The position numbers and the translations under genes are program-made. Shown piece after piece: positions 1-64,000 of a DNA stretch of 64,000 bases (positions are counted from its first letter, which is position 1; every line of letters starts with the position of its first letter). Source of the DNA: Bacteroidales bacterium (GTDB lineage: Bacteria > Bacteroidota > Bacteroidia > Bacteroidales > P3); the NCBI GenBank assembly GCA_022482545.1, contig JAKVOZ010000001.1:62001-126000 (forward strand), written 5' to 3'. The notes below the pieces were generated by a model that was not told where the DNA came from, ran no database searches, and worked only from the letters and a program-made list of their open reading frames with translations.

Positions 1-832
1 GCGTAAGACAATAGCCGACTTTGTTGAAACGAAACTTACCAAATGTTTTTTCTAAGGCATTGAAAGCTAATGGTACGTTAATAAAATTGTTTCTAATGTT
101 TAATGAATCATCACTATATCTATATCTAACAGTTAAAGGAACGTCGTTGCCATAAATAGAATGAATAGTGTCTGAATAAGTGTGAAAATTTGCTATTGTC
201 ATTGAACATAAATAAGGAGAAATTCTTTGAGGTATAGTATAATGATAAGTGTTGGAAGAAATGTTTTCAGAAATAGAATCCAAAACTCCACCACATATTG
301 CTTGAACATCTTTATTTGTTTCAATATGAAAAGAGTATGTTGCCTTATCATCAAAAACATCTTTTGCGACAAACCAACTTCTTGCATAAGAATGAGGATA
401 ATCATGAAAAGCAACATTAAGCGTATATATTATTCCGTTATTATAATGAATACCACCCCAAGCCATAGAGTTTTGTTCAATAACTTGACCTCCATGATAA
501 TAAACTCTTAATGTTAGAGTATCATTTATATTAACATTGTTAAGATTAAAAATAATATTAGGATTAGTGTAAATATAAATTGCAGTTGTGCTTGGTAAGA
601 TAAAGGCAGAATCAACAATTTGATTTTTAAGTTGCAGTCTTATTTTATGATAGTCATTTGACAAAAGCTTAAACTTAATATCAGTGTAGCCAATATGTTG
701 ATTAGAAAGTTTATTATCTACATTTAAATTTATGTTGTAATGGATAATATCAATTGAATCAACGTTTTGACTCTTAACGATAAAACATAAATTTAAAAGG
801 ATGGCAATAAAAAATAAAGATTTTGTTTTCAT
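1..832 (-). CDS. Secreted M1-family aminopeptidase-like protein, N-terminal part (runs off window)
   Basis: The minus-strand frame is open from an ATG at 832 to the window edge, giving 277 residues. It begins with a signal peptide (MKTKSLFFIAILLNLCF, ending near VKSQ) and continues as the beta-sandwich N-terminal domain typical of secreted Bacteroidota M1 (gluzincin) peptidases. The stretch around HDYPHSYARSWFVAKDVFDDKATYSFHI resembles the conserved M1 segment in which a substrate-facing Arg-Ser-Trp-Phe precedes Asp-(Lys/Arg)-Ala-Thr-Tyr. The catalytic HExxH domain would lie beyond the edge, so activity cannot be judged. The protein probably trims peptides outside the cell or in the periplasm, which fits the metalloprotease neighbours. 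The family call rests on the N-domain only. Confidence 0.72.
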   Translation of the reverse strand, partial: MKTKSLFFIAILLNLCFIVKSQNVDSIDIIHYNINLNVDNKLSNQHIGYTDIKFKLLSNDYHKIRLQLKNQIVDSAFILPSTTAIYIYTNPNIIFNLNNVNINDTLTLRVYYHGGQVIEQNSMAWGGIHYNNGIIYTLNVAFHDYPHSYARSWFVAKDVFDDKATYSFHIETNKDVQAICGGVLDSISENISSNTYHYTIPQRISPYLCSMTIANFHTYSDTIHSIYGNDVPLTVRYRYSDDSLNIRNNFINVPLAFNALEKTFGKFRFNKVGYCLT

Positions 833-914
833 AAAAGTTGTATTAAAATTAATAACTAAATGCAAAAGTACATTAAATAGTTGAGAAGATAAAAAAATAA
901 GGGCTAAAAATAAA

Positions 915-1046
915 ATTAGATAGTGGAGTAAAATAAATTAGATAGTTAAATGAATATCAAAAAAGGCCGATTTCTTACTTAAAAAAGGCCGTTTTTTGCA
1001 AGTTAAACCTTAGTGTAAATTAAAAAAGATGGCTTCTGCGGTAAAA
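915..1046. repeat. 22-bp periodic intergenic array, family C (six units)
   Basis: The spacer between ridA and the M1 gene contains in-phase 22-bp units. ATTAGATAGT occurs at 915 and again at 937, and AAAAAAGGCCG at 959 and again at 981, each exactly 22 bp apart. AAAAAAGGCC facing GTTTTTT makes the units nearly palindromic. A diverged copy lies at 23812-23899. No ORF or promoter is evident inside. The function is unknown. Confidence 0.75.
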
Positions 1047-1091
1047 AAGATAAGGATGAAAATTGATAGAATAGCGATTCATTTCAAGATA

Positions 1092-1160
1092 AAAAAAAGA
1101 GACATCTTTTTTGTTTGATGCCTCTTTTTTATATGCTTTTAGATTTAAACTAAAAGCATA
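1092..1160 (-). terminator. Two stacked hairpins downstream of ridA
   Basis: Two inverted repeats sit side by side. One pairs AAAAAAGAGACATC (1093-1106) with GATGCCTCTTTTTT (1117-1130), with one mismatch. The other is a perfect 11-bp stem, TATGCTTTTAG (1132-1142) with CTAAAAGCATA (1150-1160). They lie just past the ridA stop at 1173, and the A/T-flanked first hairpin would work as an intrinsic terminator on the minus strand. Confidence 0.7.
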
Positions 1161-1172
1161 TTGTGTTTTGAA

Positions 1173-1553
1173 TTAGTCTTTATATGCTATTGCTTCAATC
1201 TCAACTAAAACGCCCATAGGTAGTTTTTCTACTGCAAAAGCGGCTCTTGCTGGTAGTGTTTGTGTGAAATATTTTGCATAAACTTCATTCATTGCTTTGA
1301 AATCGTCCATACTATTTAGAAGACAAGTTGTTTTAACAACATCGTTGAATGTGTAACCAGCCTCTTTTAATATGGCAGATATGTTTTTTAATACTTGTTC
1401 TGCTTGTTCTGTTATTCCTTGTGCAACGTTTCCTGTTTTTGGATCAACAGGTATTTGTCCAGATATGAATAACATTCCATTGCCTGCTTTGATTGCTTGA
1501 GAATATGGACCAATTGCTTTTGGGGCATTCTCTGTATTTATTACTTTGTTCAT
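1173..1553 (-). CDS. ridA: RidA family reactive intermediate/imine deaminase
   Basis: This 126-residue protein has the full RidA (YjgF/YER057c/UK114) length. It hydrolyses reactive enamine/imine intermediates released by PLP enzymes such as threonine dehydratase, giving 2-ketoacids and ammonia; the family is a cytosolic homotrimer. Visible landmarks are the N-terminal [11 protein letters not shown], the central [10 protein letters not shown] and the C-terminal [23 protein letters not shown]. The last contains the Arg that binds the substrate carboxylate and the Glu near the active site. The gene lies 18 bp after the M6 protease gene on the same strand and ends at strong hairpins, so it may be cotranscribed with the proteases although its role is metabolic. 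Confidence 0.95.
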
Positions 1554-1571
1554 TGTATTTAAGTTTTATTA

Positions 1572-4553
1572 TTATTTATTAACAATTATTTTCTTTGAAA
1601 GTTGTTTGCCATTGTTTTCAACAGTTATGATGTAAGCACCATTCTTTGCGTTAGGAATACTTATTGTCTTGTCTTTTAAATTAGCGTTAGTTTCAAAATA
1701 AACTCTTTGTCCCATAATGTTAGAAATAGTTATTTTGTTAGCATTATTCAAAGAAGAGTTTATTGTAAATGTTCCGTTGTTAGTAGGGTTAGGCATAATA
1801 GAAAAATCTATGTTATTAGTTATGTCTTCAATTGAAGAATTATTAACGACAACAACTTTCTTCTCATTAGAGTAAGCAGGAGCACATTGGTCTATTTGAA
1901 CTTTAACATGATAAATATATGTTCCAAGATCAGAGAATGTAGCATTGTATGTTGCAGTAGAATTACCTAAGTCTGCATAATTAGTATTGTTGTTACCTGT
2001 TCTTTCCCAAGTTAGAGTACCACGATAATTTGTTAAAGTGAATTTTCCTGTTGTGTTTTGATTAACAGTATCGTTAGCAAAAGTAAGATTACCACCACGA
2101 GATATTCTAACATCTATAAGAACAGAATTACTTGTGTCTTGAATTGTTCCATTAGAAATAACTATACGACGATAGAAAGTACTATCAGTTATTGCTTCTG
2201 GTTGATAGTTTTGATTGTTGTTTGTTTGAGTTGCAGCAATCCATTGACTTGTTCTTGATTTTTGTTGCCATAAATAAGTAAAGTTTCCTCTACCTCCTGT
2301 TGGTAAAGTACCATTTAATTGACTTGGAGCAGTACCTAAACAAACTGCTTGATTTGCTGAAATAGTATTGTTTAATATTGCAGGAGCAGTTGTATGGAAA
2401 CTATATTTGTTGCCATATCTTGTTCCAAAAGAATTTTGAATAAATGCTCTATAATAATATGTTGTTCCTTCTGTTAATCCAGTTAAAGGTAATGAATAAC
2501 TACCTAATGTAGAATCAAGAGAAATAACAACATTGTCGCTATCTATAACTGGAGTATGGTCTGCTATTGTTGTATAAACGAATCCTTTTTTAATGAAACT
2601 ACCTTCACCAATGAAATACAAATTACCTGTTAATGTTGCAGAAGAACTATCAACGTTAGAAGAAGAATTTGTCATAACATAACCTAAACCATTGTTTGTT
2701 GTTGTTGATTTAACATCTCCATAATGAGTTCCGCCACTTGTAGAAGCAAAGGCTCTATAATAATAATTAGTTGCAGGAGTTAATCCTGTTATTGTTGCAC
2801 TTATTGTAGAATCATTTGAAAGAGTTGTATCAAGAACCATTGTTGCTGTTGCTATATCACAATCAGTTGATGTTGAATAATATATTCCTTTTTTTGTTAG
2901 ATTAGAAGAAGGAAGATATGTTATTTTTCCAGTAGCAGCAAAAGAAGATGTTGTCAAAGAACCATTAACAATAGTTGATGTTTCTACATAAGGAATGTTT
3001 GACATAAAGTTAAACATAATAAGAGAATCATTAACATAATGAATATTTGTTATTGGTCTGTTAGCAGGTGTTCCATTATTTAATGTTGCATTGTTAGCAG
3101 ATGTGTTAGTAAAGTTGTGAATGTTTGATGAGCCAGGGAAAGGAGCATAAGCTGTTTCAAAATGAGATTCGTTTCCGTCAGCAACTTCAATAAACCAACC
3201 TCTATTAGATGGATTTACGTTAATTGTATTGTCATGATTAACAAGCCATGCGTTTATTTTTGATTTGTTTCCGTGATAAATCATCATACCATTACCAGGA
3301 AGGAATGCGTCCCAACCTTTTTTCTTACGATGCTCTATTAAAAAATATTCATTAGTGTCCGATAAATCTACTTGATAAGCAACAGTACTATCAGTTAATA
3401 CAGGCAAAAGAATAGAATCTCTTGTTGCAGTTAGTTTTGTTGGAGTCATCCAACCTGTTATTGTTCTTTCAGCAGCAGAAAGGGCAGGAGGTGTATTTGA
3501 ATGATTGTTATAACTACCAGCGTCCATTAAATCCCAACTTCCAAGTGTGTTAGATGTTCCACCAGAACCAGAGTAATCTGTATCATAATAATCAGGAAAA
3601 CCAAGAACGTGTCCAAATTCATGACAAATTGTTCCTATACCGTCCATAGATGTTTGTCCATATTCATATTTTTTTTCTGCTGAACAAGAATAAACATCAA
3701 AATATTTTCCATCTTTAGGTGTATATTGCATATATTGTCTAACACTTCCTCTATGAGGCCATATCTCATTAGTATTTCCTGTTGAAGATTCAGGAGTACC
3801 AGCAAAGATTATATGAATAGCATCAACATAATCATCTCCGTCATTATCATAATCAGCAAAATTAACACTTGCATCTGCTGCATTAATTGCATCTCTTACA
3901 AAATATTGAGAGCCCATAGTACTTGAATTGCCACCATAATAAGCCATTGTGTTTGGTAAAGTAAATGGTCCAACAACATCAATATCCATAGTGAATATAC
4001 TATCAGAATTTTGAAGATAAAAATCTTTTACACTACCATAATTATTGTAGTTGTGTTGTTTAACAAGGTCTTGGAAATTTTGATTAGTATAAGTAAAAGG
4101 TAAATCAGAGAAAGACACAAGGATAACTAATAATTTAACTGTGCCGGTTGTTGTGTATTTCGTGTGAATTGTTCCATTCTTTTGAATCCAAGCATTTTTC
4201 ATAGAGCTAACTTGATTTGAAGAATATCTTAAATCAGTACGTGTTGTACTTAGAAAAGCAATATCTTCTGCACTACGTTCATTAGTATTTGCAGCAATAT
4301 AACTTGAAGGAATCAAATTGTCTCTACTATCTTTTGTGGCATAAACATACATACCTTCATTGTTCTTTAATATTGTATAACCATCAGTTGTTTTTGCCCA
4401 ATTTACATATTCATCACCTTGAAGAATAAAAGTTAATGTTTTACCATTAGCCTGTTTGATGGTAACGGGTGTAGGGTTTGCTGGAATAGCAAATGAGGCC
4501 ACACTAATAAAAAGCATAGCCATTAATGTTACTGTTTTTAAAATTTTATTCAT
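1572..4553 (-). CDS. Secreted M6-family metalloprotease with T9SS type A sorting domain (copy 1)
   Basis: This 993-residue exported protease starts with a signal peptide (LMAMLFISVASFA). The M6 (immune-inhibitor-A-like) peptidase domain covers roughly residues 25-500. Its zinc site is HEFGHVLGFPDYYD with H311, E312 and H315, and D321 in the third-ligand position. Two fibronectin-like beta domains follow (about 520-620 and 625-725), each with an NYYYRAFA or TYYYRAF strand, then an Ig-like region. A type A C-terminal sorting domain (about 915-993) begins near FSIMPNPTNNGTFTINS and ends KKIIVNK. The protein should be exported by Sec, then by T9SS, and anchored at the cell surface or released. 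It is a clear paralog of the next gene, which is 73 bp away, so the pair arose by tandem duplication. The substrate is unknown. Confidence 0.9.
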   Translation of the reverse strand: MNKILKTVTLMAMLFISVASFAIPANPTPVTIKQANGKTLTFILQGDEYVNWAKTTDGYTILKNNEGMYVYATKDSRDNLIPSSYIAANTNERSAEDIAFLSTTRTDLRYSSNQVSSMKNAWIQKNGTIHTKYTTTGTVKLLVILVSFSDLPFTYTNQNFQDLVKQHNYNNYGSVKDFYLQNSDSIFTMDIDVVGPFTLPNTMAYYGGNSSTMGSQYFVRDAINAADASVNFADYDNDGDDYVDAIHIIFAGTPESSTGNTNEIWPHRGSVRQYMQYTPKDGKYFDVYSCSAEKKYEYGQTSMDGIGTICHEFGHVLGFPDYYDTDYSGSGGTSNTLGSWDLMDAGSYNNHSNTPPALSAAERTITGWMTPTKLTATRDSILLPVLTDSTVAYQVDLSDTNEYFLIEHRKKKGWDAFLPGNGMMIYHGNKSKINAWLVNHDNTINVNPSNRGWFIEVADGNESHFETAYAPFPGSSNIHNFTNTSANNATLNNGTPANRPITNIHYVNDSLIMFNFMSNIPYVETSTIVNGSLTTSSFAATGKITYLPSSNLTKKGIYYSTSTDCDIATATMVLDTTLSNDSTISATITGLTPATNYYYRAFASTSGGTHYGDVKSTTTNNGLGYVMTNSSSNVDSSSATLTGNLYFIGEGSFIKKGFVYTTIADHTPVIDSDNVVISLDSTLGSYSLPLTGLTEGTTYYYRAFIQNSFGTRYGNKYSFHTTAPAILNNTISANQAVCLGTAPSQLNGTLPTGGRGNFTYLWQQKSRTSQWIAATQTNNNQNYQPEAITDSTFYRRIVISNGTIQDTSNSVLIDVRISRGGNLTFANDTVNQNTTGKFTLTNYRGTLTWERTGNNNTNYADLGNSTATYNATFSDLGTYIYHVKVQIDQCAPAYSNEKKVVVVNNSSIEDITNNIDFSIMPNPTNNGTFTINSSLNNANKITISNIMGQRVYFETNANLKDKTISIPNAKNGAYIITVENNGKQLSKKIIVNK

Positions 4554-4626
4554 ATTTCTTTTTTTTATTTTCTTTTTCTTCTTTCTATTAACGAGCTTTT
4601 TAGATTAAAAGTATATAGAAGAATAT

Positions 4627-7569
4627 TTATCTTGCGATAACAAACTTCAAATAACTTGTTTTCTTTGTTGAATTATTAAAGATTTTTATTGTATAATTAC
4701 CTTGAACAAAAGACGATGTATTAATCTTAATTTTCTCATCAATAATTTTTATCTTTTCTGTCATTAATTGTCCATTAATATTGAAAACACTATAATTAAT
4801 ATTTAATCTTTTTGGATTATTCAAAAAAACATATTGATTTGCTGGTACTGGATTCAAATAAAAATTTGATAACTCTTCAATATAATCATTTAAATTGACG
4901 TTTTGTTTTACGTTGATTTTCAATGTGTCAGAATAAACAATAGGACAATAAGAGTTTTGAACTACTGCTCTGATTAATAATGAATCAACATTGCTTAATT
5001 TGTAAATAATAGAGTCTTGGTCAAAACTATTTGTAATATCAATCCAAGAAGATTCATAATTTTTTTGCCATGAAAGAATATCTCCAACATTGTTTTTTAA
5101 TGTTAAAGTATCATATTCATTATTCATCACACTATCTCTACCAAAAATATTTCCACCTTTGGAAGAATTAACTTTTGCAAATAAAACATTAGTTGTGTCT
5201 TTGATGTTTTCAGAAAAAGCAATCCTTCTAAAATATGTGCTTTGTGTAAGATTGCCTATGTAATAATCTTTTAAATTATTAGTATTTGTTGCATTGTGCC
5301 AAGAAGAATCTATTTGTTTTTCTTGCCATAGATAATGAAAATTACCTAAACCTCCACTAACTTCACTTGCTTTTATACTATCAAATGTCTCATTAATACA
5401 TTTTTTCATATCTGATGTGTAGATGGTATCGTTTTCAATAGGGTGGAATTTTGTTTTAGCAGAAACAGTATTACCATATTTTATGCCAATAGAAGTTTTT
5501 GCATATGCTCTAAAATAATAAAGAGTTGATTGCTTTAAATTTTTTATAGTTGCAGTGAATGTTGAGAAATCTCCGTTGAAAGAAACTTTGTTTGTATTAA
5601 TATTTGGATTGATTAATGTGTCATAAACAATGCCATATTCTGTTACGGGAAAATCGCCTTCTGTTATTTTTCTTATTGTAACATCAATCGTATCTAATCC
5701 AATATTAGTTATATTATTTGTAATAATATAAGGTTGTCCTGATGAAGTTTGAAAAGTTTGATAATCGCCACTTACTGTATCGTTATTAGAATTTATTGCC
5801 ACTGCTTTGTAGTAATACATTTGTCCATAATTCAAAGAAGAAAGAGTGGTAGAGAAAGTATCTACAATTGTATTGTCTTTTGGGTAGAAAATAGCAGAAG
5901 AAAAATCACTATTAACATCAACAAGAAAACCTTTTGATAGTGTTTGTCCTATTCCATCATAAATAGAAAGTCCTTTAATTTTAAAAGAATTTGAAGACAA
6001 TTGAGTTGTTCCATATAATGTTTTAACAATAGCTAAGGTATCTGGTATCATATATCTAAAAGAAACAACACCAGTATTTGTGTCCATAGCTATTCTTGTT
6101 ATAGGTCTGTCAATTATTGTTCCATTCCATAAATGGCAATTTGGAGTATCGTAAGAAGTGAAATAATGATTGTTAGTTGGATAAGTGAATACATCAGAAT
6201 TTAAAGAATTATTACTTTCATCATTATCAGCTTCAACTATATCACATCTTTGAAAAGAAGGTTTGCAATTAATACAATTATCTCCAAGATTTTTCAAATG
6301 ATAAATTAACATACCACTATTAGGCAAATAAGTGTCCCAACTTCTTTTGCTACGGTTTTCAAGAAGAAAATACTCATTAGTAGAATCTGTTGTTAAAATA
6401 TATGCTTTGTTTGAGTCAATAAGAGGATATAAACTATAAGTATTTGCAAGATTAAGAGTATCCACTTTCATCCAATGGAGCCTCATTCTTTCATTAGTAT
6501 TAAAAATAGGAGGAGTGTTGCCGTTATTATTATAACTACCAGAAGCCATAATGCTCCAATAAGAAAGAGCAGTTGCATTTCCGCCACTACCAGCATAATC
6601 AGTATCATAATAATCTGGCAAACCAAGAACATGTCCAAACTCATGACAAATCGTACCTATACCATCAATAATCATACCTCTTTTTTCGGCAGAACATGAA
6701 TAATCTTTTAATTTCATTCCGTCAAATATTCTTTGAGAAACAGTATCTGTATCTGTTATGAACCAACGATGAGGCCAAATAGCATTAACTTCTCCTGTTG
6801 AAGATTGAGGTTGTCCTGCAAAAATAATATGAACAGCATCAATTATACTATCATGATTCATATCAAATTGCGAGAAATCAATAATAGAATCTGCTAAATG
6901 ACAAGCTTCTGCAACCATTTCTTTTGGTCTTATATCAGAGAATGTTGCACTTGGCGCTCCATAATAAGCCATATTATGACTAAGCATAAAAGGACCAACA
7001 ACAATAGGATTTAAATTTAATTGTCCAAAAGAATTATCGTAATAATAATCTTTTACACTTCCTGTTGCTCCATATAAACTATAATTATGTTCTGAGGCAA
7101 TTGCTTGAAAATCTGATTGAGTTGCAGAACATACTCTATCTGGAAAACTAACAAGAATGATTAATAAATTATTGTTTCCAGTTGTTGGATAAGATGATTT
7201 ATTAGTACTAAAAGCATTTTGTTGCTTATCTATTTGTTGTTGAGAAAAAGAAAGGCTTTTGTTAATAGTTCTTAGAAAATTATTTTCTTCAACTGTTCTT
7301 TCTTCACTATTTGTTGCAATGATATTGGAAGAAATAAGATTACTATTATTATCTAATACACCATAGCAATAATAACCTTCATTATTAACAATTAAGGTAT
7401 AATCATCTAATGTCTTTGCGTAAGAAAGTTTTTCATCTCCATATAAATAAAAGTCAAGATGTCTTTTGTCTTGTTGTGTAATACTAAGAAGAGAATGCTT
7501 TGCTGGTATAGCAAAAAGAACATTAACTAATAGCATTGTAGCTAAAAAATAAAAAATTTTGTTTCTCAT
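4627..7569 (-). CDS. Secreted M6-family metalloprotease with T9SS type A sorting domain (copy 2)
   Basis: This 980-residue paralog of the downstream M6 gene has the same order of parts. There is a signal peptide (FLATMLLVNVLFA), an M6 catalytic domain with HEFGHVLGLPDYYD (H309, E310, H313) and an upstream CSAEK segment shared by both copies. Two fibronectin-like domains with YYYKAVA and LYYFRAYA strands follow, then an Ig-like region and a C-terminal sorting domain from about residue 900 (FYLNPVPANQYVFLNNP). The catalytic domains are much more alike than the C-terminal halves, so the copies are old and the accessory domains have diverged, perhaps for different substrates. Both keep the zinc ligands, so both are probably active. 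Confidence 0.9.
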   Translation of the reverse strand: MRNKIFYFLATMLLVNVLFAIPAKHSLLSITQQDKRHLDFYLYGDEKLSYAKTLDDYTLIVNNEGYYCYGVLDNNSNLISSNIIATNSEERTVEENNFLRTINKSLSFSQQQIDKQQNAFSTNKSSYPTTGNNNLLIILVSFPDRVCSATQSDFQAIASEHNYSLYGATGSVKDYYYDNSFGQLNLNPIVVGPFMLSHNMAYYGAPSATFSDIRPKEMVAEACHLADSIIDFSQFDMNHDSIIDAVHIIFAGQPQSSTGEVNAIWPHRWFITDTDTVSQRIFDGMKLKDYSCSAEKRGMIIDGIGTICHEFGHVLGLPDYYDTDYAGSGGNATALSYWSIMASGSYNNNGNTPPIFNTNERMRLHWMKVDTLNLANTYSLYPLIDSNKAYILTTDSTNEYFLLENRSKRSWDTYLPNSGMLIYHLKNLGDNCINCKPSFQRCDIVEADNDESNNSLNSDVFTYPTNNHYFTSYDTPNCHLWNGTIIDRPITRIAMDTNTGVVSFRYMIPDTLAIVKTLYGTTQLSSNSFKIKGLSIYDGIGQTLSKGFLVDVNSDFSSAIFYPKDNTIVDTFSTTLSSLNYGQMYYYKAVAINSNNDTVSGDYQTFQTSSGQPYIITNNITNIGLDTIDVTIRKITEGDFPVTEYGIVYDTLINPNINTNKVSFNGDFSTFTATIKNLKQSTLYYFRAYAKTSIGIKYGNTVSAKTKFHPIENDTIYTSDMKKCINETFDSIKASEVSGGLGNFHYLWQEKQIDSSWHNATNTNNLKDYYIGNLTQSTYFRRIAFSENIKDTTNVLFAKVNSSKGGNIFGRDSVMNNEYDTLTLKNNVGDILSWQKNYESSWIDITNSFDQDSIIYKLSNVDSLLIRAVVQNSYCPIVYSDTLKINVKQNVNLNDYIEELSNFYLNPVPANQYVFLNNPKRLNINYSVFNINGQLMTEKIKIIDEKIKINTSSFVQGNYTIKIFNNSTKKTSYLKFVIAR

Positions 7570-7611
7570 ATTTACAATATTTATAAATGAGCAACAAAAT
7601 TACAAATTTTT

Positions 7612-7656
7612 TAACAAAAAAAAGCGAATCAATCATAAAAAATTGATTCGCTTTTA
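7612..7656 (-). terminator. Intrinsic terminator of the T9SS cargo gene
   Basis: A 13-bp perfect stem, AAAAGCGAATCAA paired with TTGATTCGCTTTT, encloses a 10-nt A/T loop. It is followed on the minus strand by a T run and lies 28 bp past the stop at 7684. Confidence 0.8.
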
Positions 7657-7683
7657 ATTAAAAATTCTTAATTACTAAGAATT

Positions 7684-9987
7684 TTATCTATTTACAACAA
7701 GTTTAGTTGTAGATTTAGCACCATTTACATTAACTGTACAGAAGTATGTTCCGTTAGTTAAAGAAGAAGCACCAACATTAACTCTATAATCAACGCCAGC
7801 AACTTGTTTGCCTTCATTCATTGTTAATACTGTTCTTCCCATGATGTCAGTAACAGTTATTGTTACATTACCATTTTGGTTAAGAGTGTAGTTCAATACT
7901 GCATTGTTAGCAACTGGGTTAGGATAAACGCTTAAATTAGAAGCAGCTTTTGCTGAAACTTCATTAATTCCAGAAGCTGGATTGTAAGGATCGTTAGAAA
8001 CGAAGAAACGAATCATAGGAGCTACATAATCACAGTTTGCTGGATGACGGAATCTACCACCCCAAGCATAGTTACCACTACCAGCTGTTCCACAGTTTTG
8101 AGAGAAAATTAAAGTTTTATAATAGTTACCAGGTCCAAATGAACTTGCATTAGAATAATTAATATCTTTTCCAACAGCAAAATTACCATTAGACATTAAT
8201 TCATAACAAGCATAATAAATATTATTAGCTTTTAATTGAACAGAACCATCAGTGAAAGGTAAATAAATTGTACGGAAATCCTCTGCAGTAGCAGCTGTGT
8301 TTAAATCAGTTGAAGCTACAGAATAAGTTGCAGAAACAATAGCATTACCATTAGCATCTGTTACTGGTTTTACAACGTTAGATAAAGTTAAAGAATCAGC
8401 AGGAATGTCATCATTCCATTTCCATAAAGAAGCTTTAATTCTTGTTCCAGCAGAGCAAGAATCAAGACCAGGAACAAGTTCAACACCTTTTAAATATAAT
8501 GTGTTAGCTACAGCAGTTGCTTGGAAACCAGAACATACTTTGTATCCTTGTTTGTTCCATGCTGCATCTCTATCTGTAATATAATTTCCAGAAAAACCAT
8601 ATTGCCAAACTTCTCCATGGAATCTGCTATCAAGGTCATTGTTATCTTTTGCCCATCTGTAAGTAGGGTGAGGGAAGTTAGCAACAAGAGAATCAACTAC
8701 TCTGTAAACTCTAACTGTGTCTTTAAGAGGAGTGAAACCATTTTCTAAACTTCTTTGATTTGTATAAGAAACACCATTGATTACTCTATAAACACCTAAA
8801 TTAGATGAATATAAAGGAGTGCTTGCTGCTTCTAATGAATGGTCTCTTCTTAATGTAAATGTATAAGGAGATGTTGTTGTATCTGTATCAATCCAAATAG
8901 TATTTGTTAAAGTTTGAGCGTCTGATGCGTTTGATAATATTTCTGTATTGAAATGATATAGAGAGTCTGTTGTGTTGTATTCACCTTGATACATTTTGTT
9001 TTCTAATTTAATATTAGTTAAAACATCAACACCCGTGTTTGCAACAGATGCAGAATAAACTAATGTATCAGGAGTTATACCATTTGGAATAGATGTATAA
9101 CCACCATCATAATAATGATTGGCACTAATGTCAAGATTTTCTGCTAATGCGCTAGCATAAGAAATATCATCAACAACCCACCAATATCCGTGAGGTTGAT
9201 CTTCATTACCAGATGCTATTGGAGAATAATAACGTAAACGAATATATGTAAGTTCAGTAGGAGTTGTTCCAACTGCATGAGCATTAAGTGTGTTGTTTGG
9301 AAGATTTATTCTTCTAACTCCCATTAAATCATTATTAACAGCAACATCAATACCTTTCATATTAACTTCAATAGAATCATAAGTCCCAGCTGTGAAGTTT
9401 GCATTGTTACACCAATCAATAAAATATCTATCTCCATTAAATTTCATCATAAGTTGAGAAAAATAAATGTCTAATCCACCTAAACCATAAGAAGAAATAG
9501 GATTGTTTAATGTTATTGTTGCATCAAATGTACCATTAGCTACGTTTTGAGTTTCAAAATAAGGTCTAAGAGCATATAAATAAGCAAAACCATTTGCTGC
9601 TGTCATATTACCATAATTAGCTCCAGTGAAATATTTCCAACCAAGAGTTGAAATTCCATAATAATTGTTAATCCAAGAAGCATCAGTAAAAGCTGAAGAA
9701 GTATCTGCTTTTAATTGCCAGCCATAATCATTTCCAACTGTATGATTAGCTGTTCTGCCAAAAGTATAAGTTGTAGCATCACTAAAATCACAAAGTAGAG
9801 TTGTTCCAGCAGGATGAGCCTTTAATGACTTAGCTGCGGTACGGCTATTTGAAGGTATGATAGTTCTTTGAAAATTACTAATCATAGCCTTTTTTTCCAT
9901 TTTGATTGCATCTTTATTAAGACCTAATTGTGCAAAAGTACAAGTAGAACCCAACAAAAGAGCAATTGCTAATAATGTTTTTTTCAT
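7684..9987 (-). CDS. Secreted T9SS type A cargo protein of unknown function
   Basis: This 767-residue protein has a signal peptide (LLAIALLLGSTCTFAQ) and a typical type A C-terminal sorting domain from about residue 685 (LSVYPNPVANNAVLNYTL, then ITVTDIMGRTVLT, ending TTKLVVNR). The middle is beta-rich. Residues around 60-270 contain WWVVDDISYA, a strand often seen in jelly-roll adhesion or carbohydrate-binding-like domains. I see no HExxH, GxSxG or other catalytic signature, so it is more likely structural or binding than an enzyme. It has its own terminator and is separated from the M6 genes by 114 bp. Cargo status is secure; the function is not known. Confidence 0.85.
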   Translation of the reverse strand: MKKTLLAIALLLGSTCTFAQLGLNKDAIKMEKKAMISNFQRTIIPSNSRTAAKSLKAHPAGTTLLCDFSDATTYTFGRTANHTVGNDYGWQLKADTSSAFTDASWINNYYGISTLGWKYFTGANYGNMTAANGFAYLYALRPYFETQNVANGTFDATITLNNPISSYGLGGLDIYFSQLMMKFNGDRYFIDWCNNANFTAGTYDSIEVNMKGIDVAVNNDLMGVRRINLPNNTLNAHAVGTTPTELTYIRLRYYSPIASGNEDQPHGYWWVVDDISYASALAENLDISANHYYDGGYTSIPNGITPDTLVYSASVANTGVDVLTNIKLENKMYQGEYNTTDSLYHFNTEILSNASDAQTLTNTIWIDTDTTTSPYTFTLRRDHSLEAASTPLYSSNLGVYRVINGVSYTNQRSLENGFTPLKDTVRVYRVVDSLVANFPHPTYRWAKDNNDLDSRFHGEVWQYGFSGNYITDRDAAWNKQGYKVCSGFQATAVANTLYLKGVELVPGLDSCSAGTRIKASLWKWNDDIPADSLTLSNVVKPVTDANGNAIVSATYSVASTDLNTAATAEDFRTIYLPFTDGSVQLKANNIYYACYELMSNGNFAVGKDINYSNASSFGPGNYYKTLIFSQNCGTAGSGNYAWGGRFRHPANCDYVAPMIRFFVSNDPYNPASGINEVSAKAASNLSVYPNPVANNAVLNYTLNQNGNVTITVTDIMGRTVLTMNEGKQVAGVDYRVNVGASSLTNGTYFCTVNVNGAKSTTKLVVNR

Positions 9988-10179
9988 TTTTTTAAAGTGT
10001 TTTTTATTAAATTTCTATTTATCAAGATGCAAATATACTACAAATTTAATTAATGACAAAAAAATGAAGAATTTTTTTATTAATTCTTTATTTTTTTTAA
10101 TTTTTTCTTTGCTTTTTATAAAAAAGAAGAATAATTAATGTAATTTTGTAAAACGATAATAAAAAATAATAATATAAAA

Positions 10180-11535
10180 ATGAGAGTACATTTTATTGCT
10201 ATTGCAGGTAGCGCTATGCACAATTTGGCTATTGCTTTAAAGAAAAAAGGATACGAAGTTAGTGGGAGTGATGATGAAATATTTTCTCCAGCGAAAGAGC
10301 GTTTGGAAGAATATGGTCTTTTGCCAAATTACAAAGGCTGGAACAAAGATATGATAACAAAAGATTTGGATGCAGTGATTTTAGGTATGCATGCAAAAGG
10401 AGATAATCCAGAACTAATACGAGCAAAAGAACTTGGAGTAAAGATTTATTCTTATCCTGAATTTCTTTATGAGATGGGAAAAGATAAAAAACGTATAGTC
10501 GTTGGAGGCTCTCATGGAAAAACAACAACAACTGCTATGATTCTCCACTGTCTTCGCAGTTTGAATATAGATACTGATTATATGGTTGGAGCATTGTTGG
10601 AAGGATTTGATGTGATGGTTAAGATGAGCGAAAAAGCTAAGTATATGGTTTTGGAAGGTGATGAATATTTGACATCGGCTATTGACCTTCGTCCTAAATT
10701 TCATCTTTACAATCCAGATATTGCAATAATTACAGGAATAGCTTGGGACCATATCAATGTGTTTCCAACGTTTGACAACTATGTGTTGCAGTTTAAGATT
10801 TTTGCAGATAAGATAACAAAAGGTGGAACACTTATATATTGCGAAAATGATAAGCAAGTTAAGAATGTTGCATTGAATTGCAGAAAAGATATAAAGACTA
10901 TACCTTATAATATATTACCGCACAGAATTGAAAACGGAAAAACAATAGTTGCATATAATAATAAGGAGTATAAGATGATGATTTTTGGAGACCATAATCT
11001 TATGAATATGTATGCAGCAATGAAAGCATGTGAAGAGATAGGTGTTAAGAATGATGATTTTCTAACAACAATGATGTCTTTTAAAGGTGCATCAAAAAGA
11101 CTTGAACAAGTGAAAGAAAATGATAGCGTTGCAATTTATAAAGATTTTGCTCATTCTCCTTCCAAACTTCTTGCTACAATATCAGCTATGAAAGAGCAAT
11201 ATCCAAAACGAAGACTTGTTGCATGTATGGAGCTTCATACTTATTCATCTTTAACACAAGAATTTCTTAAACAATATGCTCATACAATGGATAAAGCAGA
11301 TGTGGCAATAGTTTATTATAATCATCATGCAATAGAATTAAAACGTTTGCCCGAACTAAACAAAGAAAATGTTTATAAGGCATTTGAAAAAGATGACTTA
11401 AAGGTTTTTACATCAAAAGAAGAAGTTTTGGATACACTTTATAAGATTAATTGGAAAGATACTAATCTTTTGATGATGAGTTCTGGTAATTTTGATGGAA
11501 TAGATTTTAATAAACTTGCAGACAAATTAATTTAG
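10180..11535 (+). CDS. mpl: UDP-N-acetylmuramate:L-alanyl-gamma-D-glutamyl-meso-diaminopimelate ligase (murein peptide recycling)
   Basis: This 451-residue member of the Mur ligase family has an N-terminal Rossmann-type UDP-binding domain (VHFIAIAGSAMHNLAIAL, then SGSDDEIFSP), an ATP-binding central domain with GGSHGKTTTT (near residue 110), and a C-terminal ligase domain. The HxxAGSAMHNLA start and the SDDEIF segment fit Mpl better than MurC, which has GxGMxG(M/I)A there. Mpl attaches recovered tripeptide to UDP-MurNAc in the cytosol, so cell-wall peptides are reused. A Bacteroidota -7 box (TAATTTTG, 10141-10148) precedes it. The Smr gene follows by 25 bp and may share the transcript. Distinguishing Mpl from MurC rests on the N-terminal motif. 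Confidence 0.87.
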   Translation: MRVHFIAIAGSAMHNLAIALKKKGYEVSGSDDEIFSPAKERLEEYGLLPNYKGWNKDMITKDLDAVILGMHAKGDNPELIRAKELGVKIYSYPEFLYEMGKDKKRIVVGGSHGKTTTTAMILHCLRSLNIDTDYMVGALLEGFDVMVKMSEKAKYMVLEGDEYLTSAIDLRPKFHLYNPDIAIITGIAWDHINVFPTFDNYVLQFKIFADKITKGGTLIYCENDKQVKNVALNCRKDIKTIPYNILPHRIENGKTIVAYNNKEYKMMIFGDHNLMNMYAAMKACEEIGVKNDDFLTTMMSFKGASKRLEQVKENDSVAIYKDFAHSPSKLLATISAMKEQYPKRRLVACMELHTYSSLTQEFLKQYAHTMDKADVAIVYYNHHAIELKRLPELNKENVYKAFEKDDLKVFTSKEEVLDTLYKINWKDTNLLMMSSGNFDGIDFNKLADKLI

Positions 11536-11560
11536 AATAAAGAAAATAAACAATAAAATA

Positions 11561-12685
11561 ATGATACAATTTAAAGTAGGGGACAGAGTTAAGTTTTTAG
11601 ACCAAGAAGGTGGCGGAAAAATAAGCAAGATAGTTTCTCCGGTATTAGTAAATGTTGAGATGGAAGATGGTTTTGAAATACCAACACTAACAAAAGAACT
11701 TGTGCTTGATTATGTTGATGAGAAAGCAGGAAAAATATTTACTTCCAACAAAAATATTGAAGATGCAAGACAATCAAGCGAAAAAGAACAAACACAAGGA
11801 CAGACAACAAATGATGATGATATTAGAATAGAAAAAATCTTTCTTTCACGCAAAGGACAAGATGTAGAAAAAGGTGTATATCTTTGCTATGTGCCTTGCG
11901 ACCAAAAATATTTTATTTCAGGAAATTATTATGTCTATTTAGTAAATAACACAGATACTACTATTCTTTATTCATTGTTTTTAAACAATAAACAAGGCGG
12001 TTTTGTTGGACAAGATTTTGGTAGTATAGATGAAAAAGAAAGATGTTTATTAGCAACTATTGGTAATGATGAATTAGAATCTTGGTGCAATGGCGTTATT
12101 CAAATAATGTTTCATAAAGACAATTCAGATAAAGTTCTTATGCCAATATCTTATGAAATTAAAGTAAGAACAGCAAAATTCTTTAAAGAAGGCTGTTTTG
12201 TTGATTCAGGACTTTTTGCAGAGAAGGTATTGAGTGTGCCTGTTGCGATAATGAGTGAGGTGCCTTTGTTATTAGAAAAACAGCAACAAGTAAAAAAAGA
12301 AGAAATCATAAAAAGACTTGAAGAAAAAGGTGATGTGAAGATAGTTAAACAAACTAAACCTATATCTTTTTTTGATAAACATTTAATTAGTAGCAAAGAG
12401 GCAGAAGTAGATTTGCATATAGAAGAATTGGTTGATGAACAAACTAATCTTAGTCCTAATGATATACTAAATATTCAAATAGATTATTTTAAGAAATGTT
12501 TAAGTCAGGCAATAGAAAGACATCTTGATAAAATAATATTTATTCATGGCGTTGGGCAAGGTACATTAAAAACAAAATTAATGGCAGAATTGAATAATTA
12601 TTCTTTCATTCATTATTTTCCTGCTTCAATGCAAAAGTATGGAATAGGAGCAACTGAGGTTTATATTGGTAAAAATCAGAAGTAA
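11561..12685 (+). CDS. DUF2027 / Smr-domain protein
   Basis: This 374-residue Bacteroidota protein has an N-terminal KOW-like segment (FKVGDRVKFLDQEGGGKI), a central DUF2027-type beta domain (about 90-240) and a C-terminal Smr domain (about 280-374). The Smr hallmarks are visible: VDLHIEELV near the domain start (the DxHG-like motif, here DLHI) and IFIHGVGQGTLK, where HGxGxGxLK is the conserved loop. Smr domains nick or bind DNA or RNA, and in some bacteria act as endoribonucleases at collided ribosomes. Whether this subfamily cleaves nucleic acid is not known. It is followed by a repeat array in a convergent gap. Confidence 0.85.
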   Translation: MIQFKVGDRVKFLDQEGGGKISKIVSPVLVNVEMEDGFEIPTLTKELVLDYVDEKAGKIFTSNKNIEDARQSSEKEQTQGQTTNDDDIRIEKIFLSRKGQDVEKGVYLCYVPCDQKYFISGNYYVYLVNNTDTTILYSLFLNNKQGGFVGQDFGSIDEKERCLLATIGNDELESWCNGVIQIMFHKDNSDKVLMPISYEIKVRTAKFFKEGCFVDSGLFAEKVLSVPVAIMSEVPLLLEKQQQVKKEEIIKRLEEKGDVKIVKQTKPISFFDKHLISSKEAEVDLHIEELVDEQTNLSPNDILNIQIDYFKKCLSQAIERHLDKIIFIHGVGQGTLKTKLMAELNNYSFIHYFPASMQKYGIGATEVYIGKNQK

Positions 12686-12808
12686 AACAAAAAAAACAGA
12701 TTAAGAAAGTTTAAAGAAAAACAATGACAATCAAAGATTTTGAGATTATTCTTTGATATGTTTTATCATTAATTAGAATAAATAACTGTTTTTTTTATTC
12801 TGTTGCGA

Positions 12809-12999
12809 TATAATAGTAATCCATTTTATTAGAATAAAGAGATAATAAAATACATTAGCGATGTACTGACAATACATTGCTAATGTACTGATAGTACATT
12901 GCTATTGTACTGATAATACATTGCTAATGTACTGGCAGTACATCGCAAAAAGAAATTGATGTACTAGCAGTACAAGACAATAGTAAAATGAATGTACTG
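12809..12999. repeat. 21/22-bp periodic intergenic array, families B then A (GTACTG array)
   Basis: Two 21-bp units (12809-12829, 12830-12850) lead into four perfectly spaced 22-bp units from 12851 plus an 8-bp partial unit ending at 12946. The family A core is TACATTGCTAATGTA, itself a dyad, joined by CTGNNAN; adjacent units also create the palindrome GTACTGNCAGTAC. Conserved flanking dyads follow at 12956 and 12992. The array lies in the gap between convergent genes and has a second copy at 42762-42952. Small ORFs across it merely translate the repeat and are not genes. Confidence 0.9.
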
Positions 13000-13120
13000 A
13001 GTCTTGTAATATATTGTTACACTTAATTCAAAACAAATAAATATTCTTTTTGATTATGTGAGAATATAGTAAAGTTATAGTGAAAAGGTTGTTTATTTGA
13101 GAGAAATGATGTTTGATGAT

Positions 13121-14197
13121 TTATTCATTAGATTTCTTATTCTTATTCTTTTTGAAAACTCTGCGACTCCAATATGGGAGTACGATAATTCCAAGAATAA
13201 TATAAGGATAATAAGTGAATATTCGCCAAAGCAAAGCAATAGTTCCTTCAAGTCCAGAGGGCAAAAAGCCATTCAAAAATAAAGGAAAAGCAAATTCTGC
13301 AATGCCACTGCTACCAGGAGTTGGCGAAATACATAAAATAATCCACATAACAAGTTGGCGAGCAAAAACTAAAAGATGATTGCCAACAGGAGTGAAAGCC
13401 AAGAGAATGAAATTGACAACAAAAAATCTTGATGTCCATGAACAAACAGTGCAAAGATATGCTTTGGACCAAAACCAAAAACTTTTACCTTTAAATTCTG
13501 TGCTACTTGTTACAATATCATCTCCAACTTTTTGAAGATTGTGTTGCCATTTTTTGAATAAATGTTTGTTGGATAGTCTATACAAGAATTTTTTGAAGCC
13601 ACGAGGATAGAAGAAAATAGCCACAAGAATAAATAATGTAAGCAAAAGCATAAAAGAATAGCCAATAAAGAAAATCTGAACTTCACCAAATGTTCCTCCA
13701 AGAAAAGAAAAATGAAAATCAGTAGCAAAAGCCATAGAAGGAGCAACGATAAGAATGACAATAGGAGCAACAATAAGATAGAATAATTCATCAAGCAGAG
13801 CAGTAATCATAACAATAGCAGTGCTTCTTCCAACAGGTATGCCTTCCAAAGAAACTATAAAAAAAGCTAATGCAGAACCTCCAACAACAGAAGGCGTTAT
13901 TGCAGAGCCAAATTCCCATAACATTATAACTTGAAAACTTTTTTTCCAAGAAAGTTGTTTATCTGACAACAGACGGATACGATACATATACATAACATCT
14001 CTTGACATAGCAAATAAGCAAGCAATAAGGATGCAAAATGTTGAAGACCATGTCCAAGAAGAAGCAATGTTTGAAAAGATATCGCTGTTATTGTTATATT
14101 CTTTGGCAATCATATAAAATCCAACGCCTAATCCTAATACAATTGGTATTATTATTCTATTGAATTTAAAAAGATTTAATGGATTAGAATTAGACAT
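13121..14197 (-). CDS. Lysylphosphatidylglycerol synthase transmembrane-domain (flippase-like) protein
   Basis: This 358-residue inner-membrane protein has about eight hydrophobic segments. It contains the conserved GGSALAFFIVSLEGIPVGRSTAI region and a late loop, ISPTPGSSGIAEFAF, which match the UPF0104/LPG-synthase membrane domain (PxPGGxGxxE-like motif). In MprF this domain flips lysyl-phosphatidylglycerol; no synthase domain is attached here, so it may flip or transport another lipid. The C-terminus is a basic tail (KKNKNKKSNE). It is the last gene of a minus-strand run after mscS (17-bp gap). Confidence 0.85.
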   Translation of the reverse strand: MSNSNPLNLFKFNRIIIPIVLGLGVGFYMIAKEYNNNSDIFSNIASSWTWSSTFCILIACLFAMSRDVMYMYRIRLLSDKQLSWKKSFQVIMLWEFGSAITPSVVGGSALAFFIVSLEGIPVGRSTAIVMITALLDELFYLIVAPIVILIVAPSMAFATDFHFSFLGGTFGEVQIFFIGYSFMLLLTLFILVAIFFYPRGFKKFLYRLSNKHLFKKWQHNLQKVGDDIVTSSTEFKGKSFWFWSKAYLCTVCSWTSRFFVVNFILLAFTPVGNHLLVFARQLVMWIILCISPTPGSSGIAEFAFPLFLNGFLPSGLEGTIALLWRIFTYYPYIILGIIVLPYWSRRVFKKNKNKKSNE

Positions 14198-14214
14198 TGG
14201 ATTTTTATTCGTTA

Positions 14215-15045
14215 TTATTTATTAATTAAATTGATTTTTTGATAAGGCATTGATATGTTTTCTTTAATCATATATTCATAAATCTGTTTATTAAGCGTAT
14301 CATTAACGTCCCAATAATTAGATGTTGTTGCCCAAACTCTTGTTTCTATTGAAACTGAATCTTCATTAAGAATAACTACAACTTTACTTTTTGGGTCTTT
14401 AAGTATCTTTTCGTTTTGATTAATCATTGAAAAGAAATCGTTTTGTATTTTAGAGACATCAACGCCTTGTGCCATCTTGCAAGTTACAGTTATTCTCCTT
14501 TGTTCCATTGCAGAATAATTAATAACGCTACCAGCAGAAAGAGTACCATTTGGAAGTGTTACTACTTTGTTATCAACAGTAGTTAAAACAGTATTAAATA
14601 TTTTTATACTATTTACTTTTCCTTCAAATCCTTGTGCTGCAATATAATCTCCTACTTTAAAAGGACGAAGAATTAGAATGACAACACCACCTGCTACGTT
14701 TTGAATTGTTCCGCTAAGAGCCATACCTACAGCCAAGCCACCTGCACCAAGAAGAGCTACAAATGAAGACATCGGAATGCCAAGATAACCAATCAAACTT
14801 ATTATTAAAAGAATCTTTAAAACAATTGACACCATTGAGGTGATGAATGGACGAAGAGAAGGATCTACATCTCTTTTCTCGAAAGCCTTAGCAAGAGTCT
14901 TTCTTATTAACTTTATTAATTTAAATCCTAACCAAAGAACAATTAAAGATATTATTATTTTTGGTCCTGAATTTAGGCCGGTGTTAATACACCAATGAAC
15001 GATTTGGTCCCAGCCTGTTGCTGTTTCTGCTGCTAAAATTTTCAT
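14215..15045 (-). CDS. Small-conductance mechanosensitive channel (MscS family)
   Basis: At 276 residues this is the size of E. coli MscS, with three transmembrane segments (about 25-45, 65-85, 90-125). The pore helix region ALLGAGGLAVGMALSGTIQNVAGGVVILILRPF carries the Ala/Gly packing pattern and the following beta-domain start (KVGDYIAAQGFEGKV) typical of the family. The C-terminal mixed domain ends NISMPYQKINLINK, near the usual PxPQ-type end. It releases solutes under hypo-osmotic shock. It sits between hflX (43-bp gap) and the flippase-like gene. Confidence 0.93.
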   Translation of the reverse strand: MKILAAETATGWDQIVHWCINTGLNSGPKIIISLIVLWLGFKLIKLIRKTLAKAFEKRDVDPSLRPFITSMVSIVLKILLIISLIGYLGIPMSSFVALLGAGGLAVGMALSGTIQNVAGGVVILILRPFKVGDYIAAQGFEGKVNSIKIFNTVLTTVDNKVVTLPNGTLSAGSVINYSAMEQRRITVTCKMAQGVDVSKIQNDFFSMINQNEKILKDPKSKVVVILNEDSVSIETRVWATTSNYWDVNDTLNKQIYEYMIKENISMPYQKINLINK

Positions 15046-15088
15046 AATATTTTAATGTTTAATTATTATTTTAATATTTAATTTACTA

Positions 15089-16273
15089 TTAATACAAGAA
15101 GTTATTATATGGATAAATCCTTGCGTGAATGATTTTTATTCTATCATACAAAACTTGCTTCATTTGAGTAAAATTAGTCTTATCTTTGGCAGAAATGAAA
15201 ATTGATGTTAAGTTATTTTTAGCCATCCATGTGTTTTTAAGTTCTTCAAGCGAATAGTTCTCTTTTTCTTTTGGAGTTAAATCATCTTCATCTTTCTTTA
15301 TATATGAATAGTTATCTATCTTATTAAATATGATTATTGTTTCTTTGTCGCTTGCACCTATTTCGTTGAGAGTAGAATTAACAACATCTATTTGCTGTTC
15401 AAAATTAGGGTGAGAAATATCAACAACATGAACAAGAAGGTCAGCACTAGTTACTTCATCAAGCGTACTTTTAAAACTCTCCATTAATGTTTTTGGTAAT
15501 TTACGAATAAAGCCAACAGTGTCTGTTAGAAGAAATGGAAGATTATCTATAACAACTTTTCTAACAGTTGTGTCCAAAGTGGCAAAAAGTTTATTCTCAG
15601 CAAAGACATCTGATTTGCTAAGACAATTCATAAGAGTGCTTTTGCCAACATTAGTATATCCAACAAGAGCAACACGAACAAGACTTTCACGATTTTTCCT
15701 TTGTAATGTTTTTTGCTTATCTATTGCTTTGAGTTTTTGTTTCAATAATGATATTTTACTAAGCACTATTCTACGGTCGCTTTCTATTTGAGTTTCTCCA
15801 GGACCACGCATATTAAGACCACCTTTTTGTCTATCAAGGTGAGTCCACATACGAGTTAAACGTGGAAGCATATATTGATATTCTGCAAGCTCTACTTGTA
15901 TCTTTGAATGAGCAGTACTTGCTCGTTTAGCAAAAATGGAAAGGATAAGTTGTGTGCGGTCTAATATATTACAACCAAGTTCTCTTTCAATGTTCCTTAG
16001 TTGGGAAGGAGAGAGCTCATCATCAAAAACAACCCATTCTATTTCATTTTCTTTAATATATTCTTTTACTTCCAAGAGTTTGCCCATTCCAACATAAGTT
16101 TTGCTATCTGCAATAGGTAATCTTTGAGTAAAACTTTTAACACTTCTTGCTCCAACAGTTAGAATAAGAAAAGAAAGTTCATCAAGGTATTCTTTCATCA
16201 TTGTATCGGTAACATAAGATGTTGCAACCGAAACAATAACACATTTATCTTCTTCCTCTTTATATTCTATCAT
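15089..16273 (-). CDS. hflX: GTPase HflX
   Basis: This 394-residue protein has the HflX N-terminal domain (LPIADSKTYVGMGKLLEVKEYI), the glycine-rich linker GLNMRGPGETQIESDRRI and a G domain with VGYTNVGKST (P-loop), LLTDTVGFIRKLP (G3) and IFNKID (G4). HflX binds the 50S subunit, splits stalled ribosomes under stress and rescues translation. The gene directly abuts ribE (0-bp gap), so the two are translated from one message. All G motifs are intact. Confidence 0.96.
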   Translation of the reverse strand: MIEYKEEEDKCVIVSVATSYVTDTMMKEYLDELSFLILTVGARSVKSFTQRLPIADSKTYVGMGKLLEVKEYIKENEIEWVVFDDELSPSQLRNIERELGCNILDRTQLILSIFAKRASTAHSKIQVELAEYQYMLPRLTRMWTHLDRQKGGLNMRGPGETQIESDRRIVLSKISLLKQKLKAIDKQKTLQRKNRESLVRVALVGYTNVGKSTLMNCLSKSDVFAENKLFATLDTTVRKVVIDNLPFLLTDTVGFIRKLPKTLMESFKSTLDEVTSADLLVHVVDISHPNFEQQIDVVNSTLNEIGASDKETIIIFNKIDNYSYIKKDEDDLTPKEKENYSLEELKNTWMAKNNLTSIFISAKDKTNFTQMKQVLYDRIKIIHARIYPYNNFLY

Positions 16274-16873
16274 TTATTTCTTTAAATATTCTTTCAATAG
16301 TTTTTGTATATATTTGCCAAAAACATCAAATTCTATATTAACAATTGTTCCAACTTCTATATTATGAAAGTTAGTTACTTTTTGTGTGAAAGGTATTATT
16401 GAAACAGAAAACATATTTTCTTTGCTATCAACAACAGTTAGACTAACACCATTAACACTTATGCTTCCTTTTTCAACAGTTATTTCTTCTTTATTATTAT
16501 ATGAAAAGAAATATCGCCAAGAACCATTCTCATCAATAATCTTTTCGCATTTGGCAGTAGTATCAACGTGTCCTTGAACAATATGTCCATCAAATCTTCC
16601 TTCCATCTTCATACTTCTTTCCACATTTACTTCTGTTCCTACTTGCCAATAACCAAGATTAGTTCTATCCATGGTTTCTTTCATGGCAGTAACGGTGTAT
16701 TCTTTCTTGTCTTTGTTTAATGCAATCACTGTAAGACAACAACCATCATGAGCAAAACTTTGGTCAATATGTAATTCTGGCGCAATATCACATTGAAGAG
16801 TAAAGTCATAATTAGTACCTTTTTTTTCAATCTTAACGACTGTGGCAGTCTTTTCTATTATTCCTGTAAACAT
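16274..16873 (-). CDS. ribE: Riboflavin synthase alpha chain
   Basis: This 199-residue protein consists of two lumazine-binding barrels. The N-terminal MFTGIIEKTA and the repeated patterns DGCCLTVIAL and VNGVSLTVVD are diagnostic, as is GHIVQGHVDTTAKCE between them. The enzyme makes riboflavin from two molecules of 6,7-dimethyl-8-ribityllumazine in the cytosol. It is transcribed after the S9 peptidase gene (10-bp gap) and directly before hflX, so it stands apart from other rib genes. No FMN riboswitch is visible upstream. Bacterial databases use both ribE and ribC for this subunit. Confidence 0.96.
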   Translation of the reverse strand: MFTGIIEKTATVVKIEKKGTNYDFTLQCDIAPELHIDQSFAHDGCCLTVIALNKDKKEYTVTAMKETMDRTNLGYWQVGTEVNVERSMKMEGRFDGHIVQGHVDTTAKCEKIIDENGSWRYFFSYNNKEEITVEKGSISVNGVSLTVVDSKENMFSVSIIPFTQKVTNFHNIEVGTIVNIEFDVFGKYIQKLLKEYLKK

Positions 16874-16883
16874 AAATCTTATT

Positions 16884-19013
16884 TTATAAATTGTCTTGAT
16901 AATATTGGTAAATCTTTTCGTATAGATGTATTCTATCTTTGCCTCTTACGTTGTGCTCATGCTCAGTATACATAAAATAATCAACAGGTTTATTCTTTTT
17001 AACGCAGTTTCTTATAAATTCTAAACTATGTTGAGGTACAACAGTATTGTCTTGATAGCCTTGCATAATAAGAAGTTTGCCTTGAAGATTGTCTATATAA
17101 TTTATTAGTGAAGCATTTTTAAATCCTTCTTTATTGTTTTGTGGTGTTCCCATATAACGCTCACCATACATTATCTCATACCATTTCCAATCAATAACAG
17201 GACCACCTGCTGTTGCTACTTTAAATACACCTGGGTTCTTTAATTTCATACTTATTGTCATAAAACCACCATAAGACCAACCATCAACGCCCATTCTTGT
17301 AGTATCAATATAAGGAAGTGCCTTTAAATGATTAATTCCTATCATTTGGTCTTTAACTTCTCTTGTTCCACAGTTATGCCAAATAGCACTTTCAAAATCA
17401 TATCCACGATTAGCAGAACCTCTACTATCCATTGTCCAAACAATATAACCTTTACTTGCAAGGAAAAGAAGAAAATTGCCGGCACCAGCAGTCCATTCAT
17501 TAACAATTAATTGTTCGTGAGGACCACCATAAACATAAGTTATAACAGGGTATTTCTTATTTGGATTAAAGTCTTTTGGTTTTATCATTCTTGTATAAAG
17601 TACTGTTCCATCTTCTGCATGCAAAGTGTCAATAGTTATTGTTGGCGCATTCATATCTTTAAAAGGATTTTCTGCATTCTCTAATTCTTTAACAACTTTA
17701 TTTGTGTTGTTTAAGATAACAGAACGGCGTGGAGTTGTGTTATAATCTGAATAAGAATCAGCAAAGAGAGTACCTTTGCTATTGAAAGCCGTTGTATGGT
17801 AACCATTGTTTGGAGTTAATCTTGTGATTTTTAATGAATTTAAATCAACGCTATAAAGGTTCCTATCCAAAGGAGAATCTTTTGTTCCATAAAAATAAAC
17901 CAAATTACCTTTATCATTAAATCCAAGAATTTCATTTACCATCCAATCTCCTTTTGTTATTTGTTTTTTCATCTTACCTTCTTTATTATAAAGATAGATA
18001 TGATTCCAACCATCTCTTTCACTCATAAAAAGAAAATCATTATTTGTTTTTGGCACAAATACTATTGGTGTTTCTGGTTCAACATATTTACTTGATGTTT
18101 CTTCAAAAAGCACTTTTATTAATTTTCCTGTTTGACTATCATAACTTTCCAACCAAAGATGATTTTGAAGACGATTTAGCTTTTGAATATATACTGTTTT
18201 GCCATCAGGAGAAAAAGTGATGTTTGTTAAATACATTTCTCTTTCGCTAAGAGTTGTGTCTTTGCGTGTTTGAAGCATAATGTTTTTTCCTGTTTGAAAA
18301 TCATAAACATAAACAAGTACTTCATGGCTTTTCATTCCTGCCATAGGATATTTTATCATCTTTACAGAGGCTTCTCTTGTTTGTGTATTTACAAGCGGAT
18401 AATCTCCAACCATACTTTGGTCCATACGATAGTATGCTAAATAATTGCCATTATCTGAAAAGAAAAATCCTTTATTTATTCCAAATTCATTTCTATGAAC
18501 TGCTTGTCCATAAATGATATTCAATGAATCACCATCTGTTGTTATTTGTTTTTGATTACCGTTACTTGAAGAAATAAATACATTATTATCTTTTATAAAT
18601 GCAATATTACCACTTTTGTAATTTGTTTCAATAAAACTTGCTTTATCATCAGTTTTTGTTAAAAGTGTTTTAACATTCTTATCAATATTATATTTATAAA
18701 GGTTGTTGTCTTTAAAGAACACAAACTCATTATCTGAAACATATTGTATTCCATAAAGTTCATTACTTTGTAGTCCTTCAATATTTACTTGTTTTGTATT
18801 ACCTTTGCTGTCAGAAATAATAAGATTGAAATCTTTGTCGAGATAAGAATATTTATTAGAGTTGCCAACAAATTTCATATCATACACTTGACGTTTAGGA
18901 TAGTATTCTCTATCTTGGAGTTTTTTAATATCTATTTCTTTCTTTTGACAATATACGCTTGAATAACTAACTAATAACAAAAATGTTAGTGCTACTAAAA
19001 ATTTTTTCTTCAT
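16884..19013 (-). CDS. Dipeptidyl-peptidase IV-type serine peptidase (S9B)
   Basis: This 709-residue exported peptidase has a signal sequence (VALTFLLLVSYSSVYC), an N-terminal beta-propeller (about 40-470, with YYPKRQVYDMKFVGNSNKY) and a C-terminal alpha/beta hydrolase. The catalytic triad is visible: S580 in GWSYGGF, D655 in GYQDNTVV and H687 in EHEHNVRG. The EExx-type substrate-binding helix is represented by the region near MDQSMVGDYPLVNTQ. DPP4 enzymes cut X-Pro or X-Ala dipeptides from peptide N-termini, here probably in the periplasm. The cysteine after VYC could be a lipobox-like residue, so lipoprotein anchoring is possible. It is the first gene of the run ending at 13121. Confidence 0.93.
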   Translation of the reverse strand: MKKKFLVALTFLLLVSYSSVYCQKKEIDIKKLQDREYYPKRQVYDMKFVGNSNKYSYLDKDFNLIISDSKGNTKQVNIEGLQSNELYGIQYVSDNEFVFFKDNNLYKYNIDKNVKTLLTKTDDKASFIETNYKSGNIAFIKDNNVFISSSNGNQKQITTDGDSLNIIYGQAVHRNEFGINKGFFFSDNGNYLAYYRMDQSMVGDYPLVNTQTREASVKMIKYPMAGMKSHEVLVYVYDFQTGKNIMLQTRKDTTLSEREMYLTNITFSPDGKTVYIQKLNRLQNHLWLESYDSQTGKLIKVLFEETSSKYVEPETPIVFVPKTNNDFLFMSERDGWNHIYLYNKEGKMKKQITKGDWMVNEILGFNDKGNLVYFYGTKDSPLDRNLYSVDLNSLKITRLTPNNGYHTTAFNSKGTLFADSYSDYNTTPRRSVILNNTNKVVKELENAENPFKDMNAPTITIDTLHAEDGTVLYTRMIKPKDFNPNKKYPVITYVYGGPHEQLIVNEWTAGAGNFLLFLASKGYIVWTMDSRGSANRGYDFESAIWHNCGTREVKDQMIGINHLKALPYIDTTRMGVDGWSYGGFMTISMKLKNPGVFKVATAGGPVIDWKWYEIMYGERYMGTPQNNKEGFKNASLINYIDNLQGKLLIMQGYQDNTVVPQHSLEFIRNCVKKNKPVDYFMYTEHEHNVRGKDRIHLYEKIYQYYQDNL

Positions 19014-19066
19014 TTTATTTTATTATCTATTTTATCTTTAAATCTGTTATATTCCTTTTATGAAAA

Positions 19067-19213
19067 TGAAATAAAGAAGTATTTTACTCTTTCTTTATTC
19101 CGCTAAAATAGTTCTTGAATCTATTTCAATGAAACGAAGAACTATTTTTTTATCTTTTGATTCTATTTTACTAACTCTTTATTTTATTTTAATAAAACGA
19201 AGAGTTATTTTTT
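19067..19213. repeat. 21-bp periodic intergenic array, family B (seven units)
   Basis: Seven contiguous 21-bp units run from 19067 to 19213. Core forms such as TAGTTCTTGAATCTATTT (19109) alternate with the reversed form TGAAACGAAGAACTATTTT (19130) and TAAAACGAAGAGTTATTTT (19193). Each core is about 15 bp with a 6-bp T/A-rich joint. It fills most of the gap upstream of the S9 peptidase gene and leaves little room for a promoter outside it. Confidence 0.88.
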
Positions 19214-19241
19214 GCTGTATTTAAATGGTGATTTTCTTTGT

Positions 19242-19967
19242 TTAATATTTTTTCCAATGTCTAAATTTTAAATCAAAAACACCAAGAAAAGCCTCTTTGA
19301 ATATCTTCATACTCATCTTACTTTGACCATAAACTCTATCTGTAAAGATGATAGGAACTTCTTTAATCGTTGCTCCAAGTTTATAGGCTGTGTATTTCAT
19401 CTCTATTTGAAAAGCATAACCAATGAATTTGATTTTATCGAATTTCATTTTTTGTAATAACTCTCTTGTATAGCAAACAAAACCTGCTGTAACATCGCCA
19501 ACTTTTATTCCTAAAACAAAACGTACATAAACAGAAGCATAATAAGACATAATAACTCTACTTATAGGCCAATTAACAACAGATATTTTTTTGTCAACAT
19601 AACGAGAACCAATAGCAAGGTCAGCACCTCCTTCTTTGCAAGCAAGATATAAATCAATTAATGATTTTGGTGGGTGAGAAAAATCGGCATCCATCTCAAA
19701 AATAAATTGATAATCTCTTTCCAATGCCCATTTGAAACCGTGAATATATGCTGTTCCTAGTCCAAGTTTGCCTTTTCTTTCTTGAATAAATAACTTTTGC
19801 GGAAATTCTTCCATAAGTCTTTTGACAATATCCGCTGTTTTGTCTGGCGAATTATCGTCAATGATAAGAATATCAAACTCTTTCTCCAATGAAAATACGT
19901 AACGAATTATATTTTCTATATTTTCTTTCTCATTATATGTTGGTATGATTACAATACTATCTGACAT
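19242..19967 (-). CDS. Dolichol-phosphate-mannose synthase-like glycosyltransferase (GT2)
   Basis: This 241-residue GT2 enzyme starts SIVIIPTYNEKENIENII. It contains ILIIDDNSPDKTADIV, the DxD-type FEMDADFSHPP and the acceptor-side GSRYV, all typical of DPM1-like polyprenol monophosphomannose synthases. The protein lacks C-terminal membrane helices, as in single-domain DPM1. It probably loads a sugar from a nucleotide donor onto undecaprenyl phosphate at the inner face of the membrane, for transfer by a GT-C enzyme such as the one at 31020. The sugar is not determined. It follows the thioredoxin-like gene by 45 bp. Confidence 0.92.
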   Translation of the reverse strand: MSDSIVIIPTYNEKENIENIIRYVFSLEKEFDILIIDDNSPDKTADIVKRLMEEFPQKLFIQERKGKLGLGTAYIHGFKWALERDYQFIFEMDADFSHPPKSLIDLYLACKEGGADLAIGSRYVDKKISVVNWPISRVIMSYYASVYVRFVLGIKVGDVTAGFVCYTRELLQKMKFDKIKFIGYAFQIEMKYTAYKLGATIKEVPIIFTDRVYGQSKMSMKIFKEAFLGVFDLKFRHWKKY

Positions 19968-20012
19968 ATTCGTATGTTTTATTAATTTTAATTTGCAAAG
20001 ATAAGAGTTTTT

Positions 20013-21422
20013 TTATTTATTATCTTTCTTTTGAATGAATTTTATTAATCCACCTCTACTTGGTTCAAGCATAGGATTGTTTTCTATTGAACCATCTTTA
20101 TTTATTAGAACAAAAGTAGGGAAGAAATGAATTTTATATTCATCTATTAAACTAAAATTCTTATTAAAATGAGCAAAATTCCATTTATATTGACTTCCAA
20201 CTTTATTATTCTTTAAAAAATTATATAATTGTTCAAGATTGTCATCGCAAGAAATAGTTAAAATATTGCAATTATCTTTAATTGAATCATAATAATAATG
20301 AATGGCTTCCAATTCTAATAAAGAAGCTTCATCGCTAAGACGAACAAAATTAAGAATGAGAGGTTTATTTAGAAAACTTTTAATAGTTACAGATTTATTG
20401 TCAATATCTTTGACTGTAAAATCTTTATATTGTTTGCCGATATTGTCTTGATTATTAAGGTATTCAATTAAATTATTGGCTATCTCTTTGTTTTCAGAAA
20501 ACTTTGTTTGTAAAGAGAATTTATTTATCATCTTAATAATACTTTCCTTATTAAAATAACCTACAAGAAAAGCATCTTTCATTCCTTGAAGGAAAACAAG
20601 CTCACGAAAAATCTCATTCTCCAAGATTTTATCTCTACCTAAGGCATCAGACAAAGCATTATAATTATTGCTACTTAACCAAAAATCCAAATCATCTCTT
20701 TTAATGAATTTGTAGCCTTTTGAAAAATATTGACTGAATATGGTTTTAAAACAATCCATATATCCAATATTATCATAAAGAATAGGACTATTAGCAAAAA
20801 GATTAGTTTTTATTTGTTTTCTACTTGTTAAGTTTAAACCATATTTAATATCTGCAATACTATACTTAATATAATTTAAAACATATTGATTATTAATATA
20901 TTTATTAGAATAAATAGAATCAATATTATTTAAAGATGCTATTGAAGAACTATCTTTAATAAAAAGCAATCTATGATTACTATAAAGGAAATTGTTGAAG
21001 GTTGTATCAAAATCTAATATTTGGTTATTTATACCATCATCTTTTTCTTGATTAAGTACAATTGGCAAGGGTAGTTTGTATATAAAGGAAGCCAAGGAGT
21101 CGTCTTTGCTAAAATCAAAAGGCAAAACAGTGAGATTATATATCTGTCCTGGTTTTGCGATGAAGTGATAATCGTATAAATCTATTTTTATAATCACTTC
21201 TTTTGGACTTGAAAGCGTTAGAGAAAAAGAGAAGTTTGTGTCATTTTCATTAATGGCTTTTTCTTCAATATCTTTTTCAAGCATAGATAATCTATCTGTT
21301 ATTATTGAAAGTCGTATTGTTTTTCCTGCAACATCTTTTCCGTGTCCATTAATAGTTATGTTTTGAGAAAAAACATTGACAGATAAACATAGGATAATAG
21401 TTATTAAAAATATTTTCTTCAT
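20013..21422 (-). CDS. Exported thioredoxin-fold (TlpA-like) protein lacking the CxxC motif
   Basis: I place the start at the ATG at 21422, which gives a signal peptide (FLITIILCLSVNVFSQ) and 469 residues. A longer frame begins inside the upstream gene and is unlikely. The N-terminal part resembles the DUF4369-type beta domain of Bacteroidota TlpA/ResA relatives (ITINGHGKDVAGKTIRLSI). The C-terminal part (about 340-465) has a thioredoxin fold: KDFTVKDIDNKSVTIKSF, then KPLILNFVRLSDEAS, and FFPTFVLINKDGSI with the cis-Pro. The usual WCxPC after LNF is replaced by VRLSDEAS, so disulfide exchange is not possible. It may be a binding or scaffold protein in the periplasm. It lies 11 bp after the hydrogenase-like gene. 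Confidence 0.8.
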   Translation of the reverse strand: MKKIFLITIILCLSVNVFSQNITINGHGKDVAGKTIRLSIITDRLSMLEKDIEEKAINENDTNFSFSLTLSSPKEVIIKIDLYDYHFIAKPGQIYNLTVLPFDFSKDDSLASFIYKLPLPIVLNQEKDDGINNQILDFDTTFNNFLYSNHRLLFIKDSSSIASLNNIDSIYSNKYINNQYVLNYIKYSIADIKYGLNLTSRKQIKTNLFANSPILYDNIGYMDCFKTIFSQYFSKGYKFIKRDDLDFWLSSNNYNALSDALGRDKILENEIFRELVFLQGMKDAFLVGYFNKESIIKMINKFSLQTKFSENKEIANNLIEYLNNQDNIGKQYKDFTVKDIDNKSVTIKSFLNKPLILNFVRLSDEASLLELEAIHYYYDSIKDNCNILTISCDDNLEQLYNFLKNNKVGSQYKWNFAHFNKNFSLIDEYKIHFFPTFVLINKDGSIENNPMLEPSRGGLIKFIQKKDNK

Positions 21423-21433
21423 TTTTTTATTTA

Positions 21434-22810
21434 TTATTTTTTTAAAATATAATCTTCTAATTTTTCTTCGCCCCAAATTTTCTTCATGCTTTCAACGCTT
21501 TCTTCAATTGTCATACTTTTTCGCATCTCTAAATTTCTTTGAATAAAAACGCAGTCAGTAAGTTCTGCTCTTTTACAGACAATATCTTCTGCTAAGGCAT
21601 GGCATGAAGGAGAACCACAAACGCAACAATCTGTCTTTGGAAGATGTGCTTCTATTTGACGAATATTATCAAGTTTTTCCAAAGCAACAGATACATTTTC
21701 ATCAAGTACCATCATACTTCTTGGTAATATTTTGCCAAGACGAATATCTTTTAATAAGTATTCGCTTTCTTTGGCAATATCTTTTTTACGCTCAACTTCA
21801 CCATTGCGTTCTCTTTCTGCAATCTTACGTGCTCTTTGCATCATTCTTTCATATATCATAAAACGATTGCCACAAGTAAGTATGCCTCCCGGACAACCTT
21901 GGTCGCATGCCCTTGCTTCAATGAAATCAACATTTGTTACTTCTTCGTTTTCAACTTTTTCAAGGAAGTCAGATATATGCTTTATATTATCAATAGCATA
22001 ACTTTTCTCGGAAAAAAAAGTGCGTTTTTCTCCTTGTGATAAGGAGAACATAACACCATCAGAATTTATTTGATTTGTATGAATTTTAGGTTTGTAATCT
22101 TTACCATTTAATTTTATTTCTTTAAAAACTTTGTTGTAGCAAAAATCCATATTAATAACGCCGGTAATCAAACTCTTCTCTTCCCCAACAGGACTTTTGA
22201 TGGCAGCTATCTTTGCAGCACAAGGCGTTATATAAAACAATCCAATCTCATCTTCTTTAGCGCCTTTTTCTAAAAGTTTCTTCTTTACATAAGTAGCAGT
22301 TATATCAACCGGAGCTTTAATAGTCATTAGATTTTCAACTAAGGCAGGAAACTTAACTTGAATAAGTCGTACAACAGCAGGACAAAAAGTAGAAATTAAA
22401 GGTTTTTCAAAATCTTCTTCCTTAAAATATTTATCTCTTGCTTGATTATAAATAGGAGAAGCGGATTCTATTTCAATTACATCAGTAAAACCAATATTTA
22501 TTAATGTGTCATAAACTTGTGATGCTCTTATTTCAGGAGAAAATTGTCCAAGAAAAACAGCAGGAACAAGAATTACTCTATATTTATATTTATATATATC
22601 ATCAAAATCATCTTGTTCAATAAACACTGCACCAGAAGGACATACCTTATAACACTCTCCGCAATCAATACAACGATTTTCATATATTTTTGCTTTGCCA
22701 CCTCGTAGTCTTATTGCTTCTGTTGGACAATTTTTCATACAATGAGCACAGCCAATACACCTTTTTTCATCAATCTTTAAAGCATGATAAAAATACTTTT
22801 TCATTCCCAT
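21434..22810 (-). CDS. [FeFe]-hydrogenase-like iron-sulfur protein, putative sensory type
   Basis: This 458-residue protein has two [4Fe-4S] ferredoxin motifs (C18-C21-C24-C28 and C47-C50-C53-C57). Next comes a hydrogenase large-subunit domain and then a C-terminal Cys-rich segment (CCVCGSPSCHALAEDIVC) like the small Fe-S domain PF04060. The H-cluster ligands are all present: C143 in STFCPAV, C197 in TPCAAK, and C302 and C306 in ACDQGC. The adjacent proton-transfer cysteine of catalytic enzymes is Phe (F142). Group C and D sensory hydrogenases also lack that cysteine. The gene follows HATPase (2-bp gap) and DRTGG genes, a known context for such proteins. It could sense H2 or redox state, or be a non-hydrogenase Fe-S protein. 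Confidence 0.8.
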   Translation of the reverse strand: MGMKKYFYHALKIDEKRCIGCAHCMKNCPTEAIRLRGGKAKIYENRCIDCGECYKVCPSGAVFIEQDDFDDIYKYKYRVILVPAVFLGQFSPEIRASQVYDTLINIGFTDVIEIESASPIYNQARDKYFKEEDFEKPLISTFCPAVVRLIQVKFPALVENLMTIKAPVDITATYVKKKLLEKGAKEDEIGLFYITPCAAKIAAIKSPVGEEKSLITGVINMDFCYNKVFKEIKLNGKDYKPKIHTNQINSDGVMFSLSQGEKRTFFSEKSYAIDNIKHISDFLEKVENEEVTNVDFIEARACDQGCPGGILTCGNRFMIYERMMQRARKIAERERNGEVERKKDIAKESEYLLKDIRLGKILPRSMMVLDENVSVALEKLDNIRQIEAHLPKTDCCVCGSPSCHALAEDIVCKRAELTDCVFIQRNLEMRKSMTIEESVESMKKIWGEEKLEDYILKK

Positions 22811-22812
22811 AA

Positions 22813-23226
22813 TTATTTAAAATTTACTGTCATTATTATCTCTGTTCCAACACCAATTTCTGTTCTTATATCTAAATTATCTACATTGTTTTTTATGTTT
22901 GGTAATCCCATACCAGCACCAAATCCCATCTCTCTAACTTTTTCACTTGCTGTTGAATAACCTTCTTGCATTGCAAGAGATATATCTTTTATTCCTGGAC
23001 CTTTATCCTTGACATTAATAATTATTTTATCTGAATCTAAATCTACTAATACTTTTCCACCATAAGCATGAGCAATTGCATTAACTTCTGCTTCATAAAC
23101 AGCAATAACTACTCTTTTTATTATATGAACGTTTATGTTTAATTGTTTTAAAGTTTTTTTTATATCGCTTGATGCTTTACCAGCATTAGCGAAATCATTT
23201 TCAATAATATTGTATTCAAAATGCAT
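22813..23226 (-). CDS. RsbW-like ATP-binding (HATPase_c) protein
   Basis: This 137-residue stand-alone GHKL ATPase domain shows the N box AVYEAEVNAIAHAYGG, the G1 box VKDKGPGIKDI and the G2 loop GFGAGMGLPNIK. It resembles anti-sigma factor or serine kinases of the RsbW/SpoIIAB type, but no anti-anti-sigma partner is in the window. Its gene lies between the DRTGG gene (20-bp gap) and the hydrogenase-like gene (2-bp gap). That arrangement recurs in anaerobes and suggests it passes the signal of the Fe-S protein to a partner. The target is not known. Confidence 0.87.
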   Translation of the reverse strand: MHFEYNIIENDFANAGKASSDIKKTLKQLNINVHIIKRVVIAVYEAEVNAIAHAYGGKVLVDLDSDKIIINVKDKGPGIKDISLAMQEGYSTASEKVREMGFGAGMGLPNIKNNVDNLDIRTEIGVGTEIIMTVNFK

Positions 23227-23246
23227 GTATCTTCCTTTCTGTATAA

Positions 23247-23591
23247 TTAATAAATGGCTTTTAGTCCGGCATTATAAAGTAAGCCAGATGTTTGAAAGAT
23301 AGAATAATTGCATTCCAATAAAGTCATTCCTTCTTCTTTTGCTTCTTCAATCATGTCGTTGTTAATTTTCTTGCCTCTACAAAAAACAATCACTTCAATG
23401 TTTGCCATTTCTGCTGTACGTATCGTTTGAATATTACACAAACCAGTAAGAAGTAATATTTTATCAACCTTCAATGTTAAAACATCACTCATTAAATCAG
23501 ATGCAAAACAAAAAGTCAAGTCTTCATTTTTATTTTCTTCTCCTGTTATATATTTAGCATTGATAGCCTTTCTTATATCTTCTATTTTCAT
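23247..23591 (-). CDS. DRTGG-domain protein
   Basis: I choose the ATG at 23591 (MKIEDIRKAINAKYITGEEN), which gives 114 residues; the upstream extension is Lys- and Phe-rich spacer DNA. The fold is the small DRTGG domain, which in larger proteins sits between CBS domains and phosphotransacetylase or kinase domains and may bind a nucleotide. The stretches FASDLMSDVLTL and LLLTGLCNIQTIRTAEM match its core. In many anaerobes such a gene precedes the HATPase and hydrogenase-related genes, as here. It is probably the first gene of the operon running to 19242. Confidence 0.8.
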   Translation of the reverse strand: MKIEDIRKAINAKYITGEENKNEDLTFCFASDLMSDVLTLKVDKILLLTGLCNIQTIRTAEMANIEVIVFCRGKKINNDMIEEAKEEGMTLLECNYSIFQTSGLLYNAGLKAIY

Positions 23592-23811
23592 AAATAAATA
23601 ATCTTTTACAATTTTTAATTTACAAATATAGAATATTTTTTTCATTTTAAACAGTTAAAGAAAAATAAAAAATAAAATATAATAAAAAATTATTTATAAT
23701 TGATTGAAAATCAATATATGTTTTTTAAATTTAAAAAGATTAAGAGTTGTTCTCTATTTAAAGAGATTTGAATATAAAGAATAAAATGAGAAAATACTGC
23801 GACAAAATAAA

Positions 23812-23899
23812 TTTAGATAGTGAAGTGATTTTCAAAAAAGCGGTTTTTTTACATCAAAAAAGTGGCTTTTTTAATGTAAAGTCATTGTGTAAATTAGAA
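23812..23899. repeat. 22-bp periodic intergenic array, family C (about four units)
   Basis: AAAAAAGCGGTTTTTTT (23834) and AAAAAAGTGGCTTTTTT (23856) begin consecutive 22-bp units. The preceding unit contains TTAGATAGTGAAGTGATTTT and the following one GTGTAAATTAGAA. The same order of elements is found at 915-1046, so the two loci share a common ancestor. The rest of the 469-bp gap (23592-24060) is AT-rich, without a recognisable gene, and ends with the rpoD terminator. Confidence 0.75.
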
Positions 23900-23996
23900 A
23901 AAAGGCTCCTTGGAGAAAAATACAATGATTAAAAATTGAAAAAGTATTCTATTAAACTAATCATATGAGAGTATATAATAGAAATTTATAAAAATA

Positions 23997-24030
23997 AAAA
24001 CACGATAGAAAATAAAAACTATCGTGTTTT
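23997..24030 (-). terminator. Intrinsic terminator after rpoD
   Basis: AAAACACGATAG pairs perfectly with CTATCGTGTTTT around a 10-nt loop, 30 bp past the rpoD stop. On the minus strand the stem is followed by a T-rich tract. Confidence 0.8.
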
Positions 24031-24060
24031 GTCTTACTATTTTATTTTGATAAGTTTAGA

Positions 24061-24924
24061 TTATCCAAGATAAGATTTTAGAATTTTACTTCTTGAAGTA
24101 TGTTTAAGTCTTCTAATCGCTTTTTCTTTTATTTGGCGAACACGTTCTCTTGTAAGGTCAAATTTTTCGCCTATTTCATCAAGAGTCATAGGAGTGTAAC
24201 CTTCCAAACCAAAGAACATCTTTAATATGTCAGCTTCTTTTGGGGTAAGTGTTGAAATGGCACGATTGATTTCTAACTTTAAACTTTCATACATTAGTTC
24301 ACTTTCAGGCGTCTGTCCATCATCATTCTTCATGAAATCATACATTGTGTTGTCCTCATCGTTTGCAAGTGGTGCGTCCATAGAAAGATGTTTGCCTGTA
24401 TGACGAAGACTTTCTCTTACTTCAGAATCCGGAATATCAAGTTCTGATGCAACTTCTTCTGGATTAGGAGTCCTTTCATATTCTTGTTCAAGTTTAGCAT
24501 ATGCTTTACTTATTTTATTTAATGAACCTATTTTATTTAGAGGTAATCGTACAATACGAGATTGTTCTGCTAATGCTTGTAAGATTGATTGTCTTATCCA
24601 CCATACAGCATACGATATGAATTTAAATCCTTTTGTTTCGTCAAAACGTTGTGCCGCTTTTATTAAGCCAAGATTACCTTCATTAATTAAATCAGGTAAA
24701 GACATACCTTGGTTTTGATATTGCTTAGCAACAGAAACTACGAAACGTAAATTGGCTTTGGTTAATTTATCTAATGCTCTTTCATCTCCTTGTCTAATCT
24801 TTTGAGCCAATAACACTTCTTCTTCTGGAGAAATCATCTCCAACCTACCTATCTCCTGTAAATATTTATCCAAAGATGTAATCTCTCTGTTGGTTAACTG
24901 TTTGGTAATTTTTAACTGTCTCAT
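24061..24924 (-). CDS. rpoD: Primary sigma factor RpoD (sigma-70 family, Bacteroidota type)
   Basis: This 287-residue protein starts MRQLKITKQ as Bacteroidota primary sigma factors do. Region 1.2 is [20 protein letters not shown]. Region 2 contains [29 protein letters not shown] and [15 protein letters not shown]. Region 3 follows NKIGSLNKI, and region 4 has [17 protein letters not shown] and the helix-turn-helix [28 protein letters not shown]. It lacks the long acidic region 1.1 of proteobacterial RpoD. It directs RNA polymerase to the TTTG / TAnnTTTG promoters seen throughout this window. It has its own terminator. Confidence 0.97.
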
Positions 24925-24988
24925 TCTTTATTTTTTAAATTCACACATTCTATTACGTTAAATTTCTTATAATGTTTCAATTTTTTTA

Positions 24989-25588
24989 TTAATTTTCATA
25001 TAAATTGAATTTTTCTATTTCTTGTCTTACGTTTTCTGGGACAAGATATTCAATGGATTGATTTCTTTTTAGAAGTTCTCTAATATATGATGCTGAAATA
25101 TTAATCATTGGGGCATCAATCATTTTTACATTAGCATAAGATAAAAAAGGATTATTTTCTTTTTTGCAGTTTTCTCTTGGATATACATATATATTATAGT
25201 ATTCTAATATTGTTTTATAATTTCGCCATTTATCAAAACAACAAAGATTATCTTCACCAATTATTAAAGAAAAGGTTTTGTCTGGATATTTCTCGCATAT
25301 ATAAGCGAGAGTATTGGCAGTGTATGAAGGAACAGCAAGAGAAAATTCAATATTGGAAACATAAAATTTAGGATTATCTTGTATTGCAAGTTCAACTAAA
25401 TGTAATCTTGTGTTGTTGTCAAGTAAGGAAGATTGTTTTTTTAATGGATTTTGTGGAGATACTACAAACCATATTTTATTTAAATCACTATTTTCTACAA
25501 TATAATTGGCAAGTATTAAGTGTCCATTATGAATAGGATTAAAACTTCCAAAATATAACCCAATATTTTCTTTGCCTTGTTTTGTCAT
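24989..25588 (-). CDS. nadD: Nicotinate-nucleotide adenylyltransferase
   Basis: This 199-residue nucleotidyltransferase has the family start GLYFGSFNPIHNGHLILANYI, with the (T/S)GxFxPxHxGH nucleotide-binding motif. Later it has IGEDNLCCFDKWRNY and the C-terminal ISASYIRELL, corresponding to the ISSTxIR motif. It adenylates nicotinate mononucleotide in NAD synthesis. It is divergent from the M16 gene and precedes rpoD by 64 bp; cotranscription is possible. Confidence 0.94.
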   Translation of the reverse strand: MTKQGKENIGLYFGSFNPIHNGHLILANYIVENSDLNKIWFVVSPQNPLKKQSSLLDNNTRLHLVELAIQDNPKFYVSNIEFSLAVPSYTANTLAYICEKYPDKTFSLIIGEDNLCCFDKWRNYKTILEYYNIYVYPRENCKKENNPFLSYANVKMIDAPMINISASYIRELLKRNQSIEYLVPENVRQEIEKFNLYEN

Positions 25589-25679
25589 CGGTATTTACGA
25601 ATTTAGATTAATAATACGTAAAAAAACAAAAAAAAGTTTATGAAAAAGTAAAAAATTACAGCGTTTTTTTCTGATAGAT

Positions 25680-25710
25680 TTTGTGTCGTAAGAAAATTAT
25701 TGTATTTTTG
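25680..25710 (+). promoter_or_regulatory. Bacteroidota promoter of the M16 peptidase gene
   Basis: TTTG at 25680-25683 and TATTTTTG (TAnnTTTG) at 25703-25710 are separated by 19 bp, the ideal RpoD spacing. The promoter overlaps a possible TTG start at 25700, which rules out that longer reading frame. Confidence 0.8.
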
Positions 25711-25744
25711 TAACTTTAAATTAAATAATAACAACAAAAAATCA

Positions 25745-28654
25745 ATGAGCAAGAAAATAATTAATGGGTTTCTGTTTGTGGCTTTAATAATATTTAGTTA
25801 CAACTCTTTTGCCCAAAATTTCAAAAAAGAGACTGCAAAAAATGATCCTATGAATGCTGTTATCTATACTCTGGATAATGGACTTAAAGTTTATCTTTCA
25901 GTAAATAAAGATGAACCAAGAATACAGACATATATTGCTGTAAGAGTAGGAAGTAAGAATGACCCAAAAGAAAGTACAGGGCTTTCTCATTATCTAGAAC
26001 ATCTTATGTTTAAAGGTACTACTCATTATGGAACGATGGACTGGAATAAGGAACAATCATACATAAAAGAGATAGAACATCTTTATGAAGTATATAATCA
26101 TACAATAGATAAAGAACAAAGAAGTAAGATTTATCATCAAATAGATAGTGTTTCTTATATCGCTTCAAAGTATGCTATTCCTAATGAATATGATAAGATG
26201 ATGTCAATGATAGGAAGTCAAAACACAAACGCATTTACTTCTAATGATATGACGGTTTATCAAGAGGATATTCCTTCTAATGAGTTGGAACGTTGGGCAA
26301 AGATACAATCAGATAGATTTACAAATCCTGTTTTTCGTCTTTTCCACACAGAACTTGAAGCTGTTTATGAAGAAAAGAATATGAATATGGCAAATGATGG
26401 CAGAACAGTATACGAAAAGATGTATGCTGCTTTGTTTCCTAATCACCCTTATGGACAACAAACAACAATAGGAACAATAGAACATTTAAAAAACCCTTCA
26501 TTAACTAATATCAACAAACACTTCTCTACATATTATGTTCCAAACAACTATTGTATTGCAATGAGTGGCGACTTTGATATTAATCAAGCAATAACTATAA
26601 TCAATAAATACTTTGGACAAATACCTTCAAAGCAAGTACCACAATTTACTTTTCCAAAAGAAGAACCAATAACAAGTGTAAAGACAGTTGATGTTTATGG
26701 GTTAGATGCAGAAAACCTAACAATAGCTTATCGTATATATGCAGGAACAGGTAGTAAAGAAGTGATGATGGCTCAAATGATAGATGCAGTACTAAATAAT
26801 GGTAGTTGTGGTTTAATAGACGAGAACCTTATTCAAAAACAACTTTGCCAAAGAGCTAATAGTGGAGTTAATGATTTGAATGATTATAGTGCTTTTATGC
26901 TTAGTGGAACTCCAAAACAAGGACAATCATTAGAACAATTAAAAGATTTACTACTAAAACAAATAGAAATTCTTAAATCTGGTAATTGGGACGAAAGTCT
27001 TCTTACTGCTGCTATCAATAATTGGAAATTAAGTAGAATGAAACAACTTGAAAGTAATTCTTCTCGTGCTATGGATATGGCGTCTTGTTATCTTGCACAT
27101 AGAAATTGGCAAGATTGTGTTGATGAAATAGATAATATGAGTAAGATTACGAAGAAAGAAGTTGTGGATTTTGCTAATCAATTATTTAAAGATAATAATT
27201 ATGTCGTTGTTTATAAACATCAAGGAGCACAAAGAGATGTTCAAAAAGTTGAGAAACCACCAATTACTCCTGTTGTTATGAACCGTGATTATGAAAGTGA
27301 TTTCTTTAAAGAAGTAAAAAATATGTCAGTAAATAATATTGAGCCAAGTTTTGTAAACTATGATAAAGATTTACAACACGGTAAAATAAAAAGTGGCAAT
27401 GAAATCCTTTACGTAAATAACAAACAAAACAAGAGATTTAATATTAGTTTTGAATATTCTTACGGTTATGCTTATGATAAGAAGGCTCAAATAATAAATA
27501 CTTTTGATGATAAAATTGAAAGCAAGAATATGAAACAAAGTGAGATTAAAAAACAGATGTATGACCTTGCTTGTCAATATTCAATTAGTATAAGAGATGA
27601 TAAAGCCTATGTTTCAATAAGTGGTCTTAGCGATAATTTTGAAAAAGCATTAAAGATAGTAGAAGATATTATTAATAATCCATCAATAGACAAGACAACA
27701 GTTGATAATTCTATTAAAGATATGCAAAAAAGAAGAAAAGATGCTAAGGCAAATCAAAACTCTTGTGCATCTGCTCTTTATTCTTATGGCTCTTATGGAA
27801 AAGATGCTTTAAAATATACTCTTTCCAATGATGAGATAAACAGCATTACACCAAATGAAATTACTTCTTACGTAAAGACAATAACATCTTATCCAAATCG
27901 TGTATTATATTATGGCGATATGTCTTTAAGTGATTTAACAAAAGTTTTGAATAAAAATCATAAGACACATAAATCATCAAAAGTTTTACCTAATATTCAA
28001 TATAGAGATAAACAACAAACACCAGAAAACAAAGTTATATTTGTAAATTATAATGCAAAACAAAGTCTTTGCCGTCAATATACAACAACAGACACTTATG
28101 ATATAAACAAACAACCTTATGTGGATTTATATAATGAGTATTTTGGTGGAAGTATGAACTCAATAGTTTTCCAAGAGATAAGAGAAAAACGTTCACTTGC
28201 TTATAGTGCTAATGCATATTACGTAAAACCAAATAGAAAAGACTTACATTATCAAAATCTTTCTCATATAGGTACTCAAAATGACAAACTTATTGATGCT
28301 CTTAATGCTTTCAATGACCTTTTTGACAATATGCCTGTAAGCGAACTTAACTTCAATCTTGCAAAGCAAAACCTTCTTTCACAGTATCGTACAAATCGTA
28401 CAACAAAGATGAATATTATTTGGTCATATCTTGATGATGAGAATTATGGATTAAAAGAAAATCCTTCAAAGAGTGAGTATAACAAGTTACAAACAATGAC
28501 TCTTGATGATGTAGTTAATTTTAATAAACAATATATCAAGAATCGTCCTCGTCTAACAGTTATTCTTGGTAATGAAAAAGAGGTTGATTTTAATGGATTA
28601 AGTAAATTCGGTAAATTACAAAAATTAACATTAGAAGATATCTTTGGATACTAA
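25745..28654 (+). CDS. Exported M16-family zinc metallopeptidase (two-domain)
   Basis: From the ATG at 25745 the product is 969 residues with a signal peptide (FLFVALIIFSYNSFAQ). The N-terminal half has the inverted zinc motif HYLEH (H82, E85, H86) in SHYLEHLMFKGTTHYG, and the downstream Glu ligand region ELEAVYEEKNMN. The second M16 half (about 560-960) has REKRSLAYSANAYY, the Arg-Tyr region that binds the substrate C-terminus, and no zinc site, as expected. Such proteins degrade peptides in the periplasm. The start is set by the promoter overlapping the alternative upstream start. The gene is probably monocistronic, since a repeat array follows in the convergent gap. Confidence 0.93.
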   Translation: MSKKIINGFLFVALIIFSYNSFAQNFKKETAKNDPMNAVIYTLDNGLKVYLSVNKDEPRIQTYIAVRVGSKNDPKESTGLSHYLEHLMFKGTTHYGTMDWNKEQSYIKEIEHLYEVYNHTIDKEQRSKIYHQIDSVSYIASKYAIPNEYDKMMSMIGSQNTNAFTSNDMTVYQEDIPSNELERWAKIQSDRFTNPVFRLFHTELEAVYEEKNMNMANDGRTVYEKMYAALFPNHPYGQQTTIGTIEHLKNPSLTNINKHFSTYYVPNNYCIAMSGDFDINQAITIINKYFGQIPSKQVPQFTFPKEEPITSVKTVDVYGLDAENLTIAYRIYAGTGSKEVMMAQMIDAVLNNGSCGLIDENLIQKQLCQRANSGVNDLNDYSAFMLSGTPKQGQSLEQLKDLLLKQIEILKSGNWDESLLTAAINNWKLSRMKQLESNSSRAMDMASCYLAHRNWQDCVDEIDNMSKITKKEVVDFANQLFKDNNYVVVYKHQGAQRDVQKVEKPPITPVVMNRDYESDFFKEVKNMSVNNIEPSFVNYDKDLQHGKIKSGNEILYVNNKQNKRFNISFEYSYGYAYDKKAQIINTFDDKIESKNMKQSEIKKQMYDLACQYSISIRDDKAYVSISGLSDNFEKALKIVEDIINNPSIDKTTVDNSIKDMQKRRKDAKANQNSCASALYSYGSYGKDALKYTLSNDEINSITPNEITSYVKTITSYPNRVLYYGDMSLSDLTKVLNKNHKTHKSSKVLPNIQYRDKQQTPENKVIFVNYNAKQSLCRQYTTTDTYDINKQPYVDLYNEYFGGSMNSIVFQEIREKRSLAYSANAYYVKPNRKDLHYQNLSHIGTQNDKLIDALNAFNDLFDNMPVSELNFNLAKQNLLSQYRTNRTTKMNIIWSYLDDENYGLKENPSKSEYNKLQTMTLDDVVNFNKQYIKNRPRLTVILGNEKEVDFNGLSKFGKLQKLTLEDIFGY

Positions 28655-28699
28655 AATAGAATATTTGTTAGAATAAATTAAAACAAGTATATATTAAAA

Positions 28700-28804
28700 T
28701 AGTTCTTTATTCTACTGAAATGGATTAAAGAACTATTTTTTTAGAATCAAGAACTATTTAAATGGAATCAAAAGACAATAAAATAGTTCTTTAATCCATT
28801 TTGA
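28700..28804. repeat. 21-bp periodic intergenic array, family B (five units, mixed orientation)
   Basis: Five contiguous 21-bp units lie between the convergent M16 and recR genes. The core TAGTTCTTTATTCTA (28700) is followed by TGGATTAAAGAACTA (28721), which is the reverse complement of the core of the last unit, TAGTTCTTTAATCCA (28784). Orientation changes but the 21-bp phase does not. Confidence 0.9.
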
Positions 28805-28869
28805 AGAAGTTAAAATAAGTGATGTTTTTTGTTTTAATTAATGGAAATGAATGAAATAAGTATAAAATC

Positions 28870-29487
28870 TTAGTGCGAATAAATCTTATCAAAAGGCATA
28901 CGATTAAGGATAGAACGTCCAAGAGTTATTTCATCAGCAAACTCAATATTATCACCAATAGCAACTCCACGAGCAATAGCACTTACTTTCACATTCATAT
29001 CTTTAACTAATTTATTTATATAAAAGCATGTTGTGTCGCCTTCCATTGTTGTTGGAAGAGCAAGAATAATCTCTTCTATATCTTCTTTTGCTATTCTTTC
29101 AATAAGTTGAGATATTGTGATGTCTTTTGCACCTATTCCGTCTATTGGAGATATTACTCCACCAAGAACATGATATACTCCATAATATTGATGAGTGTTT
29201 TCAATAGCCATAACATCTCGTATGTTTTCCACAACACAAACCGTCTTATGATTTCTCTTATCATCTCTGCATACACTACATTCATCATTGTCAGAAATAG
29301 AGAAACAATGTTTGCAAAGTTTTATTTCTTTTTTCATATTCATTAAACTATTTGCCAAAGACATTGTTTCATTGTCTGGCTCTTTGAGTAGATGCAAAGC
29401 AAAACGCAAAGCTGTCCTTTTGCCAACGCCAGGTAGTTTGCTTAACTCATTAATAACATTTTCTAAGTAGATAGAAGGATAATCCAT
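28870..29487 (-). CDS. recR: Recombination mediator protein RecR
   Basis: This 205-residue protein has the helix-hairpin-helix LSKLPGVGKRTALRFALHLL, a C4 zinc finger (CKHCFSISDNDECSVC) and a Toprim domain with VVENIRDVMAIE and GVYHVLGGVISPIDGIG. The Walker-like C-terminus includes LALPTTMEGDTT. RecR acts with RecO (and RecF) to load RecA on SSB-coated single-stranded DNA. The gene is divergent from the symporter gene with a 59-bp gap. Confidence 0.97.
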   Translation of the reverse strand: MDYPSIYLENVINELSKLPGVGKRTALRFALHLLKEPDNETMSLANSLMNMKKEIKLCKHCFSISDNDECSVCRDDKRNHKTVCVVENIRDVMAIENTHQYYGVYHVLGGVISPIDGIGAKDITISQLIERIAKEDIEEIILALPTTMEGDTTCFYINKLVKDMNVKVSAIARGVAIGDNIEFADEITLGRSILNRMPFDKIYSH

Positions 29488-29546
29488 ATTTTTTTAGTAA
29501 TTTTGCTAATCATATTTTTTACAAAATTAAATAAAATTTTTCAATA

Positions 29547-31007
29547 ATGGGACAAATAATCTTTATAGCTTTTATAGTTTATACATTGCTTTTATTCTCA
29601 ATCACTTTTATTACATCAAGAAAAGCAAATAGTCAATCTTTTTTTCAAGGTAATAAAAAGAGTCCTTGGTTTGTTGTTGCTTATGGAATGATAGGAGCAT
29701 CGCTTTCAGGAGTTACTTTTATGTCTGTGCCTGGTTGGGTAAATGATAGAATGTTTACTTATATGCTAATGGTCTTTGGTTATTTCCTTGGATACCTTGT
29801 TATTGCTTTTGTTTTAATGCCAACATACTACAAATTAAATCTTGTGTCAATATATAAATACCTTGAAAAACGCTTTGGCTTTTATTCTCATAAGACAGGT
29901 AGTTTCTTTTTTCTTCTTTCAAGATGTCTTGGTGCATCACTTAGAATGTTTATCGTTATTATCGTTCTTTATAACTTTGTATTCAAATCATGGGGCTTGC
30001 CTTTTGAAGTAACTGTTGCAATGTTTCTTTGTCTTATTCTTCTTTTCACAATAAGAGGTGGTATAAAAACAATAGTATGGACAGATACTCTTCAAACAAC
30101 ATTTATGCTTGCTGCCTTAGTTATGTGTTTTGTTATGGTAAGTAAAGGCCTTAATTTCTCTGTTGGAGGAATGTGCAAACATATATTTAGTAGCGATTAT
30201 TTTACTTTTATAGATACAGACTCAATGAGCAGAAATTGTTGGTGGAAACAAATACTTGGAGGTATGTTTATCTGCATTGCGATGACAGGACTTGACCAAG
30301 AAATGATGCAAAAGAATCTTTCTTGTAAGAATATACACTCAGCTCAAAAGAATATGGTTACTTTTTCTATTATTTTATTCTTTGTTAATTTTCTTTTCCT
30401 TCTTTTAGGGTCTGCTCTTTATATGTACAAAGCAAAAAACGGCATAACAGCAACAGGTGATGCTCTTTTTCCAGAAGTGGCTATTAATTATTTGCCACCA
30501 ATTGCTTCAATAGTATTTATCATTGGTTTAATCTCTGCATTGTTTCCAAGTGCAGACGGAGCATTAACTTCTCTTACTACTTCTTTTTGCATAGATTTTC
30601 TAAATTTCAAAGACAATAGTGATACTAACGCCAAAGAGAGAGAAAAAAAACAAACAAAAATACGCCATATTGTTCATATCTGTTTCGCTCTTTTGTTTGT
30701 TGGAGTAATAATCTTTTATTATCATCATCAAAACAAGCACTTAATTGATATACTTTATCAAGTGGCATCAATAACTTATGGACCTCTTCTTGGACTTTTC
30801 TTCTTTGGACTTACAACAAAAAGAATAGCAAAAGATAAACTTGTACCTATTGTTTGTATTCTTGCTCCTACAATATGTTTTATACTAAATACTTATTCAA
30901 AGCAATGGTTTAATTATTCTTTTGATTTTGAACTTTTAGTGCTTAATGGACTAATAACTTTTGCTGGTCTTTGGGCAATAAGTAAGCCAAATAAAAAAAC
31001 GAAGTAA
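29547..31007 (+). CDS. Sodium:solute symporter (SSS family)
   Basis: This 486-residue membrane protein has about thirteen hydrophobic segments. The N-terminal region SFFQGNKKSPWFVVAYGMIGASLSGVTFMSVPGW matches the SSS family, where this loop and the first broken helix form the Na+ and substrate site. IRGGIKTIVWTDTLQ (around 170) and GLISALFPSADGALTSLTTSF are further SSS hallmarks. The substrate (for example a sugar, proline or pantothenate) cannot be read from the sequence. The GT39-type gene follows by 12 bp, so they are likely cotranscribed. Confidence 0.9.
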   Translation: MGQIIFIAFIVYTLLLFSITFITSRKANSQSFFQGNKKSPWFVVAYGMIGASLSGVTFMSVPGWVNDRMFTYMLMVFGYFLGYLVIAFVLMPTYYKLNLVSIYKYLEKRFGFYSHKTGSFFFLLSRCLGASLRMFIVIIVLYNFVFKSWGLPFEVTVAMFLCLILLFTIRGGIKTIVWTDTLQTTFMLAALVMCFVMVSKGLNFSVGGMCKHIFSSDYFTFIDTDSMSRNCWWKQILGGMFICIAMTGLDQEMMQKNLSCKNIHSAQKNMVTFSIILFFVNFLFLLLGSALYMYKAKNGITATGDALFPEVAINYLPPIASIVFIIGLISALFPSADGALTSLTTSFCIDFLNFKDNSDTNAKEREKKQTKIRHIVHICFALLFVGVIIFYYHHQNKHLIDILYQVASITYGPLLGLFFFGLTTKRIAKDKLVPIVCILAPTICFILNTYSKQWFNYSFDFELLVLNGLITFAGLWAISKPNKKTK

Positions 31008-31019
31008 AAAATAAATATA

Positions 31020-32906
31020 ATGAAGAGTTATTTAAAAAATAAGAAAATAAATTACAATTATCTTCTCCTTTTTTTGATAGTAGTTGTTGCTTGCGTTTTA
31101 AGATTTTATGATTATGGTAATTCTTCTATAAGTCATGATGAGTTTAGTGCATTATTTCGTACCAATTATGATAGTTTTTCTAAGGAGATACAAAAAGGCG
31201 TTATAGAAGATGTTCATCCGCCATTAATTCAATTGCTATTGTATTATTGGACAATGTTTTTTGGTTGGAGCGCATATAGTATTAAACTTCCTTTTATATT
31301 GTTTGGAATAGGCAGTGTGATAGTTGCTTTTTTTATTGGTAAGAAATGGTATAGTCAAACAGCAGGATTAATAGTTGCTTGCTTTATTGCTTCTATGGAA
31401 TACACTATAATGTATAGTCAAACAGCACGGCCATATAGTAGTGGTATGTTCTTTGCTTTGATGATGGTGTATTTTTGGACTAATATCGTTCAAAAACCAC
31501 AAGAAAAATACATAAAGAACGCTATCTTCTTTGTTGTTTTTGCTTGTTTGTGTTCATATAATCATCATTTTTCTCTTTTAATTGCTTTTATTGTTGGAGT
31601 TAGTGGATTATTTGTTATTGACAAGAAATTTATAAAAAAATATATTCTCACATGTCTTTGTGTGATTGTGTTATATTTGCCAAATATTCCAATACTATTA
31701 GCACAAATGAAGATGAAAGGTGCTGGTGGTTGGCTTGGAAAACCTAATAAAGATTTTCTTATTCAATATGTAGAATATTTGTTTCATTATTCTATTGCTG
31801 TTTATCTTGTTGCTTTTGGTTTATTCATTTATTCTATCATCAAAACAAATGATTTTAAAAAATATAAGAAAATTTATTTCATTATGTTGTCTTGGTTCTT
31901 TGTCCCTTTTGCTATTGGTTTTATTTATTCATATTTAGTTGATGCTGTCTTGCAATTTTCTTCACTTATTTTTGGCGTAAGTTTCTTGTTATTTGCTTTG
32001 TTTGGACTTATTAAAGAACAAAAGACAATAGTTAATCTTATTATCGTTGTTGTTATTCTAATTGTTAATATAACGACTCTTATAACAACACGTCAATATT
32101 ATGATTTGTTTTATAAATCTATTTATACTAAAACAATAACAGATAGAGAAGATGCTAAAAAGACGTATAGTAAAATCACAACTATTATGAGTTGTGATAA
32201 AAATATAACAACATACTATTTAAATAAATTCAATTTGCATTCACCTTTTATTAATTTAAATGATATTAAAGACGGAAGAACATTGGCAAATATCTTAAAA
32301 CAAGAACAAAATAAGAATGATTATCTTTATTTTGGAGAATTTGCTTACGAAAACCCAGTGTTTGTTCAAATAATTAAAGACTATTTTCCATACATTGTTA
32401 AGAATAATGATTATTATGCTGGTAACACTTTTGTCTTTTCTAAAATAAATAAAAAAGAATATAGACAACCAACAAAAGATTTTGATTCTGTTTTATATTT
32501 TTCACCAAATATGGTTTCAATAAAAGAAAATCAGCAATATTCTTCAGCAATATCTTTTCCTTTAAAGCAGATAATGAATAATAGAAATAATTTTATTGAT
32601 GTTAGTGCTAGCGTTTATTGTTGCGGATACGATACAAACAGTGTGCTTGCCATAGAGTTAGACAAAAGAAATAAGAGTTTTTATTGGACATGTACGCCAT
32701 TAAAAGATTATGTTTCAAAAGAAGATACAAATAAATGGGTAAAGATATATTTGTCATTAAAACTATCTGATGTTAATCTTAATCATAGAAAGATAACGTT
32801 TAAAGTGTATTTTGCTAATGACAATAAGCATAAATTCTTTTATAAAAATCTTACAATAAAGAGGCGAACAGGGAATAAGGTTGTTTATAAAATGCTTGAA
32901 AGATAA
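31020..32906 (+). CDS. GT-C membrane glycosyltransferase (GT39/ArnT-like)
   Basis: This 628-residue protein has roughly ten membrane helices in the first 370 residues and a soluble C-terminal part. The first periplasmic loop carries YGNSSISHDEFSALFR, where the Asp-Glu pair corresponds to the catalytic acid of PMT/ArnT enzymes, and EDVHPPLIQLLLYYW, a second conserved loop. YSQTARPYSSGMFFAL is also typical. GT-C enzymes take sugar from a polyprenyl phosphate donor. The DPM1-like enzyme at 19242 could supply such a donor, but that link is only inference. The C-terminal 250 residues are less conserved. Confidence 0.82.
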   Translation: MKSYLKNKKINYNYLLLFLIVVVACVLRFYDYGNSSISHDEFSALFRTNYDSFSKEIQKGVIEDVHPPLIQLLLYYWTMFFGWSAYSIKLPFILFGIGSVIVAFFIGKKWYSQTAGLIVACFIASMEYTIMYSQTARPYSSGMFFALMMVYFWTNIVQKPQEKYIKNAIFFVVFACLCSYNHHFSLLIAFIVGVSGLFVIDKKFIKKYILTCLCVIVLYLPNIPILLAQMKMKGAGGWLGKPNKDFLIQYVEYLFHYSIAVYLVAFGLFIYSIIKTNDFKKYKKIYFIMLSWFFVPFAIGFIYSYLVDAVLQFSSLIFGVSFLLFALFGLIKEQKTIVNLIIVVVILIVNITTLITTRQYYDLFYKSIYTKTITDREDAKKTYSKITTIMSCDKNITTYYLNKFNLHSPFINLNDIKDGRTLANILKQEQNKNDYLYFGEFAYENPVFVQIIKDYFPYIVKNNDYYAGNTFVFSKINKKEYRQPTKDFDSVLYFSPNMVSIKENQQYSSAISFPLKQIMNNRNNFIDVSASVYCCGYDTNSVLAIELDKRNKSFYWTCTPLKDYVSKEDTNKWVKIYLSLKLSDVNLNHRKITFKVYFANDNKHKFFYKNLTIKRRTGNKVVYKMLER

Positions 32907-32934
32907 AGATTTATTATAAAAAATGATTACACAC

Positions 32935-33384
32935 CTATAAAGAGATGTCTTTTATTTTTATTTTTAGTTGAGGATGAACAAAATTTGGTAATATTTCTTT
33001 GAGTGGAATAAGCACAAAATTTCTTTTAGTCAAAAGAGGGTGGGGAATAGTAAGAGAAGGACTATTAATAATAATATCATCATAAAACAAAATATCAATA
33101 TCTATTGTCCTTGAACAATAACCTGCCACATCTTTTCTTACTCTTCCAAGTTGTTTTTCAATATTGTGAATAATAGATAAACATTCTTGTGGAGTTTTTT
33201 CTGTGGAGAACATTACAACAGAATTCAAAAACAAATCTTCACTCTCAAATCCCCATGCTTTTGTTTCAATAATAGAAGAGCAAACAATCATCTTGCCAAT
33301 CAAATCTTCTATTTCTTTATAGGCTTGTTTGATTAGTTTTTCTCTATCTCCAAGATTGCTTCCAAATGATAATATTATATTCAT
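32935..33384 (-). CDS. folK: 2-amino-4-hydroxy-6-hydroxymethyldihydropteridine pyrophosphokinase
   Basis: From the ATG at 33384 the product is 149 residues. The start MNIILSFGSNLGDRE, KAWGFESEDLFLNSVV and GRVRKDVAGYCSRTIDIDILFYDD carry the HPPK hallmarks (SxGSNxGd; R(D/A)IDxDIL), followed by IPHPLLTKRNFVLIPL. It transfers pyrophosphate from ATP to the pterin in folate synthesis. An upstream TTG start at 33396 would fall inside the -7 promoter element, so I reject it. The gene is convergent with the GT-C gene (28-bp gap) and divergent from mrp. Confidence 0.95.
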   Translation of the reverse strand: MNIILSFGSNLGDREKLIKQAYKEIEDLIGKMIVCSSIIETKAWGFESEDLFLNSVVMFSTEKTPQECLSIIHNIEKQLGRVRKDVAGYCSRTIDIDILFYDDIIINSPSLTIPHPLLTKRNFVLIPLKEILPNFVHPQLKIKIKDISL

Positions 33385-33393
33385 AATTTTTTG

Positions 33394-33401
33394 CAAAGAT
33401 A
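33394..33401 (-). promoter_or_regulatory. Minus-strand -7 element of folK
   Basis: The plus-strand CAAAGATA reads TATCTTTG (TAnnTTTG) on the minus strand, 9 bp upstream of the folK ATG. It implies a very short leader. No convincing -33 TTTG is at the expected distance. Confidence 0.55.
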
Positions 33402-33422
33402 GGAAAAAGAATGAATAAAAAA

Positions 33423-33454
33423 TTTGTTTACTTAATTAAATAATAATACCTTTG
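33423..33454 (+). promoter_or_regulatory. Promoter of the mrp-nfu-pduO operon
   Basis: TTTG at 33423-33426 and TACCTTTG (TAnnTTTG) at 33447-33454 are 20 bp apart, ahead of the mrp ATG at 33483. Confidence 0.75.
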
Positions 33455-33482
33455 CAAAAATTTAAAAAAAAGGATAATAATT

Positions 33483-34310
33483 ATGGCAAATCCATTTGAA
33501 GAACAAAAGAAAAAACAAGAAGCAATAAATGAGGCTATGAAAAGTATCAAACACCTAATTGCAATAGGCAGTGGTAAAGGTGGTGTTGGTAAAAGCACAG
33601 TTGCAGCAAATCTTGCTCTTTCTCTTGCCAAAGAAGGTTATAAAGTAGGTTTAGCAGATGCAGATGTTTACGGCCCTTCAATACCTACTTTATTCAATAT
33701 AGAACATCAAGATGTGATGGCAACAGAAAAAGATGGTAAAGAGATGATGTTACCATTTGAAAAGTATGGAATAAAATTGATGAGTGTTGGATTCATTGTT
33801 GAAGATAATGCACCGTTAATGTGGCGTGGTCCAATGGCTTCTAATGCACTTACTCAACTACTTAGTGAAACACTTTGGGGCGAATTAGATTATTTGGTCC
33901 TTGATATGCCTCCTGGAACAGGTGATATACAACTTACTCTTATTCAAACATTCCACCCAGATGCTTCATTGTTCGTTTGCACTCCACAACAATTAGCAGT
34001 GGCTGATGTTAGAAGAGCAATAAATATGTTTACTAATGACCAAATAGCTATTCCTGTTTTGGGATTAGTTGAGAATATGGCATATTTTACTCCAAAAGAA
34101 CTACCAGATAATAAATATTATATTTTTGGTAAAGATGGTGGAAAGAAATTAGCAGAAGAATTAAAGATAGATTTTCTTGGACAAATACCAATATCTTGTT
34201 CTATTTCAGAAGGTAATGATAATGGTAATCCGGTTTCTATGTCTTTTTCAAGCGTAGAGGCAAAAGCATTTATGGCTTTGGCTGATAAAGTAATTGATAA
34301 AACAAAATAA
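33483..34310 (+). CDS. mrp: Mrp/NBP35-family iron-sulfur cluster carrier ATPase
   Basis: This 275-residue P-loop ATPase has the deviant Walker A GSGKGGVGKST. Other motifs are GLADADVYGPSIPTLF, the Mrp signature LMWRGPMASNALTQLL and VLDMPPGTGDIQLTL. It lacks the extra N-terminal DUF59 domain seen in many Mrp proteins and instead starts with about 20 charged residues. I do not see the usual C-terminal CxxC in the translated end, where the region ENMAYFTPKE replaces ENMSxFxCPxC. That loss could affect cluster binding. It heads an operon with an NFU gene (14-bp gap), which fits Fe-S cluster delivery. Confidence 0.9.
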   Translation: MANPFEEQKKKQEAINEAMKSIKHLIAIGSGKGGVGKSTVAANLALSLAKEGYKVGLADADVYGPSIPTLFNIEHQDVMATEKDGKEMMLPFEKYGIKLMSVGFIVEDNAPLMWRGPMASNALTQLLSETLWGELDYLVLDMPPGTGDIQLTLIQTFHPDASLFVCTPQQLAVADVRRAINMFTNDQIAIPVLGLVENMAYFTPKELPDNKYYIFGKDGGKKLAEELKIDFLGQIPISCSISEGNDNGNPVSMSFSSVEAKAFMALADKVIDKTK

Positions 34311-34324
34311 TAATAAAAAACATT

Positions 34325-34573
34325 ATGACAGCAGAAGAAAAAAACATCTTAGAAAAAAAAGTTATCAACGCAATTGAACAAATACGTCCTTATCTTCAAG
34401 AAGATGGAGGAGATATTAAGTTTATTTCAATGAATGATGACAATGTTGTTTTTGTAGAATTGCAAGGACATTGCGGTTCTTGTCCTTATTCTATGATGAC
34501 ACTAAAACAAAATGTTGAAGTTGCTATCAAAGATGCTCTTCCAGAGATTAAATCAGTGGAATTGTATCAATAA
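34325..34573 (+). CDS. NifU C-terminal-domain (NFU) iron-sulfur scaffold protein
   Basis: At 82 residues this is a stand-alone NFU domain. IRPYLQEDGGDIKFISM and LQGHCGSCPYSMMTLKQNVE are diagnostic, with CGSC as the [4Fe-4S]-binding CxxC (near residues 54-57). NFU proteins hold or pass clusters to target enzymes. The gene lies 14 bp after the Mrp ATPase gene and 14 bp before the adenosyltransferase gene. The Mrp-NFU pairing is consistent with a joint late step in cluster transfer. Confidence 0.93.
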   Translation: MTAEEKNILEKKVINAIEQIRPYLQEDGGDIKFISMNDDNVVFVELQGHCGSCPYSMMTLKQNVEVAIKDALPEIKSVELYQ

Positions 34574-34587
34574 AGAAAGGCTTTAAA

Positions 34588-35133
34588 ATGATATATACCA
34601 AAACAGGAGACGATGGAACGACCTCATTGGTTGGGGGAGAAAGAGTAAAAAAATATGATATAAGAGTTCAGGCTTATGGAGAGATTGATGAACTTGTAAG
34701 TATTATAGGATACATAAGTTCTTTTATGCATCACGAAGAATATAAAGGCGAATTGTTTGTTATTCAAAACAGATTATTTGACTGTGAGAGCATTGTTGCT
34801 TGCGAAAAAGAAGAGATGTTAAAGCAGATGCCTGTAATAAAAGATGTGGATATTGCTTTCTTGGAGCGAAAGATTGATACAATGAATCAAGAATTGCCAG
34901 AGATTAAGAGATTTCTTATACCAAGTGAAAGCCAAACGGCATGCTTAGTTAATATAGCAAGAACGGTAACAAGAAAATGTGAAAGACTTTGCGTTGAGGT
35001 TAATGATAAATATCCATTAGACAGCAATGTACTTAAATATTTAAACCGTCTTTCAGATTATTTCTTTGTCCTTGGTCGTAGAATAATGAAGCAAAAACAT
35101 CGTCCTGAAAAATATTGGAATGAAAATATATAA
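34588..35133 (+). CDS. PduO-type cob(I)yrinic acid a,c-diamide adenosyltransferase
   Basis: This 181-residue ATR domain starts IYTKTGDDGTTSLVGGERVKKYD, the PduO N-terminal ATP-binding signature. SESQTACLVNIARTVTRKCERL and YLNRLSDYFFVLGR contain the other ATP-contact residues. It transfers the adenosyl group of ATP to Co(I) of a corrinoid, making adenosylcobalamin. No B12-dependent enzyme or cobalamin riboswitch is in the window. It is the third gene of the mrp-nfu transcript. Confidence 0.94.
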   Translation: MIYTKTGDDGTTSLVGGERVKKYDIRVQAYGEIDELVSIIGYISSFMHHEEYKGELFVIQNRLFDCESIVACEKEEMLKQMPVIKDVDIAFLERKIDTMNQELPEIKRFLIPSESQTACLVNIARTVTRKCERLCVEVNDKYPLDSNVLKYLNRLSDYFFVLGRRIMKQKHRPEKYWNENI

Positions 35134-35152
35134 TAAAAAATGTATTAAATAG

Positions 35153-35183
35153 TTTGCAAAAAAGAAAAATAATATTACTTTTG
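35153..35183 (+). promoter_or_regulatory. Promoter of the DUF2795 gene
   Basis: TTTG (35153-35156) and TACTTTTG (35176-35183, TAnnTTTG) are spaced 19 bp apart, 37 bp ahead of the ATG. It is one of the clearest RpoD-type promoters in the window. Confidence 0.82.
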
Positions 35184-35220
35184 CAAAAAATTTGATATAG
35201 ACACATAAAAATATAAGACA

Positions 35221-35442
35221 ATGTATTGGAGTTTAGAGTTAGCATCGCATTTAGATGATGCACCATGGCCAGCAACCAAAGAAGAGTTGATAGATTATGC
35301 TCAAAGGAGTGGGGCTCCTATTGAGGTGGTTGAAAATCTACAAGAAATTGAAGATGAAGGTGATGTCTATGATTCCATAGAAGATATCTGGCCTGATTAT
35401 CCAACAAAAGATGACTTCTATTTTGATGAAGATGAATATTAG
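35221..35442 (+). CDS. DUF2795-domain small acidic protein
   Basis: This 73-residue protein (MYWSLELASHLDDAPWPATK, then EELIDYAQRSGAP) matches the DUF2795 fold common in Bacteroidota. Its C-terminus is strongly acidic (DDFYFDEDEY). The function of the family is not established. It has its own promoter and a strong terminator, so it is an independent, probably well-expressed unit. Confidence 0.88.
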   Translation: MYWSLELASHLDDAPWPATKEELIDYAQRSGAPIEVVENLQEIEDEGDVYDSIEDIWPDYPTKDDFYFDEDEY

Positions 35443-35470
35443 TCTTCGTATTCTTTATGTAAATTAAAAC

Positions 35471-35510
35471 AAAACAGTCTTAAAATAAATATTTCTAAGA
35501 CTGTTTTTTT
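35471..35510 (+). terminator. Intrinsic terminator after the DUF2795 gene
   Basis: AAAACAGTCTTA pairs with TAAGACTGTTTT around a 13-nt loop, and a T run follows. Confidence 0.82.
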
Positions 35511-35564
35511 ATGTTATCTTTGCATACAATAAAGATTATAAAATAAAACGCTGTTTTTTTTAAA

Positions 35565-35734
35565 TACATTAGCAATGTACTGACAGTACAACGGCGATGT
35601 ACTGATAGTACATCAGCAATGTATTTTTTTGTTTCTTTATTACAATAAAATGAATTGCTAATCCATTTAAATAGAATCAAAAGACAATAAAATAGAATCA
35701 AAAACTATTTTAACGCAATAGCAATCCATTTTGC
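35565..35734. repeat. 21/22-bp periodic intergenic array, families A and B, eight contiguous units
   Basis: Two 22-bp units (35565, 35587) are followed by six 21-bp units to 35734 with no phase break. Family A cores (TACATTAGCAATGTA) pass into family B cores (TGAATTGCTAATCCATTT at 35651; AATAGCAATCCATTTTG at 35718). The shared ATTGCTAAT shows that the two families are related. The array fills the gap between the DUF2795 terminator and the stop of convergent cdd. Confidence 0.9.
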
Positions 35735-35737
35735 TAG

Positions 35738-36208
35738 TTAAAAATCAAAACTAAATGGAAGCAAATTATCAACTCCGCAAAACTTTATTATAGTCTTATC
35801 TTTTCTTAAAACAAGAATATTTATTGGTTGTTTGCTTATCTGTTTCTCTATTTCCATCATCACTTGACGACAACTACCACAAGGATATGCTGTTTGAATT
35901 ATGCCTTTGTCATCTTTTGCCGAGATAGCAATAGCAACCACTTTTCTGTCTTTTCTTATAGCAGAAGAAAAAAGAGCAACCCTTTCAGCACATAAACCAC
36001 TTGGATAAGCAACATTTTCTTGATTGGCTCCAAGAACAATATCATCATTATCTAATCTTACTGCTGCTCCAACATTAAAATGAGAATAAGCAGAATATGA
36101 ATAATGGCAGGCATTCAAGGCTTCCTTAACAAGTTCTTTGTCTTTAATACTTAGTTCTTCAATGTTTTGATAAATCGTATAATCTATTTCTAATTTGTTT
36201 TTTAGCAT
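35738..36208 (-). CDS. cdd: Cytidine deaminase
   Basis: This 156-residue zinc enzyme has the N-terminal YSAYSHFNVGAAVRLDNDDI, the catalytic GLCAERVALF (Cys ligand and proton-shuttle Glu) and PCGSCRQVMME with the other two Cys ligands. It has the tetrameric, three-Cys type layout. It deaminates cytidine and deoxycytidine in pyrimidine salvage. A minus-strand -7 box (TATCTTTG) is at 36236-36243. It is divergent from dus. Confidence 0.94.
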   Translation of the reverse strand: MLKNKLEIDYTIYQNIEELSIKDKELVKEALNACHYSYSAYSHFNVGAAVRLDNDDIVLGANQENVAYPSGLCAERVALFSSAIRKDRKVVAIAISAKDDKGIIQTAYPCGSCRQVMMEIEKQISKQPINILVLRKDKTIIKFCGVDNLLPFSFDF

Positions 36209-36262
36209 AAGATGATGATGTTTTTATTTGATGTGCAAAGATAAAGAATAAATTAATATTTG

Positions 36263-36270
36263 TATCTTTG
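36263..36270 (+). promoter_or_regulatory. -7 element of the dus gene
   Basis: TATCTTTG (TAnnTTTG) lies on the plus strand 25 bp before the GTG start proposed for dus. It overlaps a TTG codon at 36260, so that earlier start is not credible. A -33 TTTG at the usual distance is not seen. Confidence 0.55.
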
Positions 36271-36295
36271 CAAATCAATAAAAGATAAAAAGAAA

Positions 36296-37249
36296 GTGCT
36301 AAAAGATATTTTGCCAGAGTTTTCTGTTGGCTTATCACCAATGGACGAAATAACTAATAAAGAGTTTAGACGTATTTGCAAAAGATATGGTTCTGATGTT
36401 CTTTTCACAGAGTTCGTTTCGTCAGATGCTTTAATTAGAGATGTGGAAAAGAGCATTGAAAAAATAAGTTTCTCTTCTGTTGAACGTCCTATTGCTATTC
36501 AAATCTTTGGAAATAGCGAACAAACTCTAACAATGGCAGCACAAAAAGTTGAGAAGTTTCATCCTGATTTTATTGATATTAATTGGGGTTGTCCGATGAA
36601 GAAAATAGCAGGCAAGGGGAGTGGTAGCGGTATTTTGAATGATATTCCTAAAATGATACAGATAACTAAGGCAGTTGTTGATAGCGTTAAGGTTCCAGTT
36701 AGTGTTAAAACGAGGATAGGTTATGATGAAAGTAATAAACCTATTGTTAAAGTGGCAGAGATGTTGCAAGATGTTGGTGTTCAGTTGTTGAGTATTCATG
36801 GTAGAACAAAAGCACAGATGTATAAAGCAGAAGCCGATTGGTCATTGATAGCAGAGGTTAAAAACAATCAAAGAATGAAAATACCAATTTTTGGTAATGG
36901 AGATATAGATTCTCCGCAGAAAATGATAGACTATAAAAATCGTTATGGAGTTGATGGTATTCTTATTGGCAGAGCAGCGGTTGGAAATCCTTTTATCTTT
37001 GAACAATGCAAACAAATATTGAAAAACAACACTCCTTATACGCCATCATTAGAAGAAAAAGTTATGGTATGCAAAGAACATTTGCTTGCGATGAAAGATA
37101 GCGTTGGAGAAGATAGAGCAATAGTTCTGATGAAGAAGTTTTACTCACGTTATTTTCTTGGTATACAAAATTTTAAACCATATAAGATGCGACTTATGGA
37201 AGAAAATAAAGTAGAAAATATTATAAATATATTAGAAGAAATAGAATAA
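36296..37249 (+). CDS. tRNA-dihydrouridine synthase (DusB-like)
   Basis: I propose the GTG at 36296 as start, giving VLKDILPEFSVGLSPMDEIT and about 317 residues. An earlier TTG lies in the promoter and the first ATG would cut into the barrel. The TIM barrel binds FMN. The catalytic Cys is in DINWGCPMKKIAGKGSGSG, and SIHGRTKAQMYKAEADW, FGNGDI and DGILIGRAAVGNP form the phosphate and flavin site. Dus enzymes reduce uridines in the tRNA D-loop. The sequence is closest to the DusB type, but GSGSG replaces the common GAGAA. Confidence 0.88.
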   Translation: MLKDILPEFSVGLSPMDEITNKEFRRICKRYGSDVLFTEFVSSDALIRDVEKSIEKISFSSVERPIAIQIFGNSEQTLTMAAQKVEKFHPDFIDINWGCPMKKIAGKGSGSGILNDIPKMIQITKAVVDSVKVPVSVKTRIGYDESNKPIVKVAEMLQDVGVQLLSIHGRTKAQMYKAEADWSLIAEVKNNQRMKIPIFGNGDIDSPQKMIDYKNRYGVDGILIGRAAVGNPFIFEQCKQILKNNTPYTPSLEEKVMVCKEHLLAMKDSVGEDRAIVLMKKFYSRYFLGIQNFKPYKMRLMEENKVENIINILEEIE

Positions 37250-37258
37250 TAAACTATT

Positions 37259-38056
37259 TTAATCTTTTTGTTTTCTGCATATTAAGTAAGTTGATAATCC
37301 TGGTAGTTTTATTCCAATATTAAATAAGAATCTACTCACATAAAAATCGCACAATAATAAGTTCTTGTAAATACTTGTTACTAATTTTCCGCCATTCCAA
37401 TTGCCAATACCTTTTTCCTCTTGTTCTGATGATTTAGAGTCCATAAGTTTTTGTATAAGTCTAAGAAAAAGAGGAAGAAAAAAGAAATAACCACTATTAT
37501 TTGAATTGTTGTTGGCAACATATAATCCACTTCGTTGTGCTCTTTCTATAAGCATTTTACGAGAATATCTTCTATAATGACCAAGCCATTTGTCTCTATT
37601 ACAATAAAGATTATTGAAAGAAGGAACAGTAATAATAAACAATGTATTATCATCAACGTAAGAAAGTTTGGTTAAATCATTAAGAAAATCAATATCATTT
37701 TCAATATGTTCAATAACATCTAATAGAAAAATAACATTGGCTTTGCCTTCAACAATATTAACGTCTTTAACATCTTTGTAATATGAAATCTTATCATTTT
37801 GATATTCTTTTTTAAGATTTTCTATTAGTTCATCAGTAAATGCTATATCAACAACATATGGAGTGAGATTTTTATGCTTTTTACAAAACTCATTAATAAA
37901 AAACACATCACCACAACCAATATCTAAAATATTTTTATTTGTTGTGCCATGAAAAAAAGAAGATGTTAAATTGTTAATAACTTTTAAACGAGCTTCTTCC
38001 CAAGGATGATGCTTCTTTTGATGAGATGTTGTTACATTTAATTCTTTAATATCCAT
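37259..38056 (-). CDS. Class I SAM-dependent methyltransferase
   Basis: This 265-residue protein has motif I ILDIGCGDVFFINEF and the acidic post-motif LLDVIEHIENDIDFL. It also has FIITVPSFNNLYCNRD and YRRYSRKMLIERA, seen in the Methyltransf_11/23 group around polysaccharide and lipid loci. The substrate is unknown. It follows the GT2 gene by 10 bp, so it probably modifies the same surface product. A C-terminal hydrophobic stretch (YFFFLPLFLRLIQKL) may bind the membrane. Confidence 0.85.
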   Translation of the reverse strand: MDIKELNVTTSHQKKHHPWEEARLKVINNLTSSFFHGTTNKNILDIGCGDVFFINEFCKKHKNLTPYVVDIAFTDELIENLKKEYQNDKISYYKDVKDVNIVEGKANVIFLLDVIEHIENDIDFLNDLTKLSYVDDNTLFIITVPSFNNLYCNRDKWLGHYRRYSRKMLIERAQRSGLYVANNNSNNSGYFFFLPLFLRLIQKLMDSKSSEQEEKGIGNWNGGKLVTSIYKNLLLCDFYVSRFLFNIGIKLPGLSTYLICRKQKD

Positions 38057-38066
38057 AATATATTCA

Positions 38067-39095
38067 TTATTTATTGTTTTTTGTTAAATATTGTTTTATT
38101 TGAGAAAAAGAATTTTTGTGATGAAATTTGCTTTCAATTACTAAACTCTTCATACAAGTACCATAAGGATAAGATGTTATATTTTTTTGTCTTTTATCTT
38201 TGAAATTCTTTTTCATTTTTCTAAAATCTTTTCTTGCTCTAAAAACAGCATTGCATTCAGCCTTTGAACTTGTTAAAAGAAAAACAACGGCAGCAACAAT
38301 ATCTAAAAAGCCACGAATAAACATTACTTTGTTATATTCTTTTTGTGGTAAGTTCTTGTAAAGCAATAAAAGGTTGTTACGAAAATTAAGATAAGTTTTT
38401 TGAGGAGATATTTTGTTAAGTGTGCCCCCGCCTAAATGATATACTTTTGAGAATGGACAATAATAAACTTTAAATCCATCGTTTTTTACTCTCCAACAAA
38501 GGTCAATCTCTTCCATATGAGCGAAAAAATCTTTATCAAAACCATTCTCTTTATGAAAGACATTGCTTTTAAAGAACATCGCAGCACCTGTTGCCCAAAA
38601 TATTTCACGAATAGAGTCGTATTGACCATTGTCTTGTTCCATATTTTGAAATATTCTTCCTGCACAAAAAGGATAGCCAAGATAATCAATGTAACCTCCT
38701 GCTGCTCCTGCATATTCAAACTCATTTCTATTTGAATAAGACATAAGTTTAGGTTGGCAAACAGCAATCTTATCATCACTTTCCATTAATTCAATAACAG
38801 GATTAATCCAATTATCAGTTACTTCAACGTCTGAATTTAGTATAACATAATAATCAGCATCAACTTGTTGTAATGCTTTATTGTATCCTCCTGCAAAACC
38901 ATAGTTTTTATCTAATATGATTAAACGTACTGTTGGAAAATTGTCTTTAAGAAATTGAATAGAATTATCAGTAGAACCATTATCTGCAACAATAACTTCT
39001 GCATCATTGGAATAAGTAACAACACTTGGAAGATATTTCTCTAACAAATCTTTTCCATTCCAATTAAGGATAACAACAGCAACTTTTTTATTCAT
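38067..39095 (-). CDS. Family 2 glycosyltransferase (rhamnosyltransferase-like)
   Basis: I set the start at the ATG at 39095 (MNKKVAVVILNWNGKDLLEK), giving 342 residues. The longer frame runs through the upstream gene. Key parts are VIVADNGSTDNSI, NYGFAGGYNKAL, the DxD-like YVILNSDVEVT and the ExDLxxR motif HMEEIDLCWRV. Those motifs fit WbbL-type rhamnosyltransferases. A hydrophobic C-terminal segment (FLDIVAAVVFLL) may tether it to the membrane. The start overlaps the end of the GWxTD gene by 8 bp, which suggests translational coupling. Confidence 0.88.
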   Translation of the reverse strand: MNKKVAVVILNWNGKDLLEKYLPSVVTYSNDAEVIVADNGSTDNSIQFLKDNFPTVRLIILDKNYGFAGGYNKALQQVDADYYVILNSDVEVTDNWINPVIELMESDDKIAVCQPKLMSYSNRNEFEYAGAAGGYIDYLGYPFCAGRIFQNMEQDNGQYDSIREIFWATGAAMFFKSNVFHKENGFDKDFFAHMEEIDLCWRVKNDGFKVYYCPFSKVYHLGGGTLNKISPQKTYLNFRNNLLLLYKNLPQKEYNKVMFIRGFLDIVAAVVFLLTSSKAECNAVFRARKDFRKMKKNFKDKRQKNITSYPYGTCMKSLVIESKFHHKNSFSQIKQYLTKNNK

Positions 39096-40596
39096 GTCCT
39101 TGTCTAAATTGTAATCCTGCTTTACCTTCAACGCCAGCATCAAGAGTATTTCTTGATAATGTTCTTTCCCAATACATATCTTGTAATTCTCCTTTGGCAT
39201 TAGAATGTAGTAAGAAATATTCTGAAAGATTATCTTGTTTAGCATAGAAGACGAACATACGATTGCTTTCCCCAAAAGGGGTGAAATCATAGCGCCACAT
39301 TTGATAAGGAAGATAATTTACTCCATCAGCAGACAATTGAGATGCTTCTGGATTTAAGGCTTTGTCTGCATCTGTTCTACGTCTTAATCCGCTTGATGCA
39401 GCAAACTTCTCATCAATAATATCGTTTGGTGCTCCATAAACAAGAAAGACTCTGCCCATATCAGTATCATATCCTTTCTTTATCTTTGTTGAAAAACGTT
39501 CATTAACATAAGCAACTTGTTTTTTGTAGTCTAACCACGCTTGATCTGGTCTTGCTGCATTCTTCTCTTTAAAGAATTGATATATAAAATGACGTTTTTC
39601 ATTAGGAGTAGCATTCCTTAAACTCTTTCTTATGAATGTTCTTTGATTTTCTGAAACAATAGGAGCTAAGCATTTTATGTTTTCATCAAGATTACTATCT
39701 GGAATGAAATTAACAAAAGCATCATTAGGAATGTCTAAACCATTAGTTTCTCTCTTTTTATCACTTTGTTTAAAGAAACTATGTTTTTTGTAAGCATAGA
39801 GAATATTCTTATCATTTCTAACTTCTACTGTTAGATAGTAACTACCTTCTGTTAATGAAGAAATGTCTATTGATGAAAGCAAAACAGATATATTATTTGC
39901 TTTCTCTCTTTTAATAGTTTGAACGTTTTCTATCTTTTTATTTGTTGTTAAATCTTCAATAGATGTTGTTATTGCATAATAATTATCTTTGCCAAACGCT
40001 TTATCTGCATTATAAACTTCAACATAATATGTTAATTGATTGTTGTTTTTGCTAATCACATCAAACATATATGGTTCAAGATTATAACCATTTTTTGTCA
40101 TTATTGAAGTCTCTTTTGCCTTTGTGTATTTATCAACGAGCATAATATCTGATACATTAACCTCTTCTCTTTTGTAATTCATTTGAATAACATCTTTATA
40201 ATAAATTGGTTGCATCGCAGTGCTGTTGTCTTTTAATTCAAAGAACACAACGTAATTACCATTTTCTAATGGTATTCTTTGCATATCTAATATAGAAGAA
40301 TTGATTAATGAAGAAGTATCTTTAACAGAAGGACTTTTTATTATACGTTTATCTACATATATTGCAGAGTCTGTGTTTTTATCACTACAAATAATAGTTG
40401 TTAGTTCTGCCTGCTTAATATAATTATTGTCTTTATCAATCTTTGCTATCAAACTTTTAGCAGCAATAGATGTATTTATCTCAACATAATTGCCAACAGG
40501 AGAAGAATATGTGCGGAAAGAATATAAAGCACTTATATTTTGTCCTAAGCAAATTAATGGAAAGGTTGCGATGATTAATAAAAATATTTTTTTCAT
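39088..40596 (-). CDS. Exported GWxTD-domain protein
   Basis: This 502-residue protein has a signal peptide (IFLLIIATFPLICLGQ), beta-rich N-terminal domains and a C-terminal GWxTD domain (about 340-500). In the GWxTD domain I see YVNERFSTKIKKGYDTDMGR, VFLVYGAPNDI and YQMWRYDFTPF. Gly-Tyr-Asp-Thr-Asp takes the place of the GWxTD motif. The domain is widespread in Bacteroidota and its biochemical function is not established. It is the first gene of an operon with a GT2 and a methyltransferase, so a link to surface glycan is possible. Confidence 0.88.
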   Translation of the reverse strand: MKKIFLLIIATFPLICLGQNISALYSFRTYSSPVGNYVEINTSIAAKSLIAKIDKDNNYIKQAELTTIICSDKNTDSAIYVDKRIIKSPSVKDTSSLINSSILDMQRIPLENGNYVVFFELKDNSTAMQPIYYKDVIQMNYKREEVNVSDIMLVDKYTKAKETSIMTKNGYNLEPYMFDVISKNNNQLTYYVEVYNADKAFGKDNYYAITTSIEDLTTNKKIENVQTIKREKANNISVLLSSIDISSLTEGSYYLTVEVRNDKNILYAYKKHSFFKQSDKKRETNGLDIPNDAFVNFIPDSNLDENIKCLAPIVSENQRTFIRKSLRNATPNEKRHFIYQFFKEKNAARPDQAWLDYKKQVAYVNERFSTKIKKGYDTDMGRVFLVYGAPNDIIDEKFAASSGLRRRTDADKALNPEASQLSADGVNYLPYQMWRYDFTPFGESNRMFVFYAKQDNLSEYFLLHSNAKGELQDMYWERTLSRNTLDAGVEGKAGLQFRQGHE

Positions 40597-40686
40597 TGTA
40601 TAATAAATTTTAAGTTGTTATCTTTATTGTTTGCAAATTTAGTAATAATTATTGAAACAAAAACAATTGGTAATTAAAATAATAAA

Positions 40687-40722
40687 AAACGCCTTTAAGT
40701 TTTTGTTTACTTAAAGACGTTT
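40687..40722 (-). terminator. Intrinsic terminator after rpsA
   Basis: AAACG-C-CTTTAAG pairs with CTTAAAG-A-CGTTT with one mismatch around a 10-nt loop. On the minus strand it is followed by TTTTTTATT, 31 bp past the rpsA stop. Confidence 0.75.
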
Positions 40723-40752
40723 AAATTTAAAATAAATTGTTCTTAAATAAGA

Positions 40753-42532
40753 TTATTCATTTTCTTTTTTATCCATCTCTTCTTTTAAAGAAGCAAGAGC
40801 ATCAATATCTCCAAGAGTTGTTTTTTCTAAACCTTGGTTGATTTTCTTTACTTGGTCTTGATCTTTATCTCCACCTTTTTTGAATTTCTTATCATCATCT
40901 TCAGCTTTCCAAGTACGAGTGTGAGAAACAATTATTTTCTTAGCATCTTTTGAGAATTCAAGAACTTTGAATTGTAATTTCTCATCAACTTTTGCTGTTG
41001 ATTTATCTTCTTTTAAAAGTTGAGCCTTTGGACAGAATCCTTCAATACCATAAGGAAGAGCAACAACTGCACCACTCTTTTCTCCTATACTAAGAATTGT
41101 TCCTTCTTGAATAGAACCTACTGTAAATATTGATTCAAATACGTCCCAAGGATTTTCTTCTAATTGTTTGTGTCCTAATGATAGACGACGATTTTCTGCA
41201 TCTACCTCTAAAACTACAACATCAATCTTTTCTCCAACCTTAGTAAATTCTGCTGGGTGTTTAATCTTCTTACTCCAAGAAAGATCTGATATGTGAATTA
41301 ATCCATCAACACCTTCTTCAAGCTCAACAAAGATACCAAAGTTAGTAAAGTTTCTAACTGTTGCTGTATGTTTGCTTCCAACAGGATATTTCTCTGCAAT
41401 GTTTATCCATGGGTCTGGCATAAGTTGTTTTATACCTAAACTCATCTTTCTTTCTTCACGGTCAAGAGTAAGAACAACTGCTTCTACTTCATCACCTACT
41501 TTTAAGAATTCATGTGCTGTTCTTAAATGTTGACTCCATGACATCTCTGTAACATGGATAAGTCCTTCAACACCTGGTATTATTTCAACAAATGCACCAT
41601 AATCTGCAATAACAACAACCTTACCTTTAACTTTATCACCTACTTTTAAGTTAGCATCTAATTGATCCCATGGGTGAGGAGTAAGTTGTTTAAGTCCAAG
41701 TGCTATTCTCTTCTTTGCTTCATCAAATTCAAGTATAACAACTTTTATCTTTTGATCTAATTCTACAACTTCATCTGGATGATTTATTCTACCCCAAGAA
41801 AGGTCTGTTATATGTATTAAACCATCAACACCACCAAGGTCAACAAATACACCGTAAGAAGTAATGTTTTTAACAGTTCCTTCAAGTACTTGTCCTTTTT
41901 CAAGATGTGAGATGATTTCTGCTTTTTGTGCTTCAATCTCGTCTTCAATTAATGCTTTGTGTGATACAACTATGTTCTTGTATTCATTGTTGATTTTAAC
42001 AACTTTGAATTCCATAACTTTATCTACAAATACATCATAATCTCTAATTGGTTTTACATCTATTTGACTTCCTGGTAAGAAAGCTTCAATTCCAAAGACA
42101 TCTACTATTAAACCACCTTTTGTTCTTGATTTAACATAACCATTAATAATTTCTCCGCTCTCAAATGCTGCATTAACTTTATCCCAAGATTTAAGTATTC
42201 TTGCTTTTTTATGAGAAAGAAGAAGTTGTCCATTTGAATCTTCTTGACTTTCAACAAATACTTCAACAGTATCTCCAACTTTTAATTCTGGATTGTAACG
42301 AAATTCAGCAACAGGAACGATACCATCAGATTTAAATCCTATATTAACTACTACCCTCACGGTCATTAATAGATACTACTATTCCTTCAACAACTTGTTG
42401 ATCGCCTATTTGATTGAAAGTCTTGTCATAGGCTTGTTCTAATTTTTGTTTTTCGTCGTTTGAATAACTTTTATCACCAACTGCAGACCAATCAAAATCT
42501 GCTAATGGTTGAATGTCTTTGGTTTCTCTCAT
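40753..42532 (-). CDS. rpsA: 30S ribosomal protein S1, split by a one-base frameshift
   Basis: Two overlapping frames together make S1. The first (42532 to 42344) begins MRETKDIQPLADFDW and ends QVVEGIVVSINDREGSS, then stops. The second (to 40753) carries VVVNIGFKSDGIVPVAEFRY and the remaining S1 repeats, with GLIHITDLSW, GLIHVTEMSW and GLIHISDLSW, ending in a charged tail. In homologs the junction reads DREVVVNIG, so the GGG run (plus-strand CCC 42354-42356) has one G too many. S1 is normally required for translation. A sequencing or assembly error is the simplest cause. An ATG at 42366 could otherwise restart translation and yield a protein lacking part of the first S1 domain. Confidence 0.88.
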
Positions 42533-42761
42533 AGAAACGTTTTTTTTTGTTTTTTTGTATAGTTCCTTACTAAACTAAAAGGTTAAACATTTTTTTTATT
42601 TTAAATGAAAAATGAGTAAGCATTTCTCTTTACTTTAAAATAAGTTTGCAAAAATACTAAAAAAATATATATCAGCAAATTATTTAAATAAAAATCTTTC
42701 TTAAAAAAAGATATATCAAAAAAAGTATATTGCGTTTTCTGGTCTTTTGTTCGTAAGAAAA

Positions 42762-42952
42762 CAGAATAGCAATCCATTAAAATAGAATGAAGAAAGAATA
42801 AAATACATTGCTGATGTACTGATAATACATTGCTGATGTACTGCCAGTACATCGCTGTTGTACTGATAATACATTGCTAATGTACTGCCAGTACATCGCA
42901 AATAAAATTTGATGTACTATCAATACAAGTAAATATTAAAATAGATGTACTG
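42762..42952. repeat. 21/22-bp periodic intergenic array, families B and A; copy of the 12809 array
   Basis: Two 21-bp units (42762, 42783) precede four 22-bp units plus 8 bp (42804-42899), and the flanking dyads at 42909 and 42945 follow. Every landmark has the same offset as at 12809-12999: 0, 96, 105 and 141 bp from the array start. The two loci are therefore colinear at these landmarks over about 190 bp. It lies in the 517-bp gap upstream of rpsA. The rest of that gap is AT-rich, with one more family B unit at 43018-43038. Confidence 0.92.
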
Positions 42953-43049
42953 GATAATATAAACTATTTTACCATCAATTCATAATAAAACAATCATCTT
43001 TTTTTGTTTTATTGAAATAGAATAAAGAACTATTTTAATTATTGTTATA

Positions 43050-45368
43050 TTAGTTTTTTGTTGTTGAGAAATAGTTGTTCTCCAAAAGTTTATACAATGT
43101 TTTCTTATCACCCATAACCCAAACCATATCATTTTCTTGAAACTTAATATGAGAAGATGGATTAACTATTGGAGAATCGTCTCTTTCTATTCCAACAACC
43201 ATACAGCCTTGTTTGATAAGAGAAGAATCTACAAGAGAGTTGCCTATCCAAAAAGAGCCTTTCTCTATTATGAATGTAAGACAATTAATCTTGCTTTTGT
43301 TATTATTCGCTTGTTCTATATTGAAATCATTGAGCGTCTTCATCTTATTGTAATCCAAAACCACGCTATCATAATCCAAATCAACTTTTCGTAACATATT
43401 AATTGAACCTATAAGCAACAAAACATCATCTTCATTTAAAACAAAATCACCATCAGGAAAATCTAATTGAGTATCATTTCTTAAAACAGAAAGAATGATA
43501 ATGTTATATTTCTTTCTTAAATCCAATTCTTTTAATGTTTTTAAGTTAAAATCACAATCTGCTTTTATATCTAATGTTGCGACATACATATTTCTATCAA
43601 TCCAATGCAAATTATCAAGTTCATTAAATTTATTGTCTTTATCTTCTTTCATTGCTTTTTTTTCTGTTATTTGACGTTGATTAAAGTTCTTAACGAACCT
43701 GCTTTCTATTGCCCAATAAGAATGCAAAAGACGTTTTGAATGAAAGATGATAGCGAAAAAAACTATTGCTATTAAAACAATGATATATGAAGGGAGTAAA
43801 AGAAAATGATGAATAACATAGAAAACAAGAATGAAAGCAACCAAATATCTAATTGCGATAAAGAATGAAAGAATGAATCTGTTGTTAATATCGTTAGTCC
43901 AAAGAGAAAGGAAGAGATAGGCTTGTTTGCCAATATTGTGAATCATTGCTCTAATTATTGGTGCCATGATAGTAAGAGTAATTATTGAGCAAGCTATTTT
44001 TCTTAATAATATGTTTTCGCCAGAGTGAATAAATTTTTTGCTAATAAGAAAAGATAACAACATAAGGAAAACACTAATTATACTAAACATAAAAAGATAA
44101 GAGAAATAAGAAGAAAGGAAACGTCTCCAAAGAGAAGAAGGTTTTATTTGTCTGTTAGAGTTATTAGGATAGAGTAGTTTGCTCCAAGATTTTGGAACAA
44201 TAGCCTCAATAATAGTATATGTTGGTTGAGCAAGTCGTATGCAGTAAGGTGTAGTGAATGTTGTTAAAACGCAAACGGCGATAACAATAGGATAGACTTT
44301 TTCAGATGTTACGCCAAGATTCATACCAACGCCTGCAACAATGAATGAGAACTCACCCATTTGTGCAAGAGAAAAGCCACATTGCATTGATGTTTTAAGA
44401 TTTTGACCAGTTAAACGAACACCAAGTGTGGAGAAAATCATCTTTCCTAAAATAGAAGCCGTAGCAATAATTATAACAAGAGAGAAATTGTCTGCAAGTA
44501 TTTTAGGATTAACCATCATACCAACAGAAACAAAAAATATTGCACCAAAAAAATCTTTTATAGGTGTTATAACTTTTTCTATTCTTTCAAGTTCTAATGT
44601 TTCGGCGAGCAATGAGCCCATGATGAAAGCACCTAACGCAGAAGAGAATCCCACATTCGTTGCAAAGACTACCATAGAAAAACATAGACCCATAGAAATT
44701 AATAATAAAGTTTCTTCATTAAGATATTTCTTTGCTTTTTTCAAGAATGTTGGTATAAGATATATGCCACAAACAACCCAAACAACAAGGAAAAAGACAA
44801 GTTTCATAACAACAAAAAACAAATCCATACCTTCAAAATGCTTACTTGCCGCACAAGTTGAAAGAACAACCATAAGCAAGATAGCAAATAAATCTTCAAA
44901 AACTAATATACCAAAAACGATGTTAGAAAATTTTTCTTTTGATAGGCCTAAGTCGGAGAATGCTTTAAAGATTATAGCAGTACTACTCATAATAAGCATA
45001 CCACCAAGAAGAAGACTATCGGCAGTGTTCCACCCTATTAACTTGCCAACACAAAAACCTACAATACTTAAAGTTATTGCTTCAAAGAGCATAGCCTTTC
45101 CTCCAACCTTACCAATAGTTAACATCTTTTTAAAACTAAACTCTAAACCCATACCAAACAACAGAAAGATTACTCCTATCTCTGCCCATGTTGATATGTT
45201 GCTTGGATTGATTGTTTTGAAAAGAGAGAAGTGAGGACCAGCAATAAATCCTGCTATAATGTAACCAAGAACAACAGGCTGTTTAAGAATTTTGCATATA
45301 AGACTAAAAACAGAACCTAATATTAAGATAATTGCCAAGTCTGTAATAAGAGAAGGTAAATGATTCAT
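43050..45368 (-). CDS. Monovalent cation:proton antiporter (CPA2, Kef-type) with two TrkA_C domains
   Basis: This 772-residue membrane protein has an N-terminal Na+/H+ exchanger domain (about 10-390, with GYIIAGFIAGPH, GVIFLLFGMGLEFSFKKM and VGFSSALGAFIMGSLLAETLE). A second membrane region (about 410-545) follows, then two TrkA_C-type ligand domains (about 590-660 and 690-765). It lacks the RCK_N Rossmann domain of KefB/KefC, so NAD(H) gating is unlikely. It exchanges K+ or Na+ for protons across the inner membrane. Its ATG overlaps the stop of the HxlR-type regulator gene by 4 bp, so it is under that gene's control. Confidence 0.9.
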   Translation of the reverse strand: MNHLPSLITDLAIILILGSVFSLICKILKQPVVLGYIIAGFIAGPHFSLFKTINPSNISTWAEIGVIFLLFGMGLEFSFKKMLTIGKVGGKAMLFEAITLSIVGFCVGKLIGWNTADSLLLGGMLIMSSTAIIFKAFSDLGLSKEKFSNIVFGILVFEDLFAILLMVVLSTCAASKHFEGMDLFFVVMKLVFFLVVWVVCGIYLIPTFLKKAKKYLNEETLLLISMGLCFSMVVFATNVGFSSALGAFIMGSLLAETLELERIEKVITPIKDFFGAIFFVSVGMMVNPKILADNFSLVIIIATASILGKMIFSTLGVRLTGQNLKTSMQCGFSLAQMGEFSFIVAGVGMNLGVTSEKVYPIVIAVCVLTTFTTPYCIRLAQPTYTIIEAIVPKSWSKLLYPNNSNRQIKPSSLWRRFLSSYFSYLFMFSIISVFLMLLSFLISKKFIHSGENILLRKIACSIITLTIMAPIIRAMIHNIGKQAYLFLSLWTNDINNRFILSFFIAIRYLVAFILVFYVIHHFLLLPSYIIVLIAIVFFAIIFHSKRLLHSYWAIESRFVKNFNQRQITEKKAMKEDKDNKFNELDNLHWIDRNMYVATLDIKADCDFNLKTLKELDLRKKYNIIILSVLRNDTQLDFPDGDFVLNEDDVLLLIGSINMLRKVDLDYDSVVLDYNKMKTLNDFNIEQANNNKSKINCLTFIIEKGSFWIGNSLVDSSLIKQGCMVVGIERDDSPIVNPSSHIKFQENDMVWVMGDKKTLYKLLENNYFSTTKN

Positions 45369-45730
45369 ATTTTATAATTTTTTTCTCTATCTGTTATTAT
45401 TGATTCTATGTTTTCGCTAGCCCAATCTATTAAAGAATATATGTGAGGCATAAGAGTTTCTGCTCTTTGTGTTAAAGAATATTCTACTTTTGGTGGAATT
45501 TGAGCATAAACTTTCCTATTAACTAAGCCATCTTCTTCCAAAGTACGAAGAGTAACAGTAAGCATCTTTTGAGATATGTCAGGCAAGGCTCTTTGTAGTT
45601 CTTTAAAACGCAAGACCTTGTTTAAAGAAAGAGTATATAATGTTAGGATACTCCATTTGTCGCCAATACGTGAAAGCACATTCCTTATTGGACAGTCAGG
45701 AAAGATAATATCTCTTATTGTCGTATTCAT
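45365..45730 (-). CDS. HxlR-family winged-helix transcriptional regulator
   Basis: I use the ATG at 45730 (MNTTIRDIIFPDCPIRNVLS), giving 121 residues; upstream codons fall in the operator-like region. The HxlR core CPIRNVLSRIGDKWSILTLYTL, FKELQRALPDISQKMLTVTLR and the wing YAQIPPKVEYSLT are intact. HxlR regulators such as YodB and HypR often sense electrophiles or oxidants through an N-terminal Cys, and C13 here is placed for that role. The gene is cotranscribed with the antiporter (4-bp overlap) and divergent from a cupin gene. It probably represses both directions. Confidence 0.9.
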   Translation of the reverse strand: MNTTIRDIIFPDCPIRNVLSRIGDKWSILTLYTLSLNKVLRFKELQRALPDISQKMLTVTLRTLEEDGLVNRKVYAQIPPKVEYSLTQRAETLMPHIYSLIDWASENIESIITDREKNYKI

Positions 45731-45732
45731 AA

Positions 45733-45905
45733 TAGTTACTTTTTTATTGTTATAGTGCAAAAATACTATAATATATTTTATTCATAAAAAAATATTAAAA
45801 AAAGTTTGATTTTTTTCTTTCTCATTTTCAATAATACTAACATTAAAGTAACTATCTGTCTTTTGTGTAACTACTTGTGGCATAAAAACTTTTGTTATAT
45901 TTTTG
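45733..45905. promoter_or_regulatory. Divergent control region between hxlR-type gene and cupin gene
   Basis: GTAACTA occurs at 45848-45854 and 45867-45873, 19 bp apart, and its reverse complement TAGTTAC at 45733-45739 next to the regulator start. The cupin promoter has -7 TATTTTTG at 45898-45905. With 20-bp spacing, a -33-like CTTG (45874-45877) directly abuts the second GTAACTA. The sites are good candidates for HxlR binding that would block both promoters. Confidence 0.55.
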
Positions 45906-45969
45906 CAAGCGAAATCAAGGTAAGAACCTTAAACGAAAAAGAATATTAATAATTAAAACATTAAAAGAA

Positions 45970-46422
45970 ATGAAAGAGATTAAAAAACAATCAGAAGGAA
46001 AGAATTATTCAGCTATTACAGTTGGAGAAATGAACAAATTAAATGAATATGTATTAAATCTTGCACCCGGTGTTGATATTCCAGGTAAAGTATTCGTTGG
46101 CTCGGCACTGCAAACAACAGGATGCGATATGTCTTTTCAAATGTTTCCAGAAGGAAGTGAAAGTGGCTTTTTGCATACTCACAAACTAAATGAAGAAGTC
46201 TATGTCTTTATCAAAGGACAAGGCGAATTTCAAGTAGATGGCAAAGTATTTCCTATTGCAGAAGGTAGTGTAGTTAGAGTATCTCCTAATGGCAAACGCT
46301 CTGTTCGTAATAACGGCAAAGAACCTATTATTATGATTTGTATCCAATATAGAGTAGGCGAAAGCGTTGGCTCTGTTAATGCATCAGATGGGCAAATACT
46401 TGAAGATAAAGTTAATTGGTAA
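45970..46422 (+). CDS. Single-domain cupin protein
   Basis: From the ATG at 45970 the product is 150 residues. An upstream TTG at 45892 overlaps the promoter. The beta-barrel has cupin motif 1 FLHTHKLNEEVYVFIKGQGEF (two His and a Glu as metal ligands) and motif 2 near RVSPNGKRSVRNNGKEPI, which lacks the usual third His. The function is unknown; such proteins include isomerases, dioxygenases and ligand binders. It is divergent from the HxlR-antiporter operon, and the shared operator-like sites suggest it is induced by the same signal. Confidence 0.85.
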   Translation: MKEIKKQSEGKNYSAITVGEMNKLNEYVLNLAPGVDIPGKVFVGSALQTTGCDMSFQMFPEGSESGFLHTHKLNEEVYVFIKGQGEFQVDGKVFPIAEGSVVRVSPNGKRSVRNNGKEPIIMICIQYRVGESVGSVNASDGQILEDKVNW

Positions 46423-46445
46423 GATATTAACTTTTAATAAACATG

Positions 46446-46478
46446 AAAGAGGTGGCATTTATTTGTTGCCTCTTTTTT
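46446..46478 (+). terminator. Terminator after the cupin gene
   Basis: AAAGAGG (46446-46452) pairs with CCTCTTT (46469-46475), and T residues continue to 46478. The stem is only 7 bp but well placed, 24 bp past the stop. Confidence 0.6.
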
Positions 46479-46498
46479 AAGTTAAAGACTTATTAAAT

Positions 46499-46583
46499 TA
46501 CTTTAAAGAAATATTTTAATATAATAAGGAAATAATTTAATAAAACGAAGAAATATTTTAATGGGGATAAAGAACTATTTTTC
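46499..46583. repeat. 21-bp periodic intergenic array, family B (about four units)
   Basis: Units start at 46499, 46520, 46541 and 46562. The cores are TAAAACGAAGAAATATTTTAA-like (46541) and GGGGATAAAGAACTATTTTT (46563), reversed forms of the family B core. The last unit is 22 bp. The array occupies the middle of the 329-bp convergent gap between the cupin gene and fabG. The remainder of that gap is terminators and AT-rich DNA. Confidence 0.75.
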
Positions 46584-46628
46584 TCTTTCTTTATTTTAAT
46601 TTTTTTGGAATAAAAAGATATAAAAAAG

Positions 46629-46671
46629 AAAAAGACTATTAATTAAAATGATATTAACTAATAGTCTTTTT
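46629..46671. terminator. Long bidirectional hairpin in the cupin/fabG gap
   Basis: AAAAAGACTATTA pairs perfectly with TAATAGTCTTTTT. A and T tracts on both sides allow termination from either strand, as expected between convergent genes. Confidence 0.8.
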
Positions 46672-46712
46672 CTTTTTTATATTATTATTGTATTACTAAT
46701 AAAACAAACTTG

Positions 46713-46754
46713 TAGTCTGCGTTAGCAATACTCCCTATCGGTGGTTACCGACTA
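46713..46754 (-). other. G+C-rich foldable element overlapping the fabG stop codon
   Basis: Directly at the fabG stop the minus strand reads TAGTCGGTAACCACCGATAG and, further on, GCTAACGCAGACTA. TCGGT pairs with ACCGA around AACC, while TAGTC can pair with the distal GACTA. The two pairings share bases and so exclude each other. The segment is richer in G+C than the surrounding spacer. I do not match it to a known RNA family. Confidence 0.35.
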
Positions 46755-47495
46755 TACTGTCATACCGCCATCAACTGAGAATGTAGCACCATTAACATAA
46801 GAAGCTTCATCAGAAGCAAGGAATGTGAACATAGCTGCTATATCTTCTGGTGTTCCAAGTCTGCCAACAGGTACTTTTGCTATCATACCGTCAAGTACTT
46901 CTTTTGGCATCTTAGCTACCATCTCTGTTGCGATGAAACCAGGAGCTACTGCATTAACAGTTATACCTTTCTTTCCAAGTTCTCTTGCAAGAGTCTTAGT
47001 CATACCAATGATACCTGCTTTTGTTGCAACATAGTTTGTTTGTCCAAAGTTGCCATATAAACCAACAACAGAAGAAACATTAACTATTCTACCTTTGCCT
47101 TGTTCAAGCATGATAGGAGAGATACATTTAACGCAATAGAAGGTACCGCTAAGGTTAATATCTATTACACTTTGCCATTGTTCAACTGTCATCTTCTTTA
47201 ATGAAGAGTCGTTAGTTATACCAGCATCGTTGATAAGAATATCTACTCTACCTTTTATTTCTTTTACTTTGTTAGCTGCTGCTTCTACATCAGCAAACTT
47301 GCTAACATCAACAGGCATAAATGAAATGTTGAAGCCTTTTTCTTTAGCTTCTTTAACAAATGCGTTTCCTTTTTCTGGGTTTCTTGCCCAAACAATAACA
47401 TCTGCTCCTTCACTTGCAAAACGAAGAGCAGTTGCTTTGCCTATTCCTGATGTACCACCAGTAATTACGGCTACTTTTCCTTCTAATCTTTTCAT
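46752..47495 (-). CDS. fabG: 3-oxoacyl-[acyl-carrier-protein] reductase (SDR family)
   Basis: This 247-residue classical SDR has the cofactor motif TGGTSGIGKATALRF, NDAG (as INDAGITN; NNAG in most relatives), the catalytic Ser in VNVSSVVGLYG and YVATKAG (Tyr-x3-Lys), and the end GATFSVDGGMTV. It is the FabG length, and the NDSSLKKMTVEQW segment is typical. It reduces beta-ketoacyl-ACP with NADPH in fatty acid synthesis. No other fab genes are next to it, so a related SDR role such as acetoacetyl-CoA reductase cannot be excluded. A lipoprotein gene lies 26 bp upstream. Confidence 0.85.
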   Translation of the reverse strand: MKRLEGKVAVITGGTSGIGKATALRFASEGADVIVWARNPEKGNAFVKEAKEKGFNISFMPVDVSKFADVEAAANKVKEIKGRVDILINDAGITNDSSLKKMTVEQWQSVIDINLSGTFYCVKCISPIMLEQGKGRIVNVSSVVGLYGNFGQTNYVATKAGIIGMTKTLARELGKKGITVNAVAPGFIATEMVAKMPKEVLDGMIAKVPVGRLGTPEDIAAMFTFLASDEASYVNGATFSVDGGMTV

Positions 47496-47521
47496 GGTTT
47501 ATTATATTTTTTTATGTTTTA

Positions 47522-47998
47522 TTATTGTATAGTTATATTAAATGTAGTATCTAATTTTAAAATAGATTCAAAAATACTATCTGGATTTAAAATATTGGAA
47601 TTTCTATTTTCGTACATTAATTTTACAACATATTTACCTTTCGGAATATTGTTTATTTGATAATGCACATCTCGTAGACAATCACAATTAGAAGCATACA
47701 ACCAACTCTCATATATGGTTAAAGTATCGTGTGATATTGAACTTCTTATCTGCAAAGAGTCGTGAATACATGGGTATATCCAGTTAGTTTTTTCAATAAA
47801 TAATGTATTAGCATTAACATATTTATTAAATATATTAGTGGTATCACTGGTACTGTTTTTCATTGCTTCTCCTTTACAACCACTATTATATGTTACTTTG
47901 TTATTTATTGGATTCTTCTCCAAATTATCATCACAATTTATGAATAAAAATCCAATTATCACAATAATTATAAATGATGTTATTGCCTTATATCTCAT
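47522..47998 (-). CDS. Hypothetical lipoprotein, tandem copy 1
   Basis: This 158-residue protein has a lipoprotein signal peptide (AITSFIIIVIIGFLFINC, lipobox-like with Cys at 22). It is nearly identical to the next gene through about residue 130. After KYVVKL the two differ (MYENRNSNILNPDSIF here), then both end FNITIQ. I recognise no family. Cys residues in SGCKGEA, YPCIH and NCDC could form disulfides in the periplasm. The DNA just upstream (48005-48032) repeats the last codons of tdh, so this copy was made by duplicating the segment next to tdh. Confidence 0.75.
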   Translation of the reverse strand: MRYKAITSFIIIVIIGFLFINCDDNLEKNPINNKVTYNSGCKGEAMKNSTSDTTNIFNKYVNANTLFIEKTNWIYPCIHDSLQIRSSISHDTLTIYESWLYASNCDCLRDVHYQINNIPKGKYVVKLMYENRNSNILNPDSIFESILKLDTTFNITIQ

Positions 47999-48129
47999 TT
48001 TATGTTTATTTATTAAACTTCTTTTTCAACTTTTTATACATTACAAAATTACAATAAATTATTTTATAATTAAAATTTTAGCATCTATCCTTTTCCCATC
48101 ACAATTTAATATAATTATTTTTTTTCTCA

Positions 48130-48645
48130 TTATTGTATAGTTATATTAAATATTTTATCTGTCTTTCTGATATAAGAATATATACTATCATGAGAATAAG
48201 TATAAGGATAATCGTTATCATCTATAAAAGAAGTAGAATCATATTTACCCCTTGTTTCATTAATTAATTTTACAACATATTTACCTTTCGGAATATTGTT
48301 TATTTGATAATGCACATCTCGTAGACAATCACAATTAGAAGCATATAACCAACTCTCATATATGGTTAAAGTATCGTGAGATATTAAACTTCTTATCTGC
48401 AAAGAGTCGTGAATACATGGGTATATCCAATTAGTTTTCTCAATAAATAATGTATTAGCATTAACATATTGATTAAATATATTAGTGGTATCACTGGTAC
48501 TGTTTTTCATTGCTTCCCCTTTACAACCACTATTATATGTTACTTTGTTATTTATTGGATTCTTCTCCAAATTATCATCACAATTTATGAATAAAAATCC
48601 AATTATCACAATAATTATAAATGATGTTATTGCCTTATATCTCAT
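48130..48645 (-). CDS. Hypothetical lipoprotein, tandem copy 2
   Basis: This 171-residue paralog has the same lipoprotein signal and Cys pattern as its neighbour. Its variable segment (NETRGKYDSTSFIDDNDYPY, then TYSHDSIYSYIRK) is longer. It lies 7 bp after the tdh stop and is likely on the tdh transcript, so it appears to be the parental copy. Both copies keep open frames, so both are probably expressed. The function is unknown; no homology is recognised. Confidence 0.75.
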   Translation of the reverse strand: MRYKAITSFIIIVIIGFLFINCDDNLEKNPINNKVTYNSGCKGEAMKNSTSDTTNIFNQYVNANTLFIEKTNWIYPCIHDSLQIRSLISHDTLTIYESWLYASNCDCLRDVHYQINNIPKGKYVVKLINETRGKYDSTSFIDDNDYPYTYSHDSIYSYIRKTDKIFNITIQ

Positions 48646-48652
48646 TTTATAT

Positions 48653-49609
48653 TTATTTATTAAACTTCTTTTTCAACTTGTCAATCATATCAACAGTCAT
48701 TGCAGGTAGGTCATACTTTGGTTTGAATCCCCATTCTTTTCTTGCACAAGTATCGTCCATCCAGTTAGGCCAACTATCTGCTATCTTTTGTTTTACAGGA
48801 TCAACATCGTAAGTCATCTTAAAGTTAGGAAAATGTTTCTTAACCTCTGCGTAGATTACTTCTGGTGGAAAGTGCATTGCTGTAACGTTGAAAGAGTTTC
48901 TGTGGATAAGTTTTGTTGGATCTGCTTCCATAATGTTGATTGCAGCATTTAAAGCATCTGGCATATACATCATATCCAAAAGAGTTCCTTGCTTTAATGG
49001 GCAAACAAAATCTTCTCCTTTAACAGCAGCATAATAAATATCTACTGCATAATCTGTTGTTCCACCACCTGGAGGTGTTACATAAGAGATAAGACCAGGA
49101 AAACGTACGCTTCTTGCATCAACACCAAATCTTTCATGATAATAATCACCAAGAAGTTCGCCTGTTACTTTTGTTACGCCATAAATTGTTCTTGGTCTTT
49201 GAATAGTATCTTGTGGAGTGCCATCAAGAGGAGTTGTTGGACCAAAAGCACCTATTGAAGAAGGAGTGAAAAGAGCACATTTCATCTCTCTTGATACTTC
49301 CAAACAGTTTATAAGAGCTCCCATACCAACATTCCAACCAAGCATAGGATTCTTTTCTGCTGTTGCTGAAAGAATAGCTACAAGGTTGTAAATAGAATCT
49401 ATATCATATTTCTTTACAACTCTTGCTACATCGTCCATCTTAGTTGCATCAACGCCATCTGTTGGACCGCTTTCTTGAATAGCTTGTGTTAAACGTTCTG
49501 GTTTTAAATCTGTGGCAACAACATTACTATCACCATAAACTTCTCTTAATCTCATTGTAAGTTCTGAACCTATTTGTCCGCCAGAACCTAATACTAATAT
49601 CTTTTTCAT
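48653..49609 (-). CDS. L-threonine 3-dehydrogenase, epimerase/SDR type
   Basis: This 318-residue extended SDR has the NAD motif LVLGSGGQIGSELTMRL, ATDLKPER and the catalytic YGVTKVTGELL (Tyr-x3-Lys). FTPSSIGAFGPTTPLDGTPQ and the acceptor region RFPGLISYVTPPGGGTTDYA are typical of short-chain threonine dehydrogenases in Bacteroidota. It oxidises threonine to 2-amino-3-ketobutyrate, which the kbl product splits to glycine and acetyl-CoA. The kbl gene lies 313 bp upstream on the same strand, supporting the call. Confidence 0.9.
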   Translation of the reverse strand: MKKILVLGSGGQIGSELTMRLREVYGDSNVVATDLKPERLTQAIQESGPTDGVDATKMDDVARVVKKYDIDSIYNLVAILSATAEKNPMLGWNVGMGALINCLEVSREMKCALFTPSSIGAFGPTTPLDGTPQDTIQRPRTIYGVTKVTGELLGDYYHERFGVDARSVRFPGLISYVTPPGGGTTDYAVDIYYAAVKGEDFVCPLKQGTLLDMMYMPDALNAAINIMEADPTKLIHRNSFNVTAMHFPPEVIYAEVKKHFPNFKMTYDVDPVKQKIADSWPNWMDDTCARKEWGFKPKYDLPAMTVDMIDKLKKKFNK

Positions 49610-49706
49610 TTTCTTTAACTTATTTTAAACATTGCAAAATTACAACTTTTTATGTTGATAGCAAAACAAATATATTATTATGTTTTCTCTATTTTTATTT
49701 TACATT

Positions 49707-49904
49707 ACTAACTAAATAAATTTATATTACTAACTAAATAAAATTACTCAACTAACTAAATCTTAAAAAAACGGTCTTTTTAAGATGAAAAGTCCGTCTT
49801 TTTTATGTAAAAAGACGGTCTTTTTGAGATAAAAAGTCCGTCTTTTTGATATTTATACAACTATTTAAATTAATTTACTTAGGCTTCTAAATTAATTTAT
49901 TTAA
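49707..49904. repeat. 22-bp periodic intergenic array, family C (nine contiguous units)
   Basis: Nine units of exactly 22 bp fill most of the 313-bp gap between tdh and kbl. ACTAACTAAATAAA opens units at 49707 and 49729. AAAAAGACGGTCTTTTT, a perfect dyad, is centred in the unit at 49809, with variants before and after. AAATTAATTTA recurs at 49867 and 49889. In RNA the dyads would form hairpins in the kbl-tdh message. Confidence 0.88.
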
Positions 49905-49922
49905 TTGTCTAAATCTTTTTTA

Positions 49923-51113
49923 TTATTTAAGAACTCCAAGTTGTTTGCCTATCTTAGTGAAAGCATTAACACATTTATCAAGTTGTTCTGTTGTATGAGC
50001 AGCAGATACTTGAACTCTTATTCTTGCTTGTCCTTTTGGTACTACTGGATAATAGAAACCTGTTACATAGATACCTTCTTTTGAAAGCTCACTTGCAAAC
50101 TTTTGTGAAAGAGGAGCATCATAAAGCATAACTGCACAGATAGCTGATTGAGTAGGTTTAATATCAAAACCGGCTTTTTTCATCTTATCAACAAAGTAAG
50201 TAGTATTATTGTGAAGCTTATCTTGAAGATGATTGTCTTTTGTAATAAGTTTGAACATCTCTAAGGCAGCAGCAGCAACCATAGGAGGTATAGAGTTAGA
50301 GAAAAGATATGGTCTTGATCTTTGTCTTAACATCTCAATGATTTCTTTCTTTCCTGTTGTAAATCCACCAACAGCACCACCAAAGGCTTTACCAAGTGTT
50401 CCTGTAAGTATTTCTACTTTACCTCTAAGATTATAATGTTCTGTTGTACCTCTACCAGTATTACCAACAACGCCAGCACTATGGCTTTCATCAACCATTA
50501 CAAGAGCATCATATTTTTGAGCTAATTCATAAATCTTATCAACAGGAGCAACATTGCCGTCCATAGAGAATACACCATCTGTACAAATGATACGATGACG
50601 ACACTTTTGAGCTGCTTTTAATTGTTCTTCCAAATCTGCCATATCAGCATTTTTGTAACGGAAACGTTGTGCTTTGCAAAGACGAACACCATCAATGATA
50701 GAAGCATGATTAAGTGCATCTGAAATAATAGCATCTTCTTCACCAAAAAGAGGTTCAAATACTCCACCGTTTGCATCAAAACAAGCAGCATAAAGAATAG
50801 TATCTTCTGTTCCAAAGAACTCGGCTATTTTCTTTTCAAGTTGTTTGTGAAGATCACCTGTACCACAGATAAATCTAACACTACTCATACCATAACCTCT
50901 TTCGTCCATAGCTTTCTTGGCAGCAGCAATAAGGTCTTTGTTGTCGGCAAGTCCAAGATAGTTGTTAGCACAGAAGTTAAGTACATCACCTTCGCCTTCT
51001 GTCTTAATTGCAGCTCCTTGTGGAGTTATAATTATTCTTTCATTCTTATAAAGACCAGCGTCTTTAATTCCTTGTATTTCTTTTTGTAAATACTTTTGAA
51101 AATTATTATACAT
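49923..51113 (-). CDS. kbl: Glycine C-acetyltransferase (2-amino-3-ketobutyrate CoA ligase)
   Basis: This 396-residue alpha-oxoamine synthase has CANNYLGLADNKDL, GMSSVRFICGTGDLHKQLE, ISDALNHASIIDGVRLCKA, VMVDESHSAGVVG and the PLP lysine in TGTLGKAFGGAVGG. It fits KBL better than BioF or SPT through the N-terminal LQKEIQGIKDAGLYKNERII. It cleaves 2-amino-3-ketobutyrate with CoA. Together with the tdh product it forms the threonine-to-glycine route. Confidence 0.95.
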   Translation of the reverse strand: MYNNFQKYLQKEIQGIKDAGLYKNERIIITPQGAAIKTEGEGDVLNFCANNYLGLADNKDLIAAAKKAMDERGYGMSSVRFICGTGDLHKQLEKKIAEFFGTEDTILYAACFDANGGVFEPLFGEEDAIISDALNHASIIDGVRLCKAQRFRYKNADMADLEEQLKAAQKCRHRIICTDGVFSMDGNVAPVDKIYELAQKYDALVMVDESHSAGVVGNTGRGTTEHYNLRGKVEILTGTLGKAFGGAVGGFTTGKKEIIEMLRQRSRPYLFSNSIPPMVAAAALEMFKLITKDNHLQDKLHNNTTYFVDKMKKAGFDIKPTQSAICAVMLYDAPLSQKFASELSKEGIYVTGFYYPVVPKGQARIRVQVSAAHTTEQLDKCVNAFTKIGKQLGVLK

Positions 51114-51253
51114 AGTTACTTTTATGTTTAAATGTTATTTTATTTTTTATCATTTTTTAATTTCAAACATGCAAAAGTACAATTAAATATTTAATTATAA
51201 AAATTTTTGATAGTATTTTAATTAAACAGAAATTAAAAAAATAAATAACAAAA

Positions 51254-51337
51254 TAGTTCTTCGTTTTATTTTTTTATCTCTTTAATATATTTCACTAACT
51301 CTTCATTATATTTGAATATTTCTTCAATTTATTTTAA
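51254..51337. repeat. 21-bp periodic intergenic array, family B (four units)
   Basis: Units begin at 51254 (TAGTTCTTCGTTTTATTT), 51275 (TATCTCTTTAATATATTT), 51296 (TAACTCTTCATTATATTT) and 51317 (TATTTCTTCAATTTATTT). All are in one orientation. The array lies in the 404-bp divergent gap between kbl and trkA. The rest of that gap is very AT-rich, with a -7-like TAACTTTG at 51448-51455 for trkA. Confidence 0.85.
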
Positions 51338-51517
51338 AGTCTTAAAAATAAGAATTATTAATGATTAAATAATGAACTAATAAATATTTATTTATTAATA
51401 AGAATCCTTTTTTTTGTAAAAACAATGTAAATGATAAAAAAAAGATATAACTTTGCCATTTAAATAAAAAAAGAAAAAGATAAATAAAAAAATAAATAAA
51501 AAGTAACGAATTAAGTA

Positions 51518-52858
51518 ATGGATATAATAATTGCAGGAGACGGAGAGGTTGGTTTTTATTTGGCTCGTACGCTATCAAAAGTTAAGCATAATATAACTGT
51601 GGTTGATCCTCATAGTGAGTTGTTGAAGATGTTGCAAACAGACAGTGATTTGCTTACTATTGCAGGTAAAAGTACATCTATTGAAACATTGAAAGACGCA
51701 GGAGTAGGAAATTGTGATTTGCTTATAAGTGTTTTGCATGAAGAAAGCATTAATATAATAACTTGTTTGATAGGTAAACGTCTTGGAGCAAAAAGAACAA
51801 TAGCAAGAGTTAATTCAATAGAATACCTTAATGAAGACAACAAAAGTATGTTTAAAAGTTTGGGTATTGATGAAATGGTATGTCCTGAAAGAATAGCCGC
51901 AAAAGAAATTACAAATCTTTTAACAAGAAATACAGCAACAGAAGTGTTTGATTTTTCTAATGGATTGTTAAGTATTTATATGACGAGGTTAGATAATCAA
52001 GCAGCGTTTATTAATAAAACTCTTGCTCAAACGGCCAAAGATTATCCACAAATGGAGGCAAGAATAGTTTGTATTATAAGAAAAGGTAAGACAATTATTC
52101 CATCAGGAGATGATGTCTATATGAATGATGATTTGGTTTATTTGCTTGCTAAGAGTGATAGTATACAAGTTGTAAAGGAACTAATAAATAAAAAAGATTA
52201 TCAAATAAAAAATGCAATAATAATTGGTGGGGGAAGAATAGGAAAGAGAGCATCAATGAATTTGCAGGATTCAATAGATATTAAACTTATAGAACAAGAT
52301 AAGAATAAATGTTTTGATTTAGTAGATCAACTTAATAGAGCAATGATAATTAATGGTAATGGAAGTGATATAAATTTATTGATGGACGAAGGTTTAAGTG
52401 ATACTGATGCTTTCATTGCAACAACAGATTCAACGGAAACAAATATATTATCTTGTTTGCACGCACATAAGCATGGTGTAAAAAAGACTATTGCTTTGGT
52501 TGAGAATATAAATTATATTGATGTTTCGCAAGATATAGGTATAGATACAATAATAAATAAGAAACTTATAACAGCATCATATATTGCAAGATTTACTTTA
52601 AATGCAGATGTAACTTCAAGTAAATGGTTGTCAGGTATTGATGCAGAAGTTGTAGAAGTTATTGTACAAGATAAAGCATTAGCAACAAAGAAACCTATAA
52701 TGGAACTTGATATACCAAAAGGCGTAAGTATTGGAGGTGTAATAAGAGAGGGCGTTTCATATATAGCAAAAGGAGATTTTCAAATAGAATCAGGCGATAA
52801 GGTTGTTGCTTTCACTATTCCAGAGTCTGCAAATAAGTTAATGAAACTATTTAATTAG
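51518..52858 (+). CDS. trkA: Trk potassium uptake system peripheral subunit TrkA
   Basis: This 446-residue cytosolic protein has two RCK_N Rossmann domains (MDIIIAGDGEVGFYLARTLS at 1 and NAIIIGGGRIGKRASMNL near 232), each followed by an RCK_C domain. That is the duplicated TrkA layout. It binds NAD(H) or ATP and gates the K+ channel subunits. Two trkH genes follow at once (20- and 13-bp gaps), forming one operon. Confidence 0.95.
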   Translation: MDIIIAGDGEVGFYLARTLSKVKHNITVVDPHSELLKMLQTDSDLLTIAGKSTSIETLKDAGVGNCDLLISVLHEESINIITCLIGKRLGAKRTIARVNSIEYLNEDNKSMFKSLGIDEMVCPERIAAKEITNLLTRNTATEVFDFSNGLLSIYMTRLDNQAAFINKTLAQTAKDYPQMEARIVCIIRKGKTIIPSGDDVYMNDDLVYLLAKSDSIQVVKELINKKDYQIKNAIIIGGGRIGKRASMNLQDSIDIKLIEQDKNKCFDLVDQLNRAMIINGNGSDINLLMDEGLSDTDAFIATTDSTETNILSCLHAHKHGVKKTIALVENINYIDVSQDIGIDTIINKKLITASYIARFTLNADVTSSKWLSGIDAEVVEVIVQDKALATKKPIMELDIPKGVSIGGVIREGVSYIAKGDFQIESGDKVVAFTIPESANKLMKLFN

Positions 52859-52878
52859 ATAAAGATTTAGAGTGAGAA

Positions 52879-54339
52879 ATGTTTAGTCATCGTCATTTTA
52901 ATTTTAAGGTTATAGGTTATTTGATGGGCGTTATGCTATGTGTAATGGGCGTTATGTGCTTGTTGCCAGCAATAGTGTCGTTGATTAACAAAGAAGATAT
53001 GGCATATATCTTTCTTATGACAACAATACTTTATACTATTGTTGGTTTCACTCTTGCATATATGGATAGAAATTATGAGTTTTATCTGTCAAAAAAAGAT
53101 TGTCAAATAACGGTAGGTATAATATGGTTTGTTTTGCCATTATTTGGTGCTTTGCCATATATGTTCTTACCAAATGAGATAACAATAATGCAAGCTATTT
53201 TTGAATCTTATTCTGGTTATACAACAACAGGAGCAACAATAATAGATGATTTTAATGATATTCCAAAAGGACTTTTGGTTTATAGGGCATTAACTCAATG
53301 GGTGGGAGGATTAGGATTTACATTATTTATTATTGTTTCATTAAGACGATTTTCTGGTAATTTCAATAATCTTTTTAATGCAGAGTTCTCTTCAATAAAT
53401 AAAGAAAAAATACATCCACATATAATAGGAACAGTGCAAAGGATATTTATTGTATATACAAGTTTAACTCTTATTTGTTTTGTTCTGCTATGTTTTGGAG
53501 ATATGGATATATTGACTGCGTTTTGTCATAGTCTTTCAACGGTATCAACAGGAGGATTTTCAACAACTAATGGTAATATAGGAGCGTATAATCACTATAC
53601 ACAATATATTATTACTTTGATGATGTTTCTTTCAGGTATAAGTTATTTTTTAATAATATGGTTTTATCAAGGAAAATTTAAAAGAGTATGGAAAGATGAA
53701 CAATTTAAAGAATATTTCTTTTTAATATTGATAGGGGCTATCTCTTTCACATGTTTTTGGTATTTTAAAAGAAATACACCTCTTAGTGATAGCATAAGGC
53801 AGAGTTTGTTTTATATGACAAGTATTGTTTCAACAACGGGATTTGATTTGCAAGTTGATAATTTTGGTTTATTTACATCTGTTATATTGTTATTTCTAAT
53901 GTTTATAGGAGGTTGTTCGGCTTCATCAAGTACAGGATTAAAAATAATAAGAGTATCAATACTTATAAAATATGCAAAAGTGGCAATACAAAAAATATTT
54001 CATCCAAAAGCAATAATACCTGTTCGCAAAAATGGACAAGTAATGAAAGATGATGATATAAATGTTGTATTTGGCTTTTTCTTCCTTTATTTATGTATCT
54101 TTATTATTGGCACATTCCTATTAACAACAACAGGTAATAGTTTTAATAATTCAATTATAATGTCAGCTGCAAACATAAGTAATATAGGACCACTTGTGGG
54201 GGGATTAGTTAAAGATTTCTCATATTCAATGCTTTCAACACAAACACAAATAATATTAATTGTTTTGATGATGATTGGTAGGTTGGAGATATATTCGTTT
54301 TTTGCTGTCTTTTCAAAATCAGTATGGGGAAGAAATTAA
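52879..54339 (+). CDS. trkH: Trk potassium uptake channel subunit TrkH (first copy)
   Basis: This 486-residue membrane protein has the four-fold M1-P-M2 layout. Selectivity-filter segments are visible as YTTTGATI, LSTVSTGGFSTTNG, TSIVSTTGFD and ANISNIGP, with the usual central glycine in each. GGLGFTLFIIVSLRRFSG and GGCSASSSTGLKIIR are further TrkH marks. It conducts K+ with TrkA. It is a distant paralog of the next gene; the pair may differ in affinity or ion preference. Confidence 0.94.
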   Translation: MFSHRHFNFKVIGYLMGVMLCVMGVMCLLPAIVSLINKEDMAYIFLMTTILYTIVGFTLAYMDRNYEFYLSKKDCQITVGIIWFVLPLFGALPYMFLPNEITIMQAIFESYSGYTTTGATIIDDFNDIPKGLLVYRALTQWVGGLGFTLFIIVSLRRFSGNFNNLFNAEFSSINKEKIHPHIIGTVQRIFIVYTSLTLICFVLLCFGDMDILTAFCHSLSTVSTGGFSTTNGNIGAYNHYTQYIITLMMFLSGISYFLIIWFYQGKFKRVWKDEQFKEYFFLILIGAISFTCFWYFKRNTPLSDSIRQSLFYMTSIVSTTGFDLQVDNFGLFTSVILLFLMFIGGCSASSSTGLKIIRVSILIKYAKVAIQKIFHPKAIIPVRKNGQVMKDDDINVVFGFFFLYLCIFIIGTFLLTTTGNSFNNSIIMSAANISNIGPLVGGLVKDFSYSMLSTQTQIILIVLMMIGRLEIYSFFAVFSKSVWGRN

Positions 54340-54352
54340 AAGAGAATAAGTG

Positions 54353-55819
54353 ATGACAGAAAGTAGAAAAGAAAATATAAAAAGGTGGCTTACGGTTTTT
54401 CATGTTATTGGAGCATTGTTAATAATAGAGAGTTTGTTTATGTTCTTATCTTTAATACCTTCTTTTATTTACGGAGGTAGTGATGCATTGATAATAATTA
54501 AATGCGGAATAATAACACTTGTATGTGGATTATTGCTATATTTAACACAAAGAACAAAAGATATAATAATAGATAGGCGTCAAGGATATATTATTGTTGC
54601 ATTAATCTGGGTTGTTATGTCTATTTGTGGGGCATTACCATATTATATAGGGCATTATGTGTCTTCTTTTACAGATGCTTATTATGAGACTATGTCTGGG
54701 TTTACAACGACAGGTGGAACAATAATTACAAATGTTGAATCTATTCCAAAGGGTATTTTGTTTTGGAGAGGACTTACTCATTGGATAGGTGGTATTGGTA
54801 TTATTGTTATTATTCTTTCTTTTATACCATTTGTAGGAGGAGGTGGTATGGCATTATTCTCTGCTGAGGTTGCTGGTCCAAGTAAAGATAAAATATCACC
54901 AAAGACAAAACAAACGAGTAAAATACTTTTAATGGTTTATTCAAGTTTAACAATACTTTATTTGTTAACTTATTGGATATTGGGAATGAATTTTTTTGAT
55001 GCAATTTGTCATGCATTTGCAACAATAGCAACAGGAGGATTTTCAACGAAGAACTATTCGGCTGCTGCTTTTTCACCTGCCATTCAATATGCGATGATAA
55101 TTTTTATGACACTTTCTGGAACAAATCTTTTATTAATATATTATTCATATAAGAAGAAATTTTCTAAACTTAAACAGAATGAAGAATTTAGAGTATATTT
55201 GGGTGTTATAATAATAACTTTATTAATTGTTTTCTTTTGGACAACTAATATAGGAAGTAATATTGAAGAAACTTTTCGTAATGCTTTGTTTCAAGTTCTA
55301 AGCATATTGACAACAACAGGTTTTGTTAGTTGCGATTACAATCAATGGCCAACTCCTGCAATAGTCGCTTTAATAATAATAATGTGGAGTGGGGCGATGA
55401 GCGGTTCAACAACAGGAGGATTAAAAATAGTTAGAATAATATTATTGTTTAAAAATGCAAAGAATATTATTACAAAAGGCATTCACTCGAATGCTTTTAT
55501 ACCAGTGAAACTTGATAATAAAGTTGTTAGTGATGATGTTATTTATAATGTATTAGCAGTGTTTATTCTTTATGTTATTGTTGTTGTTATCTCCATACTT
55601 ATTCTTGTTTCAACAAACATATCTTTGGAAGAATCGATTGTTACTACATTATCCTCAATAACTAATATAGGACCAGGTTTTGGAAAAAGTGGAGGTTTTG
55701 GTAATTATGAATATTTTTCAGATTTAGCCAAATGGGATTTAACTGCAATAATGTATATAGGAAGATTAGAGATAATGACAGTATTTGTTATTTTCACTCC
55801 TTCTTTTTGGAAAAGATAA
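54353..55819 (+). CDS. trkH: Trk potassium uptake channel subunit TrkH (second copy)
   Basis: I use the ATG at 54353, just after a possible GTG, giving 488 residues. Filter loops are FTTTGGTI, FATIATGGFSTKNY, LSILTTTGFVS and SSITNIGPGFG. GGIGIIVIILSFIPFVGGGG and MSGSTTGGLKIVRII are conserved. It lies 13 bp after the first trkH. Two different TrkH subunits with a single TrkA are reminiscent of the TrkG/TrkH pair of E. coli, but here they sit in one operon. Confidence 0.94.
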   Translation: MTESRKENIKRWLTVFHVIGALLIIESLFMFLSLIPSFIYGGSDALIIIKCGIITLVCGLLLYLTQRTKDIIIDRRQGYIIVALIWVVMSICGALPYYIGHYVSSFTDAYYETMSGFTTTGGTIITNVESIPKGILFWRGLTHWIGGIGIIVIILSFIPFVGGGGMALFSAEVAGPSKDKISPKTKQTSKILLMVYSSLTILYLLTYWILGMNFFDAICHAFATIATGGFSTKNYSAAAFSPAIQYAMIIFMTLSGTNLLLIYYSYKKKFSKLKQNEEFRVYLGVIIITLLIVFFWTTNIGSNIEETFRNALFQVLSILTTTGFVSCDYNQWPTPAIVALIIIMWSGAMSGSTTGGLKIVRIILLFKNAKNIITKGIHSNAFIPVKLDNKVVSDDVIYNVLAVFILYVIVVVISILILVSTNISLEESIVTTLSSITNIGPGFGKSGGFGNYEYFSDLAKWDLTAIMYIGRLEIMTVFVIFTPSFWKR

Positions 55820-55871
55820 AAAGAATGTTAAAAAAATATAGAAAAAATAATATATTTTTAAAGAAAAATCA

Positions 55872-55879
55872 TAAATTTG
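55872..55879 (+). promoter_or_regulatory. -7 element of ruvB
   Basis: TAAATTTG (TAnnTTTG) lies 30 bp before the ruvB ATG. No clear TTTG lies at the -33 position. Confidence 0.5.
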
Positions 55880-55909
55880 CAAAAAATAAAAAACTTATAA
55901 TAAAAAAAT

Positions 55910-56947
55910 ATGAACGACAACCTTAATCCAGATGCTTCTCATCTTACTAATGTGGAGAAGGACTATGAAAAAGCGCTAAGACCATTAGGTTTTGATGATT
56001 TTGCAGGTCAAGAACAGATTAAGGAAAATCTAAAAATCTTTGTTGAGGCAGCAAAAGCAAGAGGAGAAGCCTTAGACCATGTTCTTTTGCATGGACCTCC
56101 AGGATTAGGTAAAACAACATTATCATATATTATTGCAAATGAGCTTGGAGTTAATGTAAAAATGACCTCAGGACCAGTGCTTGATAAACCAGGAGAATTA
56201 GCAGGTATTCTAACAAATTTAGAACCTAATGATGTGTTGTTTATTGATGAGATACATCGTCTTTCACCTATTGTTGAAGAATATCTTTATTCTGCAATGG
56301 AAGATTACAAAATAGATATACTTATAGAAAGTGGGCCTAATGCAAAAAGTGTTGAAATAACGCTTAATCCTTTTACATTAATAGGTGCCACAACTCGTAG
56401 CGGATTGCTTACTGCACCTTTGCGTTCTCGTTTTGGCATAACATGTCGTTTGAAATATTATACTCACGATACATTAAAAAATATAATAAAACGTTCTTGT
56501 AATATTCTCAAAACACCAATATCAGAAGAAGCAGCAATGGAGATTTCACGTAGAAGTAGAGGTACTCCAAGAATAGCCAATCTTTTATTAAGAAGAGTTA
56601 GAGATTTTGCACAAATAAAAGGTGATGGTAAGATAACAATAGAGATAGCAAAGATGGCATTAACAGCATTGAATGTTGATAAGAATGGATTGGATGAGAT
56701 GGATAACAGAATACTTACTGCGATAATAGATAAATTTAAGGGAGGCCCAGTAGGACTAACAACAATAGCAACAGCAGTAGGTGAAGATTCAGGTACGATT
56801 GAAGAAGTTTATGAACCATTCCTTATTCAAGAAGGTTTTCTTATGCGAACATCAAGGGGACGAGAGGCAACGCTCCTTGCTTATCAGCACTTGAATAAAG
56901 ACGTGTTAATGAAAAAGAACTCACAAAAAAATTTATTTTCAGATTAA
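55910..56947 (+). CDS. ruvB: Holliday junction branch migration helicase RuvB
   Basis: This 345-residue AAA+ ATPase has [19 protein letters not shown], Walker [14 protein letters not shown], Walker [11 protein letters not shown] and sensor 1 [20 protein letters not shown]. The C-terminal winged helix includes [26 protein letters not shown]. It drives branch migration with RuvA. The gene is separate from ruvA and ruvC here. Confidence 0.98.
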
Positions 56948-57033
56948 AAAAAACGACTTTTTTTGTTACTTTTCCAAAAAAAATCAGTTGTATAATAAAA
57001 GCAACTTAAAATTAGAAAAAAGAAGAGGTAGAA

Positions 57034-57096
57034 AAAAACGAAGAAATAATTTGTTAAATTAAAGAAATATTTCAATAAAACGAAGAGTTGCTTAAA
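57034..57096. repeat. 21-bp periodic intergenic array, family B (three units)
   Basis: Three 21-bp units at 57034, 57055 and 57076 have cores AAAACGAAGAAATAATTT, ATTAAAGAAATATTTCAA and TAAAACGAAGAGTTGCTT. All are in the reversed orientation relative to 51254. The array lies between ruvB and the T9SS type B gene. Confidence 0.75.
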
Positions 57097-57145
57097 GTAA
57101 AACGAAGAAAAAAAAGAATAAAAATAAACATAAAAAAATAAAGCT

Positions 57146-60079
57146 ATGAAAAGGTTATATTTTATATTAGCAGTAATGTTTGCAATGATTGGAGTTTTTC
57201 AGACGAAGGCTCAGACAACAATTAAGTTGAATGCGACAACACACAACACAACAATTCATTCATGTCTGGGTTTTTTCTATGATAATAATCCTAGTGGTAA
57301 TTATGGTAATAATCAAGATTATTGGATGACTTTTTGTCCGTCAATAGCAGGCGAAAGAGTTAGATTGGATTTTATGACTTTTGATTTGGATCAATCAGAT
57401 CAAATGATTATTTATGAAGGAATAGATACGAGTGCATCAATATTAACAAATGCAACAGCAAATAGTACGTTCTTTTCTGGTGCAGATTTGTCTGGACAAA
57501 CAATAATTGCTCCTCCAACAGATCCAACAGGTTGCATAACAGTGAGATTTAAATCAGATGCTTCGGCTGTTGCTCAAGGTTGGAAAGCAAAACTTACTTG
57601 TGAACCAGTATGTCAAGATGTTATTGCTGATTTGGATACAATCTTTATAAAATATGATTCAGCTGGAAATATGTCAACAAGACCAGTTAGAAATCAGTTT
57701 GAAGTAGATACAGCAACAGGAGATACAACATTTTTTAAGTCAGTAGATTTTTGTATAGGAGATTCTATTGTTCTTATAGCAAAACCAAAATTTCCTTATA
57801 ATAATTTAACTTATCATCAATCAGATTCATCATGTATTTATCAATGGACTTTTGGAGACAATGAAGGAGATACTGTAAATTATAATACAATGACACATCA
57901 CAAATATGATGTTTTAACAGGATATAATCTTGGACTTATTGTTCGTGATACAACAAATGGAGGTTGCACAAGTACTAATGACCTCAAAACAAGAGTTAGA
58001 GTGGCAAAGAATCCTATTAAAGTTGTAACACAATTACCAGATATGTGCTCGGGAGAAACGATGCAACTTAATGTTGGTTATACAGGAAACTCATCTGTTG
58101 TTATTGACTCAATAGAATTTAATAGACAAGCAACAGCATCGTATGGTGTTAGAACATTTATACCTGATGGTGATTGTGGAAATGGGACAAGTTCGTGCTA
58201 TGAGTCTCCGGTAACATTTACTGATTTCACTCCTGGTGCAACAATAAAACATGGAGATGATGTTAAATCTGTTTGTATTCAAATGGAGCATTCATGGTTA
58301 GATGACTTGTATATAGGTATTGTTTGTCCAAATGGTCAATCAACTACATTTAAATATAGAACAAGTGGTTCTTCAACATATCTTGGTGTTTCAAATGAAA
58401 CAGATGGTTATGGTAGTAGTAAATGTGATACTAATGCAAATCCAATAGGAATATGCTGGAATTATTGTTGGTCTAATCAATTTTTAACTCAAGCACAAGG
58501 AGTTATAAGAGATGATGTTCCATATACTGTTTCAGTTCCTATGATACCTAGTGGCATTAATCAGACAACATTAGATTCTACAAACGTAGGTGATTCTACA
58601 AGATATTTTCAAACACCAATACAAGGAGTTGTAGCAGGAACAGCTCAAACATCTTCACCACAAGCAACAACAACAGATCTAAATGGATTTAATACATTGA
58701 TAGGTTGCCCATTGAATGGTACATGGAAGATAAAAGTTTGTGATACATGGGGCTCAGATAATGGCTGGGTTTGTGGTTGGTCTATGACAATAGGACAGCA
58801 AACAAGTTGGACATATCAAGTACCATTAGATACAGTAACCTGGGACGGTCCGTTCTTACATGGATTTACTCAGTCCACGTCCTTAATTCAACCGCCTGTG
58901 GATTCATCTGGATTATTCACTTATAATATTCATATCATAGATGATTTTGGTTGCGTATGGGATACAATAACTAAATTAAATGTAGTAAAAACTCCAGTTG
59001 TTGAATTAGGACCAGATGTAAATGTTTGCTCAGGTAAATCAATAACATTAGATGCTGGCAATCCAGGAGCAACGGCTTATGCTTGGGAACCAACAGGAGA
59101 AAAAACACAAACAATACAAGCACGTCCAGCAGATAATGTTATAGGAGATGTAACATATAAAGTTCAAGTAACAAATTATAATGGAAGTCTTTATTGTTAT
59201 GGATTAGATTCGGTACATGTTAATGTACATCCTGCCGCAACAGCATCATTTACTATGAATAAGTTTCCTTTGGAAGGTTGCGAACCATTTACATTCCAAT
59301 TGTTAAGTACTTCTTCTAATGCAGATGAATATGAATGGACAATAGGAGAAATGAGTTCTAATGTAGCCAATCCAACATTTACTTTTCCTTATGGAGTATA
59401 TGATTTAAAATTGAAAGTAAAGAGTAATAATGGTTGTATGGATTCAATATCATATAATAGTATAGTTAATGTATATAAAAGTCCTAAGGCAGATTTTGGT
59501 TGGGAACCAACAACGCCTTATGCAACAGACCCAACTGTTCATATAGTAAATCTAACATCACCAAAAGATGCAACGAACCAATATCATTGGAGTTTTCAAA
59601 CTAACAAACATTCTGCATCAGATATTGTAAATGTTTTTGGTGAAAGTCCTTCATATACATGGGCTCCTCAAACAGGAGAATCAGTAGCAGGAGAGTACGC
59701 AATACATTTAGATGCTTATTCAGTCAATAATTCTCCAAGTGGAAACATATATGAATGCCATGATACTACAACAAAAGTTGTTACGATTATAAATGATAGA
59801 CTTATGTTTCCAACAGTAATCACACCAAATGGAGATGGAATTAATGATGTGTTTGAAATACATAATCTTGTTGATGGACAAGCTTTTCCTGATAATGAAC
59901 TTTCTATTTACAATAGATACGGAAAGAGAATATACTTTGTTCAAGATTTGAGAAGTAAATCAGAATATTGGGATCCAAATAAAACAAACACTCCAACAGG
60001 AACATATTTTTACAGATTTATAGGTAGAGGCCCAATAAGAAATGTAGAATTTAAAGGTTCTGTTGAGGTTATTAGATAA
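57146..60079 (+). CDS. Large secreted T9SS type B protein with CUB-like, P-type and PKD domains
   Basis: This 977-residue exported protein has a signal peptide (FILAVMFAMIGVFQTKA). A CUB-like domain follows (about 25-155, FYDNNPSGNYGNNQDYWMTF to KAKLTC), then a PKD-like region. Residues about 355-552 form a proprotein convertase P-type domain (SVCIQMEHSWLDDLYIGIVC, then GTWKIKVCDTWGSDNGWVCG). PKD repeats run from about 690. The end (about 890-977) is a gliding-motility-type CHU_C sorting domain: FPTVITPNGDGINDVFEI, NRYGKRIYF and PTGTYFYRF. No protease domain accompanies the P-domain, so it is probably an adhesin or binding protein. It has its own terminator. Confidence 0.9.
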   Translation: MKRLYFILAVMFAMIGVFQTKAQTTIKLNATTHNTTIHSCLGFFYDNNPSGNYGNNQDYWMTFCPSIAGERVRLDFMTFDLDQSDQMIIYEGIDTSASILTNATANSTFFSGADLSGQTIIAPPTDPTGCITVRFKSDASAVAQGWKAKLTCEPVCQDVIADLDTIFIKYDSAGNMSTRPVRNQFEVDTATGDTTFFKSVDFCIGDSIVLIAKPKFPYNNLTYHQSDSSCIYQWTFGDNEGDTVNYNTMTHHKYDVLTGYNLGLIVRDTTNGGCTSTNDLKTRVRVAKNPIKVVTQLPDMCSGETMQLNVGYTGNSSVVIDSIEFNRQATASYGVRTFIPDGDCGNGTSSCYESPVTFTDFTPGATIKHGDDVKSVCIQMEHSWLDDLYIGIVCPNGQSTTFKYRTSGSSTYLGVSNETDGYGSSKCDTNANPIGICWNYCWSNQFLTQAQGVIRDDVPYTVSVPMIPSGINQTTLDSTNVGDSTRYFQTPIQGVVAGTAQTSSPQATTTDLNGFNTLIGCPLNGTWKIKVCDTWGSDNGWVCGWSMTIGQQTSWTYQVPLDTVTWDGPFLHGFTQSTSLIQPPVDSSGLFTYNIHIIDDFGCVWDTITKLNVVKTPVVELGPDVNVCSGKSITLDAGNPGATAYAWEPTGEKTQTIQARPADNVIGDVTYKVQVTNYNGSLYCYGLDSVHVNVHPAATASFTMNKFPLEGCEPFTFQLLSTSSNADEYEWTIGEMSSNVANPTFTFPYGVYDLKLKVKSNNGCMDSISYNSIVNVYKSPKADFGWEPTTPYATDPTVHIVNLTSPKDATNQYHWSFQTNKHSASDIVNVFGESPSYTWAPQTGESVAGEYAIHLDAYSVNNSPSGNIYECHDTTTKVVTIINDRLMFPTVITPNGDGINDVFEIHNLVDGQAFPDNELSIYNRYGKRIYFVQDLRSKSEYWDPNKTNTPTGTYFYRFIGRGPIRNVEFKGSVEVIR

Positions 60080-60134
60080 AATATAAGAATATCTTAATCA
60101 TAATAGATAGTAAATAATTAATTAACATGCTTTT

Positions 60135-60168
60135 CCAGCATCTTTTTTTGAAGATGCTGGATTTTTTT
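60135..60168 (+). terminator. Intrinsic terminator after the T9SS type B gene
   Basis: CCAGCATCTT pairs perfectly with AAGATGCTGG around a 6-nt loop, and a run of seven T follows. It separates the T9SS gene from metK. Confidence 0.88.
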
Positions 60169-60188
60169 GTTAAATAATTAACATAATA

Positions 60189-60221
60189 TTTGCATCATAT
60201 TATAAAAATGTAGTACATTTG
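60189..60221 (+). promoter_or_regulatory. Promoter of metK
   Basis: TTTG (60189-60192) and TACATTTG (60214-60221, TAnnTTTG) are 21 bp apart. Transcription should begin near 60228, about 10 nt before the riboswitch stem. Confidence 0.65.
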
Positions 60222-60235
60222 CAAAGTTAAAAATC

Positions 60236-60288
60236 ACTGTGGAAAGATTTGAATTGATTGCAACCACAATAAAAGAATGCTAAAACGA
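60236..60288 (+). promoter_or_regulatory. SAM-II-type riboswitch in the metK leader
   Basis: TGTGG (60238-60242) pairs with CCACA (60264-60268). The loop holds GATTTGA (60246-60252) and TTGCAA (60258-60263), and the 3' flank has ATAAAAGAATGCTAAAACG (60269-60287). That order, stem, GATTTxA, TTGCAA, closing stem, then a GCTAAAA strand for pseudoknot pairing, is the SAM-II (metA) consensus as I know it. It lies 80 nt before metK, whose product makes SAM, so feedback repression is expected. It is a match by eye and has not been run against a covariance model. Confidence 0.75.
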
Positions 60289-60368
60289 TAATTATATTCT
60301 TTCATTATTCAATAAATATCAATTCTTTTCATTTTCACAATAATATAAAAATAAATAAATATAAGAAA

Positions 60369-61628
60369 ATGTCAAGATTTATAACATCAGAATCAGTATC
60401 AGAAGGTCATCCAGATAAAATGGCAGACCAAATCTCAGATGCAATATTAGATGAGTTCTTACGTAGAGATAAAAACTCAAAGGTTGCATGCGAAACATTA
60501 ACAACAACAGGCTTAGTCTTCCTTAGCGGAGAAATAAGTAGCGAGGCTTTTGTAGATGTACAAAGCAAAGCAAGGCAAGTAATACGAGAAATAGGCTATA
60601 CAAAAGAAGAATATAAATTTGCAGCCGATTCTTGTGCAGTTATTTCAACAATACATGAACAAAGTCCAGATATTAATCAAGGAGTTGTCCGTGATAAACC
60701 ATTAGAACAAGGAGCAGGAGACCAAGGTATGATGTTTGGTTATGCTAATAAAGATACAGAAGACTTTATGCCTCTTCCAATTGTTCTTGCTCATCAATTG
60801 GTTCACGAATTAGCACAAATAAGAAAAGAGAAGAAACAAATGAAGTATCTTCGCCCAGATTCTAAAAGTCAAGTAACAATAGAATATGATGACAATAATA
60901 AACCAGTTGCAGTTAATACTATTGTGGTTTCTACTCAACATGATGAAGATGTTGATGTAAAACAAATAGAACAAGATATTAGAAAAATACTTATTCCAAG
61001 AGTGATAGCATTGCAAAAATGTGATAAGACAAAAGATTTATTTAAGGCAGATTATAAATTGTTTGTTAATCCAACAGGAAAATTTGTTATTGGCGGACCT
61101 AATGGAGATACAGGATTGACAGGAAGAAAAATCATTGTTGATACTTATGGTGGAAGAGGTTCTCATGGCGGTGGAGCATTTTCTGGAAAAGATTCTTCAA
61201 AAGTTGATAGAAGTGCTGCTTATGCGGTAAGACATGTTGCAAAAAATATGGTTGCGGCAGGTGTTTGCGATGAGGTATCTGTTCAAGTTGCTTATGCGAT
61301 AGGCGTTGCTCAACCGGTAGGACTTTTTGTTGATACTTACAACACATCTCACGTTAAGGATAAAAAAGGAAACATTATGAGTGATGGCGAAATAGCAGAA
61401 AAAATATTAAAATTATTTGATTTGCGTCCATATTCTATCATAAAACGTTTTGGACTTAAAAACCCTATTTTCCGTCCAACTGCTTCTTATGGACATTTTG
61501 GAAGAACACCATATAAGAAACAAGTAGAATTTATAGAAAACAATAAATCAATAATGAAAGAAGTTGAGTTCTATACTTGGGAGAAGTTGGATTATGTTGA
61601 TAAGATAAAAAAAGAATTTGCATTATAA
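60369..61628 (+). CDS. metK: S-adenosylmethionine synthetase
   Basis: This 419-residue enzyme has [54 protein letters not shown] and [19 protein letters not shown], which bind ATP, methionine, Mg2+ and K+. Bacteroidota MetK are longer than the E. coli enzyme (384 residues), as here. It makes SAM from methionine and ATP. The leader contains a SAM-II-like element, so its level is probably set by SAM. Confidence 0.98.
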
Positions 61629-61684
61629 AAGCATAAAAACAATAATTCTTTACATTATAAAAATAGAATAAAGAGATAGTAAAA

Positions 61685-61768
61685 TAGTTCTTTATTCTAT
61701 TTTTTTATCTCTTCATTCTATTTAAATAGTTCTTTAATCCATTTCAATAACTCTTCGTTTTATTTTCA
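61685..61768. repeat. 21-bp periodic intergenic array, family B (four units)
   Basis: Units begin at 61685 (TAGTTCTTTATTCTATTT), 61706 (TATCTCTTCATTCTATTT), 61727 (TAGTTCTTTAATCCATTT) and 61748 (TAACTCTTCGTTTTATTT). The array fills the convergent gap between metK and gpmA and ends 12 bp before the gpmA stop. Confidence 0.9.
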
Positions 61769-61780
61769 AAGAGTATTTAT

Positions 61781-62524
61781 TTATTTTTTACCTTGATTAG
61801 CAACTTTTTCCATCTGTTTTCTTAGAGTTTCCTTATCTGCAAGAAATTCATCTTTAACATAATTTAATTTATCATCAAGAGTGAAAACATAAGGGATCCC
61901 TGTTGGAATGTTGAATGAGATTATTTCATCGGAAGACATATTCTTTAAAGTCTTAACAATACCACGAAGACTATTACCATGAGCAGCAACAAGAATAGTG
62001 TCATATTTATCAAACGCTTTAAGAATATGCTCATGATAGAAAGGCATAATACGATTAATACAATCATGAAGAGATTCAGTTAAAGGCAATTCATTACGAG
62101 GAACATCTTTGTATCGTTTGTCATTGAAAGGAGAGCGTTTGTCATCTTCTGCTAGTATAGGAGATTGAACTTCATAACCTCTACGCCATAAAAGTACTTG
62201 TTCTTCGCCATACTTATCTACTGTCTCTTTTTTGTTTAATCCTTGAAGAGCACCATAATGTTTTTCATTTAAACGCCATGATTTTTCTACTGGAAGATAA
62301 TCAAGATTCATAGTGTCAAGAACAATATTTAATGTTTTTATAGCACGTTTTAAATAAGAAGTGAAGCATATTTGAGGTTCAAGATTGTTCTCCATCAAAG
62401 CCTTACCTGCATTTTTTGCTTCGTTTATTCCATTGTCGCTTAAATCCACATCAGTCCAACCTGTGAAAAGATTTAATTTGTTCCACTCACTTTCTCCGTG
62501 ACGAATTAAGATTAATTTTTTCAT
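61781..62524 (-). CDS. gpmA: 2,3-bisphosphoglycerate-dependent phosphoglycerate mutase
   Basis: This 247-residue enzyme starts LILIRHGESEWNKLNLFTGW with the phosphohistidine in RHGES. Other marks are TSYLKRAIKTL, the catalytic Glu in NEKHYGALQG and the second His in LVAAHGNSLRGIVK. It interconverts 3- and 2-phosphoglycerate in glycolysis. It lies 1 bp after lgt and is cotranscribed with it. Confidence 0.97.
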   Translation of the reverse strand: MKKLILIRHGESEWNKLNLFTGWTDVDLSDNGINEAKNAGKALMENNLEPQICFTSYLKRAIKTLNIVLDTMNLDYLPVEKSWRLNEKHYGALQGLNKKETVDKYGEEQVLLWRRGYEVQSPILAEDDKRSPFNDKRYKDVPRNELPLTESLHDCINRIMPFYHEHILKAFDKYDTILVAAHGNSLRGIVKTLKNMSSDEIISFNIPTGIPYVFTLDDKLNYVKDEFLADKETLRKQMEKVANQGKK

Positions 62525-62525
62525 T

Positions 62526-63398
62526 TTATTTTCTGTTTTCTTTTTTAGGTGTTAATATATTTATAGCTAATTTCTTACCAATATCTTTTTTCTTGGAAAC
62601 TATCATTAAGATTATGCCTGCAATAATAAAAGGTATTGAAAGCCATTGCCCCATATCTAACGGAAGAGTTTGCTCCCATATTTCTTGTGGGTTCTTTAAA
62701 AATTCAATAAAAAATCTTGCTCCGAACAAACAAACGAGAAAAAGCCCAAAAACAAAACCTTGTCTTGGCAGTTTGTCTTTTTTCATTAACATAAAATAAA
62801 GACATGTACCTAAGATGATATAAGATAAGGCTTCATAAAGTTGAGTTGGGTGGCAAGCAATGGTTTGTCCATCTCTAACAAAAACAAATCCCCATGCAAG
62901 AGATGTTGCTTGTCCATATATTTCGGAGTTCATAAGATTGCCTAAACGTATTGAAGCACCAGCAAAACAAACAGCAATCATCAATCTATCCAATAGCCAC
63001 ATAAAAGAAATCTTTGTTTTTCTGCAATAAAGATAAACAGCAATAAATATACCAATTGCAGCACCGTGAGAGGCTAAACCTTGATAACCTATAAAGTGCC
63101 AACCTTGTGGAGTTTGTTTTATTGGTAAAATCATTTCAATTAGATGATGAGAATAGTAACTAAATTCATAAAATAAGCAATGGCCAAGTCTTGCACCAAC
63201 AAGAACACCAATAAAAATATAAATAGCAAGTTTATCTAAATAGTATGGAGGTACCTTTTCTTTTGTGAAAACTTTCTTCATTAAAATATAACTAACCACA
63301 AAAGCAAGAGCAAAAAGAACGCCATACCAACGCACTTCAATGCCTCCTAATTTGAACATAATTGGAGATACATTCCAATAAATTGATAATAATGACAT
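62526..63398 (-). CDS. lgt: Prolipoprotein diacylglyceryl transferase
   Basis: This 290-residue inner-membrane enzyme has about seven helices. IEVRWYGVLFALAF is the N-terminal mark, YQGLASHGAAIGIFIAVYLY holds the essential His-Gly segment, SIRLGNLMNSEIYGQ is the Lgt signature, and HPTQLYEALSY follows. It moves diacylglycerol from phosphatidylglycerol to the lipobox Cys of prolipoproteins such as those at 47522 and 48130. A minus-strand -7 element (TACCTTTG, 63419-63426) lies 20 bp upstream and overlaps the thrS promoter. Confidence 0.96.
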   Translation of the reverse strand: MSLLSIYWNVSPIMFKLGGIEVRWYGVLFALAFVVSYILMKKVFTKEKVPPYYLDKLAIYIFIGVLVGARLGHCLFYEFSYYSHHLIEMILPIKQTPQGWHFIGYQGLASHGAAIGIFIAVYLYCRKTKISFMWLLDRLMIAVCFAGASIRLGNLMNSEIYGQATSLAWGFVFVRDGQTIACHPTQLYEALSYIILGTCLYFMLMKKDKLPRQGFVFGLFLVCLFGARFFIEFLKNPQEIWEQTLPLDMGQWLSIPFIIAGIILMIVSKKKDIGKKLAINILTPKKENRK

Positions 63399-63414
63399 AA
63401 TTTTTCTTTATTTT

Positions 63415-63447
63415 TTTGCAAAGGTATGGAAAAAAGTTGTAATTTTG
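63415..63447 (+). promoter_or_regulatory. Promoter of thrS, overlapping the divergent lgt promoter
   Basis: TTTG (63415-63418) and TAATTTTG (63440-63447, TAnnTTTG) are 21 bp apart on the plus strand. The minus-strand TACCTTTG of lgt (63419-63426) falls between them, so the polymerases would compete. Confidence 0.65.
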
Positions 63448-63521
63448 CACGTTATTTTAGTAAAGTCTTTAAAAGATTAAAGAAAACTAATATAACAAAA
63501 ATATTAAAGGAGAGAATAAAT

Positions 63522-64000
63522 ATGATAATTATAACATTACCTGACGGTTCTAAAAGACAGTATAATGAAGGAGTAACGGCATTAGATGTTGCTAAAAGTA
63601 TTAGTGAGGGCTTAGCAAGAAATGTTCTTTCTGCTACTATAGATGGAGAAATTAAAGACCTTTCTTATACAATAGAAAAAGATTGTACATTAAAACTTAA
63701 TACATGGCAAGATGAAGATGGTAAAAAAACATTTTGGCATTCTTCTGCACATTTATTAGCCTCTGCTGTTCAATCTCTTTATCCAAAAGCAAAGTTTGGA
63801 ATAGGACCTGCTATTGAAAATGGTTTTTACTATGATATAGATTTTGGTGATGATGTATTAACAACGGAAGACTTTCCAAAGATAGAACAAAAAATGGTTG
63901 AGATAGTTAAACAAGGAGTAAAGATTGTTAGAAGAAATGTTTCTAAACAAGAAGCTCTTGACTATTTCACAAAAAGAAACGAAACATATAAAGTAGAATT
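63522..64000 (+). CDS. thrS: Threonyl-tRNA synthetase, N-terminal part (runs off window)
   Basis: The frame is open from the ATG at 63522 to the window edge, 159 full codons. It has the TGS domain (MIIITLPDGSKRQYNEG, then VTALDVAKSI) and the start of the second editing domain with HSSAHLLASAVQ, where HxxxH is part of the editing site, and FGIGPAIENGFYYDID. The catalytic domain lies beyond the edge. AAGGAGAG before the start is a strong Shine-Dalgarno sequence, unusual for this genome. Confidence 0.96.
   Translation, partial: MIIITLPDGSKRQYNEGVTALDVAKSISEGLARNVLSATIDGEIKDLSYTIEKDCTLKLNTWQDEDGKKTFWHSSAHLLASAVQSLYPKAKFGIGPAIENGFYYDIDFGDDVLTTEDFPKIEQKMVEIVKQGVKIVRRNVSKQEALDYFTKRNETYKVE

Follow-up and report, generated by a model that had tools for sequence, protein, structure and literature searches.

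What does a hydrogenase-like protein do when it retains every cysteine that holds an H-cluster, carries phenylalanine at the place of the catalytic cysteine and is encoded directly behind two signalling genes? The question is raised by a locus in a 64,000-nucleotide stretch of a Bacteroidales contig (hereafter the window). Judged from its sequence, the protein belongs to group D of the [FeFe]-hydrogenases, a group that is already known, and its Phe/Tyr and Arg/Lys residues mark a neglected branch of that family and not a one-off oddity, since relatives across the phylum share both the residue change and the two signalling genes.

The locus and its proteins

Three open reading frames, all on the reverse strand, follow each other in the order DRTGG, HATPase and hydrogenase-like, as the first-pass annotation had claimed. 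The first encodes a DRTGG-domain protein of 114 aa (23247..23591), which scores 25.0 bits against PF07085, slightly below the Pfam cut-off of 25.2; its counterpart in Parabacteroides distasonis (23.6 bits) likewise falls below the cut-off, and a second DRTGG gene of that organism, downstream of hydS, lies above it with 29.3 bits. The second (22813..23226) encodes a single-domain HATPase of the anti-sigma-F (SpoIIAB/RsbW) type, which reaches 47.5 bits against HATPase_c_2 (Pfam cut-off 27.4) and matches the PDB entry 1til, an anti-sigma F factor (E 1.1e-5). What we take to be its N, G1 and G2 boxes can be read in the sequence. The HATPase resembles the SpoIIAB/RsbW anti-sigma kinases in family and motifs but differs from them in that its 67.7 bits against TIGR01925 (SpoIIAB) do not reach the curated cut-off of 135, and in its company, as no STAS, sigma or DNA-binding target gene is found within the trio. 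The next gene downstream of hydS, absent from the first-pass annotation, follows after a gap of 11 bases on the same strand (20013..21422) and encodes a thioredoxin-like protein (Thioredoxin_8, 41 bits) with, by reading, a signal-peptide-like start; in the Trx part, this copy showed no CxxC motif on reading.

The hydrogenase-like protein itself (HydS, 458 aa, 21434..22810, reverse strand) matches Fe_hyd_lg_C (PF02906) with 86 bits, the Pfam cut-off being 22.1. It begins with a two-[4Fe-4S] domain, recognised by Fer4, at residues 11-61 (C18, C21, C24, C28, C47, C50, C53, C57; 22628..22780), and carries a C-terminal FeS domain at residues 390-422 (21545..21643), where the motif Cx2Cx4Cx16C (C395, C398, C403, C420) matches PF04060 with 36.5 bits (Pfam cut-off 23). 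The AlphaFold2 model has a mean pLDDT of 84.3 and aligns best with solved [FeFe]-hydrogenases, namely CbA5H (8zqd; Z 27.6, rmsd 3.0, 348 residues) and CpI (4xdc; Z 25.1). Reading and alignments agree with the earlier assignment of C143, C197, C302 and C306 as the H-cluster cysteines. All 133 group D rows aligned before the last copies were removed have these four, and this constancy, like the recurrence of both upstream genes in 78 of 80 relatives, speaks against chance. The codon of F142 (22385..22387, reverse strand) likewise falls where it had been placed, at the catalytic cysteine C299 of CpI, which corresponds to A137 of TamHydS. A pseudogene or a sequencing error was considered and rejected because the Phe is conserved throughout the branch. 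The description of the neighbours as signalling genes without electron-transfer partners holds for the locus, but the protein brings its own ferredoxin-type domain, and an NADH-dependent HydABC-type hydrogenase (group A6 by NCBIfam) is encoded on another contig of the same genome.

Group D placement and the residues that frame the [2Fe] site

The tree placement proposed in the first-pass annotation was carried out with 60 rows. We assigned the group labels ourselves by similarity, sequence length, NCBIfam score and gene neighbours. A branch sets off each of the groups A, B, C and D, that of the 32 rows labelled D with a support of 100/100, and the window protein lies inside the group D clade, apart from A, B and C. 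As the tree holds no TamHydS row, the link of this clade to group D rests on the published TamHydS residues. Tree, domain layout, active-site residues and neighbours together identify the protein, at the level of sequence, as group D (M2e, putatively sensory). T195 stands at the CpI M353 position, where Ser or Thr is typical of M2e (PMC8163306, accessible text), and there is no Cys at the C299 position. Features of group A are lacking, the residues at C299, M353 and M497 being F, T and R and the score against TIGR02512 75.2 bits (cut-off 405.95). The C-terminal PAS domain that marks group C is lacking as well, since just 36 residues follow the C-terminal FeS domain and leave no room for it. 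A Pfam scan also found no PAS domain in the window protein, which is a weak test, because at E 1e-5 it gave no PAS match in two group C rows (L028, L138) either; the short tail is therefore the better argument.

Group C proteins (TmHydS, the Ruminococcus albus HydS L138, and L028, which belongs to the window genome) are likewise putative sensors with N- and C-terminal FeS domains, but they extend for about 170-210 residues beyond the C-terminal FeS domain (a PAS domain, according to the accessible parts of the papers), have Gly at M353 in most rows and form a separate clade. R. albus HydS adjoins a SpoIIE-type phosphatase gene. This putative sensor (L138 5989-7665) has Cys at the C299 place, where most group C rows studied here have Pro, Ala or Ser.

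TamHydS, the group D protein of Thermoanaerobacter mathranii, is described in the accessible text as adjoining a histidine-kinase-like ATPase gene, turning over H2 slowly and changing its structure under H2 (PMC8163306, PMC10407848, PMC13104023); its secondary structure is reported to change under H2, with the C-terminal cluster not reduced (PMC13104023). The window protein shares with it the domain order, the lack of a PAS domain and a hydroxyl residue at M353 (PMC8163306, PMC10407848, PMC11803613, PMC13104023, as far as accessible), a Glu-Glu-Ser-Asp proton path of the same spacing, and the gene context, a HATPase gene (22813-23226) adjoining hydS. The two differ at C299 and M497, with Ala and Leu (L291; PMC11803613, accessible text) in TamHydS and Phe and Arg in the window protein, and in the HydABC-type genes, which are not adjacent in the window. 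A group D protein of the Firmicute Subdoligranulum variabile (L136) resembles the window protein in sequence (34% identity) and in gene order (DRTGG-HATPase-HydS-DRTGG-PHP), but it has Ala at C299 and Asp at M497, and a gap of about 0.75 kb separates its HATPase gene from hydS.

Residues were counted in 131 distinct group D sequences, 130 from Bacteroidota (by record title or kinship) and one from a Firmicute. The C299 place is held by Phe in 123, Tyr in seven and Ala in the Firmicute, so that all 130 Bacteroidota sequences examined have Phe or Tyr at 142. The statement that sensory enzymes carry other residues than Cys here, often Ala, agrees with A131 of TmHydS and A137 of TamHydS (PMC10407848, accessible text); according to the same source Ala is the commonest residue at this position in groups C and D and not an obligatory one, and the window protein has Phe instead. 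The suggestion of an isolated new variant must be given up, as Phe (or Tyr) is the rule among the Bacteroidota group D sequences examined. A second change, which the first-pass annotation did not include, affects R300 (codon 21911..21913, reverse strand), aligned with CpI M497 and TamHydS L291: this place is held by Arg in 124, Lys in two, His in two, Phe in two and Asp in one (the Firmicute), and Arg or Lys is present in 126 of the 130 Bacteroidota sequences.

The proton relay proposed for group D runs elsewhere, through E252-E289-S249-D265 in TamHydS (PMC10407848, accessible text), and its counterparts in the window protein are E261 (codon 22028..22030), E298 (codon 21917..21919, both on the reverse strand), S258 and D274. 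The published spacings S249-E252 (3), E252-D265 (13) and E252-E289 (37) equal those of S258-E261, E261-D274 and E261-E298 (PMC10407848). Both E261 and D274 are kept in 126/131 group D sequences (125/130 from Bacteroidota), and E298 in all 133 group D rows present before the last copies were removed. K200, which we take to be CpI K358, is kept in 130 of 133 rows. The idea that the Phe alters the proton supply, or causes a defect in it, was rejected, because the relay proposed for group D takes another course and keeps its residues here. The alignments instead characterise the Phe as a trait of the branch, joined with Arg at another place framing the [2Fe] site, with the proposed proton path intact. 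The branch-wide Phe/Tyr and Arg/Lys show that residues around the [2Fe] site may be exchanged at C299 and M497 alike with the Glu relay of group D left in place. The change at 142 and 300 falls on one branch, so the tree cannot show co-evolution of the two positions, and the outgroup for it is thin, consisting of one Firmicute and the published TamHydS residues. Five exceptions to the relay (G232, G397, G240, G572, G498) keep Phe at 142, but position 261 is Q, Q, L, V and L, respectively, and position 274 is not Asp in any of them. The two of these that belong to the window's order, G572 and G498 (L181, L182), have Phe at both 142 and 300 with Val or Leu at 261, and G498 has Leu in place of the otherwise kept Lys200. 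The open-licence PMC literature yielded nothing on Phe at the C299 place in hydrogenases and no paper on the Phe/Tyr-Arg branch of group D.

Gene neighbourhoods of the relatives

Of 583 relatives confirmed on genome contigs, the best 80 were compared for their neighbourhoods. All 80 are Bacteroidota by title, so that for group D in Firmicutes there is one sequence, together with the published TamHydS residues; a search of viral contigs found no relative. In 78 of these 80 relatives, hydS has a DRTGG and a HATPase gene at most 1.3 kb upstream, and the two exceptions are a stretch that begins 85 bases before hydS (L099) and one in which about 1.2 kb upstream hold neither gene (L058). This recurrence makes DRTGG and HATPase candidate partners of HydS. 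To our knowledge, TamHydS is so far the sole group D enzyme to have been characterised. The authors of this work regard finding its interaction partners as critical (PMC13104023, accessible text), and the upstream pair offers concrete, testable ones. No open-licence PMC paper on DRTGG beside [FeFe]-hydrogenases was found.

The remainder of the neighbourhood varies. Among the same 80 stretches as fetched, 37 hold a PHP gene (34 of them together with a second DRTGG gene), 25 hold HydX or HydB, and 33 show neither a second cassette nor HydX/HydB in view, many stretches being cut by contig ends. The order in P. distasonis, whose HydS homologue is WP_008779889.1, is DRTGG-HATPase-HydS-DRTGG-PHP-HATPase, mostly with public annotation, and the window's lineage has the trio with the thioredoxin-like gene. 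A homologue of the latter follows hydS in L056, L057 and L059-L062 and lies within the hydS frame in L029, L030 and L058. In these three the hydS frame is open into the thioredoxin-like gene (L029 4158-6974, the same place as L009; L030 7481-10330, the same as L008; L058 1124-4006), giving frames of 939-961 aa in which, in the two that were read, the hydrophobic leader becomes an internal segment. They are candidates for a fusion of hydS with the thioredoxin-like gene, and an internal start is possible. A functional link to an upstream rpoD-like sigma gene was not upheld, as this gene is near the trio in only two of the best 80 of 583 relatives (L056, L057), which points to ordinary synteny.

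In G232 the genes around the cassette resemble those of NuoE, NuoF, NuoG and Hdr, and among them are also a [NiFe]-hydrogenase gene (PF00374, 118.9 bits) and its small-subunit-like partner (PF01058); the neighbourhoods of G397 and G240 resemble it by reading. In the stretches L172, L173 and L174 the cassette adjoins Nuo-like and Hdr-like genes, and in L172 a [NiFe]-hydrogenase gene as well; their HydS proteins have Phe142, with His, His and Arg, respectively, in the position of M497 and Q, Q and L at 261. Of 14 genomes in the window's genus, the one that holds the window is alone in having a group D protein (at E 1e-20), though sister genera often have one; the gene was either lost in most of the genus or gained later.

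Maturases and possible roles of HydS

The window genome is 94% complete and encodes five PF02906 proteins, a group B enzyme among them. Of the maturases that the first-pass annotation proposed to look for, HydE (333.7 bits) and HydG (479.8 bits) are present above their cut-offs, so that the genome does have maturase genes; no HydF above the cut-off was found in the assembly, in which only generic GTPase matches were seen by reading. HydF is present in 12 of 13 genomes of the same genus, and its absence here is probably an assembly gap.

We consider it reasonably likely that the window protein is a slow H-cluster sensor of the Bacteroidota branch of group D, acting via HATPase and DRTGG on the HydABC-type system. 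The fold, the cluster cysteines, the relay residues, the recurrent trio and, in some relatives, the linkage to HydABC-type subunit genes are established. A low-turnover H-cluster, for which HydE and HydG are present, would react with H2 or the ferredoxin pool; the N-terminal [4Fe-4S] clusters would accept the electrons, and HydS would then change its shape. This change might switch the HATPase, by family a serine-kinase-type ATPase, with DRTGG as a ligand-binding or scaffold partner, and expression or activity of the HydABC-type enzyme would then track H2 pressure or redox state. The branch-wide pair F142 and R300, at two of the places framing the [2Fe] site, may tune or shield this site while protons go by the Glu path. 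Counting against a sensor are the HydF gene not found in the window assembly, the trio without a STAS, sigma or DNA-binding target, and the 33 of 80 stretches (best 80 of 583) without a second cassette or HydX/HydB in view. The 14 of 106 group D genomes without a recognisable HydG, of which the 11 in the window's order have the same kind of pocket residues, also count against it.

The maturase survey covered 106 group D genomes (26 + 80), 22 poorer genomes having been left out beforehand. HydG lies above the cut-off in 91, the window's included, and is a fragment in one (G042); in 14 it was not found, among them G464 with a weaker match below the cut-off. HydG is absent in all three sampled group D genomes of family f27 (G407, G713, G630) and in both of family f23 (G735, G797), all 99-100% complete, and HydF was not found in any of the five HydG-less genomes tested for it (G039, G407, G232, G240, G397). 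The 11 HydG-less genomes in the window's order keep F/Y142, R/K300, E261, D274 and E298. In G232 (99% complete) and G397 (98%) the group D protein, in which Q replaces E261 and G or A replaces D274, is the sole PF02906 protein, and neither HydG nor HydF was found. These two and the other HydG-less genomes suggest that some of the Bacteroidota group D branch may work without a [2Fe] site. Residue retention does not tell, however, since group A hydrogenases of G407 and G039 keep C299, M353 and M497, and a group B hydrogenase of G407 keeps C299 and M497, in genomes without HydG or HydF. Recent losses, another maturation route or roles without the [2Fe] site would each account for such genomes, and with these natural lineages one can ask directly whether relatives of sensory hydrogenases depend on the [2Fe] site at all. 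G407 (L196, L197) retains group A, B and D genes together.

A stronger reading, rather unlikely in our judgement, is that the Bacteroidota branch gave up the [2Fe] site altogether, Phe/Tyr142 and Arg300 filling the pocket and the [4Fe-4S] clusters alone sensing ferredoxin redox state. It draws on the replacement of C299 and M497 by F/Y with R/K in nearly the whole branch and on the HydG-less genomes, above all G232 and G397 with their altered relay and those of the window's order with the same kind of pocket residues. Yet the large majority of group D genomes, the window's included, have HydG, E261 with D274 and K200 are kept almost throughout, and G407 and G039 keep catalytic residues in other hydrogenases although neither HydG nor HydF was found there. 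Extended to a whole branch of maturase-independent pseudo-hydrogenases, in which the pocket that once held [2Fe] is filled by an aromatic-arginine pair and the remaining [4Fe-4S] relay reports ferredoxin redox state to the SpoIIAB-type kinase and DRTGG, the proposal seems to us doubtful. If true, it would mean that a hydrogenase fold has become a redox switch, and it would explain why the protein persists where neither HydG nor HydF is found.

That HydS is a true catalytic hydrogenase of low rate, an electron sink or uptake enzyme and not a sensor, is improbable: the ferredoxin-type N-terminal domain, the full set of H-cluster cysteines and the low but measurable activity of TamHydS (PMC10407848, accessible text) would suit it, but the C299, M353 and M497 places are altered, the neighbours are of signalling type in 78 of the best 80 of 583 relatives, the trio has no dedicated redox partner, and the window genome is already equipped with enzymes of the HydABC type and of group B. 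A function as assembly or quality-control factor for complexes of the HydABC or NuoEFG type, DRTGG and HATPase being its chaperone-like partners, would fit the cassette of G232 and the similar ones of G397 and G240 but is very improbable, given that the HydABC-type genes of the window genome lie on another contig and that 33 of the 80 stretches (best 80 of 583) have no second cassette or HydX/HydB in view.

No P. distasonis record was found among the HydE and HydF matches or the HydG matches listed. The records of this organism (L137, L140) are plasmid-labelled and maybe not a whole genome, and have a PNGase gene after the group B gene; the group B gene of Bacteroides finegoldii and that of Phocaeicola massiliensis are followed by hydE, hydG and hydF.
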